Shown here: positions 1 through 64,000 of the stretch, piece by piece
Numbering within the stretch: position 1 is the first letter of the stretch
How the letters are laid out: the number at the start of each line of letters is the position of its first letter
Assembly: GCF_018224955.1 (NCBI RefSeq)
Contig: NZ_JAGTUU010000001.1
Coordinates: 62,001 to 126,000 of the forward strand
Source of the DNA: Thetidibacter halocola
GTDB lineage: Bacteria; Pseudomonadota; Alphaproteobacteria; Rhodobacterales; Rhodobacteraceae
DNA: 64,000 bases
Direction of reading: 5' to 3'
Program-made: the position numbers and the translations under genes
The notes under the pieces: generated by a model
Seen by the model: the letters and a program-made list of their open reading frames with translations, nothing else
The model's database searches: none
What the model was told of the DNA's origin: nothing

Positions 1-93
1 AGCACGCCGGGCGAGGGCAGCGTCTTCACGCTTATCCTGCCGGCCGATCCGGCCGAGGCGGGGGGTTCGCAAGGGCAGCGCGGCCTGTCATAA
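1..93 (+). CDS. phoR: C-terminal end of phosphate regulon sensor kinase PhoR (partial)
   Basis: Only the last 30 codons are inside the window. They contain STPGEGSVFTLILP, the closing strand pair of a HATPase_c kinase domain, followed by a short hydrophilic tail and TAA. The identity as PhoR rests on position: it is immediately upstream of pstSCAB-phoU-phoB on the same strand, the usual Rhodobacterales order, so kinase and response regulator bracket the transporter. The Pho box for the next gene begins inside its last codons. Confidence 0.72.
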   Translation, partial: STPGEGSVFTLILPADPAEAGGSQGQRGLS

Positions 94-113
94 AACTGTT
101 ACGTCCCTGTCAC
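85..113 (+). promoter_or_regulatory. Triple Pho box (PhoB operator) upstream of pstS
   Basis: Three 7-bp direct repeats start at 85, 96 and 107, an exact 11-bp period: CTGTCAT, CTGTTAC and CTGTCAC. The first two form CTGTCATAAAACTGTTAC, a near match to the classical 18-bp Pho box, and the third adds a half-site on the same helical face. The array overlaps the phoR stop codon and lies about 80 bp before the pstS start, where PhoB~P would recruit polymerase under phosphate limitation. Confidence 0.85.
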
Positions 114-194
114 AAAAGCATCGCGCGCCGGGTCTAGCTGTCCGCGCAAGATCATCGTGGGGATGATCGCACGGATTCAGACAGGAGCTATCCC

Positions 195-1232
195 ATGACC
201 TTCAAGATGACCGCCTCGGCCCTGGCGATCGCGGCCGTTTCTGCCACAGCCGCCGCTGCCCGCGACAACGTTCAGGTGGCCGGGTCCTCGACCGTTCTGC
301 CCTATGCCTCGATCGTCGCCGAAGTCTTTGGCGACAACACCGACTTCCCGACGCCGGTCGTCGAATCGGGTGGGTCCTCGGCAGGCCTCAAGCGTTTCTG
401 CGAAGGCGTTGGCGAGAACACCATCGACGTGGCCAACGCGTCGCGCCAGATCCGTCCGGCCGAGGTCGAGGCCTGCGCGGCCAATGGCGTGACCGACATC
501 ATCGAGGTCCGCATCGGCTATGACGGAATCGTCTTTGCCAGCCAGCAGACCGGCCCGGCCTTTGCCGCCTTCGAGCCCGCCGACATCTACAACGCCATCG
601 GCGCCAAGGTGATGAAGGACGGTGCCCTGGTCGACAACACCTACGCCACCTGGGCCGATTTCAATGCCGACCTGCCGGCGGTCGAGGTCGCCATGTTCAT
701 CCCCGGCACCAAGCACGGTACCCGCGAAGTGTTCGAAGAAAAGGTCCTGCTGCCGGGCTGCGAGGCCACCGGCGCAATGGCGGCGATGATCGCCGGCGGC
801 ATGTCCGAGGACGACGCCGAGGACGCCTGCCTTGACGTGCGAACCGACGGCAAGTCGGTCGACATCGACGGCGACTATACCGAGACGCTGGCGCGCATCG
901 ACGCCAACCCGAACGGCATCGGCGTGTTCGGCCTGGCCTTCTTCGAGAACAACCAGGACAAGCTGAAGGTCGCCACCATGTCGGGCGTCGCGCCCTCGAC
1001 CGAGAGCATCGCCACGGGTGAATACCCGGTGTCGCGCCCGCTGTTCTTCTACGTCAAGAAGGCGCATATCGGCGTCATCCCCGGCCTGAAGGAATTCGCA
1101 CAGTTCTTCGTGTCCGACGAACTGGCCGGCCCGACCGGCCCGCTGGCCAACTACGGCCTGGTGTCCGATCCGGAACTGGCCGCGGTGCAGCAGATCGTCG
1201 CCGACGAAGTGACGTTGAGCAGCGGCATGTAA
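195..1232 (+). CDS. pstS: Phosphate ABC transporter substrate-binding protein PstS
   Basis: Periplasmic phosphate receptor of the high-affinity Pst importer, 345 residues. A Sec signal peptide spans about residues 1-22 with an Ala-rich cleavage region. The mature protein opens with VQVAGSSTVLPYA, the PstS phosphate-binding start motif, followed by a second phosphate-contact segment GGSSAGLKRFC. It is the first gene of pstSCAB-phoU-phoB, and an AGGAG ribosome site precedes the ATG. The Pho box predicts induction by PhoB. A strong hairpin after the stop probably keeps PstS expressed above the membrane subunits. Confidence 0.95.
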   Translation: MTFKMTASALAIAAVSATAAAARDNVQVAGSSTVLPYASIVAEVFGDNTDFPTPVVESGGSSAGLKRFCEGVGENTIDVANASRQIRPAEVEACAANGVTDIIEVRIGYDGIVFASQQTGPAFAAFEPADIYNAIGAKVMKDGALVDNTYATWADFNADLPAVEVAMFIPGTKHGTREVFEEKVLLPGCEATGAMAAMIAGGMSEDDAEDACLDVRTDGKSVDIDGDYTETLARIDANPNGIGVFGLAFFENNQDKLKVATMSGVAPSTESIATGEYPVSRPLFFYVKKAHIGVIPGLKEFAQFFVSDELAGPTGPLANYGLVSDPELAAVQQIVADEVTLSSGM

Positions 1233-1254
1233 GACCGGGTCACGCCCGTTCTGC

Positions 1255-1290
1255 CGGGGGCGGCATATTCCGCCGCCCCCGTTTCCTTTT
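1255..1290 (+). terminator. Hairpin after pstS, probable partial terminator
   Basis: A perfect 10-bp stem (CGGGGGCGGC pairing with GCCGCCCCCG, 7-nt loop) is followed by TTTCCTTTT. It lies between pstS and pstC in an operon that must be co-transcribed, so it most likely attenuates readthrough or stabilises the pstS 3' end. Confidence 0.75.
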
Positions 1291-1326
1291 AGGACCTTTT
1301 CACCAACGGACTAGGGGCGCGGGCTC

Positions 1327-2799
1327 ATGCCATTACTCTGGCTCATCGTGATCGTGACGGCGCTGGCGGCGGCTGGCTTCTTCGCCGGTCGGGCGCGCGC
1401 GCTGCAAAGCGCGGGTGGCAACATCCGCGACCTGCATTCGCTGCCGTCCTATTACGGCTGGAACGTTGCGTTGAAGGCGCTGGTGCCGGCAGGCGGGCTG
1501 CTGCTGGTCTGGCTGCTGGCGCAACCGCTCTACGTCAACGCGACGGTCTCTGCCACGCTGCCCGAGGCCGCCATCGCCGAGGGATCCTCGCGCGACCTCC
1601 TGATGGCCGAGGTGCGCCGCACCGCCGCCGGGCTGGACAGCGCCGTGGCGCAGGGCCTGCTGAGCGCCGACGAGGCCCGCGACCCGCAGGCCGATCCCGA
1701 CGCCGTGTCCGAGCGGCTGAAGGAAGCCGGCCAGATCATCACCAGCCAGATCACGCGGCCGATCCTCGACGCCGCGCAGATGTTCCGCGCGATGAACGCG
1801 ACCGGCGCCCTCATCATGGATTTCGCCGTGCTGGCAGCCGCTCTGGCGGGGCTGGGATTTGGCCTGCGCGAGACGCAGCGCGAGTTCCGCGCCCGCAACA
1901 CGGTCGAGCAGGGCGTGCGCGCGCTGCTGCTGGCCGCCGCCTCCATCGCGATCCTGACCACTCTGGGAATCGTCCTGTCGCTGGTGTTCAACACCTGGGA
2001 ATTCTTCCGCCTTTATCCCGCGACCGACTTCTTCTTCGGCACCACCTGGGCGCCCAGCTTTTCCGGCCGGGGCGGGGCGTCGGAACTGGGCATCCTGCCG
2101 CTGCTTTGGGGCACGATCTATATCTCGATCGTCGCGCTGACGTTTTCGGTGCCGGTGGGCCTGTTCTCGGCGATCTACCTGTCGGAATACGCCACGCCGC
2201 GCGTCCGCTCGGTGGTCAAGCCCCTGCTCGAGGTGCTGGCCGGCATCCCGACCATCGTCTACGGCCTGTTCGCGCTGCTGACGGTCGGGCCACTGTTGGT
2301 CGGGGTCTTCGGCAAGGACGGGCTGAACATCATGCAGTCGGGCACGGCGGTGATGACCGCGGGCCTGGTCATGGGCATCATGCTGATCCCCTTCGTCAGT
2401 TCGCTGTCGGACGACATCATCAACGCGGTGCCGCAATCGCTGCGCGATGGCTCTTACGGGCTGGGCGCCACGCAATCCGAAACCATCCGCCAGGTGGTGT
2501 TGCCTGCCGCGCTGCCCGGCATCGTCGGCGCGATCCTGCTGGCCGCCAGCCGCGCCATCGGCGAGACGATGATCGTGGTGCTGGGGGCAGGGGCGGCGGC
2601 GCGTTTGTCGCTGAACCCGTTCGAGGCGATGACCACGATCACCGCCAAGATCGTCAGCCAGCTTACCGGCGACGCCGATTTCGCCAGCCCAGAGGCGCTG
2701 GTCGCCTTCGCGCTGGGGATGACGCTGTTCGTGCTGACGCTGGGGCTGAACGTCTTTGCCCTCTACATCGTGCGCAAATACCGGGAGCAATACGAATGA
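1327..2799 (+). CDS. pstC: Phosphate ABC transporter permease PstC (long form)
   Basis: Inner-membrane permease of the Pst importer. At 490 residues it is well above the roughly 300 of short PstC. The extra N-terminal half carries two membrane segments around a periplasmic stretch at about residues 65-155, as in PstC proteins with the PF12501-type extension. The C-terminal half is the BPD_transp_1 permease domain with the cytoplasmic ABC-contact loop near RDGSYGLGATQSETIRQV. Its stop overlaps the pstA start (ATGA), suggesting translational coupling. Confidence 0.92.
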   Translation: MPLLWLIVIVTALAAAGFFAGRARALQSAGGNIRDLHSLPSYYGWNVALKALVPAGGLLLVWLLAQPLYVNATVSATLPEAAIAEGSSRDLLMAEVRRTAAGLDSAVAQGLLSADEARDPQADPDAVSERLKEAGQIITSQITRPILDAAQMFRAMNATGALIMDFAVLAAALAGLGFGLRETQREFRARNTVEQGVRALLLAAASIAILTTLGIVLSLVFNTWEFFRLYPATDFFFGTTWAPSFSGRGGASELGILPLLWGTIYISIVALTFSVPVGLFSAIYLSEYATPRVRSVVKPLLEVLAGIPTIVYGLFALLTVGPLLVGVFGKDGLNIMQSGTAVMTAGLVMGIMLIPFVSSLSDDIINAVPQSLRDGSYGLGATQSETIRQVVLPAALPGIVGAILLAASRAIGETMIVVLGAGAAARLSLNPFEAMTTITAKIVSQLTGDADFASPEALVAFALGMTLFVLTLGLNVFALYIVRKYREQYE

Positions 2800-4127
2800 C
2801 CGACGCGACCCTGCACGACGGCCAGCCCGCGCCGCGCAAGTCCTCGCTGCACCAGCTGGACGCGCTGACGAAAAAGCGCAACGCAGCGGAATCCCGGTTC
2901 AAGGCCTATGGCATCGTGGCCATCCTGATCGGCCTGTTCTTCCTTGTCGTCCTGACGGTGACGATCGTCCGCTCGGGCATCCCCGCCTTCACACAGACTG
3001 TCGTCGCCGTCGAATTCACCCTGACGCAAGAGCAGTTCGACGACGCCGAAAGCAAGCTGATGAAGACCGGCGCCTACCAGGACTACTTCATCGCCGCGAT
3101 GGAGGGGAAACTGGCCGAGCGCGGGATCGAGATGGATTTCGACCCGGCCGCAATCGAGCGCCTTCTGGGCAAGATCGGTTCGAACCTGCGCGAGCATTAC
3201 CGCGCCAATCCCGGCGATCTTGGCCGGCCGGTGTCGTTCGAACTGTCCGCGTCCAGCCGGGTCGACGGCTATTTCAACGGCCGCGTGACGCGCGACACGC
3301 TGGTTGAATCGCGCTTCCTGATGCTCAGCGACCTCGATCTGGTCGACGCGCTTTCCGACGCGGGCCTGCTGAAGCAGGCCTTCAACTGGAACTTCATCAC
3401 CGGCGCGGATTCGGGCGTGGACAATCCCGGCGGCGCGGGTATCGGCGCCTCTGTCGTCGGGTCGTTCTTCATGATGCTGGTTGTGCTGGTCCTGTCGCTG
3501 CCCATCGGCGTCGCGGCCTCGATCTATCTCGAGGAATTCGCGCCAAAGAACCGCTTTACCGACCTGATCGAGGTGAACATTTCGAACCTGGCGGCGGTGC
3601 CGTCCATCGTGTTCGGCATCCTGGGCCTGGCGGTGTTCATCCAGTTCATGCACCTGCCGCAATCGGCACCGCTGGTGGGCGGGCTGGTGCTGACGCTGAT
3701 GACGCTGCCCACGATCATCATTTCGACCCGCGCCTCGCTCAAGGCGGTGCCGCCGTCGATCCGCGACGCAGCGCTGGGGGTTGGCGCGTCCAAGATGCAG
3801 GCGGTGTTCCACCACGTGCTGCCGCTGGCGATGCCGGGCATCCTGACCGGCACGATCATCGGTCTTGCTCAGGCACTGGGGGAAACCGCGCCGCTGCTGC
3901 TGATCGGCATGGTGGGCTTTGTCGCGCGCGGCTATCCCGACGGCTTCCTTGACGGCTTCGTCGAGCCGAACTCGGCCATGCCGGCGCAGATCTACACCTG
4001 GGCCGCGCGGTCGGACGTGGCCTTCTACGACAAGGCCTGGGGCGGCATCATCGTGCTGCTTGTGTTCCTGCTGGCCATGAACTTCGTCGCAATCGTCCTG
4101 CGCCGCCGCTTCGAGCGGCGCTGGTAA
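2796..4127 (+). CDS. pstA: Phosphate ABC transporter permease PstA (long form)
   Basis: Second permease of the Pst importer, 443 residues. The start chosen is the ATG overlapping the pstC stop. An upstream in-frame extension only runs through pstC in another frame. A cytoplasmic N-terminus and one membrane helix (about residues 38-60) precede a periplasmic DUF3333-type region. The BPD_transp_1 domain follows from about residue 215, with the ABC-coupling motif in [15 protein letters not shown]. Pairing with long PstC is typical of this branch. Confidence 0.92.
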
Positions 4128-4152
4128 TCGCGCGACCGGAAAGGGTATCCTG

Positions 4153-4950
4153 ATGTACGACGCACTGCACAGGCAGAAAGAGGTGGACGTGAACGAGATC
4201 AAGATCGCCGCGCGCGGGGTGCAGGTCCATTATGGTGACAACCACGCCATCAAGGACGTGGACGTGGACATCGAGGACAAGACCGTGACCGCCTTCATCG
4301 GCCCCTCGGGCTGCGGCAAGTCCACCTTTCTGCGCTGCCTGAACCGGATGAACGATACGATCCCGATCTGCCGCGTCGAGGGTTCTATCCTGCTGGACGG
4401 CGAGGACATCTACGACAAGCGCGTGGACCCGGTGCAACTGCGTGCCAAGGTCGGCATGGTGTTCCAGAAACCGAACCCCTTCCCCAAGTCGATCTACGAC
4501 AACATCGCCTATGGCCCGCGCATCCACGGCATGGCCCGCAACAAGGCGGAACTCGACGAGATCGTCGAACGCGCCCTGCGCCGCGGCGCCATCTGGGAAG
4601 AGGTCAAGGACCGGCTGAACGCACCCGGCACCGGCCTGTCCGGCGGCCAGCAGCAGCGCCTGTGCATCGCCCGCGCCATTGCCACCGAACCCGAGGTGCT
4701 GCTGATGGACGAGCCCTGTTCAGCGCTCGACCCGATCGCCACTGCGCAGGTCGAAGAACTGATCGACGAGCTGCGCGAGAACTACTCGGTCGTGATCGTC
4801 ACCCACTCGATGCAGCAGGCCGCCCGCGTCAGCCAGCGCACCGCCTTCTTCCATCTCGGCAACCTGGTGGAATTCGGCGACACCAGCACGATCTTCACCA
4901 ATCCCGAGGATCCCCGGACCGAGAGCTACATCACCGGCCGGATCGGCTAG
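4153..4950 (+). CDS. pstB: Phosphate ABC transporter ATP-binding protein PstB
   Basis: ATPase of the Pst importer, 265 residues. Walker A is GPSGCGKST near residues 50-58, the ABC signature is LSGGQQQR, and Walker B is [13 protein letters not shown]. PstB hallmarks include RCLNRMND and [18 protein letters not shown]. The ATG at 4153 gives a 14-residue lead before the ABC core; a GTG at about 4189 is an alternative. It lies between pstA and phoU with short gaps. Confidence 0.95.
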
Positions 4951-4960
4951 GAGCCCCACA

Positions 4961-5692
4961 ATGAAGCAGCACATCGTCTCTGCCTTCGACCGCGACCTGG
5001 AAGGGATCCAGGCGCAAATCATGAAGATGGGCGGCCTTGTCGAGGCCGCCATCGGCGACGCGACCCGCTCGCTCGAGACGCGCGACACCGAACTGGCAGA
5101 GGTCGTCCGCAAGGGCGACGCGGCCATCGACGCGCTCGAGGAAAGCCTGAACGCCGAGGCCGCGCGCGTGATCGCCATCCGGGCGCCGACGGCCATCGAC
5201 CTGCGGGTGATCCTGTCGGTGATGCGCATGTCGAACAACCTCGAACGCATCGGCGACCTGTCCAAGAACATCGCCAAGCGCACCGGCGTGCTGGTCCAGA
5301 TGCAGCCCATCGGCGGCACCGCCGCCTCGCTGCGGCGCATGGCGCGGGATGTCGAGGGCATGCTGAAGGATGCGCTCGACGCCTATATCCAGCGCGACGA
5401 GGCGCTGGCGATGGACGTGATCTCGCGCGATACCGACGTGGACCAGATGTACAACACGCTGTTCCGCGAGTTCCTGACCTTCATGCTGGAGGATCCGCGC
5501 AACATCACCGCCTGCATGCACCTGCATTTCATCGCCAAGAACATCGAGCGCATGGGAGACCACGTCACCTCGATCGCCGAGCAGGTTGTGTTCCTGACCT
5601 CGGGTCACAAGCCCGACGAAAACCGCGTCAAGGCCGACAGCACGGCGATGGATGCCGGCCCGACAATCGCACGCGGCACGGACGGGGTCTGA
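4961..5692 (+). CDS. phoU: Phosphate signalling protein PhoU
   Basis: Cytoplasmic negative modulator linking PstSCAB to PhoR, 243 residues, made of two PhoU three-helix repeats. The second repeat carries the metal-cluster motif as KNIERMGDHVTSIAEQ. The first repeat carries NNLERIGDLSKNIAKR. It starts 10 nt after pstB and ends 3 nt before phoB, consistent with one transcript. High phosphate would be signalled through it to shut off PhoB. Confidence 0.95.
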   Translation: MKQHIVSAFDRDLEGIQAQIMKMGGLVEAAIGDATRSLETRDTELAEVVRKGDAAIDALEESLNAEAARVIAIRAPTAIDLRVILSVMRMSNNLERIGDLSKNIAKRTGVLVQMQPIGGTAASLRRMARDVEGMLKDALDAYIQRDEALAMDVISRDTDVDQMYNTLFREFLTFMLEDPRNITACMHLHFIAKNIERMGDHVTSIAEQVVFLTSGHKPDENRVKADSTAMDAGPTIARGTDGV

Positions 5693-5695
5693 TCC

Positions 5696-6385
5696 ATGAG
5701 CCCGGATCGTCCCACGGTCCTGGTCGTCGAGGACGAGCCCGCACAGCGCGAGGTGCTGGGCTACAACCTCGAGGCCGAGGGGTTCCGCGTGCTGCATGCC
5801 GAGAACGGCGAAGAGGGGCTGCTGCTGGTCGACGAGGAGAACCCCGACATCATCGTGCTGGACTGGATGCTGCCCAAGGTCTCGGGGATCGAGGTCTGCC
5901 GCCAGATCAAGACCCGGCCCGAGACGCGGAACACGCCGATCATCATGCTGTCGGCCCGCACCGAGGAGGTCGACCGTGTGCGCGGGCTGGAAACCGGCGC
6001 CGATGATTACGTCGTGAAACCCTACTCGGTGATCGAGCTGATGGCGCGGGTGCGGGCACAGTTGCGCCGCACGCGACCCGCGGCAGCGGGTCTGCGCCTG
6101 GACTACCAGGACATCGTGCTCGATTCCGAAACCCACCGCGTGACCCGCGCGGGCAAGGAGCTGAAGCTGGGGCCGACAGAGTTCCGCCTGCTGTCGACCT
6201 TCATGGAAAAGCCCGGCCGCGTCTGGTCGCGCGAACAGCTGCTCGACCGGGTCTGGGGCCGCGACATCTATGTCGACAGCCGCACGGTGGACGTGCATGT
6301 GGGCCGGCTGCGCAAGGCGCTTTGTGCCACGGGCGGCGACGATCCGCTGCGCACGGTCCGTGGAGCGGGGTATTCCCTGGGGTGA
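5696..6385 (+). CDS. phoB: Phosphate regulon response regulator PhoB
   Basis: OmpR-family transcription factor, 229 residues. The receiver domain has the acidic pocket VEDEP at residues 11-15, the phosphoacceptor Asp56 in IIVLDWMLP, and the conserved Lys in VVKPYS. A winged-helix domain from about residue 130 includes LGPTEFRLL and VDVHVGRLRKAL. As the last gene of the operon it would be autoregulated through the Pho box upstream of pstS. Confidence 0.94.
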   Translation: MSPDRPTVLVVEDEPAQREVLGYNLEAEGFRVLHAENGEEGLLLVDEENPDIIVLDWMLPKVSGIEVCRQIKTRPETRNTPIIMLSARTEEVDRVRGLETGADDYVVKPYSVIELMARVRAQLRRTRPAAAGLRLDYQDIVLDSETHRVTRAGKELKLGPTEFRLLSTFMEKPGRVWSREQLLDRVWGRDIYVDSRTVDVHVGRLRKALCATGGDDPLRTVRGAGYSLG

Positions 6386-6412
6386 TTGCGGTCGGGTGCG
6401 GAGCATCGCCGT

Positions 6413-6429
6413 ACGCTCCAGTGGAGCGT
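6413..6429 (+). terminator. Short hairpin after phoB
   Basis: ACGCTCC and GGAGCGT form a perfect 7-bp stem with a 3-nt loop, 28 nt after the phoB stop. There is no T-run, so this is at best a weak or Rho-assisted stop or a 3'-end stabiliser. Confidence 0.3.
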
Positions 6430-6529
6430 TCGAGGCAATCATGGGCGGAGCCAGGGCGAGGGGGCCAATTCCCCCGTTGACCTTGGCCCGCCGCGTGTCA
6501 TGTCCTGCGGCAAGACAGGAGGATAACCC

Positions 6530-7828
6530 ATGCGTCTCATTTTCGGACTTCTGATCTGGATCGCCACGGTCGCGGCGGCCACCGCCCACGAGGTGCGCCC
6601 GGCCATCGGCGATCTGGCTACACAAGACGGCGTGATCCGGTTGGACCTGCGGCTGAACGCCGAGGCGCTGCTGGCCGGGATCGACCTGGAGGGCGTCGAG
6701 GACACGAACGAGACCGACGGCTCGGACGCGGTCGACGCGTTGCGCGCGCTGCCGGCTGACGAGATCGCGGCACGGCTGCGCGAGGCCGCGCCGGGGATCA
6801 TCGCCGCTCTCGGCTTTGCCGCCGATGGCGCGCCGATGGATTTCACCGTTGCCGATACGATCGGTGAGCCGGTGGGCAATGTCGAGTTGCCGCGCGAGAC
6901 CGTGCTGCGGCTGGAGGCGCCGCTGCCGCCCGGGACGGCGTCGGTCGAGATGTCCTGGCCCGCGCGCTACGGCACGCTGATCCTGCGCCAGATCGACGTC
7001 GAGGACGGCTATACTGGCTATCTCGCCGGCGACAGCACCGGACCCATCGCGGTCGCCGGGGGCGACGCCAAGGGTGCGCTCGGCACTTTTGCAGGCTATA
7101 TCCCGGTCGGGTTCGACCACATCCTGCCCAAGGGGCTGGACCATATCCTGTTCGTGCTGGGCCTGTTCTTCCTGTCGACGCGGATGGGACCGCTGCTGTG
7201 GCAGGTCTCGGCCTTCACGCTTGCGCATACAGTGACGCTGGCTCTGGGAGCGCTGGGATACGTCACCATCCCCGGCAGCATCGTCGAGCCGATCATCGCC
7301 GCCTCGATCGTCTATGTCGCGGTCGAGAACATCGTCTCGGACAAGCTGCATCGCTGGCGGCCGGCGGTGATCTTCGTCTTCGGCCTGCTGCATGGGCTGG
7401 GCTTTGCCAGCGTGTTGCAGGAGTTCGGCCTGCCCGAGGCGCAGTTCGTGCCCGCGCTGATCGGCTTCAACGTGGGCGTCGAGTTTGGCCAGTTGACGGT
7501 GATCGCCGGCGCCTTCCTGCTGGTCGCGCTGGCGCAGCGGGTGGACCGACTGGATACCGACGTGCGCACCGGTCAGGTCGTCTACGGCGTGGGCGCATTG
7601 CTGTTCCTGGGTCTCAGCTTTGCGCTGAACGGGCCGGGCTTCGTCGAGGCCATGGGGGCAGGGGCACCCACCTTCTTCTGGCCGCTGGCGGCGCTCTGCG
7701 TGCTCTGCGCGCTGGCGGTCAGCAACGTCGACAAGCTGCACGCCTATCGCCGCTTTGTGGCGATGCCGGCCTCGCTGGCCATCGCCTGCGTAGGCGCCTG
7801 GTGGTTCGTCGAGCGGGTGTTCCTGTAA
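6530..7828 (+). CDS. HupE/UreJ-family membrane protein
   Basis: 432 residues with a signal peptide (about 1-19) and an extracytoplasmic N-terminal region to about residue 180. The C-terminal half has at least six membrane helices. It contains the HupE/UreJ_2 signatures GLDHILFVLGLFFL, FTLAHTVTLAL, GLLHGLGFA and NVGVEFGQL, with membrane-embedded His residues. Relatives are proposed metal-ion (for example nickel) permeases, but no hydrogenase or urease genes are in this window, so the substrate is unknown. A good ribosome site (ACAGGAGG) precedes the ATG. It ends just before a GC-rich repeat. Confidence 0.8.
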   Translation: MRLIFGLLIWIATVAAATAHEVRPAIGDLATQDGVIRLDLRLNAEALLAGIDLEGVEDTNETDGSDAVDALRALPADEIAARLREAAPGIIAALGFAADGAPMDFTVADTIGEPVGNVELPRETVLRLEAPLPPGTASVEMSWPARYGTLILRQIDVEDGYTGYLAGDSTGPIAVAGGDAKGALGTFAGYIPVGFDHILPKGLDHILFVLGLFFLSTRMGPLLWQVSAFTLAHTVTLALGALGYVTIPGSIVEPIIAASIVYVAVENIVSDKLHRWRPAVIFVFGLLHGLGFASVLQEFGLPEAQFVPALIGFNVGVEFGQLTVIAGAFLLVALAQRVDRLDTDVRTGQVVYGVGALLFLGLSFALNGPGFVEAMGAGAPTFFWPLAALCVLCALAVSNVDKLHAYRRFVAMPASLAIACVGAWWFVERVFL

Positions 7829-7833
7829 GGCAG

Positions 7834-7874
7834 GCCGGGCAGGGGGCTCTGCCCCCGTCGCGCTGGGGCGCGAC
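7834..7874 (+). repeat. Intergenic GC-rich repeat, copy A, with tandem hairpins
   Basis: A 23-nt segment at 7834-7856 (GCCGGGCAGGGGGC, then TCTGCCCCC) also occurs as an exact reverse complement at 18182-18204. It holds a GGGGGC/GCCCCC stem and is followed by a second stem, GTCGCGC/GCGCGAC, at 7857-7874. Both copies sit a few bases after a stop codon in the same orientation relative to the upstream gene, so a termination or 3'-end role is likely. Confidence 0.7.
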
Positions 7875-7917
7875 TCGTCCGGAGTTTATCGGGCAAGATG
7901 AAGAGGCGGGCCTTTCG

Positions 7918-8958
7918 ATGGGTGACACGGTGAGGATCAACCTGGCCTTGCAGGGCGGCGGTGCGCATGGCGCCTTTACCTGGGGTGTGCTCGACCGGCT
8001 GTTGGACGAAGAGGATGTCGAGATCGCGGCGATCTCGGGCACCTCGGCAGGGGCGTTGAACGGGGCGGCGCTGAAGGCGGGCTGGTTGAAGGGCGGGCGC
8101 GAGGGCGCGCGCGAGAACCTTGACTGGCTTTGGGGGCAGATCGGCGCGCTGGACGACATGGCGCTGCCGGCCTGGATCGATCCGTTTCTGCCTGCGCCCG
8201 CGGCGATCAGCCGGTCGGTCGAATACTCGCTTCCCTATGTCTGGGGCGATGCGGTGGGGCGGATGCTGTCGCCCTATGCCTGGGGGCCACTGTATCGCAA
8301 CCCGCTGGAGCGGGTGGTGGCGCAGTTCGATTTCGGCCGCGTCTGCGCCCGCGAAGGGCCGGAGTTCTTCGTCTGCGCGACCTGCGTGCGGGACGGCAAG
8401 ATCCGGATCTTTCGTGGCGACCGGATCGATACCGCGGCGATCCTTGCCTCGGCCTGCCTGCCGACGCTGTTCCAGGCGGTGACGGTGGAGGACCCCTTGA
8501 CCGGCCAGCCCGAGGCATTCTGGGATGGTGGCTACAGCGGCAACCCGGCGCTGTTCCCGATGTTCGAGCCGCACCTGCCGGACGACATCGTGGTGGTCAA
8601 CATCAACCCGCTGCGGCGCGACGCGCTGCCGGTGACGCCGCAGGAGATCCAGAACCGGATCAACGAGATCAGCTTCAACTCGTCGCTGCTGCGCGAATTG
8701 CGGGCAATCGACTTCGTCCAGCGGCTGATCGAGGCGGGATCCGTCACCGAAGGCGCGATGAAAAAGCCTCGGCTGCACATGATCGCCGACGACGCGCTGA
8801 TGAACACGCTGTCGGTGGCGACGAAGGTCGTTCCCGTGCCCTCGCTGCTGCGCAACCTGAAGGAGGCCGGCCGGCGCGCGGCAGACGATTTCCTGCGTGC
8901 CCATCGCGACGACCTGGGCCACCGACAGACGGCGGACCTGCGGGGCATGTTCGGCTAG
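7918..8958 (+). CDS. Patatin-like phospholipase family protein
   Basis: Serine acyl hydrolase, 346 residues. The oxyanion motif GGGAHG is at residues 13-18, the nucleophile elbow GTSAG has Ser43, and the catalytic Asp is in WDGGYSGNP near residue 202, making the patatin Ser-Asp dyad complete. There is no signal peptide, so it is probably cytoplasmic or membrane-associated. The start chosen is the ATG at 7918, where the patatin domain begins almost at once. The stop overlaps the convergent exchanger gene by 4 nt. The exact lipid substrate cannot be read from sequence. Confidence 0.88.
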   Translation: MGDTVRINLALQGGGAHGAFTWGVLDRLLDEEDVEIAAISGTSAGALNGAALKAGWLKGGREGARENLDWLWGQIGALDDMALPAWIDPFLPAPAAISRSVEYSLPYVWGDAVGRMLSPYAWGPLYRNPLERVVAQFDFGRVCAREGPEFFVCATCVRDGKIRIFRGDRIDTAAILASACLPTLFQAVTVEDPLTGQPEAFWDGGYSGNPALFPMFEPHLPDDIVVVNINPLRRDALPVTPQEIQNRINEISFNSSLLRELRAIDFVQRLIEAGSVTEGAMKKPRLHMIADDALMNTLSVATKVVPVPSLLRNLKEAGRRAADDFLRAHRDDLGHRQTADLRGMFG

Positions 8959-9875
8959 AGCACGCCGCGCGCAAGCCATCCGATATAGACGGCGTAGAGC
9001 GCCAGCAGCAACAGGCCCTCCCACCGCGCCAGGGTGCGGCCGGTGCGCGCCAGCACGACCAGAAGGACCGCGGCAGCCAGCATCACCCAGATGTCGAACC
9101 CGGCAATCACCGGATCGATCGGCAGCGGCGCCAGCAGTGCGGTGGCGCCGAGGATACCGAGGATATTAAAGATGTTCGAGCCCAGGATGTTGCCCAGCGC
9201 CAGCGCACCTTCGCCGCGCCGCGCCGCGACCACGCTGGTCGCAAGCTCGGGCAGCGAGGTGCCGACCGCCACCAGCGTCAGGCCGATCAGCGCCTCGGAC
9301 AGGCCGGCATCGCGGGCCAGGGCGCTTGCGCCCTCGACCAGCAGCGCGGCACCGCCGATCGTGGCGCCCAGCCCAAGGACCAGGCGCAGCACGTTGGGCC
9401 CGACCGAGGGCGCGCTCTCGGGCAGTTCGGGGCCACGCTCGCCGCTGCGCAGGGCGTGCAGCAGGTAGGCCGCGAGGCCCAGCATCAGCGCGCCGCCCAG
9501 CAGCGGACCCGGCGTTTCGAGCCGGGTCAGCGCCAGCGCCGCCAGCGAGGCTGCCAGCATCCAGACGCCGTCGCGCCGCAGGGTGCCGCGCGCCACCGGG
9601 ATCGCCACCATCGTGGCGGCCACGCCGCCGATCAGCAGCACGTTGGCGATGTTCGAGCCGACCACGTTGCCAAGCGCGATACCGGGGCTGCCGCGCCAGG
9701 CGGCCTGAAGCGAGGTCAGAAGTTCGGGCAGCGAGGTGCCGAAACCGACCAGCGTGACACCGATCACCAGCGGCGACAGGCGCAGGCGTTGGGCCACGCC
9801 CACCGCGCCGCTGACCAGTGCATCCCCGCCGGCGACCAGCAGGATCAGCCCGAGGGCGACATACAGGATATCCAA
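8955..9875 (-). CDS. Calcium/sodium antiporter, CaCA family
   Basis: 306 residues, about ten membrane helices in two inverted repeats. Each repeat carries the alpha-motif: VGFGTSLPEL with GNVVGSNIANV in the first half, and VAVGTSLPEL with GNILGSNIFNI in the second. This is the YrbG/CaxA-type K+-independent exchanger. The start is TTG, supported by GGAG about 8 nt upstream and by the family N-terminus beginning there. It is convergent with the patatin gene. Confidence 0.9.
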   Translation of the reverse strand: MDILYVALGLILLVAGGDALVSGAVGVAQRLRLSPLVIGVTLVGFGTSLPELLTSLQAAWRGSPGIALGNVVGSNIANVLLIGGVAATMVAIPVARGTLRRDGVWMLAASLAALALTRLETPGPLLGGALMLGLAAYLLHALRSGERGPELPESAPSVGPNVLRLVLGLGATIGGAALLVEGASALARDAGLSEALIGLTLVAVGTSLPELATSVVAARRGEGALALGNILGSNIFNILGILGATALLAPLPIDPVIAGFDIWVMLAAAVLLVVLARTGRTLARWEGLLLLALYAVYIGWLARGVL

Positions 9876-9987
9876 GGAAAACTCCGTTCCGGGCCGGTTC
9901 CGTCGGCCTCATTGCCCGTCAGGTGGGGCGAGGTCCGGGGTGCTGCAAGGGTGGCGCGAAAATATCGCGTCCCGTGGGGCCGGGCGG

Positions 9988-10680
9988 TCAAGATGCCTTG
10001 CGCAGGGCCTCGATCGCGGCCTTGGCATCCTTGCCGTTCGGGTAGACGAGGCCCGCCGAAATCACCAGCTTGGCCGCGTCCTCTATCGTCATGTCCAGCT
10101 CGATCACGTCCTCGGTCGGGAAGAACAGCAGGAACCCCGAGGTCGGGTTCGGCGTGGTCGGAACAAAGACCGAGGTCAGCCCGTTCATCGTCGCGGCCTT
10201 GTCGGCGATCTCGCCCTTGGCCTCGGTCGAGATGAAGCCGATGGCCCAGATCCCCTTGCGCGGATACTCTATCAGGCAGGCCTTTTCGAAGCTGCGCTCG
10301 GACTGGGCAAAGACCGTCTCGGCGATCTGCTTGATGCCGGAATAGATCGAGCGGACCACAGGCGTGCGGTCGACCAGCCCCTCGCCCAGGCGGATCAGCG
10401 AGCGTCCGATCAGCCCCTTGGCGACCCATCCCACCGTGATGGTGAACAGAAGGAAGATGATGACGCCCGCGCCGCGCAGGTTGATGCCGATGTATTGCTC
10501 GGGGTTGAACCGTTGCGGCACAAGCGGCAGCACGAACCCGTCGACCCAGCCGACCAGCGTCCAGATCAGCCAGATTGTCAGGCCGACCGGCGCGATTACC
10601 ACGATCCCGGTCAGGAACGAGGCGCGCAGGCTGGCCAGCAGGCCGGGCCGCTTGGGCTTCGGGTCGAAAGGCGTGGTCAT
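9988..10680 (-). CDS. DUF502 family membrane protein
   Basis: 230 residues from the preferred ATG (MTTPFDPKPK); a 16-residue upstream extension is possible. Two membrane helices lie at about residues 20-42 and 65-88. The conserved cytoplasmic region includes GRTPVV-like DRTPVVRSIYSGIKQ and VPTTPNPTSGFLLFFP, which are diagnostic of DUF502. The function of the family is unknown. It stands alone, with no obvious operon partner. Confidence 0.88.
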   Translation of the reverse strand: MTTPFDPKPKRPGLLASLRASFLTGIVVIAPVGLTIWLIWTLVGWVDGFVLPLVPQRFNPEQYIGINLRGAGVIIFLLFTITVGWVAKGLIGRSLIRLGEGLVDRTPVVRSIYSGIKQIAETVFAQSERSFEKACLIEYPRKGIWAIGFISTEAKGEIADKAATMNGLTSVFVPTTPNPTSGFLLFFPTEDVIELDMTIEDAAKLVISAGLVYPNGKDAKAAIEALRKAS

Positions 10681-10768
10681 GTAGTGCGGGTCCGCGGACA
10701 AGGCATGGCGGCAACGTAAGGTCGCCACGGCGACACTACAATGCCAATGCGCGCGACGGCGGGCATTA

Positions 10769-11680
10769 TCACGTGAGCAAGGTCATTCGGCAGGCGATCT
10801 GTGCCGCAAGCCGGGCATTGTTCAGCACAAGTGCGATGTTCGCGTCCAGCGAGCGGCCCTGTGTCAGCTCGAATATGCGTTGCAGCAGGTAGGGGGTCAG
10901 CGCCTTGCCGGAAATGCCGTGGCGCGCCGCGTCAGCATTGGCCTGCTCGATCACCGGGGCCAGAACGTCGCGGGGGATCTCGGCCTCGGCCGGGATCGGG
11001 TTGGCGATCAGCTGACCACCGGGCAGGCCCAGTGCCGCGCGCATCCGGTGGGCGCGGGCGATCTGCTCGGGGGTGTCCATCCGCAGCGGCGCGCGCAGCC
11101 CGGCCTCGCGCGACCAGAAGGCAGGCAGCTGGTCCTGGCCATAGGCGATGACGGGCACGCCCAGCGTCTCCAGCACTTCGAGGGTCTTGGGCAGGTCGAG
11201 GATGGCCTTGGCCCCCGCCGCGACCACGGTGACGGGCGTCTGCGCCAGTTCGTGCAGGTCGGCCGAGATGTCAAAGCTGCTTTCGGCGCCCCGGTGCACG
11301 CCGCCGATCCCGCCAGTGGCGAAGATCCGGATGCTTGCGAGATTCGCGGCGATCATCGTCGCGGCGACGGTGGTGGCGCCGGTGCGCCGCTCGGCCATGC
11401 AGACGGCAAGATCGGCGCGCGAGAGTTTCGCCACGTGTTTCGCCTGCGCCAGTTTCTCCAGTTGCGCATCGGTCAGGCCGACATGCAGCGTGCCATCCAG
11501 GACGGCGATGGTGGCGGGTTCGGCCCCATGCTCGCGCACCGTCGCCTCGACCTGCCGCGCCATTTCCAGGTTCTGCGGCCAGGGCATGCCATGGGTGATG
11601 ATGGTGGATTCCAATGCGACGATACCGCGACCATCGGCCTGTGCGTCGAGAATGGCGGGCGACAGGGTGATAATGCTCAT
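10769..11680 (-). CDS. psuG: Pseudouridine-5'-phosphate glycosidase
   Basis: Splits pseudouridine 5'-phosphate into uracil and ribose 5-phosphate; 303 residues. The family motifs are complete: ALESTIITHGMP near the N-terminus, GGIGGVHRGAE, and the lysine segment AGAKAILDLPKTLE followed by TLGVPVIAYG. The start overlaps the psuK stop by 4 nt (ATGA). The longer open frame upstream only passes antisense through psuK sequence. It acts after PsuK, giving a two-step route from pseudouridine. No transporter gene is adjacent. Confidence 0.93.
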   Translation of the reverse strand: MSIITLSPAILDAQADGRGIVALESTIITHGMPWPQNLEMARQVEATVREHGAEPATIAVLDGTLHVGLTDAQLEKLAQAKHVAKLSRADLAVCMAERRTGATTVAATMIAANLASIRIFATGGIGGVHRGAESSFDISADLHELAQTPVTVVAAGAKAILDLPKTLEVLETLGVPVIAYGQDQLPAFWSREAGLRAPLRMDTPEQIARAHRMRAALGLPGGQLIANPIPAEAEIPRDVLAPVIEQANADAARHGISGKALTPYLLQRIFELTQGRSLDANIALVLNNARLAAQIACRMTLLT

Positions 11681-12570
11681 GGTCCGATCTCCCCGGAGAC
11701 GTAGATGGCGGCGGTCTGGAGCGCGCGGCCCAGTGCCGTCTGGCGGTCCGCGCCGCCGCGTTCGGCGGCGATATGCGCCGCCATGAAGGTATCGCCCGCG
11801 CCGGTCACCCGCGTCACCAGCACAGGCGGCGGGCTGTCGGCGATCAGCCCGTCGGGCGTGGCGTCGCAGCAAGTCTCGCCACCGTTCGTCACCAGCACCC
11901 GGGCGGCGCCGCGCTCGATCAGGCGAGCGGCGGCCTCGGGCGCGCTGTCGAACCGGGTCTGGCAGAGCAGGCTGGCTTCTTCGAGATTGACGTAAAGCGT
12001 ACCGCGCGCGGCGCGCAGGAAAGGCAGCAGGCGCTCGGCCTTGCCGGGGCTGGCGGGCGCGATGCGCAGGTCGGCGCTCGCAAAGGCCGGGTGATGCGCG
12101 ATCTCTTCCAGCAGGCCCTCTGTCAGGTTGCCATCCAGCGCGATGATACCGGCATAAGGCGTGGTCACGCTGCCCAGAGGCCCCTCGGTCAGCGGCCGCA
12201 GGATGCGGGCCCCGGCGGCCTCCAGCGAAAAGGCGTCGGCTACGGCGGCGATCAGCCCGTTTGCGCCCTCGACCGCCATGTACCGGTCGGTCGGCAGGTC
12301 TTCCGAGCGGTAGAGGTGGTCCGTCACCAGCCCCATCCGCGCGCAGGCGGCGACCAGTTCCTCGCCTTCGGCGTCGCGGCCGACGACAGACAGAAGCGCG
12401 GGTTTCAGGTCGAAGCGCGCCAGGGTCATGGCGATGTTCAGCGCAACGCCGCCGGGCAGGCGGGTGATGCGCCCGGGCACGTCCGAGCCCTGCCGCATGA
12501 CCGATGGCGACCGCCCGATCACGTCCCACAGGACGGAGCCAACGCACAGGATGTCGAATGGTCCGCTCAT
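11677..12570 (-). CDS. psuK: PfkB-family sugar/nucleoside kinase, probable pseudouridine kinase
   Basis: 297 residues. The ribokinase fold has the N-terminal GGVALNIAMTLARF substrate motif and the C-terminal catalytic signature VTGAGDTFMAA, whose Asp is the base. PfkB members have varied substrates, and assignment to pseudouridine rests on the 4-nt overlap with psuG. Its own start overlaps the LysR stop by 4 nt, so three genes run coupled. Confidence 0.85.
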   Translation of the reverse strand: MSGPFDILCVGSVLWDVIGRSPSVMRQGSDVPGRITRLPGGVALNIAMTLARFDLKPALLSVVGRDAEGEELVAACARMGLVTDHLYRSEDLPTDRYMAVEGANGLIAAVADAFSLEAAGARILRPLTEGPLGSVTTPYAGIIALDGNLTEGLLEEIAHHPAFASADLRIAPASPGKAERLLPFLRAARGTLYVNLEEASLLCQTRFDSAPEAAARLIERGAARVLVTNGGETCCDATPDGLIADSPPPVLVTRVTGAGDTFMAAHIAAERGGADRQTALGRALQTAAIYVSGEIGP

Positions 12571-13493
12571 GCCTCGCTTGTGGCCTGAGCGGACGGCCCG
12601 TGCAAGGGGTCAGCCTCGGTTGCGATCCAGTCGAGAAAGGCGCGCAAACTTGCGCTTTCGGCGCGGTCGTCGGGCCAGACGAGGTGATAGGCGCCCAGCA
12701 CGGCGGGCGGACGGTCGGTGGCGTCGACCAGCGCGCCGTCGCGCCGTTCGCGGATCGTCATGTAATCGGGCAGCAGCGCCACGCCCAGCCCGTAAAGCGC
12801 GGCCTGGATCAGCGCGCCGAACTGGTCGAAGGCCGGGCCGGGCAGGGGACCCGTCACCGCGCCTTGCGCCGCGAACCAGCGCGGCCAGGCGTTGGGCCGG
12901 CTTTCAAGGTGCAGCAGCGGCAGGCGCATCAGCGCGGCGGGTTCCAGCGGCCCGGCAGTCAGCAGGCCGGGTGCTGCCAGCGGGCGCACCGCCTCGTGCA
13001 TCAGGTTCAGGTGCCGGGTGCCGGGCCAGGCCTCGGGGCGCCCGAAATGGATCGCCGCGTCCAGCGGTTCGGCGGCAAAGGAAAAGGGCCGCAGCCGGGT
13101 CGCCATGTTGACCGTCACGTCCGGGTGCAGCCGCGCGAAATCAGGCAGGCGCGGCACCAGCCAGCGCATCCCGAAGCCCGGCAGGATCGCGAGGCTGAGG
13201 GCGCCGCCGCGCGGCGTCAGGCGCAGCGCCATCGCCCCTTGCGCGATCCGGTCCAGCGCGCCACGCACCGTTTGCGCGAACTCGTGCGCCTGCGGTGTCA
13301 GGCGCAGCGCGCGTCCCTCGCGGTGGAACAGCGCGACGCCCAGCTGATCCTCCAGCGTTTTCAATTGCCTGGAGACCGCGCTTTGCGTGAGGTTCATCTC
13401 GGCCGCCGCCGCCGTGGCGCTGCCCAGCCGGTCCAGTGCCTCGAGCGCGCGCAGCGCCTGGGTGGGTGGCAAGGGGCGGATTGGGCCAGTCAT
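12567..13493 (-). CDS. LysR-family regulator (GcvA/GcdR-like)
   Basis: 308 residues. The N-terminal winged helix includes [26 protein letters not shown], read here in two parts ([11 protein letters not shown] and [13 protein letters not shown]). A type-2 periplasmic-fold effector domain runs from about residue 92. It is divergent from gcdH across 88 bp, the arrangement seen for GcdR regulators of glutaryl-CoA dehydrogenase. It is also the first gene of an overlapping series with psuK and psuG, so either pathway could be its target. Confidence 0.85.
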
Positions 13494-13581
13494 GCGGTTT
13501 CCTCATGTATTCTTGCGATATTGTCGTTTTTCCATTCGCTTTTCGCAAGGTATAAAGGTTAAAAGCATAAGGAGCGCCGCG

Positions 13582-14814
13582 ATGAACGAGATGAGCCAAC
13601 CCAAACCCGCACTGAAGGCCAAGGACGCGCCCGACCTGGGCCGTTTCGACTGGGAGGATCCGTTCCACCTGGCCGACCAGCTGACCGAGGAAGAGCGTAT
13701 GCTGGCCGAGGGCGCGCGCGCCTTCGCGCAAGAAAAATTGCAGCCCCGCGTGATCGAGGCCTTCCAGACAGAGGCGGTGGATCCCGGGATCTTTGCCGAG
13801 ATGGGGCAGATGGGCCTGCTTGGCGTCACGGTGCCTGAGGAATATGGTGGTCTGGGCGCGGGTTACGTCAGCTACGGTCTCGTCGCCCGCGAGATCGAGC
13901 GCGTCGACAGCGGCTATCGCTCGATGATGTCGGTGCAATCCAGCCTCGTGATGTATCCGATCTACGCCTATGGCTCCGAAGAGCAGCGGCAGAAATACCT
14001 GCCTAAGCTCGCCAGCGGAGAATGGATCGGCTGTTTCGGCCTGACCGAACCAGACGCCGGCAGCGACCCGGCGGGGATGAAGACCCGCGCGGTCAAGACC
14101 GAGGGCGGCTATCGCCTGACCGGGTCGAAGATGTGGATTTCCAACAGCCCCATCGCCGATGTCTTTGTCGTATGGGCAAAATCTGAGGCGCATGGCGGCA
14201 AGATCCGCGGCTTTGTCCTTGAAAAGGGGATGAAGGGTCTGTCCGCGCCCAAGGTCGGCAACAAGATCTCGCTGCGCGCCTCCGTCACTGGCGAGATCGT
14301 CATGGACAGTGTCGAGGTCGGCGAGGATGCGCTGCTGCCGCATGTCGAGGGGCTGAAAGGCCCGTTCGGCTGCCTTAACCGCGCGCGCTACGGCATCAGC
14401 TGGGGCGTGCTGGGTGCGGCCGAATTTTGTTGGCACGCTGCAAGGACTTACGGGCTGGACCGCAAGCAGTTTGGCAAGCCGATCGCAGGCACGCAACTGT
14501 TCCAGAAGAAACTCGCCGACATGCAGACCGAGATCACGCTGGGGCTTCAAGGCTGCCTGCGCGTCGGACGCCTGATGGACGAGGCGCGAGCCGCTCCCGA
14601 GATGATCTCGCTGCTCAAGCGCAACAATTGCGGCAAGGCGCTGGATATCGCGCGGATGTCCCGCGACATGCATGGCGGCAACGGCATCTCGGCCGAGTTC
14701 CAGGTGATCCGCCACATGGTCAACCTCGAGACGGTGAACACCTACGAGGGGACGCATGACATCCATGCGCTGATACTTGGGCGCGCGCAGACCGGCATCC
14801 AGGCGTTCTTCTGA
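13582..14814 (+). CDS. gcdH: Glutaryl-CoA dehydrogenase
   Basis: FAD enzyme that oxidises and decarboxylates glutaryl-CoA to crotonyl-CoA in lysine/tryptophan degradation; 410 residues. Acyl-CoA dehydrogenase domains are in order, with the FAD/substrate motif [13 protein letters not shown] and the C-terminal [17 protein letters not shown]. Glu389 in YEGTHD is the catalytic base. The last 25 residues closely follow the GcdH pattern rather than other acyl-CoA dehydrogenases. An AAGGAG site sits 9 nt before the ATG. The upstream frame extension is intergenic and LysR antisense, so it is not coding. Confidence 0.94.
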
Positions 14815-14831
14815 TCCGATGCGATTGAATT

Positions 14832-14858
14832 CCGCGCGCCGTTCCACGCGGCGCGCGG
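14832..14858 (+). terminator. Hairpin after gcdH
   Basis: CCGCGCGCCG pairs perfectly with CGGCGCGCGG (10 bp, 7-nt loop), 17 nt after the gcdH stop. Only TT follows, so termination may be incomplete. Confidence 0.5.
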
Positions 14859-14896
14859 TTCCGGGGGCGACCTCGACCCGGCGCCCCATGAGTCCC

Positions 14897-14921
14897 ATAA
14901 TCAGTATTATGTAAATATTAC
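14897..14921 (+). promoter_or_regulatory. AT-rich double palindrome upstream of luxR-type gene
   Basis: In a GC-rich setting, ATAAT-CAGT-ATTAT (14897-14910) is directly followed by GTAA-ATA-TTAC (14911-14921). The pair lies about 120 bp before the LuxR-family start and is the obvious promoter/operator candidate. Which protein binds is unknown. Confidence 0.4.
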
Positions 14922-15040
14922 TTGCCCCCGGATGCATCGTCCTGGCAACAGATCGGCATGAAACCAAGCCCATTGTCCTTTGCATGCTTTCCGGCGCGGC
15001 GCGGCGGACTTAGTATTCTCTCGCGATTTGGAGAACGCCC

Positions 15041-15802
15041 ATGACCCCGGAATTGCGGGATACGATGCTTGCCCTGACCAATGCCGACAGCGTCGAATGC
15101 CTGTGGAAGATGCATTGCGACGCGATGGCCGGTTTCGGATTCGACCGTCTGCTGTATGGCTTTACCCGGTTCCGCACCGAGAACTCCTTGGGCGATCCGG
15201 CGGACTTCGTCGTGCTGTCGAACCATTCGCCGGCCTATCGTCAGGGCTTTGTCGAGGGCGGCCTCTACCGCGATGCGCCGATGGTCCGCTGGGCGCTGGA
15301 GAACGAAGGCGCCAAGTCGTGGCGCGCCAGCGGCGAAAAATTCGCCGCCGGCCAACTGGACGAGAAATCGCTGCGCGTGATCGAGTTCAACTTGCGCCAC
15401 AAGGTCCATGCCGGCTACACGGTCAGCTTCAAGTCGGTCTCGAGCCGGTCCAAGGGCGCGATCTCGCTTACCGGGCGCACCGATCTCAGCCAGGACGCGG
15501 TGGATGCGATCTGGGTCGAGCACGGGCGCGACATCACGCTGCTGAACAACATCACGCACCTCAAGATCCTGACCCTGCCCGTCACCCTGCCCAACCAGAA
15601 CCTGACGCCCCGCCAGCGCGAGGCGCTGGAATGGGTCGGCGACGGCAAGACCATGCAGGACATCGCGCAGATCATGGGCCTGACCCAGGCGACGATCGAA
15701 AAGCACCTGCGGCTGGCACGCGAGACGCTGAACGTGGAAACCACCGCCCAGGCCGTGGCCAAGGCCGCGTTCCAGAATCAGATGTATATTCTCAAGGCCT
15801 GA
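15041..15802 (+). CDS. LuxR-family regulator with autoinducer-binding-type domain (LuxR solo)
   Basis: 253 residues. The N-terminal Autoind_bind domain covers about residues 15-165. The C-terminal LuxR helix-turn-helix (LTPRQREALEWVGDGKTM, then TQATIEKHLRLARETL) covers about 187-245. No luxI synthase is nearby. The pocket deviates from classical receptors: the usual D-P pair reads D-A in YRDAPMVRW, and the first invariant Trp position appears to be Tyr. It may therefore answer a non-AHL or foreign signal. An AT-rich palindromic region lies upstream. Confidence 0.87.
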   Translation: MTPELRDTMLALTNADSVECLWKMHCDAMAGFGFDRLLYGFTRFRTENSLGDPADFVVLSNHSPAYRQGFVEGGLYRDAPMVRWALENEGAKSWRASGEKFAAGQLDEKSLRVIEFNLRHKVHAGYTVSFKSVSSRSKGAISLTGRTDLSQDAVDAIWVEHGRDITLLNNITHLKILTLPVTLPNQNLTPRQREALEWVGDGKTMQDIAQIMGLTQATIEKHLRLARETLNVETTAQAVAKAAFQNQMYILKA

Positions 15803-15899
15803 TGGACCATTTGGTCAAATCGGAGACCCACCGGTCTTGCCAGAGGCGGCCTCCGTCGACACGATTTCGTGAAAATCCCGTGAAAGTGTAGCGATTTTG

Positions 15900-15927
15900 G
15901 GAAGGTCGGGAAAACCCGACTTCCTTT
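15900..15927 (+). terminator. Terminator downstream of luxR-type gene
   Basis: GTCGGG-AAAA-CCCGAC forms a 6-bp stem, extended by GGAA/TTCC across one bulged G, then TTT. It lies about 100 nt after the LuxR stop. Confidence 0.55.
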
Positions 15928-16093
15928 GCGTCACTTCGAATTGCATTATCGGGAAGTTCCGTGAGTGGTGGCGTTATGCCATGGAACACAGAGGTCGCAA
16001 CCTGGAGGATTGATCCGGGCGCTGTGGCTTCTCCGGTGCAAGCCGGAGCCGGTGTCCGGGGCGCAATTGTCGCGTTTCGGCGCCGGCATCTTC

Positions 16094-16137
16094 GATCGGG
16101 ACCCCCATCATCCCCAATGTCTCTGGGGGTCCCGATC
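16094..16137. repeat. Long perfect inverted repeat in the luxR-tsf gap
   Basis: GATCGGGACCCCC (16094-16106) and GGGGGTCCCGATC (16125-16137) pair over 13 bp around an 18-nt spacer. A smaller stem, CTCCGG/CCGGAG, lies near 16033-16050. Between 15803 and 16218 I see no gene. The space holds this repeat, the LuxR terminator and the tsf terminator. Confidence 0.6.
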
Positions 16138-16169
16138 CTTCCCCAGGGGAGCTCGTCCCCAAAAAAAGG

Positions 16170-16196
16170 AAGGAGCCGTCCTCTGGACGGCTCCTT
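16170..16196 (-). terminator. Intrinsic terminator of rpsB-tsf
   Basis: GGAGCCGTCC/GGACGGCTCC is a perfect 10-bp stem with a 3-nt loop, extendable by two A-T pairs. On the minus strand it is followed by TTCCTTTTTTT, 23 nt past the tsf stop. It also has a T-rich flank on the plus strand, so it may act both ways. Confidence 0.88.
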
Positions 16197-16218
16197 TTCT
16201 TTTCCAGTCGGCAGGATC

Positions 16219-17094
16219 TCAGCCTTGGGCGGCCTTGGCCACTTCGGCCGCGAAATCCTCTTCCTTCTTCTCGATGCCCTCGCCCACCTGCATGCGGATG
16301 AAGCCGAGGATCTCGGCACCGGCCTCTTTTGCGGCCTGGGCCACGGTGATGTCCGGGTTGATCACGAATTGCTGGCCAGTCAGGGTGACTTCGGCAAGAT
16401 ACTTCTTCATCCGGCCCTCGATCATCTTTTCGATCACGGCCTCGGGCTTGCCCGATTCGCGCGCGATGTCGATCTGGACCTGGCGTTCCTTCTCGATCGC
16501 GGCCGGGTCGAGGTCGCCCTCGTTCAGCGCGGCCGGGCTTGCGGCGGCGACATGCATCGCAACCTGCTTGCCGAAGGCCTCGTCGCCGCCCTTCAGCGCG
16601 ACCAGCACGCCGATCTGGCCCATGCCGTCGCCGGCGGCGTTGTGGACATAGGTCGCCACCACGTCGCCTTCGATCTTGGCCATGCGGCGCAGCGACATGT
16701 TCTCGCCGATCTTGGCGATCTTGTCCGTGATGACCTCGGAGACCGGCTTGCCACCGATCGGTGCTTCGGCCAGCGCCTCGACGCTGTCGACACCCAGCGC
16801 GGCGGTGGCGATGTCGGCCACCATGGTCTGGAATTCGGCATTCTTGGCGACGAAGTCGGTCTCGGCATTCACCTCGACGGCGACGCCAACACCACCCTCG
16901 ACCTTGACGGCCACGAGACCCTCGGCGGCGGTGCGGCCGGCCTTCTTGGCGGCCTTTGCGAGGCCCTTGGTGCGCAGCCAGTCGATAGCGGCTTCCATGT
17001 CGCCATCGGTTTCAACCAGCGCCTTCTTGGCATCCATCATGCCTGCGCCGGTCATTTCGCGCAGTTCCTTCACCTGTGCGGCAGTGATCGCCAT
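16219..17094 (-). CDS. tsf: Translation elongation factor Ts
   Basis: Nucleotide-exchange factor for EF-Tu, 291 residues. It starts at [26 protein letters not shown] (given here as its first part, [18 protein letters not shown]). The conserved TDFVAKN core motif lies near residue 79-85 and CMHVAAA-like [11 protein letters not shown] further on. The longer frame upstream is the rpsB-tsf spacer. It is downstream of rpsB and ends at a strong terminator, the conserved bacterial arrangement. Confidence 0.97.
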
Positions 17095-17191
17095 GATCTT
17101 GGCTCCCTCGATATGATAAAAAGTCCGGGCGAACCGGGATTCGGTCCGCCCGCTCTTGTCACGTGTCCATGTCGCCCTTGCGACAGGACGG

Positions 17192-17962
17192 TCAGGCTTC
17201 GCCGGGGGCGTCTGCCAGAGTTTCCTCGGCCGGCGCATCCTCGAGCGCGCCCAGGTCGACACCGGCGGCTTCCATCTGGCCGGTCATGCCGTCCAGGGCG
17301 GCGCGGCTGGCCAGGTCGCAATACATCGCGATGGCGCGGGCGGCGTCGTCATTGCCCGGAATGATGTAGTCCACGCCGTCCGGCGAACAGTTGCTGTCGA
17401 CGATGGCGACGACTGGAATACCCAGCTTGTTCGCCTCGGCCACCGCCAGCGCCTCTTTCTTGACGTCGATGACGAACAGCATGTCCGGCAGACCGCCCAT
17501 TTCACGGATGCCACCCAGCGAAGCCTGAAGCTTGGCCTGATCGCGTTCCATGTTCAGGCGCTCTTTCTTGGTGAGGCCCTCGGCACCACCTTCCATCTGC
17601 TCGTCGATCTGACGCAGGCGGCTGATCGACTGGGACACGGTCTGCCAGTTCGTCAGCGTGCCGCCCAGCCAGCGGTGGTTCATGTAATACTGCGCGCATT
17701 TCTCGGCGGCTTCGGCCACCGGCTGCTGCGCCTGGCGCTTGGTGCCGACGAACAGCACGCGGCCGCCCTTGGCGACGCAATCGCGGATCGCCTTCAGCGC
17801 CTGGTCCAGCATCGGGACGGTCTGCGTCAGGTCGAGAATGTGGATGCCGTTGCGCGCGCCGTAGATGAACTCGCCCATGCGGGGGTTCCAGCGCTGAGTC
17901 TGGTGGCCGAAGTGAACGCCAGCTTCAAGCAGCTGACGCATGGTGAACTCGGGAAGAGCCAT
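17192..17962 (-). CDS. rpsB: 30S ribosomal protein S2
   Basis: 256 residues. S2 motifs are complete: [20 protein letters not shown] at the N-terminus, RNGIHILDL, and the C-terminal core [25 protein letters not shown], seen here as [15 protein letters not shown] and IPGNDD. A negatively charged Ala/Glu tail follows, usual in alphaproteobacteria. The ATG at 17962 is preceded by AGAAGG. An upstream 19-codon extension is not conserved in S2 and is left out. It forms the operon head with tsf. Confidence 0.97.
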
Positions 17963-18181
17963 GCCTTCTATCCTTTCCGGTTTCATGCCTCGGCGGGGGA
18001 TCGGACCATTTCGGGCCAACCGGTGGACGCATCGGGATGTCTCCCCGAATACGCCCGCCCCCGCCTGCGGGGTTCGTGGACGCGTCCTTAGCCCTCATTT
18101 TCCGGATGCACAAGCCCCGGCATCGCGCCCCGGCCTCTTCTGGCCGGAAATATCCCAGGGGATTCGCGCGGCACGCGCGCC

Positions 18182-18204
18182 GGGGGCAGAGCCCCCTGCC
18201 CGGC
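18182..18204 (-). repeat. Intergenic GC-rich repeat, copy B
   Basis: Exact reverse complement of the 23-nt element at 7834-7856, abutting the bdhA stop codon and therefore in the same orientation relative to its gene as copy A. Beyond it (18105-18181) lies CCCTGGGATATTTCCGGCC, which resembles interspersed intergenic sequence I know from Rhodobacterales genomes. Confidence 0.7.
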
Positions 18205-18978
18205 TCAGGCCGCGGTCCAGCCGCCGTCGACCGCGATGGCCGTGCCGGTGATCTGCGCCGCCGCGTCCGAGCACAGGAACAGCACCGTTCCTGCCAGTTG
18301 CTCGACCGTGACGAATTCCTTGGAGGGCTGCTTGGCCAGGATGACCTTCTCGATGGCCTCGTCCTCCGATATGCCGTAGCGCTTGGCCGTGTCGGGGATC
18401 TGCGCCTCGACCAGCGGGGTCAGCACGTAGCCTGGGCAGACCGCGTTGCAGGTGATCGGCTCCTTCGCGGTCTCGAGACCCACGGTCTTGGTCATGCCGA
18501 CCACGCCATGCTTGGCGGTGACATAGGCCGCCTTGAAGGGCGAGGCGCGCAACCCGTGCCCCGAGGCGATGTTGACGATCCGGCCCCAGCCAGCCTTGCG
18601 CATCATCGGCAGCGCCATGGCCGTGGTGTGAAAGACCGAGTTCATGTTGATCGCGATGATCGCGTCCCACTTGTCGGCGGGAAACTCGTCGATCGGCGCG
18701 ACGTGCTGGATGCCGGCGTTGTTCACCAGGATGTCGCATGCGCCCGCCTGTGTGATCAGCGCGCGGCACTCTTCGGGCTTCGACATGTCGGCCTTGATGT
18801 AGCGCGCGGTGACGCCGTGGTCGGCGGCGATCCCGGCGGCCAGCGCGTGATCCTCGTCCCGGTCGGTGAAGGAATTGAGCACCACGTTGGCGCCAGCCTT
18901 GGCCAGTTCTCGCGCGATGCCCAGCCCGATGCCGGAGTTCGATCCCGTGATGACGGCGGTCTTGCCCTTGAGCGTCAT
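18205..18978 (-). CDS. bdhA: 3-hydroxybutyrate dehydrogenase
   Basis: Short-chain dehydrogenase, 257 residues, interconverting 3-hydroxybutyrate and acetoacetate in polyhydroxybutyrate turnover. The cofactor motif TGSNSGIGLGIA is near residue 11, then NNAGIQHV. The catalytic Ser/Tyr/Lys are in ASGHGLRASPFKAAYVTAKHG, a pattern typical of this enzyme rather than generic SDRs. The ATG at 18978 has GGAGG 5 nt upstream. The C-terminal DGGWTAA is standard. Confidence 0.9.
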   Translation of the reverse strand: MTLKGKTAVITGSNSGIGLGIARELAKAGANVVLNSFTDRDEDHALAAGIAADHGVTARYIKADMSKPEECRALITQAGACDILVNNAGIQHVAPIDEFPADKWDAIIAINMNSVFHTTAMALPMMRKAGWGRIVNIASGHGLRASPFKAAYVTAKHGVVGMTKTVGLETAKEPITCNAVCPGYVLTPLVEAQIPDTAKRYGISEDEAIEKVILAKQPSKEFVTVEQLAGTVLFLCSDAAAQITGTAIAVDGGWTAA

Positions 18979-19069
18979 GGCGCCCTCCTGATGCTGTGTC
19001 CGTGTCGGAGTAATGCTGCGGGCGCGAGAAAGTTCAACCGCGATCCGGCCTGCCGTGCAAACAGGCACA

Positions 19070-19096
19070 AAAAAAACCCCGGCCGAAGCCGGGGTT
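19070..19096 (-). terminator. Strong minus-strand intrinsic terminator upstream of bdhA
   Basis: CCCCGGC/GCCGGGG with a 4-nt loop is flanked by AA/TT pairs and, on the minus strand, followed by an uninterrupted T-run of 8. No minus-strand gene precedes it. The next gene upstream (19259) is on the plus strand, so it must end a short transcript or attenuate a bdhA leader. Confidence 0.8.
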
Positions 19097-19250
19097 CAGT
19101 CATTGAGGCAGGTTTCATACAGGCAAGAAACCTATCGAGCAGTGCATCCTGTATAAGCGTTAATGCGCGCGAGTCCAAGCTAAAAGTTTGAAAAGGCGTG
19201 ACAGCACCGATAGGCTCGGGCCTTAACGATACAAGGCCAAACAGGGATTG
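19070..19250 (-). ncRNA. Candidate structured RNA or bdhA leader attenuator
   Basis: Ends at the terminator above. Within about 180 nt the minus strand can form a hairpin from 19127-19133 and 19110-19116 (AGGTTTC/GAAACCT, 10-nt loop). A competing pairing joins 19208-19214 with 19131-19137 (CCTATCG/CGATAGG). A third joins 19148-19154 with the hairpin loop 19117-19123 (ATACAGG/CCTGTAT), which would be a pseudoknot. The first two are mutually exclusive. The 5' end is not defined by any clear promoter. No matching RNA family is recognised. Confidence 0.45.
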
Positions 19251-19258
19251 TTGCGCAA

Positions 19259-21076
19259 ATGACAGGTGATTATTTCCACCGGGCGCGGACCGCCTGTGCA
19301 GCTGGCATGGCGGCGATTCTGCTGACCGCCGCAGCATGGGCAGAGCCGCAGCATGGCATCGCTATGTATGGCGACCCTGCACTGCCACCGGATTTTGTGT
19401 CCCTGCCCTATGCCAACCCCGATGCGCCCAAAGGTGGAAGGATCGTCACCGGCGAGGTCGGCAGTTTCGACAGTCTCAATCCCCACATCCTCAAGGGCAG
19501 CACGCCCTGGCAATTGCGCCTCATCGGCTACGAGTCCCTTATGGGCCGCAGCTGGGACGAACCCTTCACGCTTTATGGCCTGCTGGCCGAGTCGATCGAG
19601 GTCGGGCCGAATCGGGAATGGGCGGAATTCACCCTGCGGGAAGAGGCCCGATTCTCGGATGGCAGCCCCGTCACCGTCGAGGACGTGATGTGGAGCTACG
19701 AGATCCTCGGCACCGAGGGCCACCCGCGCTATCGCGGTGTCTGGGACAAGATCGACACCATGGAACAGACCGGGCCGCGCAGCATCCGCTTCACCTTCAA
19801 CGCCGAGGACCGCGAACTGGCTCTGCTGGTGGGCATGCGACCGGTGATGAAAAAGGCGCAGTGGGACGGCCTCAGTTTCGCCGAGTCGGGCCTGGACGTG
19901 ATCCCGATCGCCAGCGCGCCCTATGTCGTCACCGATTTCGAGGCAGGCCGTTTCGTCGAGCTCACGCGCAATCCCGACTACTGGGGCCGCGACCTGCCCT
20001 TCATGCGGGGCCAGGCCAACCTGGACACGATCCGGCTGGAATTCTTCGGCGACGGCACCGCCCAGTTCGAAGCCTTCAAGGCCGGGTTGCTGAATTCCAA
20101 CCGCGAGTTCAATGCCGAGAAATGGGAGCGGCAATACGACTTCCCCGCCATAGCCGACGGGCGCATGGTGAAATCCGTGGTCCCGCACCAGCGTCCCACG
20201 GGCATGACCGGGTTTGTGATGAATTCGCGCAAGCCGCAATTCCGCGACTGGCGCGTGCGCGAGGCGCTGATCAACGCCTTCAACTTCGAATACATCAACG
20301 AGACGATGACCGGCTCGGCACAAAGCCGCATCACCTCGTATTTCTCGAACTCGGTCCTTGGCATGGGGCATGACCCGGCCGAGGGGCGCGTGCGCGAATT
20401 CCTTCTGCCCTATGCCGACGAACTGCCGCCCGGCGTGCTCGAAGGCTACAGCCTGCCGGTGGGCGACGGCACCGCGCGCAACCGCGCCAACCTGGCCCGC
20501 GCGATGGATCTTTTCGCCGAGGCAGGCTGGACCGTGCAGGACGGCGTGATGCAGAACGCGACCGGCCAGCCCTTTACCTTCGAGATCGTGCTTTCCAACG
20601 GCGCGACCGAGGAACAGACGATCATCGACATCTATGTCGAGGGGCTGAGACGGATCGGCATCACGCCCACCGTGACCGCCATCGACAGCGCCCAATACAA
20701 GGAACGCGAAAGCGCCTTCGATTTCGACATGACCTATTTCCGCCGTGGCCTGTCGCTGTCCCCGGGCAACGAGCAGTATCTCTACTGGGGTTGCGCTGCC
20801 GCCGAGACAGAGGGTTCACGGAACCTGATGGGCATGTGCTCGCACGCGGCCGAGGCGATGATCGACAAGCTGTTGAACGCCCGCAACCAGGAGGATTTCG
20901 TCGCCGCCGCCAAGGCGTTGGACCGGGTGCTGATGGCGGGTCGCTACGTGATCCCGATCTACGAATGGAACATCAGCCGCATCGCCCATGCGAAGGAACT
21001 GACCTTTCCCGACTACATTCCGATCTACGGCGACTGGATCGGCTGGCAGCCCGATGTCTGGTGGTGGCAGGAGTAG
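19259..21076 (+). CDS. Peptide ABC transporter substrate-binding protein, YejA-like
   Basis: Family-5 extracellular solute-binding protein, 605 residues. A signal peptide (about 1-28) is followed by HGIAMYGDPALPPDF and YANPDAPKGG, the N-terminal signature of the YejA group that binds oligopeptides. FDSLNPHILKG and the long two-lobed domain follow. The permease and ATPase genes (yejBEF type) that usually accompany it are absent; an entericidin-like gene comes next. It may feed a transporter encoded elsewhere. Confidence 0.88.
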   Translation: MTGDYFHRARTACAAGMAAILLTAAAWAEPQHGIAMYGDPALPPDFVSLPYANPDAPKGGRIVTGEVGSFDSLNPHILKGSTPWQLRLIGYESLMGRSWDEPFTLYGLLAESIEVGPNREWAEFTLREEARFSDGSPVTVEDVMWSYEILGTEGHPRYRGVWDKIDTMEQTGPRSIRFTFNAEDRELALLVGMRPVMKKAQWDGLSFAESGLDVIPIASAPYVVTDFEAGRFVELTRNPDYWGRDLPFMRGQANLDTIRLEFFGDGTAQFEAFKAGLLNSNREFNAEKWERQYDFPAIADGRMVKSVVPHQRPTGMTGFVMNSRKPQFRDWRVREALINAFNFEYINETMTGSAQSRITSYFSNSVLGMGHDPAEGRVREFLLPYADELPPGVLEGYSLPVGDGTARNRANLARAMDLFAEAGWTVQDGVMQNATGQPFTFEIVLSNGATEEQTIIDIYVEGLRRIGITPTVTAIDSAQYKERESAFDFDMTYFRRGLSLSPGNEQYLYWGCAAAETEGSRNLMGMCSHAAEAMIDKLLNARNQEDFVAAAKALDRVLMAGRYVIPIYEWNISRIAHAKELTFPDYIPIYGDWIGWQPDVWWWQE

Positions 21077-21167
21077 CGCCGCCCGGATCTTGGATCGAGC
21101 CGCTTTTTCTGATAGGAACCACAGCGACACGGCGGCGTGAGACCGCAGAGCAGACATGAGGCAAAGC

Positions 21168-21284
21168 ATGAAACGGGTGGCATTCCCCCTTCTCCTGGCG
21201 ATCGCGCTTGCCGGATGCGGCACGGTCGAGGGCATCGGCAACGACATCTCGTCGGGCGCACGCACGGTGCAAGGCTGGTTCTGA
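21168..21284 (+). CDS. Entericidin A/B-family small lipoprotein
   Basis: 38 residues. A hydrophobic signal peptide ends in the lipobox LAGC with Cys17 as the lipidated residue. GTVEGIGNDISSGAR follows, the short conserved tail of entericidins, membrane lipopeptides linked to stationary-phase lysis. The second ATG is chosen because GAGG sits 6 nt before it; an ATG 12 nt upstream gives 42 residues. It lies between the YejA-like gene and a response regulator. Confidence 0.85.
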   Translation: MKRVAFPLLLAIALAGCGTVEGIGNDISSGARTVQGWF

Positions 21285-21354
21285 GGACTAAGACCTTTCG
21301 CCTAAAGACCCGCGCCCGCCGCATCCCCTATGCTGCAAGCAGGCGGGGAGAAGG

Positions 21355-22059
21355 GTGACGACCATGATCGAAAAGGCGCGCAACATCGGAACTGTCGGCG
21401 GCGGCGCGGCGCTGGTGGTCGACGACCATCCGTTGTTCTGCGACGCGCTGACCCTGACGCTGCAATCCATCGCCGATTTCGACGAGATCCGCAGTGCGGG
21501 CACGCTGGAAAAAGCGCTGGAGATCGTCGCGCAGGACGACCGGGTCGGTCTGATCGTGCTGGACCTGAACCTGCCCGACGTGAACGGGCTGGACGGGTTG
21601 GTGCGGCTGCGCAATGCCGCGCCCGCCGCCCCCATCCTGATCGCCTCGTCGATGGCCGACAACCGGATGATTTCCCACGCGCTCAAGGCCGGGGCCAACG
21701 GGTTCGTGCCGAAACACTCGCAGCGCTCAGTCTTCCGTCGCGCCTTCGAGGCGGTGCAGGCGGGACAGTCCTTTGTCCCGGACAACTACATCGAACCCTC
21801 GGGCGGTGGCGGCGACGACGCGCCGGGCGACGCGCTGGCGCGACTGGCCTCGCTAACCAACCAGCAGGCGCGCATCCTGCACCTGATCTGCGAGGGCAAG
21901 CTGAACAAGCAGATCGCGTATGACCTGTCCATCGCCGAGACCACGGTCAAGGCGCATGTCACCGCCATCATGCGCAAGCTCGGCGTCCAGAGCCGCACGC
22001 AGGCGGTGCTGATCGCGCAGGAGGCGCGCTTTGCGCGGGTCTTGCCAACCGACGCGTAA
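21355..22059 (+). CDS. NarL/FixJ-family response regulator
   Basis: 234 residues from GTG; ATG at 21364 is also plausible. The receiver domain shows VVDDHPLF, phosphoacceptor Asp in LIVLDLNLPDVNG and Lys in GFVPKHSQRS. The C-terminal LuxR-type helix-turn-helix includes IAETTVKAHVTAIMRKLGV. It sits just before a FIST gene and a hybrid kinase on the same strand, suggesting it is the output regulator of that signalling module. Confidence 0.9.
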   Translation: MTTMIEKARNIGTVGGGAALVVDDHPLFCDALTLTLQSIADFDEIRSAGTLEKALEIVAQDDRVGLIVLDLNLPDVNGLDGLVRLRNAAPAAPILIASSMADNRMISHALKAGANGFVPKHSQRSVFRRAFEAVQAGQSFVPDNYIEPSGGGGDDAPGDALARLASLTNQQARILHLICEGKLNKQIAYDLSIAETTVKAHVTAIMRKLGVQSRTQAVLIAQEARFARVLPTDA

Positions 22060-22100
22060 GGCTCTTAACCTGTCTTCAGCCATAGTGATGGGAAACGAAG

Positions 22101-23276
22101 GTGGACGGAGCGGGTCACGGCTCTGCCCGGGAGGAGACGGCTACCACGCATGGCACGCTGCGCATCGCGCAGGTCGATGCCCGGAGCCCCGATGCCGCCG
22201 CCCGGTTGCATCAGGCCTTGGGCAACGGCCCGTTCGCGCTTCTGTGCCTGTTCGCCTCACCGGATGCGGATTTTCCGGCGCTGATCGGCAGCGCGGGCAC
22301 TCTTTTTGTCGGCATGCCGGTACTGGGCTGCACCACGGCGGGCGAACTGGGCGCGATGGGCTACGAGGAAGGCCAGATCATCGCGATTGCCTTTCCCGCA
22401 AACTTCTTTTCGGTGTCCACCTATGCCATCGAGGGCTTGCAGGAATTCGATCAGCAGGCCGAGATCGACCGGCTGATCCAGTCGCGCCTGGCCCTGGCAA
22501 GCCGGGCGCCCGACATGGCGTCGGAATTCGCCTTTCTGATGGTCGACGGCCTGTCGCTGCGCGAGGAACATCTGACCGCCGCGCTGGCCTCGGGACTGGG
22601 GCCGATGCCGCTGTTCGGTGGCTCGGCGGGCGACGGCACACGGTTCAAGGCGACCTGGCTGGCGCATGACGGTCGCGTCCTTCGGGATGCCGCGCTGGTC
22701 GCGCTGATCCGCTCGCGCTGCCCGGTCCGGGTGTTCAGCCTCGACCATCTCGTTCCGACCGAGACGCGCATGGTCGTGACCCGCGCCGATCCGGAACGCC
22801 GCCTGGTGCAGGAGATCAACGCCGAACCGGCCGCGCAGGAATACGCGCGCCTGCTCGGCAAGGACCCGAACCAGCTGTCACCCTTCATATTCGCCTCGCA
22901 TCCGGTGGTCGTGCGCCTGGGCGACAGCCACCATGTCCGCGCCATCCAGCAGGTCGACGAGGACGGCGACCTGGTGTTCTTTTCGGCGATCAACGAGGGG
23001 ATGGTTCTCACGCTGGCGCAGCACCAGGACATCTCGGCCCACCTTGAACAGGCCCTGTCGGCGCTGGAAGGCAAGGGCGCACCGGATCACGTCCTTGGCT
23101 GCGACTGCATCCTGCGGCGGATCGAGGCTGGGCAGATGCAGAAGACGCACGAGATCTCGGACATCCTGCGGCGCCACCGCGTCATCGGCTTTTCCACCTA
23201 TGGCGAGCAGTTCGGCGCGCTGCATGTCAACCAGACGCTGACCGGCGTCGCCATCTATCCCCCCGAAGAGAGCTAG
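22101..23276 (+). CDS. FIST-domain signal sensor, NosP-like
   Basis: 391 residues. The N-terminal FIST domain covers about 20-215, with GCTTAGELGAMGYEEG and FGGSAGDG motifs. The FIST_C domain covers about 220-375, with QEYARLLGKDP and FSTYGEQFG. There is no signal peptide, so it is cytoplasmic. In Pseudomonas and relatives, FIST proteins of this type (NosP) bind heme, sense nitric oxide and control a partner hybrid kinase encoded next door, as here with a 3-nt gap. Start is GTG. Heme binding is inferred from family, not visible. Confidence 0.85.
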   Translation: MDGAGHGSAREETATTHGTLRIAQVDARSPDAAARLHQALGNGPFALLCLFASPDADFPALIGSAGTLFVGMPVLGCTTAGELGAMGYEEGQIIAIAFPANFFSVSTYAIEGLQEFDQQAEIDRLIQSRLALASRAPDMASEFAFLMVDGLSLREEHLTAALASGLGPMPLFGGSAGDGTRFKATWLAHDGRVLRDAALVALIRSRCPVRVFSLDHLVPTETRMVVTRADPERRLVQEINAEPAAQEYARLLGKDPNQLSPFIFASHPVVVRLGDSHHVRAIQQVDEDGDLVFFSAINEGMVLTLAQHQDISAHLEQALSALEGKGAPDHVLGCDCILRRIEAGQMQKTHEISDILRRHRVIGFSTYGEQFGALHVNQTLTGVAIYPPEES

Positions 23277-23279
23277 GCC

Positions 23280-25490
23280 ATGTCCCTCGTCAATCCCTCG
23301 GACAGTCTCGAACGGCAGAACGAGAAGCTGATCAAGATCGCGGGGGCGCTGATGCGCCGGGTGGAATACGGCAGCGAGCAGAGCAGCGCCGCCTATGCCC
23401 AGTTCGAACGCGCCGCGCTGCTGGAACGCCGGGTGCGGGAACGCACGCGCGACCTCGAACGCACGCTGGACCTGCTGCACGAATCGAACGCCCAGCTTGG
23501 CCGCGCCAATGCCGAGGCCGAGACCGCGCGCTCCAACCTGGCCGACGCGATCGAGACCGTCTCCGAAGGGTTTGCCCTGTTCGACCCGCAGGATGTCATG
23601 GTGATGTGCAACTCGCGCTTTTGCCGCGATTTCCGCGATACCGCCAATGACCTGCGCCCTGGCCTGCCCTTTGCATCTTACGTCGATGAGGTCAGCCGGT
23701 CGCGTTTCCTGGCCCTGCCCGACGGCCAGACGCCCGAGGCCTGGGCCGCGCAGCGCATCCGGCGGCACCGGGATCGGAGGGTGATGTTCAACGTCCAGCT
23801 GGCGCATGACCGCTGGTTGCAGGTGTCCGAGCACCGCACCGGCAACGGCGGCACGGTGGTGGTGCAGACCGACGTGACAGACCTGGTCCGGCTGGAACGG
23901 CAGGAACGGGCGCGGCTGCGGGACAAGCAGACCCGCATGATCCGCGCTACGCTGGATCACCTCAACCAGGGTGTCTGCATTTTTGATGAACATGCCCGCC
24001 TGCTGGGCTGGAACGACAAGCTGGGCACGCTGTTCGGCCTGCCGGCGCGGCGCCTGCAACTGGGCGTCAGTTTCTTCGGCCTGCTCGACCGGCTCGACGA
24101 GGACGTGGTGTTCACCCGCGGCATCGACCGCGACGGGTTCACCCGCTGGGCACGGGCCGAGGGGCCGCGCGGCCCGGTCAGCTTCGAGATCCGCCGCGGC
24201 GGCGGTGCGGTGTTGCAGGTCTTTGGCCGCGGCATGCCCGACCGCGGCTTCGTGATCTCGGTGACCGATGTCACCACCGAACGCGAGGCCGCCGAGAAAC
24301 TGGCGCAGCTGAACGAGATCCTCGAACAGCGCGTGATGGAACGGACGCTGGAACTGGAGGACGCGCTGTCGGCGGCCGAGCGTGCCAACGCGTCGAAATC
24401 ACGGTTTGTCGCGGCAGCCAGCCACGACCTGCTGCAACCGCTTTCGGCGGCAAAGCTCTACATCGCCTCACTGAACGACCGCTGCGCCGGTGGCGACGAC
24501 GGCGTGATCCTGTCCAAGGCGGAATCGGCCCTGACCAGCGCCGAGCAGATCATCGACGCGCTGCTGGACATCTCGAAACTGGACGGCGACGGGCTCAGCC
24601 TCGACATCCGGCGGGTCGCGCTGCGCGACATCTTCGCACCGCTGCGCGACGAGATGGAGGTGCTAGCCGCGCGCAAGGGGCTGGACCTGCGGTTCGTCCC
24701 ATCGGACCTGATGGTGGAAAGCGATCCGGCCTACCTGCGCCGCATCCTCCAGAACCTGCTGGCCAACGCGGTGCGCTATACCGAGACGGGCCGCGTGCTT
24801 GTGGGCGTGCGGCGCAATGGCGGGTCGGCCCGGATCGAGGTCTGGGACACCGGGCCGGGCATCGCCGAAGAGGACCAGAACGCCATATTCGAGGAATTCC
24901 GCCGGCTCGACGCGACGCGAGGGACGTCCGAGGGGCTGGGCCTGGGCCTGGCCATTGTCGAACGCGCCTGCGCGCGTCTGGGTCATCCGCTGGGCCTGTG
25001 GTCGGAACCGGGACGCGGCAGCTGTTTCATGGTGAACGTTCCCATCGCGGGCCGGGCCGAACCCAACAGGCCGACGCTGGCGCGGCAATCGGCGCGGCCG
25101 GCGGGGCTCGCGCAATCCGGGTTGATCGCGCTTCTGGTGGAAAATGAACCCCAGATGCGCCGCGCCATGTCGGTGCTGATGGAAAGCTGGGGCGTCAGCG
25201 TGATCGAGGCCGAGGATGCGCCCGGCGCGCTGACGCTGCTTGACGATCTCCAGATCACGCCGGACGCTCTGGTGCTGGATTACCAGCTGGGCCCAGGCCC
25301 CAGCGGCCTGACGCTGTATCGCATGATCGAGGATCGGCTGGGCGCCCTGCCCTGCGTGATCGTCTCGGCCGACCGCTCTTCCGCGCTGCGGCAGGGGTGC
25401 AAGGATCTCGGCCTGGCACTTCTGGCGAAACCACTGGACAGGCACAAGCTGGCAGCCTTCCTGGAACGCGCGGCCGTGCTCATGGCGTGA
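23280..25490 (+). CDS. Hybrid sensor histidine kinase, NahK-like
   Basis: 736 residues, soluble. An N-terminal coiled coil (about 40-90) precedes two PAS_7-type domains (about 88-203 and 222-340). HisKA follows with phospho-His382 in ASHDLLQPLSAAK, then HATPase_c with NLLANAVRYT, DTGPGI and GLGLGLAIV. A C-terminal receiver has phosphoacceptor Asp667 and Lys717. The architecture and the FIST neighbour match the NosP/NahK pair, where NO-bound NosP tunes kinase activity. The output is likely the NarL-type regulator upstream, possibly through a phosphotransfer protein encoded elsewhere. Confidence 0.9.
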   Translation: MSLVNPSDSLERQNEKLIKIAGALMRRVEYGSEQSSAAYAQFERAALLERRVRERTRDLERTLDLLHESNAQLGRANAEAETARSNLADAIETVSEGFALFDPQDVMVMCNSRFCRDFRDTANDLRPGLPFASYVDEVSRSRFLALPDGQTPEAWAAQRIRRHRDRRVMFNVQLAHDRWLQVSEHRTGNGGTVVVQTDVTDLVRLERQERARLRDKQTRMIRATLDHLNQGVCIFDEHARLLGWNDKLGTLFGLPARRLQLGVSFFGLLDRLDEDVVFTRGIDRDGFTRWARAEGPRGPVSFEIRRGGGAVLQVFGRGMPDRGFVISVTDVTTEREAAEKLAQLNEILEQRVMERTLELEDALSAAERANASKSRFVAAASHDLLQPLSAAKLYIASLNDRCAGGDDGVILSKAESALTSAEQIIDALLDISKLDGDGLSLDIRRVALRDIFAPLRDEMEVLAARKGLDLRFVPSDLMVESDPAYLRRILQNLLANAVRYTETGRVLVGVRRNGGSARIEVWDTGPGIAEEDQNAIFEEFRRLDATRGTSEGLGLGLAIVERACARLGHPLGLWSEPGRGSCFMVNVPIAGRAEPNRPTLARQSARPAGLAQSGLIALLVENEPQMRRAMSVLMESWGVSVIEAEDAPGALTLLDDLQITPDALVLDYQLGPGPSGLTLYRMIEDRLGALPCVIVSADRSSALRQGCKDLGLALLAKPLDRHKLAAFLERAAVLMA

Positions 25491-25498
25491 CGGGGCGC

Positions 25499-25924
25499 TC
25501 AGCCCTGGAACGCGCCGGACAGGTAATCGGCCATCCGGGCGCGCACGCCCTCGGGCCAGTGGCGCGGCCGGATCACGTCGAGATCGGACAGGACCAGCGT
25601 CAGCGCCATCTTGACCCGCGCCTCGCCGCCGCAAGTGGCCGCAAGGTCCAGGTCAATCGCACTGCGCCCGATCCGTTGCACGCTTAATCGCCAGACCAGG
25701 TGATCGCCGAGGCGCGAGGCCCTTGGATACTCGGCATCGCAGCGCACCACGGGCACGCTGGCGGACTCGCCTCCGATCATTCGGGCAAAAGACCAGTCCA
25801 GCGCCTCGTCGAACCAGCTTTCGACGACATGCATGGCCATTTCCGAGTATCGGGGAAAGTGAACGATTCCAGTTGCGTCACAGTGATGGCAGAGCACTTG
25901 CAGGTGCAGCTTGTAGATCGTCAT
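25499..25924 (-). CDS. Hotdog-fold acyl-CoA thioesterase, 4-hydroxybenzoyl-CoA type
   Basis: 141 residues. The family start motif HCDATGIVHFPRY supplies the catalytic Asp16, and EMAMHVVESWFDEAL is the central helix. Enzymes with this pattern hydrolyse aromatic or short acyl-CoA esters. It is convergent with the hybrid kinase gene, which ends 8 nt away. No aromatic-pathway genes are adjacent, so the substrate stays open. Confidence 0.82.
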   Translation of the reverse strand: MTIYKLHLQVLCHHCDATGIVHFPRYSEMAMHVVESWFDEALDWSFARMIGGESASVPVVRCDAEYPRASRLGDHLVWRLSVQRIGRSAIDLDLAATCGGEARVKMALTLVLSDLDVIRPRHWPEGVRARMADYLSGAFQG

Positions 25925-26040
25925 GTGAAGTTCGGTCGCCCCTTTCCCGGCCTTTGAGCGAGGCCCGTTTTGGGAAATGGTTAAACACGCGACACCGACC
26001 CGGCAACAGGTTTTTCCCGCTTCAGGCCGCGACCTTGGGA

Positions 26041-26319
26041 CTACATCATCCCCGGACAGCCGCTCGGCGGCCTCGGCAGGCCCAGTTGCTGCGGATTGAC
26101 GATCAGGATCCAGCGCTCGGGATAGCCCGGTGCCTGGGTGCGTCGATAGGTGCAGCCCTCGGGCGTTGTCCGGTAGTCACCTGCAACCGGGCCCGGCGCC
26201 ATGCCCTGCGCGTCGATGAAGGGCGGCGCCTGGGTAAAGGTGGTCCCGGGTGCCTCCTGCGGCGCCAGCGTGCCGGCAAGGCCGAGCGCGGCAAGGGTGA
26301 CAAACGTCTGGAAAGCCAT
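26041..26319 (-). CDS. Small secreted protein of unknown function
   Basis: 92 residues. The ATG at 26319 has AGGAG 6 nt upstream. A short signal peptide (MAFQTFVTLAALGLAGTLA) is followed by a Pro-rich segment, two Cys (CTYRR and GCPGMM) that could form a disulfide, and an aromatic core YPERWILIVNP. I do not recognise a family. It stands alone between a thioesterase and a kinase on the same strand. Confidence 0.6.
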   Translation of the reverse strand: MAFQTFVTLAALGLAGTLAPQEAPGTTFTQAPPFIDAQGMAPGPVAGDYRTTPEGCTYRRTQAPGYPERWILIVNPQQLGLPRPPSGCPGMM

Positions 26320-26444
26320 GAGAACTCCTGCGGTCGGGGGCGGGCACACGGCCCGGACGATGGCAGCCTCGCCGATGCGCGGCGCCGCGCCGGGGCACGG
26401 ACATGGCGAAACCGGGGCGAAAGCGCCGGATTTGAACGATGGCT

Positions 26445-27737
26445 TCAGCGCGCGATGACGATATCGGCGCGCAGCCCGCCCATCGCGTCGCTTCGGCCCA
26501 ACCGCAGCATGCCGCCATGCGCCCGCGCGATATCGGCGGCGATGGCGAGGCCCAGGCCCACGCCCGTGCCGCGATCCTGGTTGCGCGACGGGTCGAGCCG
26601 GGTGAAGGGGCGCAAGGCCTCGTCGCGGCGCTCGGCCGGGATGCCCGGGCCATCATCCTCGACCCGGATGCGCAGGGATTTCGGCGTCACCCGCACCGAG
26701 ACGGTGCAGGTCTCGCCATAGCGCACGGCATTGCCGATCAGGTTCTCGACAGCCCGGCGCATGGCTGCGGGGCGCAGGGTCACGGTGCCGACGCCCTCGG
26801 CCTCGGCCAGCGTCACCGCCTGCCCGGCGCGCTGCGCATCGGCGACGATACCCTCGACCAGTGCCACCGGGTCGACCGCCTCGGCTTCGCCGGCCTGGAC
26901 GTCGCCGCGGGCGAAGTCGAGGAAGGCGTCGATCAGGCGCTGCATGTCCTCGACATCGCGTTCCAGCGGTTCGCGGTCGGCGTCGTCCAGCAGTGACAGG
27001 CCCAGCCGCAACCGGGTCAGCGGCGTCCGCAGGTCGTGGCTGACCCCCGACAGCATCAGGGTGCGCTGCTCGATCTGCCGCTCGATCCGGGCGCGCATGT
27101 CGATAAAGGCATTGCCGGCCGCCCGCACCTCGACGGCGCCGCCGGGCGTGTAGGGCACGATGCGGCCCCGGCCAAAGGCCTCGGCGGCGCGGGCCAGCCG
27201 GGTGATCGGGCGCAGCTGGTTGCGCAGGTAGAGAAAGGCGATGACGGTCATCAAGCCGCCAAAGACCAGCATGTTGACGAAAAGCTGATGCGCATTGGTG
27301 GGCGACAGGCGCCGGCGCGACAGCTCGATGCGATAGAGCGTCTCGTCCTGGCGCAGGAAAAGGAGCGCATCGCGGTCGTCGGGCAACATAACCCGTTCGA
27401 GCCCGGGCAGCGCGGCACGCAGTGTGCGGGCGACGGTGATGCCGGTCAGGTCGAACCAGCGCCGCTGGTCGCGAGCGGGCAGGTCGGCCTCGGTGACGGG
27501 CACCACTGTCAGCAATAGCGAACCCGCCAGCCCGGGGTCGGGCGGCACGTCCTGCAGGATGGTCGAGACGGCGCGCGCCGTCTCGGCGCTGAGCTGGCGC
27601 GTGACGTCCTCGAAGTGGCGCTGGATGAAGACGATCGAGACCACCAGTTGCAGCGTGATGACAGGCAGCACGAGGATCAGCGCCGCCCGCCCGTAAAGCC
27701 CGCGCGGCATATAGCGTTTGAGCCAGTCAAAGGTCAT
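26445..27737 (-). CDS. EnvZ-type sensor histidine kinase
   Basis: 430 residues. Membrane helices lie at about 15-38 and 150-172 with a periplasmic domain between, then HAMP (RNQLRPITRLARAAEAFGRG). HisKA has phospho-His234 in GVSHDLRTPLTRL, and HATPase_c has NLIGNAVRYG, DDGPGIP and GTGVGLGLAI. Length and order match the EnvZ/RstB group that pairs with OmpR regulators. No response regulator is adjacent, so the partner is elsewhere. Confidence 0.9.
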   Translation of the reverse strand: MTFDWLKRYMPRGLYGRAALILVLPVITLQLVVSIVFIQRHFEDVTRQLSAETARAVSTILQDVPPDPGLAGSLLLTVVPVTEADLPARDQRRWFDLTGITVARTLRAALPGLERVMLPDDRDALLFLRQDETLYRIELSRRRLSPTNAHQLFVNMLVFGGLMTVIAFLYLRNQLRPITRLARAAEAFGRGRIVPYTPGGAVEVRAAGNAFIDMRARIERQIEQRTLMLSGVSHDLRTPLTRLRLGLSLLDDADREPLERDVEDMQRLIDAFLDFARGDVQAGEAEAVDPVALVEGIVADAQRAGQAVTLAEAEGVGTVTLRPAAMRRAVENLIGNAVRYGETCTVSVRVTPKSLRIRVEDDGPGIPAERRDEALRPFTRLDPSRNQDRGTGVGLGLAIAADIARAHGGMLRLGRSDAMGGLRADIVIAR

Positions 27738-27779
27738 GCGCTAAGCCTGTGTCGTTGTCGCAATCAGTAGAGGCCGCCC

Positions 27780-28694
27780 GTGACGGATCCGCAACCCGAT
27801 TTCCGCCCCACTCCGGGCCTTGCCGAGACAGTCGGGCCAGGCATCCGGCGCATCCTGGCGCCGAACCCCTCGCCGATGACTTTTCGGGGCACAAACACTT
27901 ATCTCGTGGGCACGGGCGAGGTCGCCGTGATCGATCCCGGCCCGGACGACCCGGCGCACCTCGCGGCGATCCTCGCTGCGCTGGAACCGGGGGAACGGGT
28001 GACGCATGTCCTTGTGACACACGCGCATCTCGATCATTCGCCGCTGGCCCGCCACCTGTCGGACCGCACCGGCGCGCCCGTGCTGGCCTTTGGCCCGGCA
28101 GAGGCCGGGCGCAGCCCGGTGATGGCGCGCTTGGCTGCCGAAGGGCTCGTGGGCGGCGGCGAAGGCGTGGACAGGGCTTTTGCGCCCGATATCTTGCTGG
28201 CGGACGGGGCACGCGTCGAGGGCGAAGGCTGGCGGCTCGAGGCGCTGCACCTGCCCGGCCACATGGCCAGCCACATGGGGTTCGCGCTGGACGGCGCGCT
28301 GTTCTCGGGCGACCTGGTGATGGGTTGGGCGACATCGCTGGTCTCGCCGCCCGACGGCGATCTCGGCGCCTTCATGGCCTCTCTCGACCGGCTGGCCGGG
28401 CGGCGCTGGACGGTGTTTCACCCGGGGCACGGTGCACCGGTAGCGGATCCCGCCGGGCGCGTGGAAGAGCTATCGGCGCACAGGCGCGGCCGGGCCCGGC
28501 AGATCGCCGAGGCGCTGGCCGACGGCCCGTCCGACCCCGCGGCGCTGGCCGCGCGGATCTACACCGACGTCTCCCCTGCCCTGCTGCCCGCCGCCGAACG
28601 CAACGTCCTCGCACATCTTATTGAAATGGTTGAGAAAGGATCAGCCCAAACCGAGGGTCCCCTGCACCGAGGTGCGCTCTTCTCGCTTACCTGA
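27780..28694 (+). CDS. Metallo-beta-lactamase-fold hydrolase (LACTB2-like)
   Basis: 304 residues from a GTG start, divergent from the kinase gene by 42 bp. The N-terminal SPMTFRGTNTYLVG, metal motif VLVTHAHLDHSPL, LHLPGHMASHMG and SGDLVMGW are the successive MBL metal-binding segments. A C-terminal winged-helix-like stretch (about 235-300) is characteristic of the LACTB2 subgroup, whose better-known members are endoribonucleases. Bacterial members are mostly uncharacterised. Confidence 0.85.
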   Translation: MTDPQPDFRPTPGLAETVGPGIRRILAPNPSPMTFRGTNTYLVGTGEVAVIDPGPDDPAHLAAILAALEPGERVTHVLVTHAHLDHSPLARHLSDRTGAPVLAFGPAEAGRSPVMARLAAEGLVGGGEGVDRAFAPDILLADGARVEGEGWRLEALHLPGHMASHMGFALDGALFSGDLVMGWATSLVSPPDGDLGAFMASLDRLAGRRWTVFHPGHGAPVADPAGRVEELSAHRRGRARQIAEALADGPSDPAALAARIYTDVSPALLPAAERNVLAHLIEMVEKGSAQTEGPLHRGALFSLT

Positions 28695-28735
28695 ACCCGC
28701 ATGCAGATTTTTCCGGATTTTGGCGCAAAAGCCTC

Positions 28736-28764
28736 TGGACGCCCGGAATCGGGATTGCTATACG
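28736..28764 (+). promoter_or_regulatory. Promoter of tRNA-Asn
   Basis: TGGACG (28736-28741), a 17-bp spacer and TATACG (28759-28764) place the start about 5-7 nt before the mature tRNA, a standard sigma-70 layout. Confidence 0.55.
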
Positions 28765-28774
28765 GCCCCCGTGT

Positions 28775-28849
28775 TCCGGCGTAGCTCAGCGGTAGAGCAG
28801 TTGACTGTTAATCAATTGGTCGTAGGTTCGATCCCTACCGCCGGAGCCA
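28775..28849 (+). tRNA. tRNA-Asn (GTT)
   Basis: The acceptor stem TCCGGCG pairs with CGCCGGA. The D-arm is GCTC-AGCGGTA-GAGC. The anticodon arm GTTGA-CTGTTAA-TCAAT gives anticodon GTT. The T-arm is GTAGG-TTCGATC-CCTAC. The discriminator is G, and CCA is encoded (28847-28849). A decayed integrase follows within 100 bp, so this gene probably served as an integration site. Confidence 0.97.
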
Positions 28850-28932
28850 CTAATGCCCGCCTATCTCCTTGAAAGCCTTGGAAACAAGGGCTTGCAGTGT
28901 CCTCGAGGGTCACTTTACGGGATACATCGGGG

Positions 28933-29505
28933 ATGCACGCAACCATGGCACTGCTGATGAAGTTGGCGAATGTCGTCAACAACAAGGGGAAACTCGTCTA
29001 CGCGAGACGAATCCCGACTGACATCAAACATCTCTACCCCTCCTCCAAGGAGCCCTTCTTTCACTGCCGCCTTCGCAATCAGCAACGAGATGCGAATTTG
29101 GTTGCCGAACATGCCGCGCTCGAAGCTGCCTACGCCTGTTTGGTCGCAGATGCCCGCAGCGGCATGCCGGAGGCTTTTGGCGACTGCGGTATCGAACGCT
29201 AAAAGCAAAAAGCGTGGGGTAGCATGGAAGACCCACGAAGAGAGAGAGAAATGGGAAGACTCCCGCATTGAAGCTGAGGCATTGGTCAGGTCGGCCTTGG
29301 CGGTCAAAGGCATAGCGGGTGCCGATTTTTTTGAAGATGGTGGGGATGAGGAAAGGCGGCAAATCGTTGCGAGGGAGATCGAGCACAGCGGCGGAGACCC
29401 GTTGCTTTACCGAGCGGTGACCCAGCCAGATGCACCCCCTCCCCCGGCCACACTCGCGGATGCCGCCGGGGTCTATCGAAGAGAACGTCTTGGCGACAAT
29501 GTCCG
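28933..29505 (+). pseudogene. Truncated, frameshifted tyrosine recombinase (integrase)
   Basis: From ATG 28933 one frame reads LVYARRIPTDIKHLYP, the N-terminal arm typical of phage/island integrases (Y-x-R-R-I-P-x-D), to TAA near 29202. The match then continues in the next frame through EALVRSALAVKG to PPPATLADAAGVYRRERLGD, the start of the core-binding domain. The catalytic domain with its Arg-His-Arg-Tyr residues is missing. Lying 84 bp after tRNA-Asn in tRNA orientation fits an island integrase that has decayed. At least one frameshift and a 3' deletion are needed. Confidence 0.6.
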
Positions 29506-29587
29506 ACAGGTCGATATCCTCCTCGCGGATTGCGGCAATCTCAGTGATACGTCTTTGCGATATAGGCATCGTAGTGTTTCTTCTCAT
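29501..29587 (-). pseudogene. Possible antitoxin-like N-terminal fragment
   Basis: From a minus-strand ATG at 29587 the frame reads MRRNTTMPISQRRITEIAA, then IREEDIDLSDI, the kind of acidic D-x-D-x-S-D-I segment found near the N-terminus of BrnA-type and similar antitoxins. After this it runs antisense into the integrase remnant. It may be a gene cut at the same deletion junction. Between here and 29792 nothing else is recognisable. Confidence 0.22.
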
Positions 29588-29792
29588 GAGCGGTTGCCTT
29601 GTCCCCAAGGCAACGACGGCGCGATATCGGTCGCCGGGCGATCCGTTTCGGCGCACGAGACAGGCTCCGCATGGCTGACACGGGTGCAGCATCCGGCGCA
29701 TGACCGCATCGGGCCGGTTCGCGTCACCTGGCGCGGCTGGTCTTGCCGCCGGGCGTCGGCTACGCTGGCCGCAGCTTTGCAGGAGGGAAGAC

Positions 29793-31085
29793 ATGGAGCT
29801 TGTCGCGAGAGCAACGGCGTTGGTGGGGGGCACAGTCGCCTTCCTGCGGCGCCTGGGAGCGCCGAAGCGGCAGGCTTTCGGCGCCGATCCCGAGATTCCC
29901 GCCGCGCGCGCACAGGGAATCATGACGCTCAAGATGCCGGTGGCTGAAGGCTGGAAGAACGGCCGCCTGCCGACCTGTGCCCCGGGGCTCAAGGTCAATG
30001 CCTTTGCCTCCGGCCTCGACCACCCGCGCTGGATCGAGGTGCTGCCGAACGGCGACGTGCTCGTGGCGGAATCGAAGGAGCAGGCCGGACCGCCGAAGAC
30101 CCTGATGGATCACGCGGCGCAGGCGACGATGCGGCGCGTCAAGGCAATCGGCAAGAGCGCCAACCGCGTCACGCTCTGGCGCGACGCCGACGGCGACGGC
30201 GTGGCCGAGATCCGCGAGGTCTTTGTCGAGAACCAGAACCAGCCCTTTGGCATGGCGCTGGTGGGCAACCGCTTTTTCCTCGGCAATACTGACGGCATCA
30301 AGGTCTTCGACTACGCGCCCGGCGACACCGCGCTGAAGGGCGCGGGCGAAACGCTGGTCACGTTCAAACCCCATGGCCACTGGACGCGCAGCCTGCTCGC
30401 CTCGCCGGATGGCACGCGAATCTACGCCGGGGTCGGCTCCCTGTCGAACATCGGCGACCAGGGGATGGACGCCGAACAGGGCCGCGCCGCGATCTGGGAG
30501 CTGGACGTGGCGACGGGCAAGGCGCGCATCTTTGCCTCAGGCCTGCGAAATGCCGTGGGCATGGCCTGGGAGCCGGTGACCGGCAGGCTCTGGACCGTGG
30601 TCAACGAGCGCGACGGTCTGGGCGACGAGACGCCGCCGGACTACCTGACGTCCGTGCAGGACGGTGGCTTCTACGGCTGGCCGTATTGCTACTGGGGCCA
30701 GACGGTGGACGACCGGGTGCCGCAGGACCCCGCGATGGTGGCGCGGGCGATCCAGCCGGACTACGCACTTGGCGGGCACACGGCCTCGCTGGGCCTTTGC
30801 TGGATGCCCGAGGGCACCCTGCCCGGCTTCGGTGACGGCATGGTGATCGGCCAACACGGCTCATGGAACCGCTCGAAGCTGAGCGGTTACAGGCTGATCT
30901 TCGTGCCCTTCGAGAACGGCGCACCGAGCGGCCCGGCGCGCGACATCCTCACGGGCTTTCTGTCGGAGGACGAGAAACTGGCCTACGGGCGGCCGGTTGG
31001 CGTGACCATCGGGCCGGACGGGAAGTCCCTGCTGATGGCGGATGACGTGGGCGACATCATCTGGCGCGTGACCGCGGCCGGGTGA
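29793..31085 (+). CDS. PQQ-type sorbosone/glucose dehydrogenase family protein
   Basis: 430 residues, six-bladed beta-propeller of the GSDH family. The start is ATG 29793 with AGGAGGG 5 nt upstream. Family blocks include ASGLDHPRWIEVLPNGDVLVAES (seen as FASGLDHPRWIEVLPNGDV), QPFGMALVGN, GSLSNIGDQGMDAEQGRAAI and GLRNAVGMAWEP. IGQHGSWNRSKLSGY and RPVGVTIGPDG follow. Relatives oxidise aldoses or L-sorbosone in the periplasm with PQQ. The N-terminus is hydrophobic but not a convincing signal peptide, so the location is uncertain. It stands alone in the island. Confidence 0.82.
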   Translation: MELVARATALVGGTVAFLRRLGAPKRQAFGADPEIPAARAQGIMTLKMPVAEGWKNGRLPTCAPGLKVNAFASGLDHPRWIEVLPNGDVLVAESKEQAGPPKTLMDHAAQATMRRVKAIGKSANRVTLWRDADGDGVAEIREVFVENQNQPFGMALVGNRFFLGNTDGIKVFDYAPGDTALKGAGETLVTFKPHGHWTRSLLASPDGTRIYAGVGSLSNIGDQGMDAEQGRAAIWELDVATGKARIFASGLRNAVGMAWEPVTGRLWTVVNERDGLGDETPPDYLTSVQDGGFYGWPYCYWGQTVDDRVPQDPAMVARAIQPDYALGGHTASLGLCWMPEGTLPGFGDGMVIGQHGSWNRSKLSGYRLIFVPFENGAPSGPARDILTGFLSEDEKLAYGRPVGVTIGPDGKSLLMADDVGDIIWRVTAAG

Positions 31086-31459
31086 ACGGGCAGGATGCGG
31101 CGATGCCGACATGCACAGCAGTTCAGCCGGCGTGATCGTCCTAGAGGGGACAGCACAGCGAACGCGGCATCGCCGAGATGTGCCGCACACGAGCACCTCA
31201 GACCCAGAGCCTCTGGAGCGCACGTAGCCGTGCCCTGGACCCCGGGGTGAGCATCGCCGCCTGGGGAACGTCCCGGTTTTAGAGGTGTCGGTTCAGGCGC
31301 CAGTTCTCGACTTGCTGCGATCCCTGAACGAAACCTCAGCCTATCTTGCTTGTTGCCCGGGATTTCGCCGAGGCCGAGACCGTTGTCGACTGCATCGCGG
31401 TGATGTACCCACCCCCCCTGATCATCTGCGACCTCACGCCGTGCCTGTCCCCGGTCACA
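31086..31459. other. Gene-free spacer between convergent genes
   Basis: 374 bp between the sorbosone dehydrogenase (plus) and the TctA gene (minus). Open frames here are short, lack ribosome sites and resemble nothing I recognise. No clear T-tailed terminator is seen. Confidence 0.5.
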
Positions 31460-32962
31460 TCAGCGCGCCCCGCGTTTCATCCGTTCGGCAAAGCGCCGCT
31501 GGCGGATCGCGGTGAGCACCGGCAACACGATTGCCAGTGCCACAGCACAGAGAAGCAACGCAGAGATCGGCCGCTCGAGGAAGATCATCGGACTGCCGAA
31601 CGACAAAAGCAACGCTTGCCGGAGAGAGGTCTCCATCAGAGAGGCCAGAACAAGCGCAAGAACGAGCGGCGGGCGGGGAATGCCGAACTTGATCATCGCG
31701 TAACCGAGAAGCCCGAAGACCAGCGACATCCAGACTGTCGAGATGTCGAGCGTCGCGGCATAGGCGCCGACAAGCGAGATGCCGAGGATCGATGGCGCGA
31801 GATAGACATAAGGTATGCGCAGCAGCGCCGCGAAGACCGGCGCGAGCGGCAGGTTCAGGATCAGCAGGAAGACGTTGCCGACGAACATGCTGGCGATCAG
31901 GCCCCAGACCAGCGCCGATTCCTGGGTCATGAGCTGCGGTCCCGGCCGGATGCCGTGAAGGATGAGCGCCGCCAGCAGGATGGCGGTAGAAGCGGAGCCC
32001 GGGATGCCAAGCGACAGCATCGGGATGGCCGCGCCATGGGATGCGGCGTTGTTGGCGGATTCCGCCGCCGCCACGCCGTCGATGGCTCCCTTGCCGAAGG
32101 TCTCGGGCGAGCGGCTGAACTTCCGTTCAGTGAGATAGGCGAGCAGCGAGGCGATCGACGCACCGGCGCCGGGCATGATACCGACGAAGAGGCCGATCAC
32201 GCCCCCCCGAACGATCGAAAGACGGCACACAGCCCAGTCGTTCGAGGTGAGCCACATGTCGCGCAGCCGCGTGCGGATCGGCTTCACGCTTTCGATGCGT
32301 TCCAGCGAGGCCAGCACCTCGGCGATGCCGAAGACGCCGATGACCACGGGGATGAAGTCGATTCCCTTCATCAGCAGCGGCTGGTCGAAGCTGAGCCGCG
32401 GCGTTCCGGTCAGCGGGTCGACTCCGATCAGCGCGATCATCAGGCCGAGGACGGCCGCGGCCAGCGACTTGATGGGCGAGCCGCCGAGACTGCCGATGGC
32501 AAGAACGCCCAGCAGCGCGAGCAGGAAGTATTCCGGCGCGTTGAATTTCAAACCGAAACTCGCCAGCGGCGGCGCCAGAAGCGCGACAGCGGTCACCGCG
32601 CCGATCCCGGCGAGGAAAGAGCCGATCGCCGAGATCGAAAGCGCCGCCCCTGCCCGGCCCTGGCGCGCCATGGCGTTGCCGTCGACGGCTGTCATCACGC
32701 CCGAGGCCTCGCCGGGCACCGCGATCAGCACCGATGTCAGCGTGCCGCCGTACTGGCCGCCATACATGATCCCGGCGAGCATCATCACCGCCGTGACCGG
32801 CTCGAGGCCGAAGGTCAGCGGCAGCAGCAGCGCCATGCCGGCCGAGGGGCCGAGCCCCGGGAGAGCCCCGACGATCTGCCCCAGCAGAACGCCAAGAAGA
32901 ATGAAGAGCAGGTTCTGCGGCTCGAGGGCCGTTGCGAACCCGAGCAGGAGTTGATCGATCAT
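31460..32962 (-). CDS. Tripartite tricarboxylate transporter large membrane subunit, TctA family
   Basis: 500 residues, about ten to twelve membrane helices in two repeats. Signatures are LPGLGPSAGMALLLPLTFGLEP near the N-terminus (GLGPSAGMALLLPLTF), MYGGQYGGTLTSVLIAVPGE and the second-half FVGIMPGAGASIASLLAYLTE (MPGAGASIASLLAY) and LSLGIPGSASTAIL. It is the last gene of an operon with TctB- and TctC-type genes; together they form an Na+- or H+-driven carboxylate importer. Confidence 0.93.
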   Translation of the reverse strand: MIDQLLLGFATALEPQNLLFILLGVLLGQIVGALPGLGPSAGMALLLPLTFGLEPVTAVMMLAGIMYGGQYGGTLTSVLIAVPGEASGVMTAVDGNAMARQGRAGAALSISAIGSFLAGIGAVTAVALLAPPLASFGLKFNAPEYFLLALLGVLAIGSLGGSPIKSLAAAVLGLMIALIGVDPLTGTPRLSFDQPLLMKGIDFIPVVIGVFGIAEVLASLERIESVKPIRTRLRDMWLTSNDWAVCRLSIVRGGVIGLFVGIMPGAGASIASLLAYLTERKFSRSPETFGKGAIDGVAAAESANNAASHGAAIPMLSLGIPGSASTAILLAALILHGIRPGPQLMTQESALVWGLIASMFVGNVFLLILNLPLAPVFAALLRIPYVYLAPSILGISLVGAYAATLDISTVWMSLVFGLLGYAMIKFGIPRPPLVLALVLASLMETSLRQALLLSFGSPMIFLERPISALLLCAVALAIVLPVLTAIRQRRFAERMKRGAR

Positions 32963-32986
32963 GGTCTTGTCCTCTGCCCCGCCTGA

Positions 32987-33436
32987 TCAGAAACCGAGCG
33001 GCATCGGCAGCGGCACCGACAGCCAGTGGATGAAGACAAGCTTGACGAAGCCCGAAACGATCACGGTCGCCGCCAGCGACGGCAGCGGCCGCTGCCTCAG
33101 GATGGCGAGCAGCATCACCGCCATGAAGGCCGCAAGCGCAGGAATGAAACCGACAAGCGGCGTAAAGACCGCAAGCGCCACGAGCGCGGCGACAGTGGTG
33201 CCGACGCGGAAGGCAGCCTCCCGCGTCGGGAAATGCAGGATCACGGACTCGAACCCGCGCCACTGCGCCCATAGCAGCACGAGCGCCACCGCCGAACCGG
33301 CGATGGCGAGGATCGTGGGAAAAAACCGAGCGCCTGGCGTTATGCCGTCCCAGTGGTTCAAGCCGGCGGTTCCAAAGACGATGATGCCCGCAAGCACCAG
33401 CATGAACAGGGCCGGGATGGCCTCGACCAGACGCAT
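32987..33436 (-). CDS. Tripartite tricarboxylate transporter small membrane subunit, TctB family
   Basis: 149 residues with four predicted membrane helices. The TctB-type start includes GTAGLNHWDGITPGARFFPT, and the GARFFP motif is typical. It lies 24 nt before tctA and 42 nt after tctC on the same strand. TctB members are poorly conserved, so the call rests on length, topology and position. Confidence 0.88.
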   Translation of the reverse strand: MRLVEAIPALFMLVLAGIIVFGTAGLNHWDGITPGARFFPTILAIAGSAVALVLLWAQWRGFESVILHFPTREAAFRVGTTVAALVALAVFTPLVGFIPALAAFMAVMLLAILRQRPLPSLAATVIVSGFVKLVFIHWLSVPLPMPLGF

Positions 33437-33478
33437 GGCAGTCTCCTTCGTGACTTCGGTTCGATCCGGGGTCGTCAG

Positions 33479-34456
33479 TTACTTGGCCAGACCGATGCGG
33501 GTCAGCACGTCCCGGAAGGTCTGCTGGCCATCGGCAAAGTAGGTGCCAGCGTCACCAAGGGTCAGCATGTTCGCGCGGTAGAGGTTCGCGTCGAGCCACT
33601 CCTGAAACTGCGGGCTTTCGGCGGCCTTGGCGAACTTGTCGGCCCACCAGGCGGCCACCGCCGGGTCAAGCCCGGCCGGACCGCCGACACCCCAGAACTG
33701 CGTGTAGACCACGTCGACGCCCTGCTCGCGCGCGGTCGCGACATTGGCAAAGGCCTCTTCCGGGCGGCGCTCTTCCGAAAAGATCGCGAGCGGCTTGCCC
33801 GTGCCCGAAGTGATCAGCTCAAGCGCCTCGGAGAGCGTCGCAAAGTGGAGTTCCACGTTGCCGCCGAGAAAGGTCGCCCGACCTGCGCTGCCGCTTTCAT
33901 GCGGGATGTAGGTCAGCGTCGTGCCACTTGCGGTCTCGAGCAGACCCGTCAGGATATGGTCGTTGCCGCCCGACGAGCCGCCGGCGACGCGCACGCGGCC
34001 GGGCGCCTCGGTGGCTGCGGCCACGACGTCCTGCAGCGAGTTCAGCGGGCTGTCCGGCGTGGTCAGCAACACCAGTTCGGACTCCGCCAGCAGCGCGATC
34101 GGGGTGATCTGGTCGATCACCGAGGGCGTGCCCTGCACGATCGGGGTCGTGAAGACCGGCGAGGCCAGCGTCAGCAGCGTGGTCTCGTCGCCCGGCAGGC
34201 CGAGCACGTGGTTGTAGGCGTTCGAGTGTCCGCCGCCCGAGCGGTTCTGCACCACGATCGCGTTCGGCACGATGCCCTGCTCGGCCATGATCTGGGCATA
34301 GGTGCGCATGATTACGTCGGGCGAGCCGCCGGCACCGGAGCCGACGGTGAATTCGATCGGGCCCTCGGGGGCGCGCATGTCCTGCGCCATCGCGGTGCCG
34401 GCGAGAAGTGCGCCGCAAAGGGCAGCCGTCCCGAAGGTGAAGGTTCGTCTCAGCAT
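33479..34456 (-). CDS. Tripartite tricarboxylate transporter binding receptor, TctC/Bug family
   Basis: 325 residues. A signal peptide (about 1-24, ending AMAQ) precedes the Bug core: IEFTVGSGAGGSPDVIMRTYAQ, read as FTVGSGAGGSPDVIMR, and VVQNRSGGGHSNAYN. The first motif binds the ligand carboxylate in this family. The start is ATG 34456 with GGAGG upstream. Bug ligands include aromatic acids, dicarboxylates and others, and the neighbour genes hint at aromatic acids. Confidence 0.9.
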   Translation of the reverse strand: MLRRTFTFGTAALCGALLAGTAMAQDMRAPEGPIEFTVGSGAGGSPDVIMRTYAQIMAEQGIVPNAIVVQNRSGGGHSNAYNHVLGLPGDETTLLTLASPVFTTPIVQGTPSVIDQITPIALLAESELVLLTTPDSPLNSLQDVVAAATEAPGRVRVAGGSSGGNDHILTGLLETASGTTLTYIPHESGSAGRATFLGGNVELHFATLSEALELITSGTGKPLAIFSEERRPEEAFANVATAREQGVDVVYTQFWGVGGPAGLDPAVAAWWADKFAKAAESPQFQEWLDANLYRANMLTLGDAGTYFADGQQTFRDVLTRIGLAK

Positions 34457-34506
34457 TTCAGTCCTCCCAGTGTGTCTTTGGTCGTCTTCGGTGCCATGAT
34501 CGCGGC

Positions 34507-35502
34507 TCAGGTCTCGAGCAGCGATGCTTCGAAAAGTTCCTCGGGCGCGACGATGCGCGGGGCGAGGAACTGGTCGACGGAATAGCGGCACATGGCCGCG
34601 ATTTCGGTCCGGGCCCCCGCGAACCCGTAGGGCCAGTAATCGGGGCCCATCGTGGCGCGGGTGCGCTCCATGGCGGCATTGAGCCACGGCAGGCTCAGGC
34701 GGTTGGCCGAGCCGAGCCAGACATCGCGAAGCCGCTCCAGCGCGATGTCCCGCGCGCCGCACAGCGCCTGGTAAAGCGCTCCGGCGAGCCAGGGGTGCTC
34801 TTCGGCGAGCGTGCGGCGCAGCGCGATCACGTGCATGATCGGGAAAAAGCCGGTGCGGCGGTGCCATTCCTGCTCGACCTGTTCGAAATCGGGATAGACG
34901 CGCTCGATCCGCGGGTCTCCCTCCATGAAGGCGCGCGGTGGGTTCGGCGCCAGAAGGCCGTCGATCTCGCCTGCGAGCAGGAGGTCCTGCAGCGTCTCGC
35001 CGTCGGCGATCGGCGTGATCCGCAGGTCGGGCGGTGGCGTCAGGGCGAGGCGTTCGTGCCGGATACCCTGGTCGAGCGCCCCGGTACGCCAGTGCACCTG
35101 CGTCGGCGTGACGCCGTGGTCGTCCGCCATGATCCCGCGCATCCACAGCGCGGCGGTCATCTGGTATTCCGGCACGCCGATGGCGCGGCCGGCGAAATCG
35201 GACGGGCTGGTGATGCCGCTGCCGGTGCGACGGTAGAACCCGTTGTGGCGGAACGCTCGGCTGACGAAGGCCGGAATCGCGACGTAGGCCGCATCGCCTC
35301 TGGCGACCTGCAGGATGTGGCTGGACAGCGACAGCTCGGTTATGTCGAAACGGCCTTCCTGCACGGCGATCGGAAACAGCTTGCCCGTGGGCAGGATGTG
35401 GCTGGTGAAGGCGCAGCCCGGCACCGGCACCCGACCGTCGTGAAGCGCCATGACGCGGTCATGGTCCCATGTGGCGAGGCTCAGGTTCAGAGAACCAGTC
35501 AT
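34507..35502 (-). CDS. 4,5-dihydroxyphthalate decarboxylase-like / NMT1-fold protein
   Basis: 331 residues with no signal peptide. It has a type-2 periplasmic-binding fold, starting LNLSLATWDHDRVMALHDG, with FDITELSLSSHIL and a conserved FAGRAIGVPEYQMTAALWMRG segment. These match proteins annotated as 4,5-dihydroxyphthalate decarboxylase. Whether it decarboxylates or only binds ligand cannot be decided. It is the first intact gene of the tctCBA operon, and conserved ATTGATC words lie upstream. Confidence 0.7.
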   Translation of the reverse strand: MTGSLNLSLATWDHDRVMALHDGRVPVPGCAFTSHILPTGKLFPIAVQEGRFDITELSLSSHILQVARGDAAYVAIPAFVSRAFRHNGFYRRTGSGITSPSDFAGRAIGVPEYQMTAALWMRGIMADDHGVTPTQVHWRTGALDQGIRHERLALTPPPDLRITPIADGETLQDLLLAGEIDGLLAPNPPRAFMEGDPRIERVYPDFEQVEQEWHRRTGFFPIMHVIALRRTLAEEHPWLAGALYQALCGARDIALERLRDVWLGSANRLSLPWLNAAMERTRATMGPDYWPYGFAGARTEIAAMCRYSVDQFLAPRIVAPEELFEASLLET

Positions 35503-35557
35503 CGCGACACCGCCGCGTCACGCCTTGTGTCGACGTATGCATCAGCAGCCAAATCTA

Positions 35558-35613
35558 GATTGATCATTCTCATCCCCCTGAACAATGATTTGATATGGAT
35601 TGATCAAAATCAA
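35558..35613 (-). promoter_or_regulatory. Candidate GntR operators upstream of the dihydroxyphthalate-decarboxylase-like gene
   Basis: GATTGATCA occurs at 35558-35566 and again at 35598-35606, exactly 40 bp apart. The second is part of the inverted repeat TTGAT-CAAA-ATCAA (35600-35613). The same ATTGATC word forms the perfect repeat in front of the GntR gene, so the two promoters probably share the regulator. Confidence 0.5.
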
Positions 35614-35849
35614 GGGGCATGAGTGGGTGAATTCGTGTCGAGCTGCCGTATCTGAATTCCCGCATGCGTTTCAGGAAACGCTGTCACCCCCAGGCAAGGG
35701 CGCGCGACCGTCCATCCACAGTGGACCATACCGCGAGATCAGCAAAGCTGGGACCACCACGTCTGATCAAGGCGAAATAGTCTACAGGTGATTGAAACCG
35801 TGACACTTTTTGGCTCCTCTAAAGCCAGGCGCACGGTCAGTGCGCCCTT

Positions 35850-36326
35850 ATCTTCGACCGCGCCTTCCATGACATCGCCACGGACAACGGCGCCCGAGCC
35901 TGCCGTGTGTCCGTTATGGCGATATCGCCGGGCATCAACCCGACTGGTCCGAGAGCTTGGAGGTCATTTCCGGCCTCGTGCTGATGTCGTCGCATCATAT
36001 CGAGGCGGACGGCATAACCACAAACGCAGTCGTGCGCGTTTTCGACCGGGACACTCGTCCTACCCTGGGGGCACAGCCACGACCAGTTCGCTCTCGTGAT
36101 CAACGGAGGACGTATTGTCCGAAAAGGGAATTCTCTCATAAAATCAGGATTGTTCGAATTGTCCTGAAGAAGGAACGGCGGTTCGCGGTCTGGATCTTGC
36201 CCATCTCGATTGCATGGGCGGCATGGTTTTGGCCGGTGCCGCAGATGCACCGCACCGGGAAGACGTCGCTGCACCCTTTGACAGGGCAAGAAGCGGCACG
36301 GAGATAGGGGTCACGGTCATCATCAT
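35850..36326 (-). pseudogene. Broken fumarylacetoacetate/fumarylpyruvate hydrolase-family gene
   Basis: From a minus-strand ATG at 36326 the family N-terminus can be followed across several frames. PVKGCSDVFPVRCICGTGQN matches the usual FPVRRIYCVGRNYAAH pattern, then AAHAIEMG. After a frame change comes QDPDREPPFLLQ, and later SVPVENAHDCVCGYAVRLDM, then MRRHQHEA, the domain core. Frameshifts and loss of the C-terminal part make it non-functional. It lies between the tct operon and the divergent GntR gene, so it was probably the first gene of that operon. No intact gene lies in 35503-36447. Confidence 0.68.
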
Positions 36327-36378
36327 GGCTGGAACCTCGTCTGCTTGCACAAATCAGACGAGGTGGAAGAAAAAACAG

Positions 36379-36396
36379 GATCAATCTGTATTGATC
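36379..36396 (+). promoter_or_regulatory. Perfect inverted repeat, candidate GntR autoregulatory operator
   Basis: GATCAAT-CTGT-ATTGATC is a perfect 7-bp inverted repeat with a 4-bp spacer, 51 bp before the GntR start and between it and the fumarylacetoacetate hydrolase remnant. Confidence 0.6.
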
Positions 36397-36447
36397 GGAT
36401 GCCCGCTGCTCATTACGATGACATAAACGGCGAGCGGAGACACATCA

Positions 36448-37170
36448 GTGAACGGCCAGCTTCGGAGAGACCCGGACGAAGACCGCCAGGCAGAAGACCT
36501 GCACGAGGTCTCCGATCCCGCGGCGGTCGCGCAGTTGCGGTCCTACATCGCCGATCACGGTCTGGCCGCCGGTGACCGGCTTCCGCCCGAGCGTCAGCTC
36601 GGCCCCGAACTGGGCCTGCGCCGGTCGTCGCTGCGCCGGGCCTTGGAAATCCTTGTGCACGATGGCGTCCTCTGGCGCCATGTCGGCAAGGGAACCTTCC
36701 TCGCCGACGACCGCGCGCTGGCCGCGAACGACTCCCTGTCTGCCGTCGCCCGTGACATCAGCCCGGCGGACGCCATGCGCGCGCGCGCCGCCTTCGAACC
36801 CTCCATCGCCCGCGAGGCGGCGCTGCATGCCTCCGCCGCCGACATCTCGCGCCTGGAACTGATCGCCGACCGGGCGCGGCACGCAGCGACCTGGCGCGAA
36901 TACGACAGTCTAGACGCCGACCTCCACCGCGCCATTGCCGAAGCGACTGCATCTCCAACCTTGCTGGCTCTGTTCGACCAACTCAATGCACTGCGCGCGA
37001 TGATATCCTGGGGCAAGGCCAGACGGACAGGCCCGAGGCCGCCAGACAACCATTTGAGTTTCGCCGAGCACGACCGGATCATCGAAGCGATCGCGGCGCG
37101 CATACCCGATGAAGCCGAGGAGGCCATGCGCCGCCATCTTCAGACGGTCAGCACCCGACTCGAGGCATGA
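36448..37170 (+). CDS. FadR-type GntR-family transcriptional regulator (FCD domain)
   Basis: 240 residues from GTG 36448. The N-terminal winged helix (about 25-90) contains GDRLPPERQLGPELGLRRSS, then LRRALEILVHDGVLWRHVGKGTFL. The C-terminal FCD domain has the metal/ligand residues in DADLHRAIAEA, FAEHDRIIEAI and MRRHLQTV. It is divergent from the carboxylate transporter operon, and both carry ATTGATC operators, so it probably represses that operon until a carboxylic acid inducer binds. Confidence 0.88.
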   Translation: MNGQLRRDPDEDRQAEDLHEVSDPAAVAQLRSYIADHGLAAGDRLPPERQLGPELGLRRSSLRRALEILVHDGVLWRHVGKGTFLADDRALAANDSLSAVARDISPADAMRARAAFEPSIAREAALHASAADISRLELIADRARHAATWREYDSLDADLHRAIAEATASPTLLALFDQLNALRAMISWGKARRTGPRPPDNHLSFAEHDRIIEAIAARIPDEAEEAMRRHLQTVSTRLEA

Positions 37171-37537
37171 GGCTTCTGAGTTCCTCCCCGAAAATCGCAG
37201 AGTGACCCAAGCTGGGATCTGACGTCTGCTGGTCTCCAGGAACGCCGAGGTCAGGACCTGTCAAAACGCAGGAACCATGACACGACCCTCAGGGCACGCG
37301 ACGAGAATCCCACCCCAGGCAAACGTGGCCGCGGACTCGTCTCCCCTCCGCAAGGCGCATCGTCACGACACGATCTGGCAAAGAACCAGGCGTTGAAGGC
37401 GCCGGGATGCCTGATCCTCGGCGGCAAACCAGCAAGGCGACCCGATACCATCCAGGCTGTGAAGGGACGCCCGACCGCGTTCCGCGACGGGCCCGTCATC
37501 TTCGCATCCATATGCACCAGGCCCTCGCAACCGGCTA

Positions 37538-37621
37538 CAGTCCCGCGACTGCCCAGAAATGCGACGGTGCCCCCCGCTGAGCCGGGAAATCGTGGCGCAG
37601 GAAGCAACAGTCACTTGACTG
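37538..37621 (+). promoter_or_regulatory. Two CAGTC-N4-GACTG inverted repeats upstream of amide operon
   Basis: CAGTCCCGCGACTG (37538-37551) and CAGTCACTTGACTG (37608-37621) share the same 5-bp arms and 4-bp spacer and are 70 bp apart. The second overlaps TTGACT (37615-37620), a possible -35 element. They could be operators or RNA hairpins. The rest of the 37171-37748 gap holds no gene I can support. Confidence 0.4.
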
Positions 37622-37683
37622 GGTGCTCACTGGGGCTTTCTCTGGACCAATCAGTCGGGCTGCTGGAGCCCAACAGGCATGCA

Positions 37684-37735
37684 CGCCTCGCGTCTGCCCG
37701 CCTTGGCGGGGCCAGTCGCGGGGCGTTCGTTTTTT
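37684..37735 (+). terminator. Leader intrinsic terminator just before amiC
   Basis: An outer 9-bp stem pairs CGCCTCGCG (37684-37692) with CGCGGGGCG (37717-37725), including one T-G pair. It encloses CTG/CAG and CCCGC/GCGGG stems. TTCGTTTTTT follows, ending at the ribosome site of the first gene. A terminator ahead of an operon that encodes an AmiR-type antiterminator suggests regulated readthrough. Confidence 0.65.
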
Positions 37736-37748
37736 GGAGCGGCGCCAG

Positions 37749-38825
37749 GTGCGTATCGAACTCGGCATCCTCTTCTCGCGCGAAGGAAGCTACCGGCGGA
37801 TTTCCGAGGCCTGCCGCAGCGGCGCGCTTGCGGCGATCGAGGCTGTCAACGCCGACCCCGCGCTGCCGATCGAACTGGTCGCGGTCGAACGCGATCCGCA
37901 GGGCAATGTCGATCGCTACGGGCCCCTCTGCGCCGAGATCCTGCGCGACAGTTCTGCGCGGCATATCGTCGGCTGCGTCACCTCCTGGAGCCGAAAGGAA
38001 GTCATTCCGACTCTCGAGAAATGGGACGGCAGCCTCTGGTATCCCTGTCCCTACGAGGGGTTCGAGGCGTCCGACCGGGTGGTTTATGCCAATGCCTGCC
38101 CGAACCAGCACCTTCTGCCGCTGCTGTCCTGGGCCTTTCCACGTTTCGGGCGACGCGGCTATCTGACCGGATCGAATTACATCTGGGGCTGGGAGACGAA
38201 CCGCGTCGCCCGCGACCTGATTGCCGAGGCCGGTGGCGAGGTCGCAGGCGAACGCTACCTGCCGCTCGGCGACGACGACGTTAGCCGGCTGATCGATGAA
38301 ATCCGGGCAACCCGCCCGGATTTCATCCTGAATAACCTGATCGGCCCGTCCTCTTACCGGTTCCTCGCGGCCTATACCGCCCTTGGCATCGAGGACGCGT
38401 CTTTTTCGCCTGATCGCTGCCCCGTCTTGTCCTGCAACCTCACCGAATGCGAATTCCCGGCGCTGGGATCCGCGGCCGAGGGGATGATCGCGGCGGGGCC
38501 CTATTTCCAAACCGGCGCAGCACCTTATGGCTCGTCCTTCGAGGCCGCCACGCATGATGCGGTCCGGACACTGGCGCTCCGCCTCGCGTGCGTGGAAGAC
38601 CCCGGGACGGCGTCTCTGTCCGACCTGCTGCGGGTTCCGGTGCGCGGCGGCCTGACGATCGATCCCGGGACCCATCACGCCACTTTGCCGGTGCTGATCG
38701 CACAGGTTCAGGGCGGCGCCTTCCGGGTGCTCGAACGCTGGGAGGATGTTGTCGCCGACCCCTACCTGTCGCACCGCGACCGCCGTGTTGCCGCGCCGCC
38801 GACCAGCCTTTCGGTGGTGAAATGA
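37749..38825 (+). CDS. AmiC-like amide sensor / ABC-type ligand-binding protein
   Basis: 358 residues from GTG 37749, where GGAG lies 9 nt upstream. It starts directly in the type-1 periplasmic-binding fold (IELGILFSREGSYRRI) with no signal peptide, as in cytoplasmic AmiC rather than exported binding proteins. Conserved blocks include VGCVTSWSRKEVIP, YPCPYEGFE and the FILNNLIGPSSYRF region. The stop overlaps the amiR-like start (ATGA). By analogy with Pseudomonas it would hold AmiR inactive until amide binds. Confidence 0.85.
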   Translation: MRIELGILFSREGSYRRISEACRSGALAAIEAVNADPALPIELVAVERDPQGNVDRYGPLCAEILRDSSARHIVGCVTSWSRKEVIPTLEKWDGSLWYPCPYEGFEASDRVVYANACPNQHLLPLLSWAFPRFGRRGYLTGSNYIWGWETNRVARDLIAEAGGEVAGERYLPLGDDDVSRLIDEIRATRPDFILNNLIGPSSYRFLAAYTALGIEDASFSPDRCPVLSCNLTECEFPALGSAAEGMIAAGPYFQTGAAPYGSSFEAATHDAVRTLALRLACVEDPGTASLSDLLRVPVRGGLTIDPGTHHATLPVLIAQVQGGAFRVLERWEDVVADPYLSHRDRRVAAPPTSLSVVK

Positions 38826-39430
38826 ACAAGCGGTTGAGGATTCCCGACCTGGGCGGGGCGCGGGCGATGATCCTGCACCGCCCTCACGCGACGGTCGAGG
38901 CGCTGACCCGCCAGCTTCGCGCCATCGGCCTCGCGACCAGCGATCACTGGCCCGAGTTGCCTGCCGCGGCGCTGGGTGCCGATTATGTCTTCTTCGACAC
39001 CGACATGGGCCATGACGGACAGTTCCCGTGGAAGCCTGGCGAGGCGCCGATGCCGATGATCGCATTGATCGGGTCCGAGGCGCCGGGCCGGATCGAATGG
39101 GCGCTGAGGCAGGGCGCGGACGCGCAACTGCTGAAACCCGTCGGCGACAACGGCGTCTTCTCGGCGCTGCTGATCGCGCGGCAAGCCTTCGAGTCGCGCC
39201 GCGCCTCGGGAGACGAGATCGCTGGGCTGCGGCAGCGGCTGGCAGAACGGCAGACGATCGTGCGCGCGGTGACGCTGCTAGCCGCCCGCGGCAAGACCGA
39301 GGAAGAGGCCTTTGCCCAGTTGCGCCAGTTGGCCATGGCCTGGCGCGAGACAATCGAACAGGCTGCCGCGCGGGTGGTGGCGCGTCACGCCACCGAGGGA
39401 GGCCGGGATGACCGACGCGAACTTCCCTGA
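38822..39430 (+). CDS. AmiR-like ANTAR-domain transcription antiterminator
   Basis: 202 residues. The N-terminal pseudo-receiver (about 12-120) keeps the fold but lacks a normal acidic pocket. A coiled coil (about 125-150) and a C-terminal ANTAR RNA-binding helix bundle (about 150-190, GKTEEEAFAQLRQLAMAWRE) follow. This order is that of AmiR/NasR proteins, which bind leader RNA to prevent termination. It is coupled by overlap to the AmiC-like sensor; a terminator lies ahead of the operon. Confidence 0.82.
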   Translation: MNKRLRIPDLGGARAMILHRPHATVEALTRQLRAIGLATSDHWPELPAAALGADYVFFDTDMGHDGQFPWKPGEAPMPMIALIGSEAPGRIEWALRQGADAQLLKPVGDNGVFSALLIARQAFESRRASGDEIAGLRQRLAERQTIVRAVTLLAARGKTEEEAFAQLRQLAMAWRETIEQAAARVVARHATEGGRDDRRELP

Positions 39431-40289
39431 AATCCGTCAGCGCGGCACGCTGGCGAGACTGGCGCAGCGCAAGCTGGCGCTGCTGGGGCTGTTCCTGATC
39501 GTGCTGACCGTGGGCGGCGCGATCCTGGCGCCCTACCTCACGAAATACGGACCCGAAGAACAGCTCTTTGACGGGTTGACCATCGAAGGCGCGCCGCTGC
39601 CGCCGGGAGGCGAGTTCTTGCTAGGCACCGACCTTCTGGGCCGCGACCTTCTGAGCCGGATCCTGCACGGCGCGCGCACCTCGCTCATCATCGGGGTTGT
39701 GGCGAACGGGCTCGCGCTGATCATCGGCACCGTGGTGGGCGTGACGGCGGGCTATTTCCGGGGATGGATCGGCAGCGTGCTGATGCGCTTTACCGACCTC
39801 ATGATGGCCTTTCCCGCGCTGCTGCTGGCCATCTGCCTTGCCGCGATCTTTCAACCCTCGCTGTGGATCGTGGCGATGGTGATCGCCATCGTGAACTGGG
39901 TCCAGACGGCGCGCGTGCTGTATACCGAGACGACCTCGCTGGCCGAGCGCGAGTTCATCGCCGCCGAGCGCGCGCTGGGTGCAGGGCACATGCGCATCCT
40001 GTTCCTGCACATCCTGCCGCATCTCGTGCCGACCATCATCGTGTGGGGCACGCTGGGCATCTCGACCACGGTGCTGCTCGAGGCGACGCTCAGCTATCTC
40101 GGCATCGGCGTGCAGCCGCCGACGCCGTCCTGGGGCAACATCATCTTCGAGAACCAGACCTATTTCCAGGCGGCGCCCTGGCTGGTCTTCTTCCCGGGCG
40201 TGGCCATCCTGGTGCTGGCGCTGTCCTTCAACCTGGTCGGCGACGCCCTGCGCGACGTTCTCGACCCGACGCAGCGGGGGCGTGACTGA
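39408..40289 (+). CDS. ABC transporter permease, DppC/OppC type
   Basis: 293 residues, six membrane helices. The DppC pattern has GGEFLLGTDLLGRDLLSRILHGARTSL (GTDLLGRDLLSRI) after a periplasmic loop. The ABC-contact loop is AEREFIAAERALGAGHMRILFLHI (REFIAAERALGAG), with the C-terminal DALRDVLDPTQRGR. The start overlaps the end of the amiR-like gene by 23 nt, and the TGATG junction joins it to the next permease. Part of an amide or peptide importer. Confidence 0.92.
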   Translation: MTDANFPEIRQRGTLARLAQRKLALLGLFLIVLTVGGAILAPYLTKYGPEEQLFDGLTIEGAPLPPGGEFLLGTDLLGRDLLSRILHGARTSLIIGVVANGLALIIGTVVGVTAGYFRGWIGSVLMRFTDLMMAFPALLLAICLAAIFQPSLWIVAMVIAIVNWVQTARVLYTETTSLAEREFIAAERALGAGHMRILFLHILPHLVPTIIVWGTLGISTTVLLEATLSYLGIGVQPPTPSWGNIIFENQTYFQAAPWLVFFPGVAILVLALSFNLVGDALRDVLDPTQRGRD

Positions 40290-41209
40290 TGACGGCCTAC
40301 CTGATCCGGCGGCTGGTGCAGGCGGTGCTGATCCTGCTGGGCGTCTCGCTCATCACCTTCTTCCTGCTTTATGCCCTGCCCGCCGACCCGGTGCGCCAGA
40401 TCGCCGGGCGGTCGGCCACCGCCGAGACGGTCGAGAACATCCGCCGGCAGCTGGGCCTCGACCAGCCCTTCGTCGTGCAATACTGGCGCTACCTGACCGG
40501 CCTTGTGCAGGGCGATCTCGGGCGGTCCTACCTGCAGAAGACCGATGTCTCGACGCTGATCGCCGCGCGGCTTCCAGCAACGCTGCTGCTGATGGCTGGC
40601 GCCATCTTCTGCGAGCTGATGCTGGGTCTGACCATGGGCATCATCGCGGCGCTGCGGCGCGGCACAACCACGGACAACGCGCTGATGATTACCAGCTTCA
40701 TCGGCGTATCGGCGCCGCAATTCGTGGTCGGGCTGCTGCTGCTCTATGTCTTCGCGGTCAAGCTGGGCTGGTTCCCGATCGGCGGCTACGGCACCTTCGC
40801 GCACATGGTTCTGCCCTCGATCACGCTCGGCATCCTGGGCTCTGGCTGGTATTCGCGCATGATGCGCTCGTCGATGATCGACGTGCTGCGGCAGGATTAC
40901 ATCCGCACCGCCCGCGCCAAGGGGCTCAGCCGCCGCCGCATCCTTCTTCGCCACGCGCTGCCCAACGCCATCCTGCCGATCGTCGCGATGATCGGCATCG
41001 ACATCGGCATCTTCATGGGCGGCATCGTCGTGGTCGAAAGCGTGTTCGGCTGGCCGGGGATCGGCCAGCTGGCCTGGCAGGCGATCCAACGCGTCGACAT
41101 CCCGATCATCATGGGCGTTACGCTGGTCTCGGCCTGCGCCATCGTCCTCGGCAACCTGCTTGCCGATGTCGTCACCCCCTTCATCGACCCCCGGATCCGG
41201 GTGCGATGA
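40289..41209 (+). CDS. ABC transporter permease, DppB/OppB type
   Basis: 306 residues, six helices. It has the N-terminal DppB motif YLIRRLVQAVLILLGVSLITF (RRLVQAVLILLGVSL), then LPADPVRQIAGR. The loop RQDYIRTARAKGLSRRRILLRHALPNA (DYIRTARAKGLS, then HALPNA) contacts the ATPase, and FGWPGIGQLAWQAI is near the C-terminus. It overlaps the preceding permease by one base, indicating coupled translation. Confidence 0.93.
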   Translation: MTAYLIRRLVQAVLILLGVSLITFFLLYALPADPVRQIAGRSATAETVENIRRQLGLDQPFVVQYWRYLTGLVQGDLGRSYLQKTDVSTLIAARLPATLLLMAGAIFCELMLGLTMGIIAALRRGTTTDNALMITSFIGVSAPQFVVGLLLLYVFAVKLGWFPIGGYGTFAHMVLPSITLGILGSGWYSRMMRSSMIDVLRQDYIRTARAKGLSRRRILLRHALPNAILPIVAMIGIDIGIFMGGIVVVESVFGWPGIGQLAWQAIQRVDIPIIMGVTLVSACAIVLGNLLADVVTPFIDPRIRVR

Positions 41210-41238
41210 CAAAAAACCAACCAACAGGAGACAAGACC

Positions 41239-42861
41239 ATGAAAAGACTGCTGACCTCGACCGCGCTTCTTGCGGCGCTCGCGCTGCCGGCAACGGCGCA
41301 GGAATATACTGCCGACCCGAACGCCAAAGCGGGCGGCGGGATCGTCGTCACCTACAAGGACGATGTCGCGACGCTCGACCCGGCCATCGGCTACGACTGG
41401 CAGAACTGGTCGATGATCAAGTCGCTCTTTGACGGGCTGATGGACTACGTTCCCGGCACGACGGAACTGCGCCCCGGCCTTGCCGAGAGCTACGAGATCT
41501 CCGACGACGGCATGACCTTCACGTTCAAGCTGCGGTCTGGCGTGACGTTCCACAACGGCCGCGAGATGACGGCCGACGACGTGAAATACTCGCTCGACCG
41601 CGTGACCAATCCTGTCACCCAGTCGCCCGGCGCGGGCTTCTTCGGGTCGATCGCCGGCTATGACGCGATGTCGGATGGCTCGGCCACCAGCCTGTCGGGT
41701 GTCGAGGTCGTCGATCCGATGACGGTCAAGATCACGCTGTCGCGTCCCGACGCGACCTTCCTGCATGTCATGGCGCTGAACTTTGCCTCGGTCGTGCCGA
41801 AAGAGGCGGTCGAGGCCGCAGGCGACGATTTCGGCAAGCAGCCCGTCGGCACCGGCGCCTTCAAGCTGGCCGAATGGACGCTGGGCCAGCGGCTGGTGTT
41901 CGAGAAGAACGCCGATTACTGGCGCGACGGCGTGCCCTATCTCGACACCGTGACCTTCGAAGTCGGCCAGGAACCCATCGTCGCCCTGCTGCGCCTGCAG
42001 AACGGCGAGGTCGACGTGCCCGGCGATGGCATCCCGCCGGCGAAGTTCGTCGAGGTCATGAGCGATCCCGAGCAGGCCGCGCGCGTCGTCGAGGGCGGCC
42101 AGTTGCACACGGGCTATATCACGATCAACGTGAACACTCCGCCGCTCGACAACGTCAACGTCCGCAAGGCCATCAACATGGCCATCAACAAGGATCGGAT
42201 CACCCAGATCATCAATGGCCGCGCGGTGCCCGCGACCCAGCCGCTGCCGCCGTCGATGCCGGGCTATACCGAGGGTTACGCGGGGTATCCCTTTGACCCC
42301 GACGGCGCCAAGGCGCTTCTGGCCGAGGCGGGTCTGGCCGACGGATTCGAGACCGAGCTTTACGTGATGAATACCGACCCGAACCCGCGGATCGCGCAGG
42401 CGATCCAGCAGGACCTTTCCAACATCGGCATCAAGGCGTCGATCCAGAGCCTCGCGCAGGCCAACGTGATCGAGGCCGGCGGCACCGGGACCGCGCAGAT
42501 GATCTGGTCGGGCGGCATGGCGTGGATCGCGGACTTCCCCGATCCGTCCAACTTCTATGGGCCGATCCTCGGTTGCGACGGGACCGTGGAAGGCGGCTGG
42601 AACTGGTCGAAATACTGCAACGAGGCGCTCGATGCGATGGCGGTCGAGGCCGACAGCATCACCGATCCTGCCATGGCGGGCGATCGCATGGCGAAATGGT
42701 CCGACGTCTACATGGGCGTCATGGCCGACGCGCCCTGGGTGCCGGTGTTCAACGAACAGCGCTATACGATGAAGTCCGCCCGCATGGGCGGAGCGGACGC
42801 GCTGTATGTCGATCCGGTGTCCATCCCGGTCAACTACGACTATGTCTACGTGACCGAGTAA
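41239..42861 (+). CDS. ABC transporter substrate-binding protein, family 5
   Basis: 540 residues. A signal peptide (about 1-21, ending ATAQ) precedes the SBP_bac_5 domain with TLDPAIGYDWQNWSMI, LRPGLAESYEISDDGMTFTF (RPGLAESYEISDDG), VTFHNGREMTADDVKYSLDR (NGREMTADDVKYS) and NADYWRDGVPYLD. CAGGAG lies 8 nt before the ATG. It probably captures an amide or short peptide for the flanking permeases, with the amidase next in line. Confidence 0.92.
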   Translation: MKRLLTSTALLAALALPATAQEYTADPNAKAGGGIVVTYKDDVATLDPAIGYDWQNWSMIKSLFDGLMDYVPGTTELRPGLAESYEISDDGMTFTFKLRSGVTFHNGREMTADDVKYSLDRVTNPVTQSPGAGFFGSIAGYDAMSDGSATSLSGVEVVDPMTVKITLSRPDATFLHVMALNFASVVPKEAVEAAGDDFGKQPVGTGAFKLAEWTLGQRLVFEKNADYWRDGVPYLDTVTFEVGQEPIVALLRLQNGEVDVPGDGIPPAKFVEVMSDPEQAARVVEGGQLHTGYITINVNTPPLDNVNVRKAINMAINKDRITQIINGRAVPATQPLPPSMPGYTEGYAGYPFDPDGAKALLAEAGLADGFETELYVMNTDPNPRIAQAIQQDLSNIGIKASIQSLAQANVIEAGGTGTAQMIWSGGMAWIADFPDPSNFYGPILGCDGTVEGGWNWSKYCNEALDAMAVEADSITDPAMAGDRMAKWSDVYMGVMADAPWVPVFNEQRYTMKSARMGGADALYVDPVSIPVNYDYVYVTE

Positions 42862-42865
42862 GACG

Positions 42866-43810
42866 ATGTGCAAGGCCTGCGACTACACGATCCACGGCGC
42901 GCAGCACCATTTCGGCTGGGACAATTCCAATATCCCGGCCGAGACGGTGGCGCCCGGATCGACCATCCTCTTTCATTGTCATGACTCTTCGGCGGGCCAG
43001 CTTGGCCCGTCGTCCACCGTCGAAACCGTCAAGACCCTCGATTTCGGCAAGATCAACCCGGTCTCGGGACCGATCTACGTCGACGGGGCGCAACCCGGCG
43101 ACGCACTCAAGATCACCATCGACAGTTTCGCGCCCTCGGGTTGGGGCTGGACGGCGAACATTCCCGGCTTCGGGCTGCTGGCCGACCAGTTCACCGAGGC
43201 CGCACTGACGCTGTGGAAGTACGATCCCGACAGCATGGAGCCCGCGCTTTGGGGCACGCAAGGCAAGGTCCCGCTCAAGCCCTTCGCGGGCACGATCGGC
43301 AACGCGCTGGCAGAACCGGGGCTGCACTCGATCGTGCCGCCGCGGCGGGTGGGTGGCAACCTCGACATCCGCGACCTGACGGCCGGCGTCACGTTGTATC
43401 TGCCGGTCGAGGTCGAGGGTGCGCTGTTCAGCGTCGGCGACACCCATGCCGCGCAGGGCGACGGCGAGGTCTGCGGCACGGCCATCGAAAGCCCGATGGA
43501 CGTGGTGTTGACCCTGGACCTGGTGAAGGGAGCGAACCTGAAGACGCCGCGCTTCACCACGCCAGGGCCGGTCACGCGGCACCTGGACGCCAAGGGCTAC
43601 GAGGTGACGACCGGCATCGGGCCGGATCTGATGGCGGCATCGAAGGACGCGGTATCGAACATGATCGACCTGCTTTGCGCCCAGCACGGCATGGCGCCGG
43701 TGGATGCCTACATGCTGGTCTCGACCTGCGGCGATCTGCGGATCTCCGAGATCGTCGACATGCCGAACTGGGTGGTGTCCTTCTACTTCCCGCGCTGCGT
43801 CTTCGAATGA
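42866..43810 (+). CDS. Acetamidase/formamidase family protein
   Basis: 314 residues, FmdA_AmdA family. Motifs are GDALKITIDSFAPSGWGWT near residue 80, IVPPRRVGGNLDIRDL, and the family fingerprint VGDTHAAQGDGEVCGTAIE. It hydrolyses short aliphatic amides to acid and ammonia in characterised members. It starts 5 nt after the binding-protein gene and overlaps the ATPase start by 4 nt, so uptake and cleavage are made together under the AmiC/AmiR pair. Confidence 0.92.
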   Translation: MCKACDYTIHGAQHHFGWDNSNIPAETVAPGSTILFHCHDSSAGQLGPSSTVETVKTLDFGKINPVSGPIYVDGAQPGDALKITIDSFAPSGWGWTANIPGFGLLADQFTEAALTLWKYDPDSMEPALWGTQGKVPLKPFAGTIGNALAEPGLHSIVPPRRVGGNLDIRDLTAGVTLYLPVEVEGALFSVGDTHAAQGDGEVCGTAIESPMDVVLTLDLVKGANLKTPRFTTPGPVTRHLDAKGYEVTTGIGPDLMAASKDAVSNMIDLLCAQHGMAPVDAYMLVSTCGDLRISEIVDMPNWVVSFYFPRCVFE

Positions 43811-45612
43811 CGGCGCTTGCGGAAAAGCGTTCCGGGGCCATGGCGGCCCCGGAACAGGAAACGGTGCTCTCGGTCGAGGGGCTCACGATCTCGGTCCGCA
43901 CCGAGGCGGGCCTGCGTCCGCTGGTCAGCGACATGAGCTTCACGCTGGGGCGCGGCCAGACGCTGGCCATCGCGGGGGAAAGCGGGTCGGGCAAGTCGAT
44001 CACCTCGCTTGCCATCATGGGGCTTCTTCCGCCGCCGGCCGTGCGGGTGACGGGCGGGCGCATCCTGCTGGGCCAGACCGATCTGACTGCTCTGAACGAC
44101 GAGGCCATGCAGGACATCCGCGGCAACCGCATCGCGATGATCTTCCAGGAGCCGATGACCTCGCTCAACCCGGTGATGACCATCGGACGACAGCTGACCG
44201 AGGCCATCGAGGCGCACGAGTCCATGAGCGCTGTCGAGGCGCGGTCCCGCGCGCTGGACGCGTTGCGCGCGGTGCGCATCTCGGAACCGGAACGGCGACT
44301 GCGGCAGTATCCCCACGAACTGTCCGGTGGCATGCGTCAGCGTGTGATGATCGCCATGGCGCTGGCCCTGCGCCCTGACGTGCTGATCGCGGACGAACCC
44401 ACGACTGCCCTCGATGTGACCGTTCAGCGCGAAGTGCTGGACCTGCTGCGCGACCTGCAGCGCGATCTGGGCACCGCGATCATCCTGATCACCCATGACA
44501 TGGGCGTGGTGGCCGAGATGGCCGACCACGTCATCGTCATGCAGTCGGGCCGCATGGTCGAACAGGGCAGCGTCGAGCAGGTTTTTGCCGCCCCCGCCGA
44601 GGACTACACCCGCGCGCTTCTGGCAGCGGTTCCGCGGATGGGTCGCGGCGCCGCGACCCCGGCTGCGCCCCGGGCATCCCAGCCACCGGTCGCGCGCCTG
44701 TCGGATGTCGAAGTCACCTTCGATTTGCGCAGCGGTCTTCTGGGCCGCGTCACGCACCATGTCCACGCGGTCGCCGGCGTCAGTTTCGACATCCGCAAGG
44801 GCGAGACCTTTGCCCTGGTGGGCGAAAGCGGCTGCGGCAAGTCCACCATAGCAAGGGCGATGGCCGGCCTCGTCCCTTTCCGCGGCGGTATCGAGATCGG
44901 CGGCAAGCGTGTGGACGGCACAAGGGCAGACCTGTTGGCCACGCGACGCGAGGCGCAGTTGGTCTTCCAGGACCCGATGGCCGCTCTTGACCCCCGCATG
45001 CGGGTCGGTGACCTCGTGGCCGAACCGCTGGTCATCCACCGCATCGGCACACCCGAAAGCCGTCGCGCCAAGGTCTTCGACCTGTTCGAGCGGGTCGGCC
45101 TGACGCGCGAGCATGTCGACCGCTATCCGCACGAGTTCTCGGGCGGTCAGCGCCAGCGCATCTGCATCGCGCGCGCCCTTGCCCTCGATCCGAAGCTGAT
45201 CATCGCCGACGAAAGCGTCTCGGCGCTGGACGTGTCGGTGCAGGCGCGGGTTCTCGACCTGCTGAAATCCCTCAAGGACGAGTTCGGCGTCTCCTACCTG
45301 TTCATCTCGCACGACATGGCCGTGGTCGAAAACATCGCGGACCGCGTCGCCGTGATGTATCTCGGCCAGATCGTCGAGATGGGGAGCCGCGCACAGGTCT
45401 TTGGTTCGCCGATCCACCCCTACACAAGGCGGCTGATCGACGCCGTGCCGGTCCCCGACCCGCGCCACCAGCGCAAGCCGCTCGAACGGCTCGCCACCGA
45501 GGTGCCGAGCCCGGTGCGCAGGGTTGGCGACAGTCCCGCCCGGCTTCCATTGCGCAACGTGGGAGACGGTCATCTTGTCGTCGACTGGCAGCAGGACGGG
45601 ATACCGACGTGA
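43807..45612 (+). CDS. ABC transporter ATP-binding protein with two fused ATPase domains (DppD-DppF type)
   Basis: 601 residues. Domain 1 (about 20-265) has Walker A GESGSGKS, signature LSGGMRQR and Walker B VLIADEPTTALD. Domain 2 (about 295-560) has GESGCGKS, FSGGQRQR and LIIADESVSALD. Each is followed by the oligopeptide-type C-terminal extension. The fusion, as in GsiA, replaces separate DppD and DppF. The start is the ATG overlapping the amidase stop; the upstream open frame lies in the amidase gene out of frame. Confidence 0.93.
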   Translation: MTALAEKRSGAMAAPEQETVLSVEGLTISVRTEAGLRPLVSDMSFTLGRGQTLAIAGESGSGKSITSLAIMGLLPPPAVRVTGGRILLGQTDLTALNDEAMQDIRGNRIAMIFQEPMTSLNPVMTIGRQLTEAIEAHESMSAVEARSRALDALRAVRISEPERRLRQYPHELSGGMRQRVMIAMALALRPDVLIADEPTTALDVTVQREVLDLLRDLQRDLGTAIILITHDMGVVAEMADHVIVMQSGRMVEQGSVEQVFAAPAEDYTRALLAAVPRMGRGAATPAAPRASQPPVARLSDVEVTFDLRSGLLGRVTHHVHAVAGVSFDIRKGETFALVGESGCGKSTIARAMAGLVPFRGGIEIGGKRVDGTRADLLATRREAQLVFQDPMAALDPRMRVGDLVAEPLVIHRIGTPESRRAKVFDLFERVGLTREHVDRYPHEFSGGQRQRICIARALALDPKLIIADESVSALDVSVQARVLDLLKSLKDEFGVSYLFISHDMAVVENIADRVAVMYLGQIVEMGSRAQVFGSPIHPYTRRLIDAVPVPDPRHQRKPLERLATEVPSPVRRVGDSPARLPLRNVGDGHLVVDWQQDGIPT

Positions 45613-45667
45613 CCACCGACGCCGAACAGCCCCCGCACCAAAGGGTGTACTTTCATCAGGGCACGGA

Positions 45668-45692
45668 CCGGAGGCAAAGTCGGTGCCTCCGG
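45668..45692. terminator. Hairpin between convergent operons
   Basis: CCGGAGGCA pairs perfectly with TGCCTCCGG (9 bp, 7-nt loop) midway between the end of the ATPase gene (plus) and the acetylpolyamine amidohydrolase gene (minus). There is no T-run on either side, so it would be a weak or Rho-assisted bidirectional stop. Confidence 0.45.
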
Positions 45693-45856
45693 ATCCCGAG
45701 TTGCGCCCTTTGTGCTGATGCTGACCTGCGGGCAGCAAGATGGCGCGCAAACGACGGCAAGGACTGCTGCACTGTCCGGGTCACGCGGCGATCCCGGCCT
45801 TGGCGGCAGAAACCGCAATTGCGAAAGCCGTTCCGCCTGACTTCCGGTCCTTTCGT

Positions 45857-46885
45857 TCAGCCTTTGCTGACCTGGAAGCCCCCAAGTACCGATGCGAGGT
45901 TCTTGCCCAGGCTTTCCGAAAGATAGCCACCCTCCTGCACGAACAGAACCGGCAGCCCGGCGGAAGCGATCCGCGTACCAATCCGTCCGAACCCGTCCTG
46001 CGTGATCGCGAGCCCCTTGAACGGGTCGTCGATCGACGCATCCAGACCCAACGCCACGACCAGCACATCGGCACCGAAATCCGCAACCCGCGCCAGCGCC
46101 GTGTCAAGCGTCGCAAGATAGGCATCGTTTCCCGTGCCACGCGGCAGCGGCAGGTTGAGGTTCGCGCCCAGGCCCTCGCCTTCGCCCCGTTCATGCGCAT
46201 GGCCCCAGAAGAAGGGGTAGAAGCGCGCGGGATCGGCGTGGATGGACACGGTCAGCACGTCGCCTCGGCGGTAGAAGATGCCCTGAGTGCCATTTCCGTG
46301 GTGCACGTCCACGTCCAGCACGGCCGGGCGCATCCCTGCCTTGCGCAGACGCTCGGCAGCGATGGCCGCGTTGTTGAGGAAACAGAACCCCCCGGCGAGA
46401 TCGGCAAAGGCATGATGGCCCGGCGGTCGACAGAGGGCATAGGCGACGCCCTCTCCGCCGATGACCAGATCTGCCCCCGCGATGGCGCTCTGCGCCGCCC
46501 AGTAGGCCGACTCCCACGTATGTTCCGCGATCGGGCAGGCGGTATCGGCCTGATGGTATCCCGCCTGCCCGATCGCGGACAGCGGGTAGCTGTCGGTCCG
46601 GTTGGCCGGGTGGATGTTCGGAATGACCTCTGGCGCGGCGCCCTCGATACGGCTCCATCGCCCGTGGATCGTGCGCAGGAAGGTCAGATACTCGGCCGTA
46701 TGCACCGCCGCAATCGGCACGAGGCCCGCGTCGTCCGGTTCCGTGAAGACGCATCCCGCATCCTCGGCCGCGGCCTTGAGGACACCGATGCGCGCCGGCT
46801 GTTCCGGGCTTTGCGACACCACGCCGTTCGCCATGAAGTTCTTGGGGTCGTGTTTCCACTGCCGCGCATCGAAAATCGCTTTCAT
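45857..46885 (-). CDS. Acetylpolyamine amidohydrolase / class II histone deacetylase-family enzyme
   Basis: 342 residues, zinc deacetylase fold. The catalytic residues are visible: the His-His pair in RPPGHHAFADLAGGFCFLNN (PPGHHAFADLAGG), zinc Asp and His in VLDVDVHHGNGTQ, and the second zinc Asp in VALGLDASIDDPF. The C-terminal EGGY is present. The N-terminal HTAEYLTFLRTIHGRW and overall length resemble bacterial APAH rather than HDAC. It is the last gene of a nine-gene catabolic operon and overlaps the GNAT gene by 4 nt, suggesting it removes an acetyl or similar acyl group from a pathway amine. Confidence 0.9.
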   Translation of the reverse strand: MKAIFDARQWKHDPKNFMANGVVSQSPEQPARIGVLKAAAEDAGCVFTEPDDAGLVPIAAVHTAEYLTFLRTIHGRWSRIEGAAPEVIPNIHPANRTDSYPLSAIGQAGYHQADTACPIAEHTWESAYWAAQSAIAGADLVIGGEGVAYALCRPPGHHAFADLAGGFCFLNNAAIAAERLRKAGMRPAVLDVDVHHGNGTQGIFYRRGDVLTVSIHADPARFYPFFWGHAHERGEGEGLGANLNLPLPRGTGNDAYLATLDTALARVADFGADVLVVALGLDASIDDPFKGLAITQDGFGRIGTRIASAGLPVLFVQEGGYLSESLGKNLASVLGGFQVSKG

Positions 46886-47364
46886 GTCATCCTCCGCAAC
46901 CTTTGAAATCCCTCGTCGGTCAACACCATCAGCGTCTCGCCAGCGGCAGGCTCGAACCCGAGCCGTCCATAGAAGGCGCGCGCCGCATGGTTGTCGTCAT
47001 GGACGGACAACCGCATGAACCGCGCGTCCCAGTCCTGCCCCGCAATCTCCGCCGCGCTGCGCAACAGCGCGAGGCCAAGACCCCTGCCCCGCTGGCCCTC
47101 GCCGACCCAGACGTCCGAGACATAGAGACCCGCCCCGCCCCGCACCGTCGAAAAGAGCGGCGTGAACAGGATGATGCCCGACAGCCCACCCGACCCCTCG
47201 GCAACGCAGGCGCGGGCAAAACCCGACGCGCCGAACAGCGCCCGTCCCAGATCGCTTGCCACGGTCCGGTGCGGGTCTCCGAGTTCGCGTGACAGAGCGG
47301 CCAGCGCCGCGTCGAGCGCGCGCAGATCAGCCTCCACGACGGGTCTGATACCGAATTTTTCCAC
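46882..47364 (-). CDS. GNAT-family N-acetyltransferase
   Basis: 160 residues. The acetyl-CoA binding motif A is complete as EGQRGRGLGLALLRSAAEIA (GQRGRGLGLALL) after the strand LYVSDVWVG. Motif B HDDNHAARAFYGRLGFEP follows. It starts 3 nt after the BKACE gene and overlaps the amidohydrolase. Acyltransferase and deacetylase side by side suggest an acylated amine intermediate. The substrate is not predictable. Confidence 0.88.
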   Translation of the reverse strand: MEKFGIRPVVEADLRALDAALAALSRELGDPHRTVASDLGRALFGASGFARACVAEGSGGLSGIILFTPLFSTVRGGAGLYVSDVWVGEGQRGRGLGLALLRSAAEIAGQDWDARFMRLSVHDDNHAARAFYGRLGFEPAAGETLMVLTDEGFQRLRRMT

Positions 47365-47367
47365 GGG

Positions 47368-48294
47368 TCAGATCGCCGTCCGGTCCGCGCCCTTGAGCCC
47401 CAGGATCTCGCGCGCCTCGGCGGGCGATGCCGGCTCGCGCCCGAGGTCCTCGACGATCCGCCGGATCTTGGCGACCTGGTCGGCGTTGCGCCTGGCCAGC
47501 GTGCCGCGCGAGATCATCAGGCTGTCCTCGAGGCCCACCCGAACATGCCCGCCCATCGCCGCCGACATGGTCGTCAGCGGGATCTGGTGGCGCCCCGCGG
47601 CAAGGACGGAAAAGGCATAGTCATCTCCGAACAGCTTGTCCGCGATGCGCTTCATGTGCATCAGGTTCTCGGGATCGGCGCCGATCCCGCCCAGAACGCC
47701 GAACACGAACTGGATGAAATAGGGCGGTTTCATCAGGCCACGGTCGGCGAAGTGGCGCAGCATGTAGAGATGGCCGACATCGTAGCATTCGAACTCGAAC
47801 CGCGCGCCGCGGTCCTGCCCCAGCTGGATCAGGATCGTCTCGATGTCCCGCGGCGTGTTCTTGAACACAAGGTCGTCCGAGTTTTCCAGGAACGGCTTTT
47901 CCCAATCGTATTTCCAGTCATGGATGCGCTCGGCTGCGGGATAGAGGGCAAAGTTCATCGTCCCCATGTTCAGAGAGCACATTTCGGGTTCGGCGGCCTT
48001 CGGCGCAGCGAGGCGTTCCTCGAGCGCCATGATCGCGCTGCCGCCGGTCGTGATGTTGAGAACCGCGTCCGAGGCCTGCTTGATCCGCGGCAAGAAGGCC
48101 ATGAAATGCTCGACCGTGGCCGAAGGACGCCCGTTCTCGGGGTCGCGGGCGTGAAGGTGCAGGATCGCGGCGCCGCTTTCGGCGGCCTCGATCGCCTGTT
48201 GGATGATGTCTTCGGCGGTAACGGGCAGATAGGGCGACATGGACGGCGTGTGGATCGACCCGGTCACGGCGCATGTGATAATGATCTTGGACAT
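47368..48294 (-). CDS. BKACE-family (DUF849) beta-keto acid cleavage enzyme
   Basis: 308 residues. TIM-barrel enzyme using Zn2+ and acetyl-CoA to turn a beta-keto acid into acetoacetate and a CoA ester. Seen are the N-terminal IIITCAVTGSIHTPS, zinc ligands in ILHLHARDPENGRPS, MCSLNMGTMNFA, and the C-terminal VRVGLEDSLMISRGTLA with the conserved Glu. The best-known member is Kce of lysine fermentation, but substrate varies widely. Following an aminotransferase gene, it may take the keto acid that enzyme forms. Confidence 0.92.
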   Translation of the reverse strand: MSKIIITCAVTGSIHTPSMSPYLPVTAEDIIQQAIEAAESGAAILHLHARDPENGRPSATVEHFMAFLPRIKQASDAVLNITTGGSAIMALEERLAAPKAAEPEMCSLNMGTMNFALYPAAERIHDWKYDWEKPFLENSDDLVFKNTPRDIETILIQLGQDRGARFEFECYDVGHLYMLRHFADRGLMKPPYFIQFVFGVLGGIGADPENLMHMKRIADKLFGDDYAFSVLAAGRHQIPLTTMSAAMGGHVRVGLEDSLMISRGTLARRNADQVAKIRRIVEDLGREPASPAEAREILGLKGADRTAI

Positions 48295-48306
48295 GGGATG
48301 CGGTCC

Positions 48307-49662
48307 TCAGGCTGTCGCGACAAGCGACGGCGCGATCTCGTCGGCGAACTGGGAAAGGGCACCGTCGAGCAGCCCCATGATCTCGTCGATCTGGGTCTCG
48401 GTGACGATCAGGGGCGGACAGACGAGGAAGTGATCGCCTTCATACCCGCCCCTTGTGCGGCGGGAATAGACGATCAGCCCGCGTTCGTAGGCGATCTCGA
48501 CCAGCCGGGAATGGGCGTTCAATTCCTTCGGCAGCGGGCGCATGCTGGCGCGATCCGAGACCAGCTCGAATGCCAGTAGCAACCCCTTGCCCCGGACGTC
48601 GCCGATGAAGGGATAGGTCTCCATCAACCCGTCCAGCCGGGACTTCAGCAGCGCCCCCATCGTCGCAGCGTTGGCAACAAGGTCCTGCCGCTCGATCTCG
48701 TCCAGGACCGCCAGCCCTGCGACGCAGGCCAGAGGGTTGCCGGCATAGGTGAAGCCGTGCAGGAAGCCCCCGGAATCGAGCACCGTCTCGACGATGTCGC
48801 TGCGGGCGACGGCCGCCCCCAGAGGCATGTATCCCGCCGCGAACCCCTTGGACAGCACAACGAGGTCGGGCACGATCCCCCAGTGCTCGGCCGCGATGAA
48901 GGCGCCGGTGCGGCCGGCCCCGGACATCACCTCGTCGTAGATCAGCAGGATCCCGAACTCGTCGCAGATCTCGCGGATCCGGGCATAGTAGCTGTCGGGC
49001 GCAACCAGCGCCCCGGTCGAGGCGCCGCCGACCGGTTCCATGATGAAGGCCAGAACGCTTTCGGGCCCCTGTCGCAGGATCTCGTCCCGCAGATACTCGG
49101 CATATTTCAGTCCGCGCGCCGCCGGGTCGAGATTGTCGCGGTCAAGATAGCAGGTCGGCGCGGGGATCTTGGGCATTTCGCGCATCATCGGGGCAAAAGG
49201 CACGGTCAGCGGATCGTAGCCGGTCACCGCCAGCGCGCCCAGCGTGCAGCCATGATAGGAGGGATGGCGCGAGATGACCTTCCAGCGGGTTCCCTCGCCG
49301 CGGGCCACCGCGTATTGGCGCGCGAGTTTCATCGCACTTTCGACGGCCTCGGACCCGCCCGAGACGAAGAACACGCGGTCCAGCCCCGCCGGCATCCGGC
49401 GCGCCGTCTCGGAGGCCAGCCGCTCGGTCGGCTCGGACTGGAAGTGCAGGCGGTACCCGAAGGTCGCCTTTTCCATCTGCCGGCGCATCGCCTCAAGCAC
49501 GCGCGGGTTGGAATGCCCGATATTGGACACCATCGCACCGGAACTGCCATCGATGTAACGCTTGCCGGTCACGTCGTAGAGATAGATCCCCTCACCCCGG
49601 TCCAGCATCGGACGCGGCTGGCGCGACTGGTAGAAGAGGTTGGAGACGGGAGCGGTGGGCAT
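48307..49662 (-). CDS. Class III PLP-dependent aminotransferase
   Basis: 451 residues. It opens with YLYDVTGKRYIDGSSGAMVSNIGH (DVTGKRYIDGSSGAMV). The PLP fingerprint ILLIYDEVMSGAGRTGAFIA contains the cofactor Asp, and the Schiff-base Lys is in VVLSKGFAAGYMPLGA. This class includes omega- and beta-amino acid and polyamine transaminases. Lying directly upstream of BKACE, it plausibly converts a beta-amino acid (or a terminal amine) to the keto compound BKACE cleaves. Confidence 0.92.
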   Translation of the reverse strand: MPTAPVSNLFYQSRQPRPMLDRGEGIYLYDVTGKRYIDGSSGAMVSNIGHSNPRVLEAMRRQMEKATFGYRLHFQSEPTERLASETARRMPAGLDRVFFVSGGSEAVESAMKLARQYAVARGEGTRWKVISRHPSYHGCTLGALAVTGYDPLTVPFAPMMREMPKIPAPTCYLDRDNLDPAARGLKYAEYLRDEILRQGPESVLAFIMEPVGGASTGALVAPDSYYARIREICDEFGILLIYDEVMSGAGRTGAFIAAEHWGIVPDLVVLSKGFAAGYMPLGAAVARSDIVETVLDSGGFLHGFTYAGNPLACVAGLAVLDEIERQDLVANAATMGALLKSRLDGLMETYPFIGDVRGKGLLLAFELVSDRASMRPLPKELNAHSRLVEIAYERGLIVYSRRTRGGYEGDHFLVCPPLIVTETQIDEIMGLLDGALSQFADEIAPSLVATA

Positions 49663-49670
49663 CGCTTTGC

Positions 49671-50444
49671 TTACCTGTTGTGGTTGGTTTGAAGATGCTT
49701 GCGCAGGAAGGCCCGCGTGCGCTCGTTTTCCGGGTTGCGGAAGATGACTTCGGGCGGGCCTTCCTCGACCACGACGCCGCCATCCATGAACAGCACCCGG
49801 TCGCAGACACTTTCGGCGAAACCCATCTCGTGGGTGACGATGATCATCGTCATGTGTTCCTCGGCCAGCTGTTTCATGACGAGGTTGACCTCCTCGACCA
49901 GTTCGGGGTCGAGCGCCGAGGTCGCCTCGTCGAACAGCATCACCTTTGGTTTCATCGCCAGCGCGCGGGCGATGGCGACGCGCTGCTTCTGACCGCCCGA
50001 AAGCTGCGATGGATAGGCGTCGATCTTTTCCATCAGCCCGACCTTCGCCAGTTGCTGTTCGGCCAGCGCGTTCGCCTCTCCGGCCGACATGCCCTTGAGC
50101 AGTTTCGGCGCCAGCGTGATGTTCTCGCGGACGGTCAGGTGCGGGAACAGGTTGAAGTGCTGGAACACCATGCCGATGTCCTGCCGCACCTGGTTGACGT
50201 GCCGTTCATACTGGCGGTGCGGCAGCTTCTTGTTGATCTGGACGCCTTCCAGCCAGATCTCGCCCGAACTCAGCGGGTCGAGTTCGTTGATGGCGCGCAG
50301 CAATGTGGACTTGCCCGATCCGCTGGGGCCGATGATGGCGACGATCTGGCCGCGCTCGACCTTCAGGTTGATGTCGCGCAGCACCTGCAGCGACCCGAAG
50401 CTCTTCGCGGCGTTGCGGATTTCGACGAATGCGGTATCGGTCAT
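49671..50444 (-). CDS. Polar amino acid ABC transporter ATP-binding protein
   Basis: 257 residues. Walker A is GPSGSGKST, the Q-loop region is [15 protein letters not shown], the signature is LSGGQKQR and Walker B is [16 protein letters not shown], with [14 protein letters not shown]. This is the GlnQ/HisP pattern. It is transcribed with the two permeases and the binding protein upstream. Confidence 0.95.
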
Positions 50445-50459
50445 GGCTCGGCCCCCGGT

Positions 50460-51116
50460 TTATCGGCTCAGGGCGATGCGGCGCTCGATCCGGCGCTGCA
50501 CGGCCTCCATGATGAGGTTGATGGCGTAATAGAACGCGGCGGCGGTCACGTAGAACTCGAACGGCCGGAAGGTGCGCCCGATCGCCTGCTGCGCCGACAG
50601 CGTCAGCTCGGACACACCGATTACCGAAACCAGCGCGGAATCCTTCAGCAGCGCGATCATGTTGTTCCCGATGGGCGGGATGACATCGCGCACCGCCTGC
50701 GGCACCACCACGTAGCGCAGCGTCTGCATCCGGCTCAGGCCCAGGGTCCGCGCCGCTTCGGTCTGGCCGCGATCGACGGCGAGGATGCTCGCCTGGATCA
50801 ACTCAGAATTGTAGACCGCGTAATGCAGCCCCAGCCCGATGACCCCCGCCACGAAGGCCGGCAGGTCGATCCCGACCTGGATCAGGCCGAAATAGATCAG
50901 GAAGAGCTGCAACAACAGCGGCGTTCCCATGAACAGCCACTCGAAGGCGCGGAAGGGCAGCCGCACGAACCACGGCGCATAAAGCGCTATGATTGCAAAG
51001 AAGATGCCGACGAAGAAACTCAGCACCGAGGCGCCGAGGGTGATCAGGATCGTCCAAAGTACGCCAAGCAGGATGACGTCGAGGAACTGGGGCACGACGG
51101 TGAAGTCAAGCGACAT
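50460..51116 (-). CDS. Polar amino acid ABC transporter permease (1)
   Basis: 218 residues, HisM/GlnP type with five membrane helices. The conserved coupling segment is ILAVDRGQTEAARTLGLSRMQTLRYVVVPQA (DRGQTEAARTLGLSRMQ). The two permeases share this segment almost exactly, so they form a heterodimeric pore. Confidence 0.93.
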   Translation of the reverse strand: MSLDFTVVPQFLDVILLGVLWTILITLGASVLSFFVGIFFAIIALYAPWFVRLPFRAFEWLFMGTPLLLQLFLIYFGLIQVGIDLPAFVAGVIGLGLHYAVYNSELIQASILAVDRGQTEAARTLGLSRMQTLRYVVVPQAVRDVIPPIGNNMIALLKDSALVSVIGVSELTLSAQQAIGRTFRPFEFYVTAAAFYYAINLIMEAVQRRIERRIALSR

Positions 51117-51134
51117 GATCGACCCTTTCCGGCA

Positions 51135-51782
51135 TCACGTGATCCGCGCCCGGCGGTCGAGCCAAGCGATCCCGCGGCCGGTGGCGTAGATGATGATCAT
51201 GTAAAGCGTCCCCGACAGCAGGAACATCTCGAAGGGTTTGTAGGTCGACCCGATATAGCGTTGCGCGGTATAGGTCAGCTCGACGACCGAGATCGCGGCT
51301 ACCAGCGCCGTGCCCTTGATCAGTGCGTTGATGTTCACGCCCAAGGGCCGGATCATCAGCCGCGCGGCCTGCGGAAGAACGACGTATCTCATGCTCTGCC
51401 AACGGCTCAGGCCCAGGGTGCGCGAGGCCTCGGTCTGGCCACGGTCGATGGCGATGATCGCGCCACGGATCGTTTCGGTCATGTAGGCACCGATATTGAC
51501 GCCCAGGCCGATCACCCCGGCCTCGAAGGCGTCCAGTTGAATGCCGATCTGCGGCCCGCCGAAATAGAGGATGAACAGCTGGATCAGCGCCGGCGTGCCG
51601 CGGAACAGGCTGACATAGACGGCGCCGATGATCCGGAAGATGCGCAGCCTCGACAGCCGCGCCGCCGCCCCGAGCGATCCGCAGGCGAGGCCCAGAACCG
51701 CCGTCAGCACGGACAGCTGGATCGTGACCCAGGCGGCCTGCAGGAAGAAGGGATAGACCCTGAGGATGAGATCGACGTCCAA
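51135..51782 (-). CDS. Polar amino acid ABC transporter permease (2)
   Basis: 215 residues, same family as its neighbour, with DRGQTEASRTLGLSRWQSMR as the ATPase-contact region and LFRGTPALIQLFILYFG upstream. It lies 19 nt before the other permease gene and 9 nt after the creatininase-family gene. Confidence 0.93.
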   Translation of the reverse strand: MDVDLILRVYPFFLQAAWVTIQLSVLTAVLGLACGSLGAAARLSRLRIFRIIGAVYVSLFRGTPALIQLFILYFGGPQIGIQLDAFEAGVIGLGVNIGAYMTETIRGAIIAIDRGQTEASRTLGLSRWQSMRYVVLPQAARLMIRPLGVNINALIKGTALVAAISVVELTYTAQRYIGSTYKPFEMFLLSGTLYMIIIYATGRGIAWLDRRARIT

Positions 51783-51791
51783 GACCGGCCC

Positions 51792-52583
51792 CTAATGGTG
51801 ATCCTTGCGCTGCAGGATCGGCAGCGCCCGGATTTCGCGAACCAGCGCCGCGGTTTCCTCGATTGCGGCCTGCAGGAACTTCGCCCCCGTTCCGGCATCC
51901 GCAACGGTCGGGTCGCCCATCGTGCCGTCGGGCGACACCTCGGACCACCAGCGCATCAGCATCGCCTTGCCGCCGCCCCGCGCGAGGTCGAGGTTGAAGA
52001 AGCGGCTGCCCGGATCATGCACGACCTGTGGCGTGGCCTTGCCCAGATCGACAAGGTCGGGATGCAGGTGCATGTAGATCGCGGCCTCGAACTCGCAGGC
52101 ATGGGCGATCCCGCCCGTTTCGGACTTGCGGTGTTCGTTGATGCGGTCCGCGCAGAGGTTCCAGTACGAGGCCGAGACGCAGATCGCGCCGGTCTCGATC
52201 ACCGTCTTGCGCGCCGCCAGGTCGAGGACCGAATGGTTCGACCCATGCGAATTCAGCAGCAGCATCCGCCGGAACCCGTGATGCGCCAGCGACTTGGTGA
52301 TGTCGGTTACGAAGGCGATCAGCGTTTCGGGTTGGATCCAGATGACGCCGGGGAAATCCTTGTGATGCTCATTGAAGCCATAGGCGACCGGCGGCATCAC
52401 GAAGACCTCGTCGGGCATCCGCTCGGCCACGCCATTCGCCACCGCCATGCCCAGCACCGTATCGGTATCCAGCGGCATGTGCCGGCCGTGATCCTCGGTG
52501 GCCGAGACGTTGAGGATGACGACACGATCCTTGTCGGCGTCGCGCACCTCTTCCCAGGTGAGTTTTCCGTAGTCGGTGGTCAT
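51792..52583 (-). CDS. Creatininase-family amidohydrolase
   Basis: 263 residues from ATG 52583. Metal-binding residues of the family are visible: Glu and His in SATEDHGRHMPLDTDTVLG, with Asp in LDTD. NSHGSNHS stands in place of the usual N-G-H-G-G-N, and the later ligand Glu is in ACEFEAAIYMHLHP. Members open cyclic amides or hydrolyse formamides at a bimetal site. It sits between the binding protein and permease genes, so it likely acts on the imported compound. The substituted glycines around the metal His are worth noting. Confidence 0.88.
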   Translation of the reverse strand: MTTDYGKLTWEEVRDADKDRVVILNVSATEDHGRHMPLDTDTVLGMAVANGVAERMPDEVFVMPPVAYGFNEHHKDFPGVIWIQPETLIAFVTDITKSLAHHGFRRMLLLNSHGSNHSVLDLAARKTVIETGAICVSASYWNLCADRINEHRKSETGGIAHACEFEAAIYMHLHPDLVDLGKATPQVVHDPGSRFFNLDLARGGGKAMLMRWWSEVSPDGTMGDPTVADAGTGAKFLQAAIEETAALVREIRALPILQRKDHH

Positions 52584-52634
52584 GTCATCCCCGCGCGGCA
52601 AGGGCCCGCGCCGGGGCGCGGGCCGGTCTGCATG

Positions 52635-53420
52635 TCAGCGGATGTCGCCGCCCACCCATTCCTCGGCGATCTTCAGGTAGGTGCCGTCTTCCATCATGGC
52701 GTCCAGCGCAGCCTGCATTTCGGCCATGAGTTGTGGGTTGCCCTCGCGGATCGCGATGCCGGCACCGATCACGTCCGTCTCGAGATCGGGCACCATCACG
52801 AAGTCGTAGCCGATTTCCTTCATGGCCAGGATCGCGGCGATCGAGTCGTTGACGATCGCATCGACGCGGCCATTCTCGAGTTCGAGCAGAAGTTCGGGCA
52901 GCCCCTTGTAGGTCCGGATGGAATAGCCTTGCTCACGCGCCCATTGCTCGTGCGTCTCGCCCAGCGTCACGCCGACCCGCGCATCCCCAAGTTGCGACAC
53001 GCTGGTGATGGGAGAGCCGCTCTTGGTAAAGACCGCGCGCTTGGTCGTGTAGTAGGGCCCGACGAAGTCGACGACCTTGTCCCGTTCCTCGGTGATCGAC
53101 ATCGAGCCGACGATGGCGTCGTACTTGTTGGCCAGCAGCCCGCCGATGATGCCGTCCCAGGCCGTGGTCACGATCTCGACCTCCAGCCCCATCCGCTTTG
53201 CGATCTCGGTTCCGACCGCCGGGTCGAAACCCACGACCTGGTTCTGCTCGTTGACGAAGTTGAACGGAGGATAGGCGCCGCTCATGGCGATGCGGATGAC
53301 GCCCTTCTCGCGGATCGTGTCCAGCTCTTCGGCAGACGCGGCGGACGGCACGACGGATATCGTACCCAAGACGGTTCCGGCGGCCAAGGCCGCCATCAGC
53401 AGTGCTCTGCGCTTCAACAT
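52635..53420 (-). CDS. Amino acid ABC transporter substrate-binding protein
   Basis: 261 residues. A signal peptide (about 1-30) precedes the SBP_bac_3 domain: VIRIAMSGAYPPFNFVNEQN, VVGFDPAVGTEIAKRMG, AWDGIIGGLLANKYDAIVGS (DGIIGGLLANKYDAI) and SITEERDKVVDF. A ligand alpha-amino or similar small cationic/polar group is typical. It is the first gene of the nine-gene operon, divergent from the LysR gene. Confidence 0.93.
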   Translation of the reverse strand: MLKRRALLMAALAAGTVLGTISVVPSAASAEELDTIREKGVIRIAMSGAYPPFNFVNEQNQVVGFDPAVGTEIAKRMGLEVEIVTTAWDGIIGGLLANKYDAIVGSMSITEERDKVVDFVGPYYTTKRAVFTKSGSPITSVSQLGDARVGVTLGETHEQWAREQGYSIRTYKGLPELLLELENGRVDAIVNDSIAAILAMKEIGYDFVMVPDLETDVIGAGIAIREGNPQLMAEMQAALDAMMEDGTYLKIAEEWVGGDIR

Positions 53421-53560
53421 GGCTTACTCCCTGCGTTTTGATTGTTTGTGCGATGCAGGCCCCGGCCTGGACACCTGCGCGTTGAATTCCATGGAAAACT
53501 TGCAATGCGCAGCAGCATCATGCAAATAAATAATGGTAATCATCAATATAGACTTAGTCA

Positions 53561-54517
53561 ATGCTACGCCCCTACGAACAGCGGTTTCCCTGGAACCTCG
53601 ACTGGAACCTCCTGCGCACCTTCATGGTGATCGTCGAGCAGCGCAGCGTCACGCGTGCCGCGAACTTCCTCGGCCTCAAACAGCCGACCATCAGCAGTGC
53701 GCTGCGGCGACTGGAAGAGGCCGTCGGGCATCAATTGGTGATCCGCAAGCCGAACGAGTTCCTAGTCACTCCCTCGGGAAAAATGCTGTATGACCAGTGT
53801 CTTTCGGTTTTCGGCACCGTCGCGAAACTGCCCTCCATCCTCAATGCCGAGGAAGAGGCGCTGAACGGGCACATCAACCTCACGCTGGCCAGCCACGTCG
53901 TGTCGCCGCATTTCGACACGGTTCTGCACGACTTCGGCGCGCGCCATCCCCGGGTCACGTTCTCGATCTCGATCGCCGAGAGCGCCGAGGTGGTGAACCG
54001 CGTGCGGCAAAGCCGCGCCAGCCTTGGCATCTGCCTGATCGACCGCAGGCCCGCCGGGCTGGACCTTGAGCTGCTGTTCCGAGAGTCGTTCGGCCTGTTC
54101 TGCGGCCCCGCTCACCGGCTTTTCGGGCGCCGCGACATCCGGCTGGTCGATCTTGAAGGCGAGCCTTCGGTTTCGTTCCAGACCGAAACCGAAGGCGGGC
54201 CGCTCGACGCCGTCGCAAGGCTGCGCGCCCGCGCGCATCTCGCGCCTGGGCCGCGCGGCATCTCGTCCAACCTGACCGAAGTGCGCCGCATGATCGTCAG
54301 CGGCCTCGGCATCGGCGCCCTGCCGCTGCACGTGGCCAAACGGGATGTCGAGGAGGGCAGGCTCTGGCAGATCGCGCCCTATTCCAACCTGCCCTCGATC
54401 GACATCTACCTCGTGACCAACCCAAAGCGCCAGGCAACGGCGCCCGAAACAGAGTTCCTGTCTCTCTGCCGCGAGATGATTTCCCGCACGCCGATCGAGG
54501 AGCGAACTTATCTGTAG
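53561..54517 (+). CDS. LysR-family transcriptional regulator
   Basis: 318 residues. The N-terminal helix-turn-helix (about 13-72) has RSVTRAANFLGLKQPTISSA, then LRRLEEAVGHQL. The effector domain follows from about 98 with SGLGIGALPLHVA near the end. It is divergent from the amino-acid transporter/BKACE operon across 140 bp of AT-rich sequence, so it is the likely activator of that operon with the imported compound as ligand. Confidence 0.9.
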   Translation: MLRPYEQRFPWNLDWNLLRTFMVIVEQRSVTRAANFLGLKQPTISSALRRLEEAVGHQLVIRKPNEFLVTPSGKMLYDQCLSVFGTVAKLPSILNAEEEALNGHINLTLASHVVSPHFDTVLHDFGARHPRVTFSISIAESAEVVNRVRQSRASLGICLIDRRPAGLDLELLFRESFGLFCGPAHRLFGRRDIRLVDLEGEPSVSFQTETEGGPLDAVARLRARAHLAPGPRGISSNLTEVRRMIVSGLGIGALPLHVAKRDVEEGRLWQIAPYSNLPSIDIYLVTNPKRQATAPETEFLSLCREMISRTPIEERTYL

Positions 54518-54869
54518 GACCGGTTCACGGCGAAGCAGTGCCACGTTTGCCCGATTGGCTGCAGGTGCGAGACATCGGGCGTTTTCCGATCCGGCTTCCA
54601 GTCCGGCTCGGAACACCGAGCAGCAACCGCGCCGCCCATGAAGCGTAACTTGTCCAGGCGATCGCGCAGCGCGTCACGGCCAGCCTTCGCACTTGTGACG
54701 CCTGTCCCGGCTGGTGGCGCTGGCGCCCAGGTTTCGACGGGATTACGGGAGCAGGACGGGAAAGAGAGCGGGGTGCCTGGAAATCCGTTTCTCTGATTGG
54801 GTCCACGTGTTGTCAGGTTCTGTACGGCGTCGAAACATCCCGCGAGCACGATGACCCGCTTTAACCGCG
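54518..54869. other. Gene-free spacer
   Basis: About 350 bp after the LysR gene. A minus-strand open frame of about 120 codons exists but has Cys/Pro-rich, low-complexity composition and no ribosome site. No gene, RNA or clear repeat is supported. Confidence 0.5.
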
Positions 54870-55121
54870 TCACATGGCATGCCGGACGGCGCGACCGGCC
54901 TTTTCGAAGTCGTGGCTGAACAGGAAGATCGGCTTCTTGCCGGCCTCATCGATGGGGAGGCAGGCCGTGGTCTTCGGCGCGTTCCTCAACACGTGGTTCG
55001 ACGGCTCCACGCCATTTGTGGTGTGAATGAACTTTCGGAACGCCACGCCGCGCCTTTGGAACGATTTGACCTCGACGCAGTCCCGGCGCCAGGCCAGCTT
55101 GAACGAGGGGTCTTGTCCCAC
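54870..55121 (-). mobile_element. IS256-family transposase remnant (C-terminal fragment)
   Basis: The minus-strand frame reads [38 protein letters not shown] and [11 protein letters not shown]. This tracks the IS256/Mutator C-terminus, where the usual order is Y-T-T-N-A-I-E-S-L-N, then K-T-R-G-x-F-P-x-D-E-A-x-x-K-L-I-x-L, then a W-G-R-A segment. Only about 80 codons remain and key residues differ. The N-terminal and catalytic regions are gone. Up to 55337 there may be more degraded sequence, but nothing is readable, and no terminal repeats were found. Confidence 0.6.
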
Positions 55122-55337
55122 CTGCTTCCTCGAACGTGTCCATCAGGCGAGCAACCATCCGGGTGTCTCGTGCCGGGAAACCTGTGGCTGAGGCCACGGA
55201 TCGTATCCACCACACGATCGATCGCATGGTCGCAACCAAGGCACAGGTCATTGGATCCGGTCAGCCGCACTCCGCCAGCCGGTCGAACCGCACTGATGCA
55301 GGCCAACCGGGTCGAAAGTCAGGCGACCCGCAGCTTG

Positions 55338-56486
55338 TCAGAACCCCGGCGCGCGCGCGGTCAGTTGGGACGGCCCGACGGCCTCGAAATCCGGGACGCC
55401 CAGCTGGCCAAGGGCGCGAACCAGCTCAAGCTTGAGGATCTCCATCGCGCGGTTGGCGCCGGCGCGCCCTCCGGCGCCGACGCCATAGGCCAACGCCCGA
55501 CCGGCAAGGGCGAAATCCGCGCCAAGCGCCTTGGCCCGAAGCAGGTCCACGCCGCGCCTCACCCCGCTGTCGACGATGATCGCCATGCGTCCCTGCACCG
55601 CCTCGGCAATGGCCGGCAGCGCCTCGATCGTGGGCGGGCCAAAGGCGACCTGTCGCCCGCCGTGGTTCGATACCACGATCCCATCGCAGCCCATATCGGC
55701 GCATTGCACCGCGTCCTGCGGATGCAGGATGCCCTTGACCAGCAGCCTGCCCTTCCAGCGGTCGCGCAGGCGTTGCAGATCCTCCCAGGTGAAGCCCGGA
55801 GTGATCAGGGTCTTCTGCACATCGGCATAAGATGTCGCGGCCTTCAGCAGGTCGGCATAGTTGGCGATGTTGGGCTTGCCGTGACACAGCGTCTCCAGCG
55901 ACCAGCGCGGGTGCAGCGCCAGTTGCAGCAGCACCTCGGGCGTGATCCGGAACGGCACGGCCAACTGGTTGCGGATGTCGCGGTCGCGCTTGCCTGCCGC
56001 CGGCACATCCGCCGTCACCATCATCACCTTGTAGTCGGCGGCCTCGGCGCGCGCGACAAGACCCTCGGTCACCTTGGGGTCACCCGAGACATAAAGCTGG
56101 AACCAGCCGTTGCCGTCCGCGGCCTCGGCCAGTTCTTCCAGCGTGGTCGAGGCGGCGGAACTGGCGACATAGGGGATGTTTTCGCGCTTGCAGAGCCGCG
56201 CGAGGGTCAGGTCGGCATCCGGCCAGAAGGCGTTCAGCATCCCGATCGGCGCCATGCCGAAGGGCGCGTCGAAATTCTGGCCAAGGACGGTTGCCCGCGT
56301 GTCGATCTTCGAGACATCGACCATGTAGCGGGGCGTTAGCGTCACCTCTTCGAAAGCCTCGGAATTGCGCCGCAGGTTGCGTTCCGATTCCGCCCCGCCA
56401 TCGACAAGGTCGAAGGCGAAGCGCGGGATGCGGCGGCGGGCCATGCGCCGCAGGTCGTCGATCGAGGCCGCGCGGTCCAGTCCCAT
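55338..56486 (-). CDS. FMN-dependent alpha-hydroxy acid oxidase/dehydrogenase
   Basis: 382 residues from the ATG that overlaps the preceding stop (TGATG); GTG at 56498 is an alternative. TIM-barrel with the start RRIPRFAFDLVDGGAESERNL (IPRFAFDLVDGGAE), FMN site APFGMAPIGM, WFQLYVSGDP, the catalytic-His motif DGIVVSNHGGRQ and DSGVRRGVDLLRAKALGADF (DSGVRRGVDLL). Members oxidise lactate, mandelate, glycolate or longer 2-hydroxy acids. As the last gene of a dehydrogenase-rich operon it may oxidise a sugar-derived 2-hydroxy acid. Confidence 0.9.
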   Translation of the reverse strand: MGLDRAASIDDLRRMARRRIPRFAFDLVDGGAESERNLRRNSEAFEEVTLTPRYMVDVSKIDTRATVLGQNFDAPFGMAPIGMLNAFWPDADLTLARLCKRENIPYVASSAASTTLEELAEAADGNGWFQLYVSGDPKVTEGLVARAEAADYKVMMVTADVPAAGKRDRDIRNQLAVPFRITPEVLLQLALHPRWSLETLCHGKPNIANYADLLKAATSYADVQKTLITPGFTWEDLQRLRDRWKGRLLVKGILHPQDAVQCADMGCDGIVVSNHGGRQVAFGPPTIEALPAIAEAVQGRMAIIVDSGVRRGVDLLRAKALGADFALAGRALAYGVGAGGRAGANRAMEILKLELVRALGQLGVPDFEAVGPSQLTARAPGF

Positions 56487-57229
56487 CAGGTCGACCACCC
56501 GCCATCGACGGCAAAGGCCTGTCCGGTAGTAAAGGCCGACAGGTCGCCCGCGAGGTAGCAGACCATCTCGGCGATCTCCTCGGGCTGGCCCAGGCGGCCC
56601 ATGGGCTGGCGCGCCTGGAACGCGGCCAGAGCCGCATCGAAATCGCCGGTCGCCGCAAGCCGGTCGTTCAGCGAGGGGCTTTGCACCGTGCCGGGGCAGA
56701 TCGCATTGCAGCGGATGCCGTCCTTCACGAAATCGGCGGCGATCGCCTTGGTCATGCCGATGATGGCGGCCTTGGATGCGCCATAGGCAAACCGGCGTGG
56801 CGCGCCTTTCAGGCTGGACACGATCGAGGCGATGTTGACGATCGACCCGCTGCCCTGCTCCAGCATGCCGGGCAGGACCGCACGGGTCAGCCGGAACATC
56901 GCCTTGGCATTGAGGTCGAATGACCGGTCCCAGGCCGCGTCGTCGCAGTCGAGTATGGTTCCGTCATGCACCCAGCCGGCGCAGTTCACCAGTATGTCGA
57001 GCGGCGGCAGCGAGGCGACCAGCGCCTCCACCGCCGCTGCGTCAAGCACGTCCAGCCGGTGCGCGGTGATGCCGGCGGTTCCGGCGGCGACGGCCTCGAC
57101 CGCCGCGCCGTCGATGTCCGTGGCGATGACGGTCGCGCCCAACCGGGCCAATCCCTCTGCCGAGGCGCGGCCGATGCCGTTCGCGGCAGCGGTGACGAGG
57201 GCGGTCTTGCCTTCAAGGGTCTGTGTCAT
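56486..57229 (-). CDS. Short-chain dehydrogenase/reductase (DHRS6/keto-deoxy-fuconate dehydrogenase-like)
   Basis: 247 residues. The cofactor loop reads TAAANGIGRA rather than T-G-x-x-x-G-I-G, a variant seen in the DHRS6-like group. DILVNCAGWVHDGTIL, the catalytic FAYGASKAAIIGMTKA and CNAICPGTVQSPS follow. Asp-Ile in TDID after strand 2 predicts NAD. It is coupled to the next gene by a one-base overlap. Confidence 0.88.
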   Translation of the reverse strand: MTQTLEGKTALVTAAANGIGRASAEGLARLGATVIATDIDGAAVEAVAAGTAGITAHRLDVLDAAAVEALVASLPPLDILVNCAGWVHDGTILDCDDAAWDRSFDLNAKAMFRLTRAVLPGMLEQGSGSIVNIASIVSSLKGAPRRFAYGASKAAIIGMTKAIAADFVKDGIRCNAICPGTVQSPSLNDRLAATGDFDAALAAFQARQPMGRLGQPEEIAEMVCYLAGDLSAFTTGQAFAVDGGWST

Positions 57230-57238
57230 GGATCCTCC

Positions 57239-58003
57239 TCAGCGGGCCAGCCAGCCGCCATCCACGGCCAGGACGCTGCCATGGCAGTAGGCAGCAGCGT
57301 CGGAGGCGAGGAAGACGGCGGCGCCCGCGATTTCCGATGGGTCCGCAAAGCGGCCCGCGGGGATGCGTTCGAGCAGCGCGCGGGATCGTTCCGGATCGTC
57401 GCGCAGCGCCTGGGTGTTGTCGGTGGCGGTATAGCCGGGGGCGATGGCGTTGACGTTCACGCCCTGCCCCGCCCATTCGTTGCAAAGCGCCCGGGTCAGG
57501 CCGATCACGGCATGTTTGCTGGAGGCATAGGCGGGCACGCGCAAGCCGCCCTGCGAGCCCAGCACCGAGGACACGATCACGATCTTGCCCGATCCCTGCG
57601 CCACCATGCGCCGCCCAGCGGCCTGCGACAGCAGCCAGACGGAATCGAGGTTGACCGACAGCACGCGCCGCCAGTCATCCAGCGCCATCCTGGTCGACTC
57701 CTCGCGGTGGATGATGCCCGCGTTGTTCACCAGGATGTCGAGACCGCCCAGGGCGTCCGAGGCAAAACCGATCACCTTGTCCGCGGCGGCCTCGTCCATG
57801 CCGGCGAAATCCGCCTGCACGGCGGCGGCCTTGCGGCCCATGGCCCTGATTTTTTCAAGCGTCTCCTCGGGCTGGTGGCTGCGGCAGGTCAATGCCACGT
57901 CGGCACCGGCGGCGGCAAGGGCAAGGGCAATGCCCTCGCCGATGCCGGTCGCGCCGCCCGTCACCAGCGCCTTGCGGCCGGTCAGGTCGAACGGATTGGA
58001 CAT
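57239..58003 (-). CDS. Short-chain dehydrogenase (KduD/gluconate 5-dehydrogenase-like)
   Basis: 254 residues starting FDLTGRKALVTGGATGIGEG, the pattern of 2-deoxygluconate 3-dehydrogenase (KduD) and related sugar-acid dehydrogenases. VNNAGIIHREES, catalytic VPAYASSKHAVIGLTRAL and the C-terminal DGGWLAR follow. It lies 2 nt after the M24 gene and 9 nt before the next SDR gene. Substrate is probably a hexonate or related polyhydroxy acid. Confidence 0.88.
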   Translation of the reverse strand: MSNPFDLTGRKALVTGGATGIGEGIALALAAAGADVALTCRSHQPEETLEKIRAMGRKAAAVQADFAGMDEAAADKVIGFASDALGGLDILVNNAGIIHREESTRMALDDWRRVLSVNLDSVWLLSQAAGRRMVAQGSGKIVIVSSVLGSQGGLRVPAYASSKHAVIGLTRALCNEWAGQGVNVNAIAPGYTATDNTQALRDDPERSRALLERIPAGRFADPSEIAGAAVFLASDAAAYCHGSVLAVDGGWLAR

Positions 58004-58005
58004 CG

Positions 58006-59304
58006 TCAGTACCGGTTCGCGATGGGCAGGTCCTCGGCCGGGAACAGGCTGATGACCTCGCAGCCGGTTTCGGTCACGACGACCTCTTCCTCGATCCGCG
58101 CGGCGGAATAGCCGTCCGTCGCCGGGCAGTAGGTTTCCAGCGCAAAGACCATGCCTGTCTTGATCTCCATCGGGTGATCCAGACTGATGGCACGGCTGAT
58201 GATCGGGCGTTCGTGCAGGGCAAGGCCCAGACCATGGCCGAATTGCAGACCAAAGGCCGCATCCTCGTTCGGAAAACCAAGGCTTTCGGCAGTGGGCCAG
58301 ACCTCGGCCACCTTGTCGGTGGTCACGCCGGGCTTGATCATCGCGATCGACGCGTCGATCCATTCGCGCGCCTTCACATAGGCGTCGTTCTGCGACGGCG
58401 TCGCACGACCCACGTTGAAGGTGCGGTAATAGCAGGTGCGGTAGCCCTGATAGCTTTGCAGGATGTCGAAGAACGCCTGATCGCCGGGGCGGATCAGCCG
58501 GTCGGTAAAGTTGTGCGGATGCGGGTTGCAGCGCTCGCCCGAGATCGCGTTGATCGCCTCGACGTCGTCCGAGCCCATCTCGTAGAGCATCTTGTTGGAC
58601 AGGGCGACGATATCGTTCTCGCGCACGCCGGGTTTCAGTTCCTCGTAGATCATGTGGTAGACGCCATCGACCATGGCGGCCGCCTGGGTCAGCAGCTGGA
58701 TCTCGTCCCAGTTCTTGATCTCGCGCGCCGCCAGCATGATCTGCTGGCCGTCCACGACATTGATCCCCTCTTCCTTGAGCGCATGGAACATCGCGGTTTC
58801 GGCATAGTCCACGCCGACTGGCATGTTGGCCATGCCCGCATCCTTGATCAGCTGGGCGATCATCTTGGCGTATTTCTGCATCAGGCCGAAGTCGGGCGGG
58901 ATCGTGCCGCGCATCCCGACGACACCGGCAAGGCAGTGGTCCGGTTCCAGCCAGTCGGAATGCCGCTTGTGGTGGATCGCGGCCGATCCGAAATCCCAGA
59001 CATAGGGACTGTCATCGCCGGTCAGCAGGCAGAAGCGGCACATCTTGTCCCGTTCCCATTCGCCGATCTTGGTGGCGGTGACGTAACGGATGTTGTTGAC
59101 GTCGAACAGAAGCAGCGACCCGGCGTTCGAGTTCTGCAGCGACTGCCGGGTGCGCGCCAAACGGTAGCGGCGCAGGCGGTCATGGTCGATCCGACGTTCG
59201 AAATCCACCGATGTGTGACCCCAGGCGGGCAGGCGTTCACGCCATTCCCAGTTGGGTTCGAGGTCTTTCGGGGTAAGCAGGTTGGGCATCAAGGCGCGTG
59301 ACAT
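58006..59304 (-). CDS. M24-family metallohydrolase (creatinase/aminopeptidase P fold) with a substituted metal ligand
   Basis: 432 residues. The N-terminal creatinase-like domain spans about 35-200 and the pita-bread M24 domain about 205-425. Expected metal ligands are Asp280 (FFDIL), His357 (FGHGLGLALHE), Glu390 (FALETYCP) and Glu405 (ARIEEEV). The second Asp, 11 residues after Asp280, is Cys291 in GYRTCYYRTF. It is related to the DddP/ectoine hydrolase-like branch, but is not assigned to either. It lies within a dehydrogenase operon, so it probably hydrolyses or lyses a small substrate rather than a peptide. Confidence 0.85.
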   Translation of the reverse strand: MSRALMPNLLTPKDLEPNWEWRERLPAWGHTSVDFERRIDHDRLRRYRLARTRQSLQNSNAGSLLLFDVNNIRYVTATKIGEWERDKMCRFCLLTGDDSPYVWDFGSAAIHHKRHSDWLEPDHCLAGVVGMRGTIPPDFGLMQKYAKMIAQLIKDAGMANMPVGVDYAETAMFHALKEEGINVVDGQQIMLAAREIKNWDEIQLLTQAAAMVDGVYHMIYEELKPGVRENDIVALSNKMLYEMGSDDVEAINAISGERCNPHPHNFTDRLIRPGDQAFFDILQSYQGYRTCYYRTFNVGRATPSQNDAYVKAREWIDASIAMIKPGVTTDKVAEVWPTAESLGFPNEDAAFGLQFGHGLGLALHERPIISRAISLDHPMEIKTGMVFALETYCPATDGYSAARIEEEVVVTETGCEVISLFPAEDLPIANRY

Positions 59305-59374
59305 GGTGGTCTCCTTCGGATCGCGATGGCGACCCGTTGATTGTGCGTGACATGAAAAAGGGGCGGCCGTGGCG

Positions 59375-60184
59375 CTACTGGATGCACCAGCCGCCGTCGA
59401 TATGGACCATCTGGCCGGTCATGTAGTCGCTGTCGTCGCTGGCGAGGAACGACGCGGTGCCGACGATATCCTTCGGGTAGGACACCCGCTTGATCTGGAG
59501 CGCGTCGCGCACGATGTCGTCATAGGCCTGCCCTTCGCGCTCCTTGAAGCCGATATCGACCAGATCCTTGTCCAGTTGTTCCCAGAGCGGCGTCACCACG
59601 ACGCCCGGCGCATAGCCGTTAACGGTGATGTTATGCTCGGCCAGGCCGATCGCGCCGCAGTGGGTAAGCGCCAGACAGCCGTATTTCGAGGTGCAATAGA
59701 CCGTCACATCCACCAGCGGCTTGCGCGAGGCGATGGAGCCAACGTTGATCAGCTTGTAGGGATGATCCTCCATCGGGCCCTGCGCGATCATCTGGCGGGC
59801 GGTTTCCTGCATGCCCAGCCACATCGCCTTGGTGTTGACGTTCATGATCATGTCCCAGTTGTCTTCGTCGATATCCATGAAGAACCGGGGCTTGTTGAGG
59901 CCGGCATTGAAAAGGCCCACGTTGATCGAGCCGAAGGCTGCGACCGTGGCGGCCACGGCGGCGGCGTTGTCGGCGCGTTTGGTCACGTCCATCTTGACCG
60001 CGATGGCGCGGCCGTTGCCCTTGGCGTTGATCGCGTCGGCCACCTTTTGCGCCTCGGCCTGATCGAGGTCGCCCAGGCACACGTTCGCGCCCTGCGCCGC
60101 AAAGGCTTCGGCATTGGCCGCGCCCATGCCGCGGGCGGCGCCGGTGATCAGGATGTTCTTTCCCTTCAGGCGGTTGGGGTCCAT
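59375..60184 (-). CDS. Short-chain dehydrogenase, polyol/sugar type
   Basis: 269 residues. ILITGAARGMGAANAEAFAA is the cofactor motif, LGDLD gives the NAD-selecting Asp, and FNAGLNKPRFFMDIDEDNWD follows. Catalytic VYCTSKYGCLALTH and C-terminal TGQMVHIDGGWCIQ complete the fold. The central N-A-G-x-N-K-P segment and M-G-M-Q-E-T-A-R-Q-M-I-A-Q helix are nearly repeated in the dehydrogenase at 63286, so the two are paralogues either side of the divergent promoter. It is the second gene after the fusion regulator. Confidence 0.88.
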   Translation of the reverse strand: MDPNRLKGKNILITGAARGMGAANAEAFAAQGANVCLGDLDQAEAQKVADAINAKGNGRAIAVKMDVTKRADNAAAVAATVAAFGSINVGLFNAGLNKPRFFMDIDEDNWDMIMNVNTKAMWLGMQETARQMIAQGPMEDHPYKLINVGSIASRKPLVDVTVYCTSKYGCLALTHCGAIGLAEHNITVNGYAPGVVVTPLWEQLDKDLVDIGFKEREGQAYDDIVRDALQIKRVSYPKDIVGTASFLASDDSDYMTGQMVHIDGGWCIQ

Positions 60185-60200
60185 GGTCTCTCCTCCTCGT

Positions 60201-62030
60201 TCACGGTTTTCCGTCTGGTCGTATCAGCGCGTCGGCCCGTTTCTGGGCGGTGCGCAAGGCCTCGCGCGGGGACGTGATCCCGCGCAGCATGTCGTGGAAT
60301 TCCTCGCCGCAGATGCGGATGATGTTGCAGATCTCGGGCACCGGCGGGCGGGGCCAGAATTGCAATTCGTCGCGCCATGACATGGCATCGACCGCCTCGA
60401 AGATCGTCGAGGCGCGGCGCACCTCTGGGTCTGCCCCGACCGAATAGCGCGGATTGGTCCGGCTGCCGTTCTGCACGAACAGCTTCTGCGCCTCGGGCGA
60501 GGTGAAGACGCACAGCGCCTCGACCGCGGCCGGAATGCGCTCGGGCGCGAGGTTGGCGGGGATGCCCATGACATAGCCGCCCACCGGCGCGACCTGGGCC
60601 GCGCCCTGCCCCGCCGGATGCGGCAGATAGCCTGTCTGGCCATAGGCGGGCGAGCTTTCGTCCATCTCGAAATACGGCGCCAGCAGGGTGTAGCCATAGG
60701 CCATCGCCACGGTTCCGGCGGCATAGGGGCGGACACGCTCGTACCAGGACATCGACAGGATGTCGGGGGGCGAGTATTGCAGCAGGTCCAACAGGAACTC
60801 GGCGGCGTAAAGGCCCGCCTCGGTGTCGATGGTCACGCGGTAGCCGCCCTGCGCCAGGTGATCCGTGCCAAAGCCGCCGGCGATGACGGGCAGGTCCAGG
60901 ATCGGCTGGCCGAAATCGGCAAAGGCCATCAGCACCGTGTGCCCCAGCGCAGTGCCGCGCGCGGCGTTCCAGGCGATGCCGTGGCGGCCACGTTGCGGCT
61001 GGTGCAGCGTCCGGGCGGCGCGCAGCAGCGCGTCGGTGGTCGCGGGCGGTTCAAGCCCGGCCTCGGCGAACAGGTCGCGTCGGTAAAACAGCAGTTCGGG
61101 CGTGGTCTGGGCCGGGACGCCATAGGCGCGCCCGCCCCAATGCGCCGCCTGCCAGCCGGCCGTGTGGAAATCCGCCGGGTCCAGCCGGGCCAGGTCCATC
61201 ACCTGGTCGAGCGGCATCAACACGTCGCGTTCGGCGAATTCGCCGATCCATGGCAGGTCCACCGCGACGATGTCGTAACGGCTGGTCTCGCGCGCCGCGT
61301 TGCGCAGCGCCTCTTCGCGCAGGCGGTCGATGGAAAAGGCGCGCTGGCTGATCTCGGTGCCGATGACCTGCTCGAACTGGCGCTTGAGATTGTCCATCAC
61401 CATGAAGGTCGGGTCGCCATGCACCAGCACTCGGATGCCGCCCGGCACCTTGAGCGGTTCGCGGCGCACCCGTAGCGGCGGGATCGACTGCGCCGCCGCA
61501 TAGCTGCCGCCGTAGTAGTAATCCTGGGTGTCCTGGCCCTTGGCCTCGCCGCCGAAATGGCCCTCGGCGAGGCGCCGCAGGCGGCCTGACAACTGCACCC
61601 AGCGCGCCAGCAGCGCATCGCTGGGATGCATCGAGAACGTCTTGCCCGTTCGGGTGCGCGGGCGTTGTTCGATCAGCCCGGCCTCGACCATCTCCTTGAG
61701 GCGGCGGTTCGCCGTGGCGTAGGGCACGCGACTGGCGCTGATAAGCGAGGTCGGCGTGACGGTCTTGGCATCGAGATGCCCGCGCATCAGATGCAGCGCC
61801 ATGCGCAGATGCGCATTCGGCACCAGGATATCCAGCGCGTCCTCCAGCTCGTCGGTGAATTCCTCGAGAAAGGACAGAACCTCGAGCGTCTCGGTCTTCG
61901 CCTGTGGCGAAACCGGGCTGCCTTGGTTATGTCCTCTCATGGCGTTCATCGTGCCCGTGTGCCTTTTCACTTGCTGGTGCTTGCGCGGCTGTGCGGTGGT
62001 ATCCGTTTTGGATGAGTTGGATTCGCTCAC
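60201..62030 (-). CDS. Winged-helix DNA-binding domain fused to an ABC solute-binding (SBP family 1) domain
   Basis: 609 residues with a polar N-terminus and no signal peptide, so it is cytoplasmic. A MarR/ArsR-like winged helix lies at about 71-136 (SLISASRVPYATANRRLKEM, then VEAGLIEQR). A linker follows, then from about residue 195 a type-2 solute-binding domain: IRVLVHGDPTFMVMDNLKRQFEQ (HGDPTFMVMDNL), VPAQTTPELLFYRRDLFAEA (PELLFYRRDLFAEAG) and GGYVMGIPANLAPE. Such domains are normally exported receptors; here it should act as the ligand sensor of a one-component regulator. It is divergent from a real periplasmic binding protein and first in the dehydrogenase operon. Confidence 0.85.
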   Translation of the reverse strand: MSESNSSKTDTTAQPRKHQQVKRHTGTMNAMRGHNQGSPVSPQAKTETLEVLSFLEEFTDELEDALDILVPNAHLRMALHLMRGHLDAKTVTPTSLISASRVPYATANRRLKEMVEAGLIEQRPRTRTGKTFSMHPSDALLARWVQLSGRLRRLAEGHFGGEAKGQDTQDYYYGGSYAAAQSIPPLRVRREPLKVPGGIRVLVHGDPTFMVMDNLKRQFEQVIGTEISQRAFSIDRLREEALRNAARETSRYDIVAVDLPWIGEFAERDVLMPLDQVMDLARLDPADFHTAGWQAAHWGGRAYGVPAQTTPELLFYRRDLFAEAGLEPPATTDALLRAARTLHQPQRGRHGIAWNAARGTALGHTVLMAFADFGQPILDLPVIAGGFGTDHLAQGGYRVTIDTEAGLYAAEFLLDLLQYSPPDILSMSWYERVRPYAAGTVAMAYGYTLLAPYFEMDESSPAYGQTGYLPHPAGQGAAQVAPVGGYVMGIPANLAPERIPAAVEALCVFTSPEAQKLFVQNGSRTNPRYSVGADPEVRRASTIFEAVDAMSWRDELQFWPRPPVPEICNIIRICGEEFHDMLRGITSPREALRTAQKRADALIRPDGKP

Positions 62031-62080
62031 GGCTGCTGACCTCTAAAATGTCCAGAGTGGTGTTCAACGCGTATCGCAAA

Positions 62081-62120
62081 AATATCTGATCTGGATATTA
62101 TAATATTCATTATGGATATT
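62081..62120. promoter_or_regulatory. Two 19-bp inverted repeats, likely operator of the fusion regulator
   Basis: AATATC-N7-GATATT (62081-62099) and AATATT-N7-GATATT (62102-62120) are 21 bp apart, two helical turns. TGGATATTAT is repeated exactly at 62092 and 62113. They lie 51-90 bp before the regulator start and about 136 bp before the binding-protein start, in an AT-rich island within GC-rich DNA. Confidence 0.65.
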
Positions 62121-62255
62121 ATTGTCGCGGTCCGATTGCCTGGAACACGGCACAGTGTCGTTCAATCGTTCGGTGCGCCGAGTGATCTGTCGGCGTCCTC
62201 GACGGGACGCCACTAAGAACCGAAGAAGACCAACACCATCGGGGAGGAGACCCAC

Positions 62256-63206
62256 ATGAAACTTCGCAACACCCTTGCAGCATCGACCGCCCTTCTGGCG
62301 CTCGCCGGCGTCGCGTCGGCCGAGACCATGAAGATCGGCATCACCCAGAACAATGTCGGCGTCGACAGCTACCAGACCACCTATGAAAAGGCCTTCATCG
62401 CGGCCGCAGAGGCCAATGCCGATGTCGAGGCCGTGGTGCTGGACGCCGGCGGCGACGTGGCACGCCAGATCGCGCAGATGGAGGACCTGATCCAGCAGGA
62501 AGTCGACGCCATCATCATCTGGCCGACCAACGGCGAAGCGGTGATCCCCGCAGTGCGCAAGGCCAAGCAGGCCGGCATTCCGGTTATCGTGACCAACTCG
62601 AACATCGCCGAGGCGGGCTTCGACTTTGTCGCGTCCTTCTCGGGCCCCGACAATATCACCCAGGGCGCGCGCTCGGCCGAGATCATGTGCGACAAGTTCA
62701 AGGAGATGGGCATCGAGAACGAAGCCCAGGTCGTGCACATCACCGGCCAGCCCGGCTATACCACCGCGATCGAGCGCGCCAAGGGTTTCGAGGATCGCCT
62801 GCCCGAGGTCTGCCCGGACGTCACCGTGGTCGATACCCAGCCGGGCGACTGGAACCGCGAGAAGTCGCAGCAGGTGATGGAAGCGTTCCTGGTCAAATAT
62901 GACGACATCGACGGCGTCTATGCCGGCGACGACAACATGGGCGTGGGCGCCCTGAACGCCGCCAAGGCCGCGGGCCGCGAGGGCATCATCTTCGTCGGTG
63001 CCACCAACTTCGCCGTCGGCTACGAGGCGATGGCGGCGGGCGACTACTGGGGCTCGATCTACCAGTCGCCGGTCGATGACGCCGAGGCCGCGCTGAAGAC
63101 GGCCATCGACGTGCTCGAGGGCAAGGACGTGCCGTTCCTGAACTACTTCGACACGCCGAAGATCACCCAGGATAACATGGCCGACTTCACCAAGCCGGTG
63201 TTCTGA
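62256..63206 (+). CDS. Sugar ABC transporter substrate-binding protein, ribose/xylose type
   Basis: 316 residues. A signal peptide (about 1-22, ending VASA) precedes a type-1 periplasmic-binding domain (Peripla_BP_4): MKIGITQNNVGVDSYQT, QMEDLIQQEVDAIIIWPTNG (LIQQEVDAIIIWP), ITGQPGYTTAIERAKGFED (GQPGYTTAIERAKG) and VYAGDDNMGVGALNAAKAAG (AGDDNMGVGALNA). GGAGGAG lies 7 nt before the ATG. It is first in the right-hand arm. Permease and ATPase genes are presumably beyond the window. Confidence 0.93.
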   Translation: MKLRNTLAASTALLALAGVASAETMKIGITQNNVGVDSYQTTYEKAFIAAAEANADVEAVVLDAGGDVARQIAQMEDLIQQEVDAIIIWPTNGEAVIPAVRKAKQAGIPVIVTNSNIAEAGFDFVASFSGPDNITQGARSAEIMCDKFKEMGIENEAQVVHITGQPGYTTAIERAKGFEDRLPEVCPDVTVVDTQPGDWNREKSQQVMEAFLVKYDDIDGVYAGDDNMGVGALNAAKAAGREGIIFVGATNFAVGYEAMAAGDYWGSIYQSPVDDAEAALKTAIDVLEGKDVPFLNYFDTPKITQDNMADFTKPVF

Positions 63207-63221
63207 GGCCTCCTCCCGGTG

Positions 63222-63246
63222 CGGGGCGCGGAACTTCTGCGCCCCG
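63222..63246 (+). terminator. Hairpin between binding protein and dehydrogenase genes
   Basis: CGGGGCGC pairs with GCGCCCCG (8 bp, 9-nt loop), 16 nt after the binding-protein stop. There is no T-run, so it more likely stabilises the upstream message or attenuates readthrough, as is common after binding-protein genes. Confidence 0.5.
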
Positions 63247-63285
63247 TGCATCGTTAATGTAATCGACTGTCAGGGGGGACGCGCC

Positions 63286-64000
63286 ATGGGACGTGTTTCT
63301 GAACGCGTCTGCATCGTGACCGGCGCGGCGCAAGGCATCGGCCGCGCCATCGCCGAGGCGTTGCTGGATGAAGGGGCAAGGGTCTGCCTTGCCGACATCA
63401 ACGGCGACAAGGTCGCCGAGACCGCCGACGCGCTGCGCAGCCGCCTGAACGGCCGGGCGCGCGACGTGACCTCGGCCCGGGTCGACGTGACAGACCGCGA
63501 CCAGGTGCGGGCGATGATCGCCCACACGGTCGAAACCTTTGGCAGGCTGGACGTCAAGTTCAACAATGCCGGCGTGAACAAGCCGATGAACTTCATGGAC
63601 GTGACCGAGAAGAACTGGCACTTCATCATGGATGTCAACGGCCTGGGCTGCCTGATCGGCATGCAGGAGGCCGCGCGCCAGATGATCGCGCAAGGCGGTG
63701 GCGGCAAGATCATCAACACCGCCTCGGTCGCCAGCCGTCAGGGCTTTGACAACGTCGCGCCCTACTGCGCCTCGAAATGGGCCGTGGTCTCGCTGACCCA
63801 GTCGGGCGCGCGCGATCTGGCCAGGCACGACATCACGGTGACGGGCTTTGCCCCCGGGGTGGTTGCCACCGAGATGTGGGAACAGGTCGACAAGGACCTG
63901 ATGGAGATCGGCGCCGCCGATCGGCCCGGACAGGCGATGGAGGAATTCTCGGCCGAGATCCTCCGGGGCCGCGTGGCCAAACCGTCGGACATCACCGGGA
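63286..64000 (+). CDS. Short-chain dehydrogenase, polyol/sugar type (partial, runs off window)
   Basis: The first 238 codons are present. The cofactor motif is IVTGAAQGIGRAIAEALL, with ADIN for NAD, NNAGVNKPMNFMDVTEKNW, and catalytic APYCASKWAVVSLTQ. The sequence EMWEQVDKDLMEIG mirrors LWEQLDKDLVDIG in the minus-strand dehydrogenase at 59375. The pair probably act on related polyols or sugars taken up by the adjacent transporter. Confidence 0.9.
   Translation, partial: MGRVSERVCIVTGAAQGIGRAIAEALLDEGARVCLADINGDKVAETADALRSRLNGRARDVTSARVDVTDRDQVRAMIAHTVETFGRLDVKFNNAGVNKPMNFMDVTEKNWHFIMDVNGLGCLIGMQEAARQMIAQGGGGKIINTASVASRQGFDNVAPYCASKWAVVSLTQSGARDLARHDITVTGFAPGVVATEMWEQVDKDLMEIGAADRPGQAMEEFSAEILRGRVAKPSDITG

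Follow-up and report, generated by a model that had tools for sequence, protein, structure and literature searches.

We consider it likely that the protein encoded by the minus-strand gene at 60201-62030 of this Thetidibacter halocola DNA is a cytoplasmic, locally acting one-component regulator, in which a winged helix is joined to a MalE-type sensor and which probably works as a ligand-released repressor. The window, i.e., the whole stretch of DNA analysed here, is 64,000 nucleotides long, and all positions below refer to it (Table 1). An earlier note on this DNA had proposed a one-component regulator made of a winged helix and a captured binding domain, and this proposal is supported by the domain composition of the protein, by the conservation of its locus and by an operator-like motif upstream of the gene.

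Table 1. Features of the regulator locus, in window coordinates
Feature	Position	Strand	Evidence
L-lactate dehydrogenase-like FMN-dependent dehydrogenase (PF01070), below NCBIfam cut-offs	55338..56498	(-)	Pfam, NCBIfam
Short-chain dehydrogenase	56486..57229	(-)	Pfam, NCBIfam
Short-chain dehydrogenase, KduD-like (slightly below cut-off)	57239..58003	(-)	Pfam, NCBIfam
M24 peptidase-fold protein	58006..59304	(-)	Pfam
Short-chain dehydrogenase directly after the regulator	59375..60184	(-)	Nearest NCBIfam acetoin reductase and L-iditol 2-dehydrogenase, below cut-off
Regulator gene, 609 aa, winged helix and family-1 solute-binding domain	60201..62030	(-)	ORF, Pfam, model, start conservation
Family-1 (MalE-type, type-2 fold) solute-binding domain, residues 194-606	60213..61451	(-)	Pfam, phmmer, Foldseek, VIA-align
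Long helix after the wing, residues 138-159	61554..61619	(-)	Predicted secondary structure
Winged-helix DNA-binding domain, residues 71-136	61623..61820	(-)	Model, Foldseek, hhalign
Third candidate operator palindrome, score 20.5, within the regulator's first codons	61992..62022	.	Matrix scan
Candidate accessory half-site, score 15.3, 34 bp before palindrome 1, adjoining the regulator start	62041..62058	(+)	Scan; consensus
Candidate operator palindrome 1, score 26.0, starting 21 bp before palindrome 2	62075..62105	.	Matrix scan
Candidate operator palindrome 2, score 35.4	62096..62126	.	Matrix scan; conserved tandem
Type-1 (Peripla_BP_4, CUT2-like) periplasmic sugar-binding protein, divergent, likely target	62256..63206	(+)	Pfam E 5.7e-55; adjacency in relatives
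Short-chain dehydrogenase, running beyond the window end	63286..63999	(+)	Gene calling, Pfam

The regulator gene comprises 609 codons, counted from a GTG start at position 62030. In our comparison of starts (22 rows printed out of 71 computed, namely the window and 21 relatives), 21 of the 22 printed rows carry a GTG or ATG codon 102 codons upstream of the PYAT motif, and in 20 of these 21 it is preceded by a Shine-Dalgarno-like run of at least three bases. Since the position is kept across rows, GTG 62030 is a credible start. The start chosen by the gene caller, ATG 61949, was rejected because the upstream GTG is better conserved.

A full-length model was built from 37 sequences and is of modest confidence (mean pLDDT 64.4, pTM 0.57). 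It contains the elements of a winged helix in the order helix 73-86, helix 93-99, helix 104-116, strand 120-124 and strand 132-136, i.e., where the earlier note had placed such a domain. Because the structural matches listed for the full model consisted solely of binding proteins and fusion constructs thereof, a separate model of the winged helix was made and used for its own search. Residues 40-170 gave a pLDDT of 89 and a pTM of 0.81, and the first Foldseek match was a MarR-family regulator (E 2.1e-4, TM-score 0.53). At the level of Pfam, the match of the window winged helix is weak (MarR_2, E 6.9e-4, 20.2 bits with a cut-off of 27); MarR_2 is found in 12 of the 37 aligned family members (E <= 0.01), and a Paraburkholderia relative passes the threshold for HTH_IclR (31 bits, cut-off 22). 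A profile search of the PDB with the winged helix returned nothing significant, the best E being 0.23. At the domain level, the model places this part of the protein with the MarR/IclR-type winged helices of helix-helix-helix-strand-strand order. Assignment of the whole protein to the MarR family was rejected, as it has 609 residues with an extra domain and MarR_2 stays under its cut-off. The long helix predicted after the wing is possibly a dimerisation helix or a linker.

The rest of the protein is a solute-binding domain. Pfam detects SBP_bac_1 (PF01547) at residues 241-516 (E 3.6e-25, 90 bits, cut-off 26) and SBP_bac_8 at residues 224-541 (E 1.3e-19), and PF01547 is found in all 37 aligned family members, the window included (E <= 0.01). 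The nearest solved sequences in a phmmer search of the PDB were family-1 sugar-binding proteins, headed by 5iai (3.5e-28). VIA-align superposed 355 residues on 5iai with a Z of 30.9 and an rmsd of 3.2 A, and together with Foldseek it put residues ~190-606 onto family-1 binding proteins. The earlier note had likewise seen about 400 residues of family-1 sequence. Because Pfam, the fold matches and the separate winged-helix model agree, we regard both domains of the regulator as well supported; structure prediction, suggested earlier as a check, recovered each of them.

The pairing of a winged helix with a family-1 domain is conserved in Rhodobacterales, Rhizobiales, Skermanella and Paraburkholderia, and across the first two orders, where such a survey had been advised, the neighbouring genes are conserved as well. 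With residues 47-227 as query, a match (E <= 1e-3) was obtained in 39 of the 198 genomes sampled from the same bacterial family, a count that includes the genome of the window itself and two genomes (G139 and G004) with short partial matches only. With a profile built from 18 relatives, 473 stretches were matched at one genome per species. Among the best 80 of these 473, whose matches all span 208 or more of 213 residues (the others may match partly), the titles named Rhodobacteraceae-type genera, Hoeflea, Stappia, Chelativorans and others. In a class-wide sample, 60 of 385 genomes matched, eight of them (G000, G055, G227, G314, G418, G455, G532 and G541) over the winged helix as well as the beginning of the binding domain. 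The corresponding figures for a phylum-wide sample were 44 of 398 and six (G000, G055, G186, G699, G811 and G859), G699 being a both-part match from outside the class. Matches were also present in 34 plasmid records, ranging from Phaeobacter and Rhizobium through Paraburkholderia (~23.5% identity). The Paraburkholderia gene (L163:8890-10545) encodes HTH_IclR above the cut-off together with SBP_bac_1; it faces a divergent Peripla_BP_4 gene and lies beside a gene named inositol 2-dehydrogenase.

The organisation of the locus recurs in relatives. Beyond the window end, the dehydrogenase gene starting at 63286 is followed by two permease genes (one checked: BPD_transp_2) and then by an ABC ATPase gene, so that one flank in relatives, consisting of a type-1 receptor, a dehydrogenase, two permeases and an ATPase, is also the flank found here. 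The other flank comprises a short-chain dehydrogenase and an M24-fold protein, followed by one of two catabolic sets. Set 1, seen for example in Phaeobacter, consists of E1-alpha, E1-beta, a lipoyl protein, an aldehyde dehydrogenase and E2; set 2, the window type, consists of two further dehydrogenases and the FMN-dependent dehydrogenase. Both sets occur paired with the same regulator and transporter (L035-L037, L043-L044 and others). For the M24 protein itself, the nearest NCBIfam model was DddP, at 121 bits against a cut-off of 600.

We collected 120 regulator genes, 110 of them distinct by their last 300 residues. Within nine genes of these 110, the Peripla_BP_4 cluster was present for 101, the permease cluster for 103, the ATPase for 99, the M24 gene for 89, E1-alpha for 53 and the FMN enzyme for 33, with membership assigned by sequence cluster, and with Pfam run on representatives, a two-member permease cluster excepted. 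The upstream neighbour was a divergent Peripla_BP_4 gene in 88 of the 106 distinct regulators with a known neighbour. The earlier note had also held that the transporter of the locus uses an unrelated type-1 receptor. This is true here and in 101 of the 110 relatives, but exceptions exist: on the Agrobacterium plasmid pAtCFBP6626a (L161), a relative sits between two different ABC transporter gene sets, one of which includes a UgpC-type ATPase and, as a receptor of its own, a protein annotated as extracellular solute-binding protein. The contrast between type 1 and type 2 is thus not strict. Elsewhere, two paralogous regulators of the family (L061 and L062) flank one transporter cluster, which lies near GMC oxidoreductase and Gfo/Idh/MocA genes. 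The solved binding proteins nearest to the transporter receptor of the window are 5hko, 4rs3, 2ioy and 4rsm, some of which we take to have been solved with polyols; a search of open-licence text for polyol-bound structures of these binding proteins found nothing.

Between the regulator and its divergent neighbour lies a conserved, operator-like motif. Of 106 divergent upstream neighbours, 98 belonged to the Peripla_BP_4 cluster and eight others were dropped; the operator set comprised the 92 of these 98 divergent regions that were shorter than 500 bp, six regions of at least 500 bp being dropped. The 92 regions are rich in the words TATCCA and TGGATA, and a position matrix trained on them gave 18.9 half-sites per kb vs 1.9 per kb in the remaining intergenic DNA of these loci. 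Every one of the 92 contained a palindrome whose offset is fixed at 13, and 79 contained a 21-bp tandem; among 460 shuffles preserving local composition, six contained the palindrome and none the tandem. After removal of identical regions, the AAAATRTCCA-type palindrome was found in 83 of 83, and 73 of 83 had two palindromes exactly 21 bp apart. Greater spacings between palindromes clustered at 82-87 bp (43 pairs) and 103-108 bp (38), and six pairs lay at 137-140 bp. The consensus of the 73 regions reads AAAATATCCA, three positions and TGGATAT, twice over, with a half-site AAAATGTTCA ahead of the tandem, near the regulator's start. These counts are not independent, because the matrix was trained on the regions themselves, the regions are kin and only exact duplicates were removed. 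Given this training on the 92 regions counted, sequences outside the set serve as an important control. Upstream of other genes in the family-sample loci, 21 of 535 regions reached the palindrome threshold, and with a reversed matrix none of the 535 did. Seven of the 535 control regions (in loci L034-L079) scored above 20 and may be further targets.

Within the 64-kb window, three palindromes pass the threshold, all of them inside 61992-62126. The distance from the third palindrome to palindrome 1 is 83 bp, a spacing that recurs in relatives. When up to two mismatches are allowed, a strict pattern for a single palindrome occurs at one place in the 4.84-Mb genome; as this pattern misses window palindromes 1 and 3, weaker sites elsewhere in the genome are possible. 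The segment 62081-62120, which had been put forward as the DNA target, falls inside the conserved tandem palindrome 62075-62126. In the 73 regions, the tandem starts 89-265 bp, often ~160-180 bp, from the start of the transporter gene. Our promoter search found no promoter-like match for the transporter operon; it returned one weak match (9/12) on the regulator's strand, over palindrome 2, with an average of 0.3 in shuffles. Overall, the AAAATRTCCA-type tandem palindrome is, judging from its conservation in these regions, the probable operator of the regulator.

Paralogues of the regulator bear on the tie between this motif and the DNA-binding domain. In a group located beside GMC oxidoreductase genes, whose recognition helix is similar, a palindrome was found upstream in all five members scanned, with best scores of 12.2, 13.4, 18.6, 19.3 and 22.8, the first two being weak; two members near contig ends were left out of the scan. 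Two paralogue groups with clearly different helices gave 0 of 2 and 0 of 5, and a fourth, mixed set gave 2 of 4. In this mixed set, the regulator L060 has a window-like helix and no palindrome upstream; its gene lies downstream within the operon. These indirect data suggest a tie between the operator and this DNA-binding domain, albeit an imperfect one.

The winged helix also occurs in another context. The class-wide search returned proteins of ~280-390 residues that match over the winged helix alone. In nine of 15 such loci (L174, L176, L177, L179, L180, L185, L190, L193 and L194), a receiver-like N-terminal part was recognised by eye, a reading that leaves out L175, L178, L183, L187, L188 and L195; Pfam confirmed Response_reg in all four proteins scanned (L176, L180, L193 and L194). 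When a profile of seven of these proteins was compared with the winged helix of the family, hhalign gave a probability of 98.1% (E 9.6e-14, 72 columns). The winged helices are homologous, so the same module serves both two-component and one-component designs.

The location of the protein has to be considered together with its names in databases. Of the 34 plasmid relatives, 26 are named extracellular solute-binding protein, one periplasmic component and one hypothetical protein, four have no feature at the site and two records carry no annotation. Such names would suit a conventional periplasmic binding protein whose start was called wrongly, a reading that we hold to be very improbable. Residues 1-40 of the regulator are polar and basic, and within residues 1-70 of the window protein the most hydrophobic 12-residue stretch averages 0.71 on the Kyte-Doolittle scale, so that neither a signal peptide nor a lipoprotein signal is seen in the hydropathy scan, in agreement with the earlier note. 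Among 116 regulator sequences, including the window and duplicate copies and with starts set by a gene caller that may lose true N-terminal residues, no signal-like segment appeared (maximum 1.62, median 1.10). The 76 neighbouring type-1 receptors have a median of 1.78 and as a group show a signal-like segment, in a test that is crude and in which the ranges overlap (the lowest value for a type-1 receptor is 0.69). Moreover, a conserved winged helix stands before the solute-binding domain, and the upstream start is kept in nearly all of the rows printed. Export of the regulator to the periplasm, which would have spoken against a cytoplasmic sensor, was rejected on sequence, as the hydropathy scan shows no hydrophobic N-terminal segment.

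Under the scenario that we favour, two dimers would bind the two palindromes, whose distance of 21 bp corresponds to two helical turns and would set them on the same face of the DNA, and binding to another site, located where the regulator gene itself begins, would lead to autoregulation. The solute-binding domain would close on an imported sugar or polyol, or on an early breakdown product, and the affinity for DNA would change. The ligand is plausibly a polyol or sugar carried by the CUT2-like transporter. As to the sign of control, repression lifted by the ligand appears most likely, because the AT-rich palindromes occupy possible positions of divergent promoters; the alternative would be activation. 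With a type-1 periplasmic receptor, one pathway would use two unrelated receptor folds across the membrane.

Activation of the divergent transporter operon is a less probable, though serious, candidate. Tandem sites 89-265 bp before the transporter start would suit an upstream activator site, and DsvR is an activator of zapC according to PMC13060122. Against it, the palindromes overlap the sole promoter-like match found and one site overlaps the regulator's own first codons; both fit repression, and neither is decisive. We give about the same, limited weight to the idea that the regulator responds to an intermediate of the pathway, or to some unrelated metabolite of the cytoplasm, instead of the transported substrate. 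A cytoplasmic regulator would stand where oxidised intermediates arise, and one combination of regulator and transporter occurs with either of two catabolic gene sets; however, regulator, transporter and first dehydrogenase mostly stay together and the later enzymes vary, which points to a shared substrate or first product. It is improbable that, in a DNA-binding regulator, the solute-binding domain has lost the binding of a free solute and serves as a dimerisation scaffold or senses the state of the transporter through contact with its cytoplasmic parts. MalT is tied to MalK in this manner, and a cytoplasmic protein could meet the ATPase, whose gene is nearby in 99 of the 110 relatives, but the entire binding-protein fold is kept, as the superposition on 5iai demonstrates, and the domain shows strong conservation, some aromatic and charged positions being invariant.

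Looking beyond the window, we lean, by a small measure, towards the view that these proteins constitute a widespread but unnamed family of regulators that sense sugars or polyols in the cytoplasm, with a winged helix of the response-regulator type joined to a captured MalE-type receptor. Such regulators would typically control CUT2 loci with a type-1 receptor, so that import and gene control would read the same compound by two independently evolved folds, and the tandem operator, with spacings of 21, ~84 and, in few regions, ~138 bp, may support looping. A search for a winged helix/family-1 fusion, covering open-licence text and few subscription journals, found no paper. GntR-type helices fused to family-1 binding domains exist as annotations in Firmicutes. 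If the relatives are re-read as regulators, a local control gene and a predicted operator could be assigned to many loci for sugars and polyols in marine bacteria and in bacteria associated with plants. Whether domain fusion can turn transporter receptors into switches also becomes testable, as does the way in which DNA binding is affected by a large hinge-bending domain.

Finally, we would like to compare the regulator with systems already known. A sensor built from a type-2 binding fold is not new, being present in SgrR/DsvR (with SBP_bac_5) and in LysR-type proteins. SgrR of E. coli and DsvR of V. cholerae are described in PMC13060122 as transcription regulators linked to sugar metabolism, with an N-terminal helix-turn-helix and a C-terminal solute-binding domain, and the same text attributes negative autoregulation to E. 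coli SgrR. The likeness to the window regulator lies in this order of parts, a helix-turn-helix followed by a solute-binding domain. However, SgrR has SgrR_N and SBP_bac_5, and the window protein matches neither. At E <= 1, SgrR_N (PF12793) and SBP_bac_5 (PF00496) are absent from the window protein, and the same library finds them in E. coli SgrR at 2e-43 and 2.2e-21, respectively; nor was any similarity between the two proteins detectable by BLASTP (E 0.95) or hhalign (probability 0.2%). Membership in the SgrR family is ruled out by the missing domains and the missing sequence similarity. LysR-type regulators combine a DNA-binding domain with a companion domain resembling type-2 periplasmic binding proteins, as described in PMC5882156. 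The window sensor, in contrast, is a full-size MalE-type domain of ~410 residues, and no LysR domain was matched by Pfam in the window protein.

LacI-family repressors are cytoplasmic sugar sensors of the type-1 binding-protein fold that act at palindromic operators near sugar genes. The window regulator resembles them as a putative cytoplasmic sugar sensor derived from a binding-protein fold, with a palindromic candidate operator near sugar genes, but it has the family-1, type-2 fold, and the type-1 fold belongs to the receptor of its transporter. The response regulators of other alphaproteobacteria that consist of a receiver and a winged helix share a homologous DNA-binding domain; they carry a Response_reg receiver before the winged helix, whereas the regulator described here carries a solute-binding domain after it. 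Family-1 binding proteins are exported transporter receptors without a DNA-binding domain, and the periplasmic members 5iai, 1eu8 and 4qrz have the same fold as the regulator over residues ~190-606.
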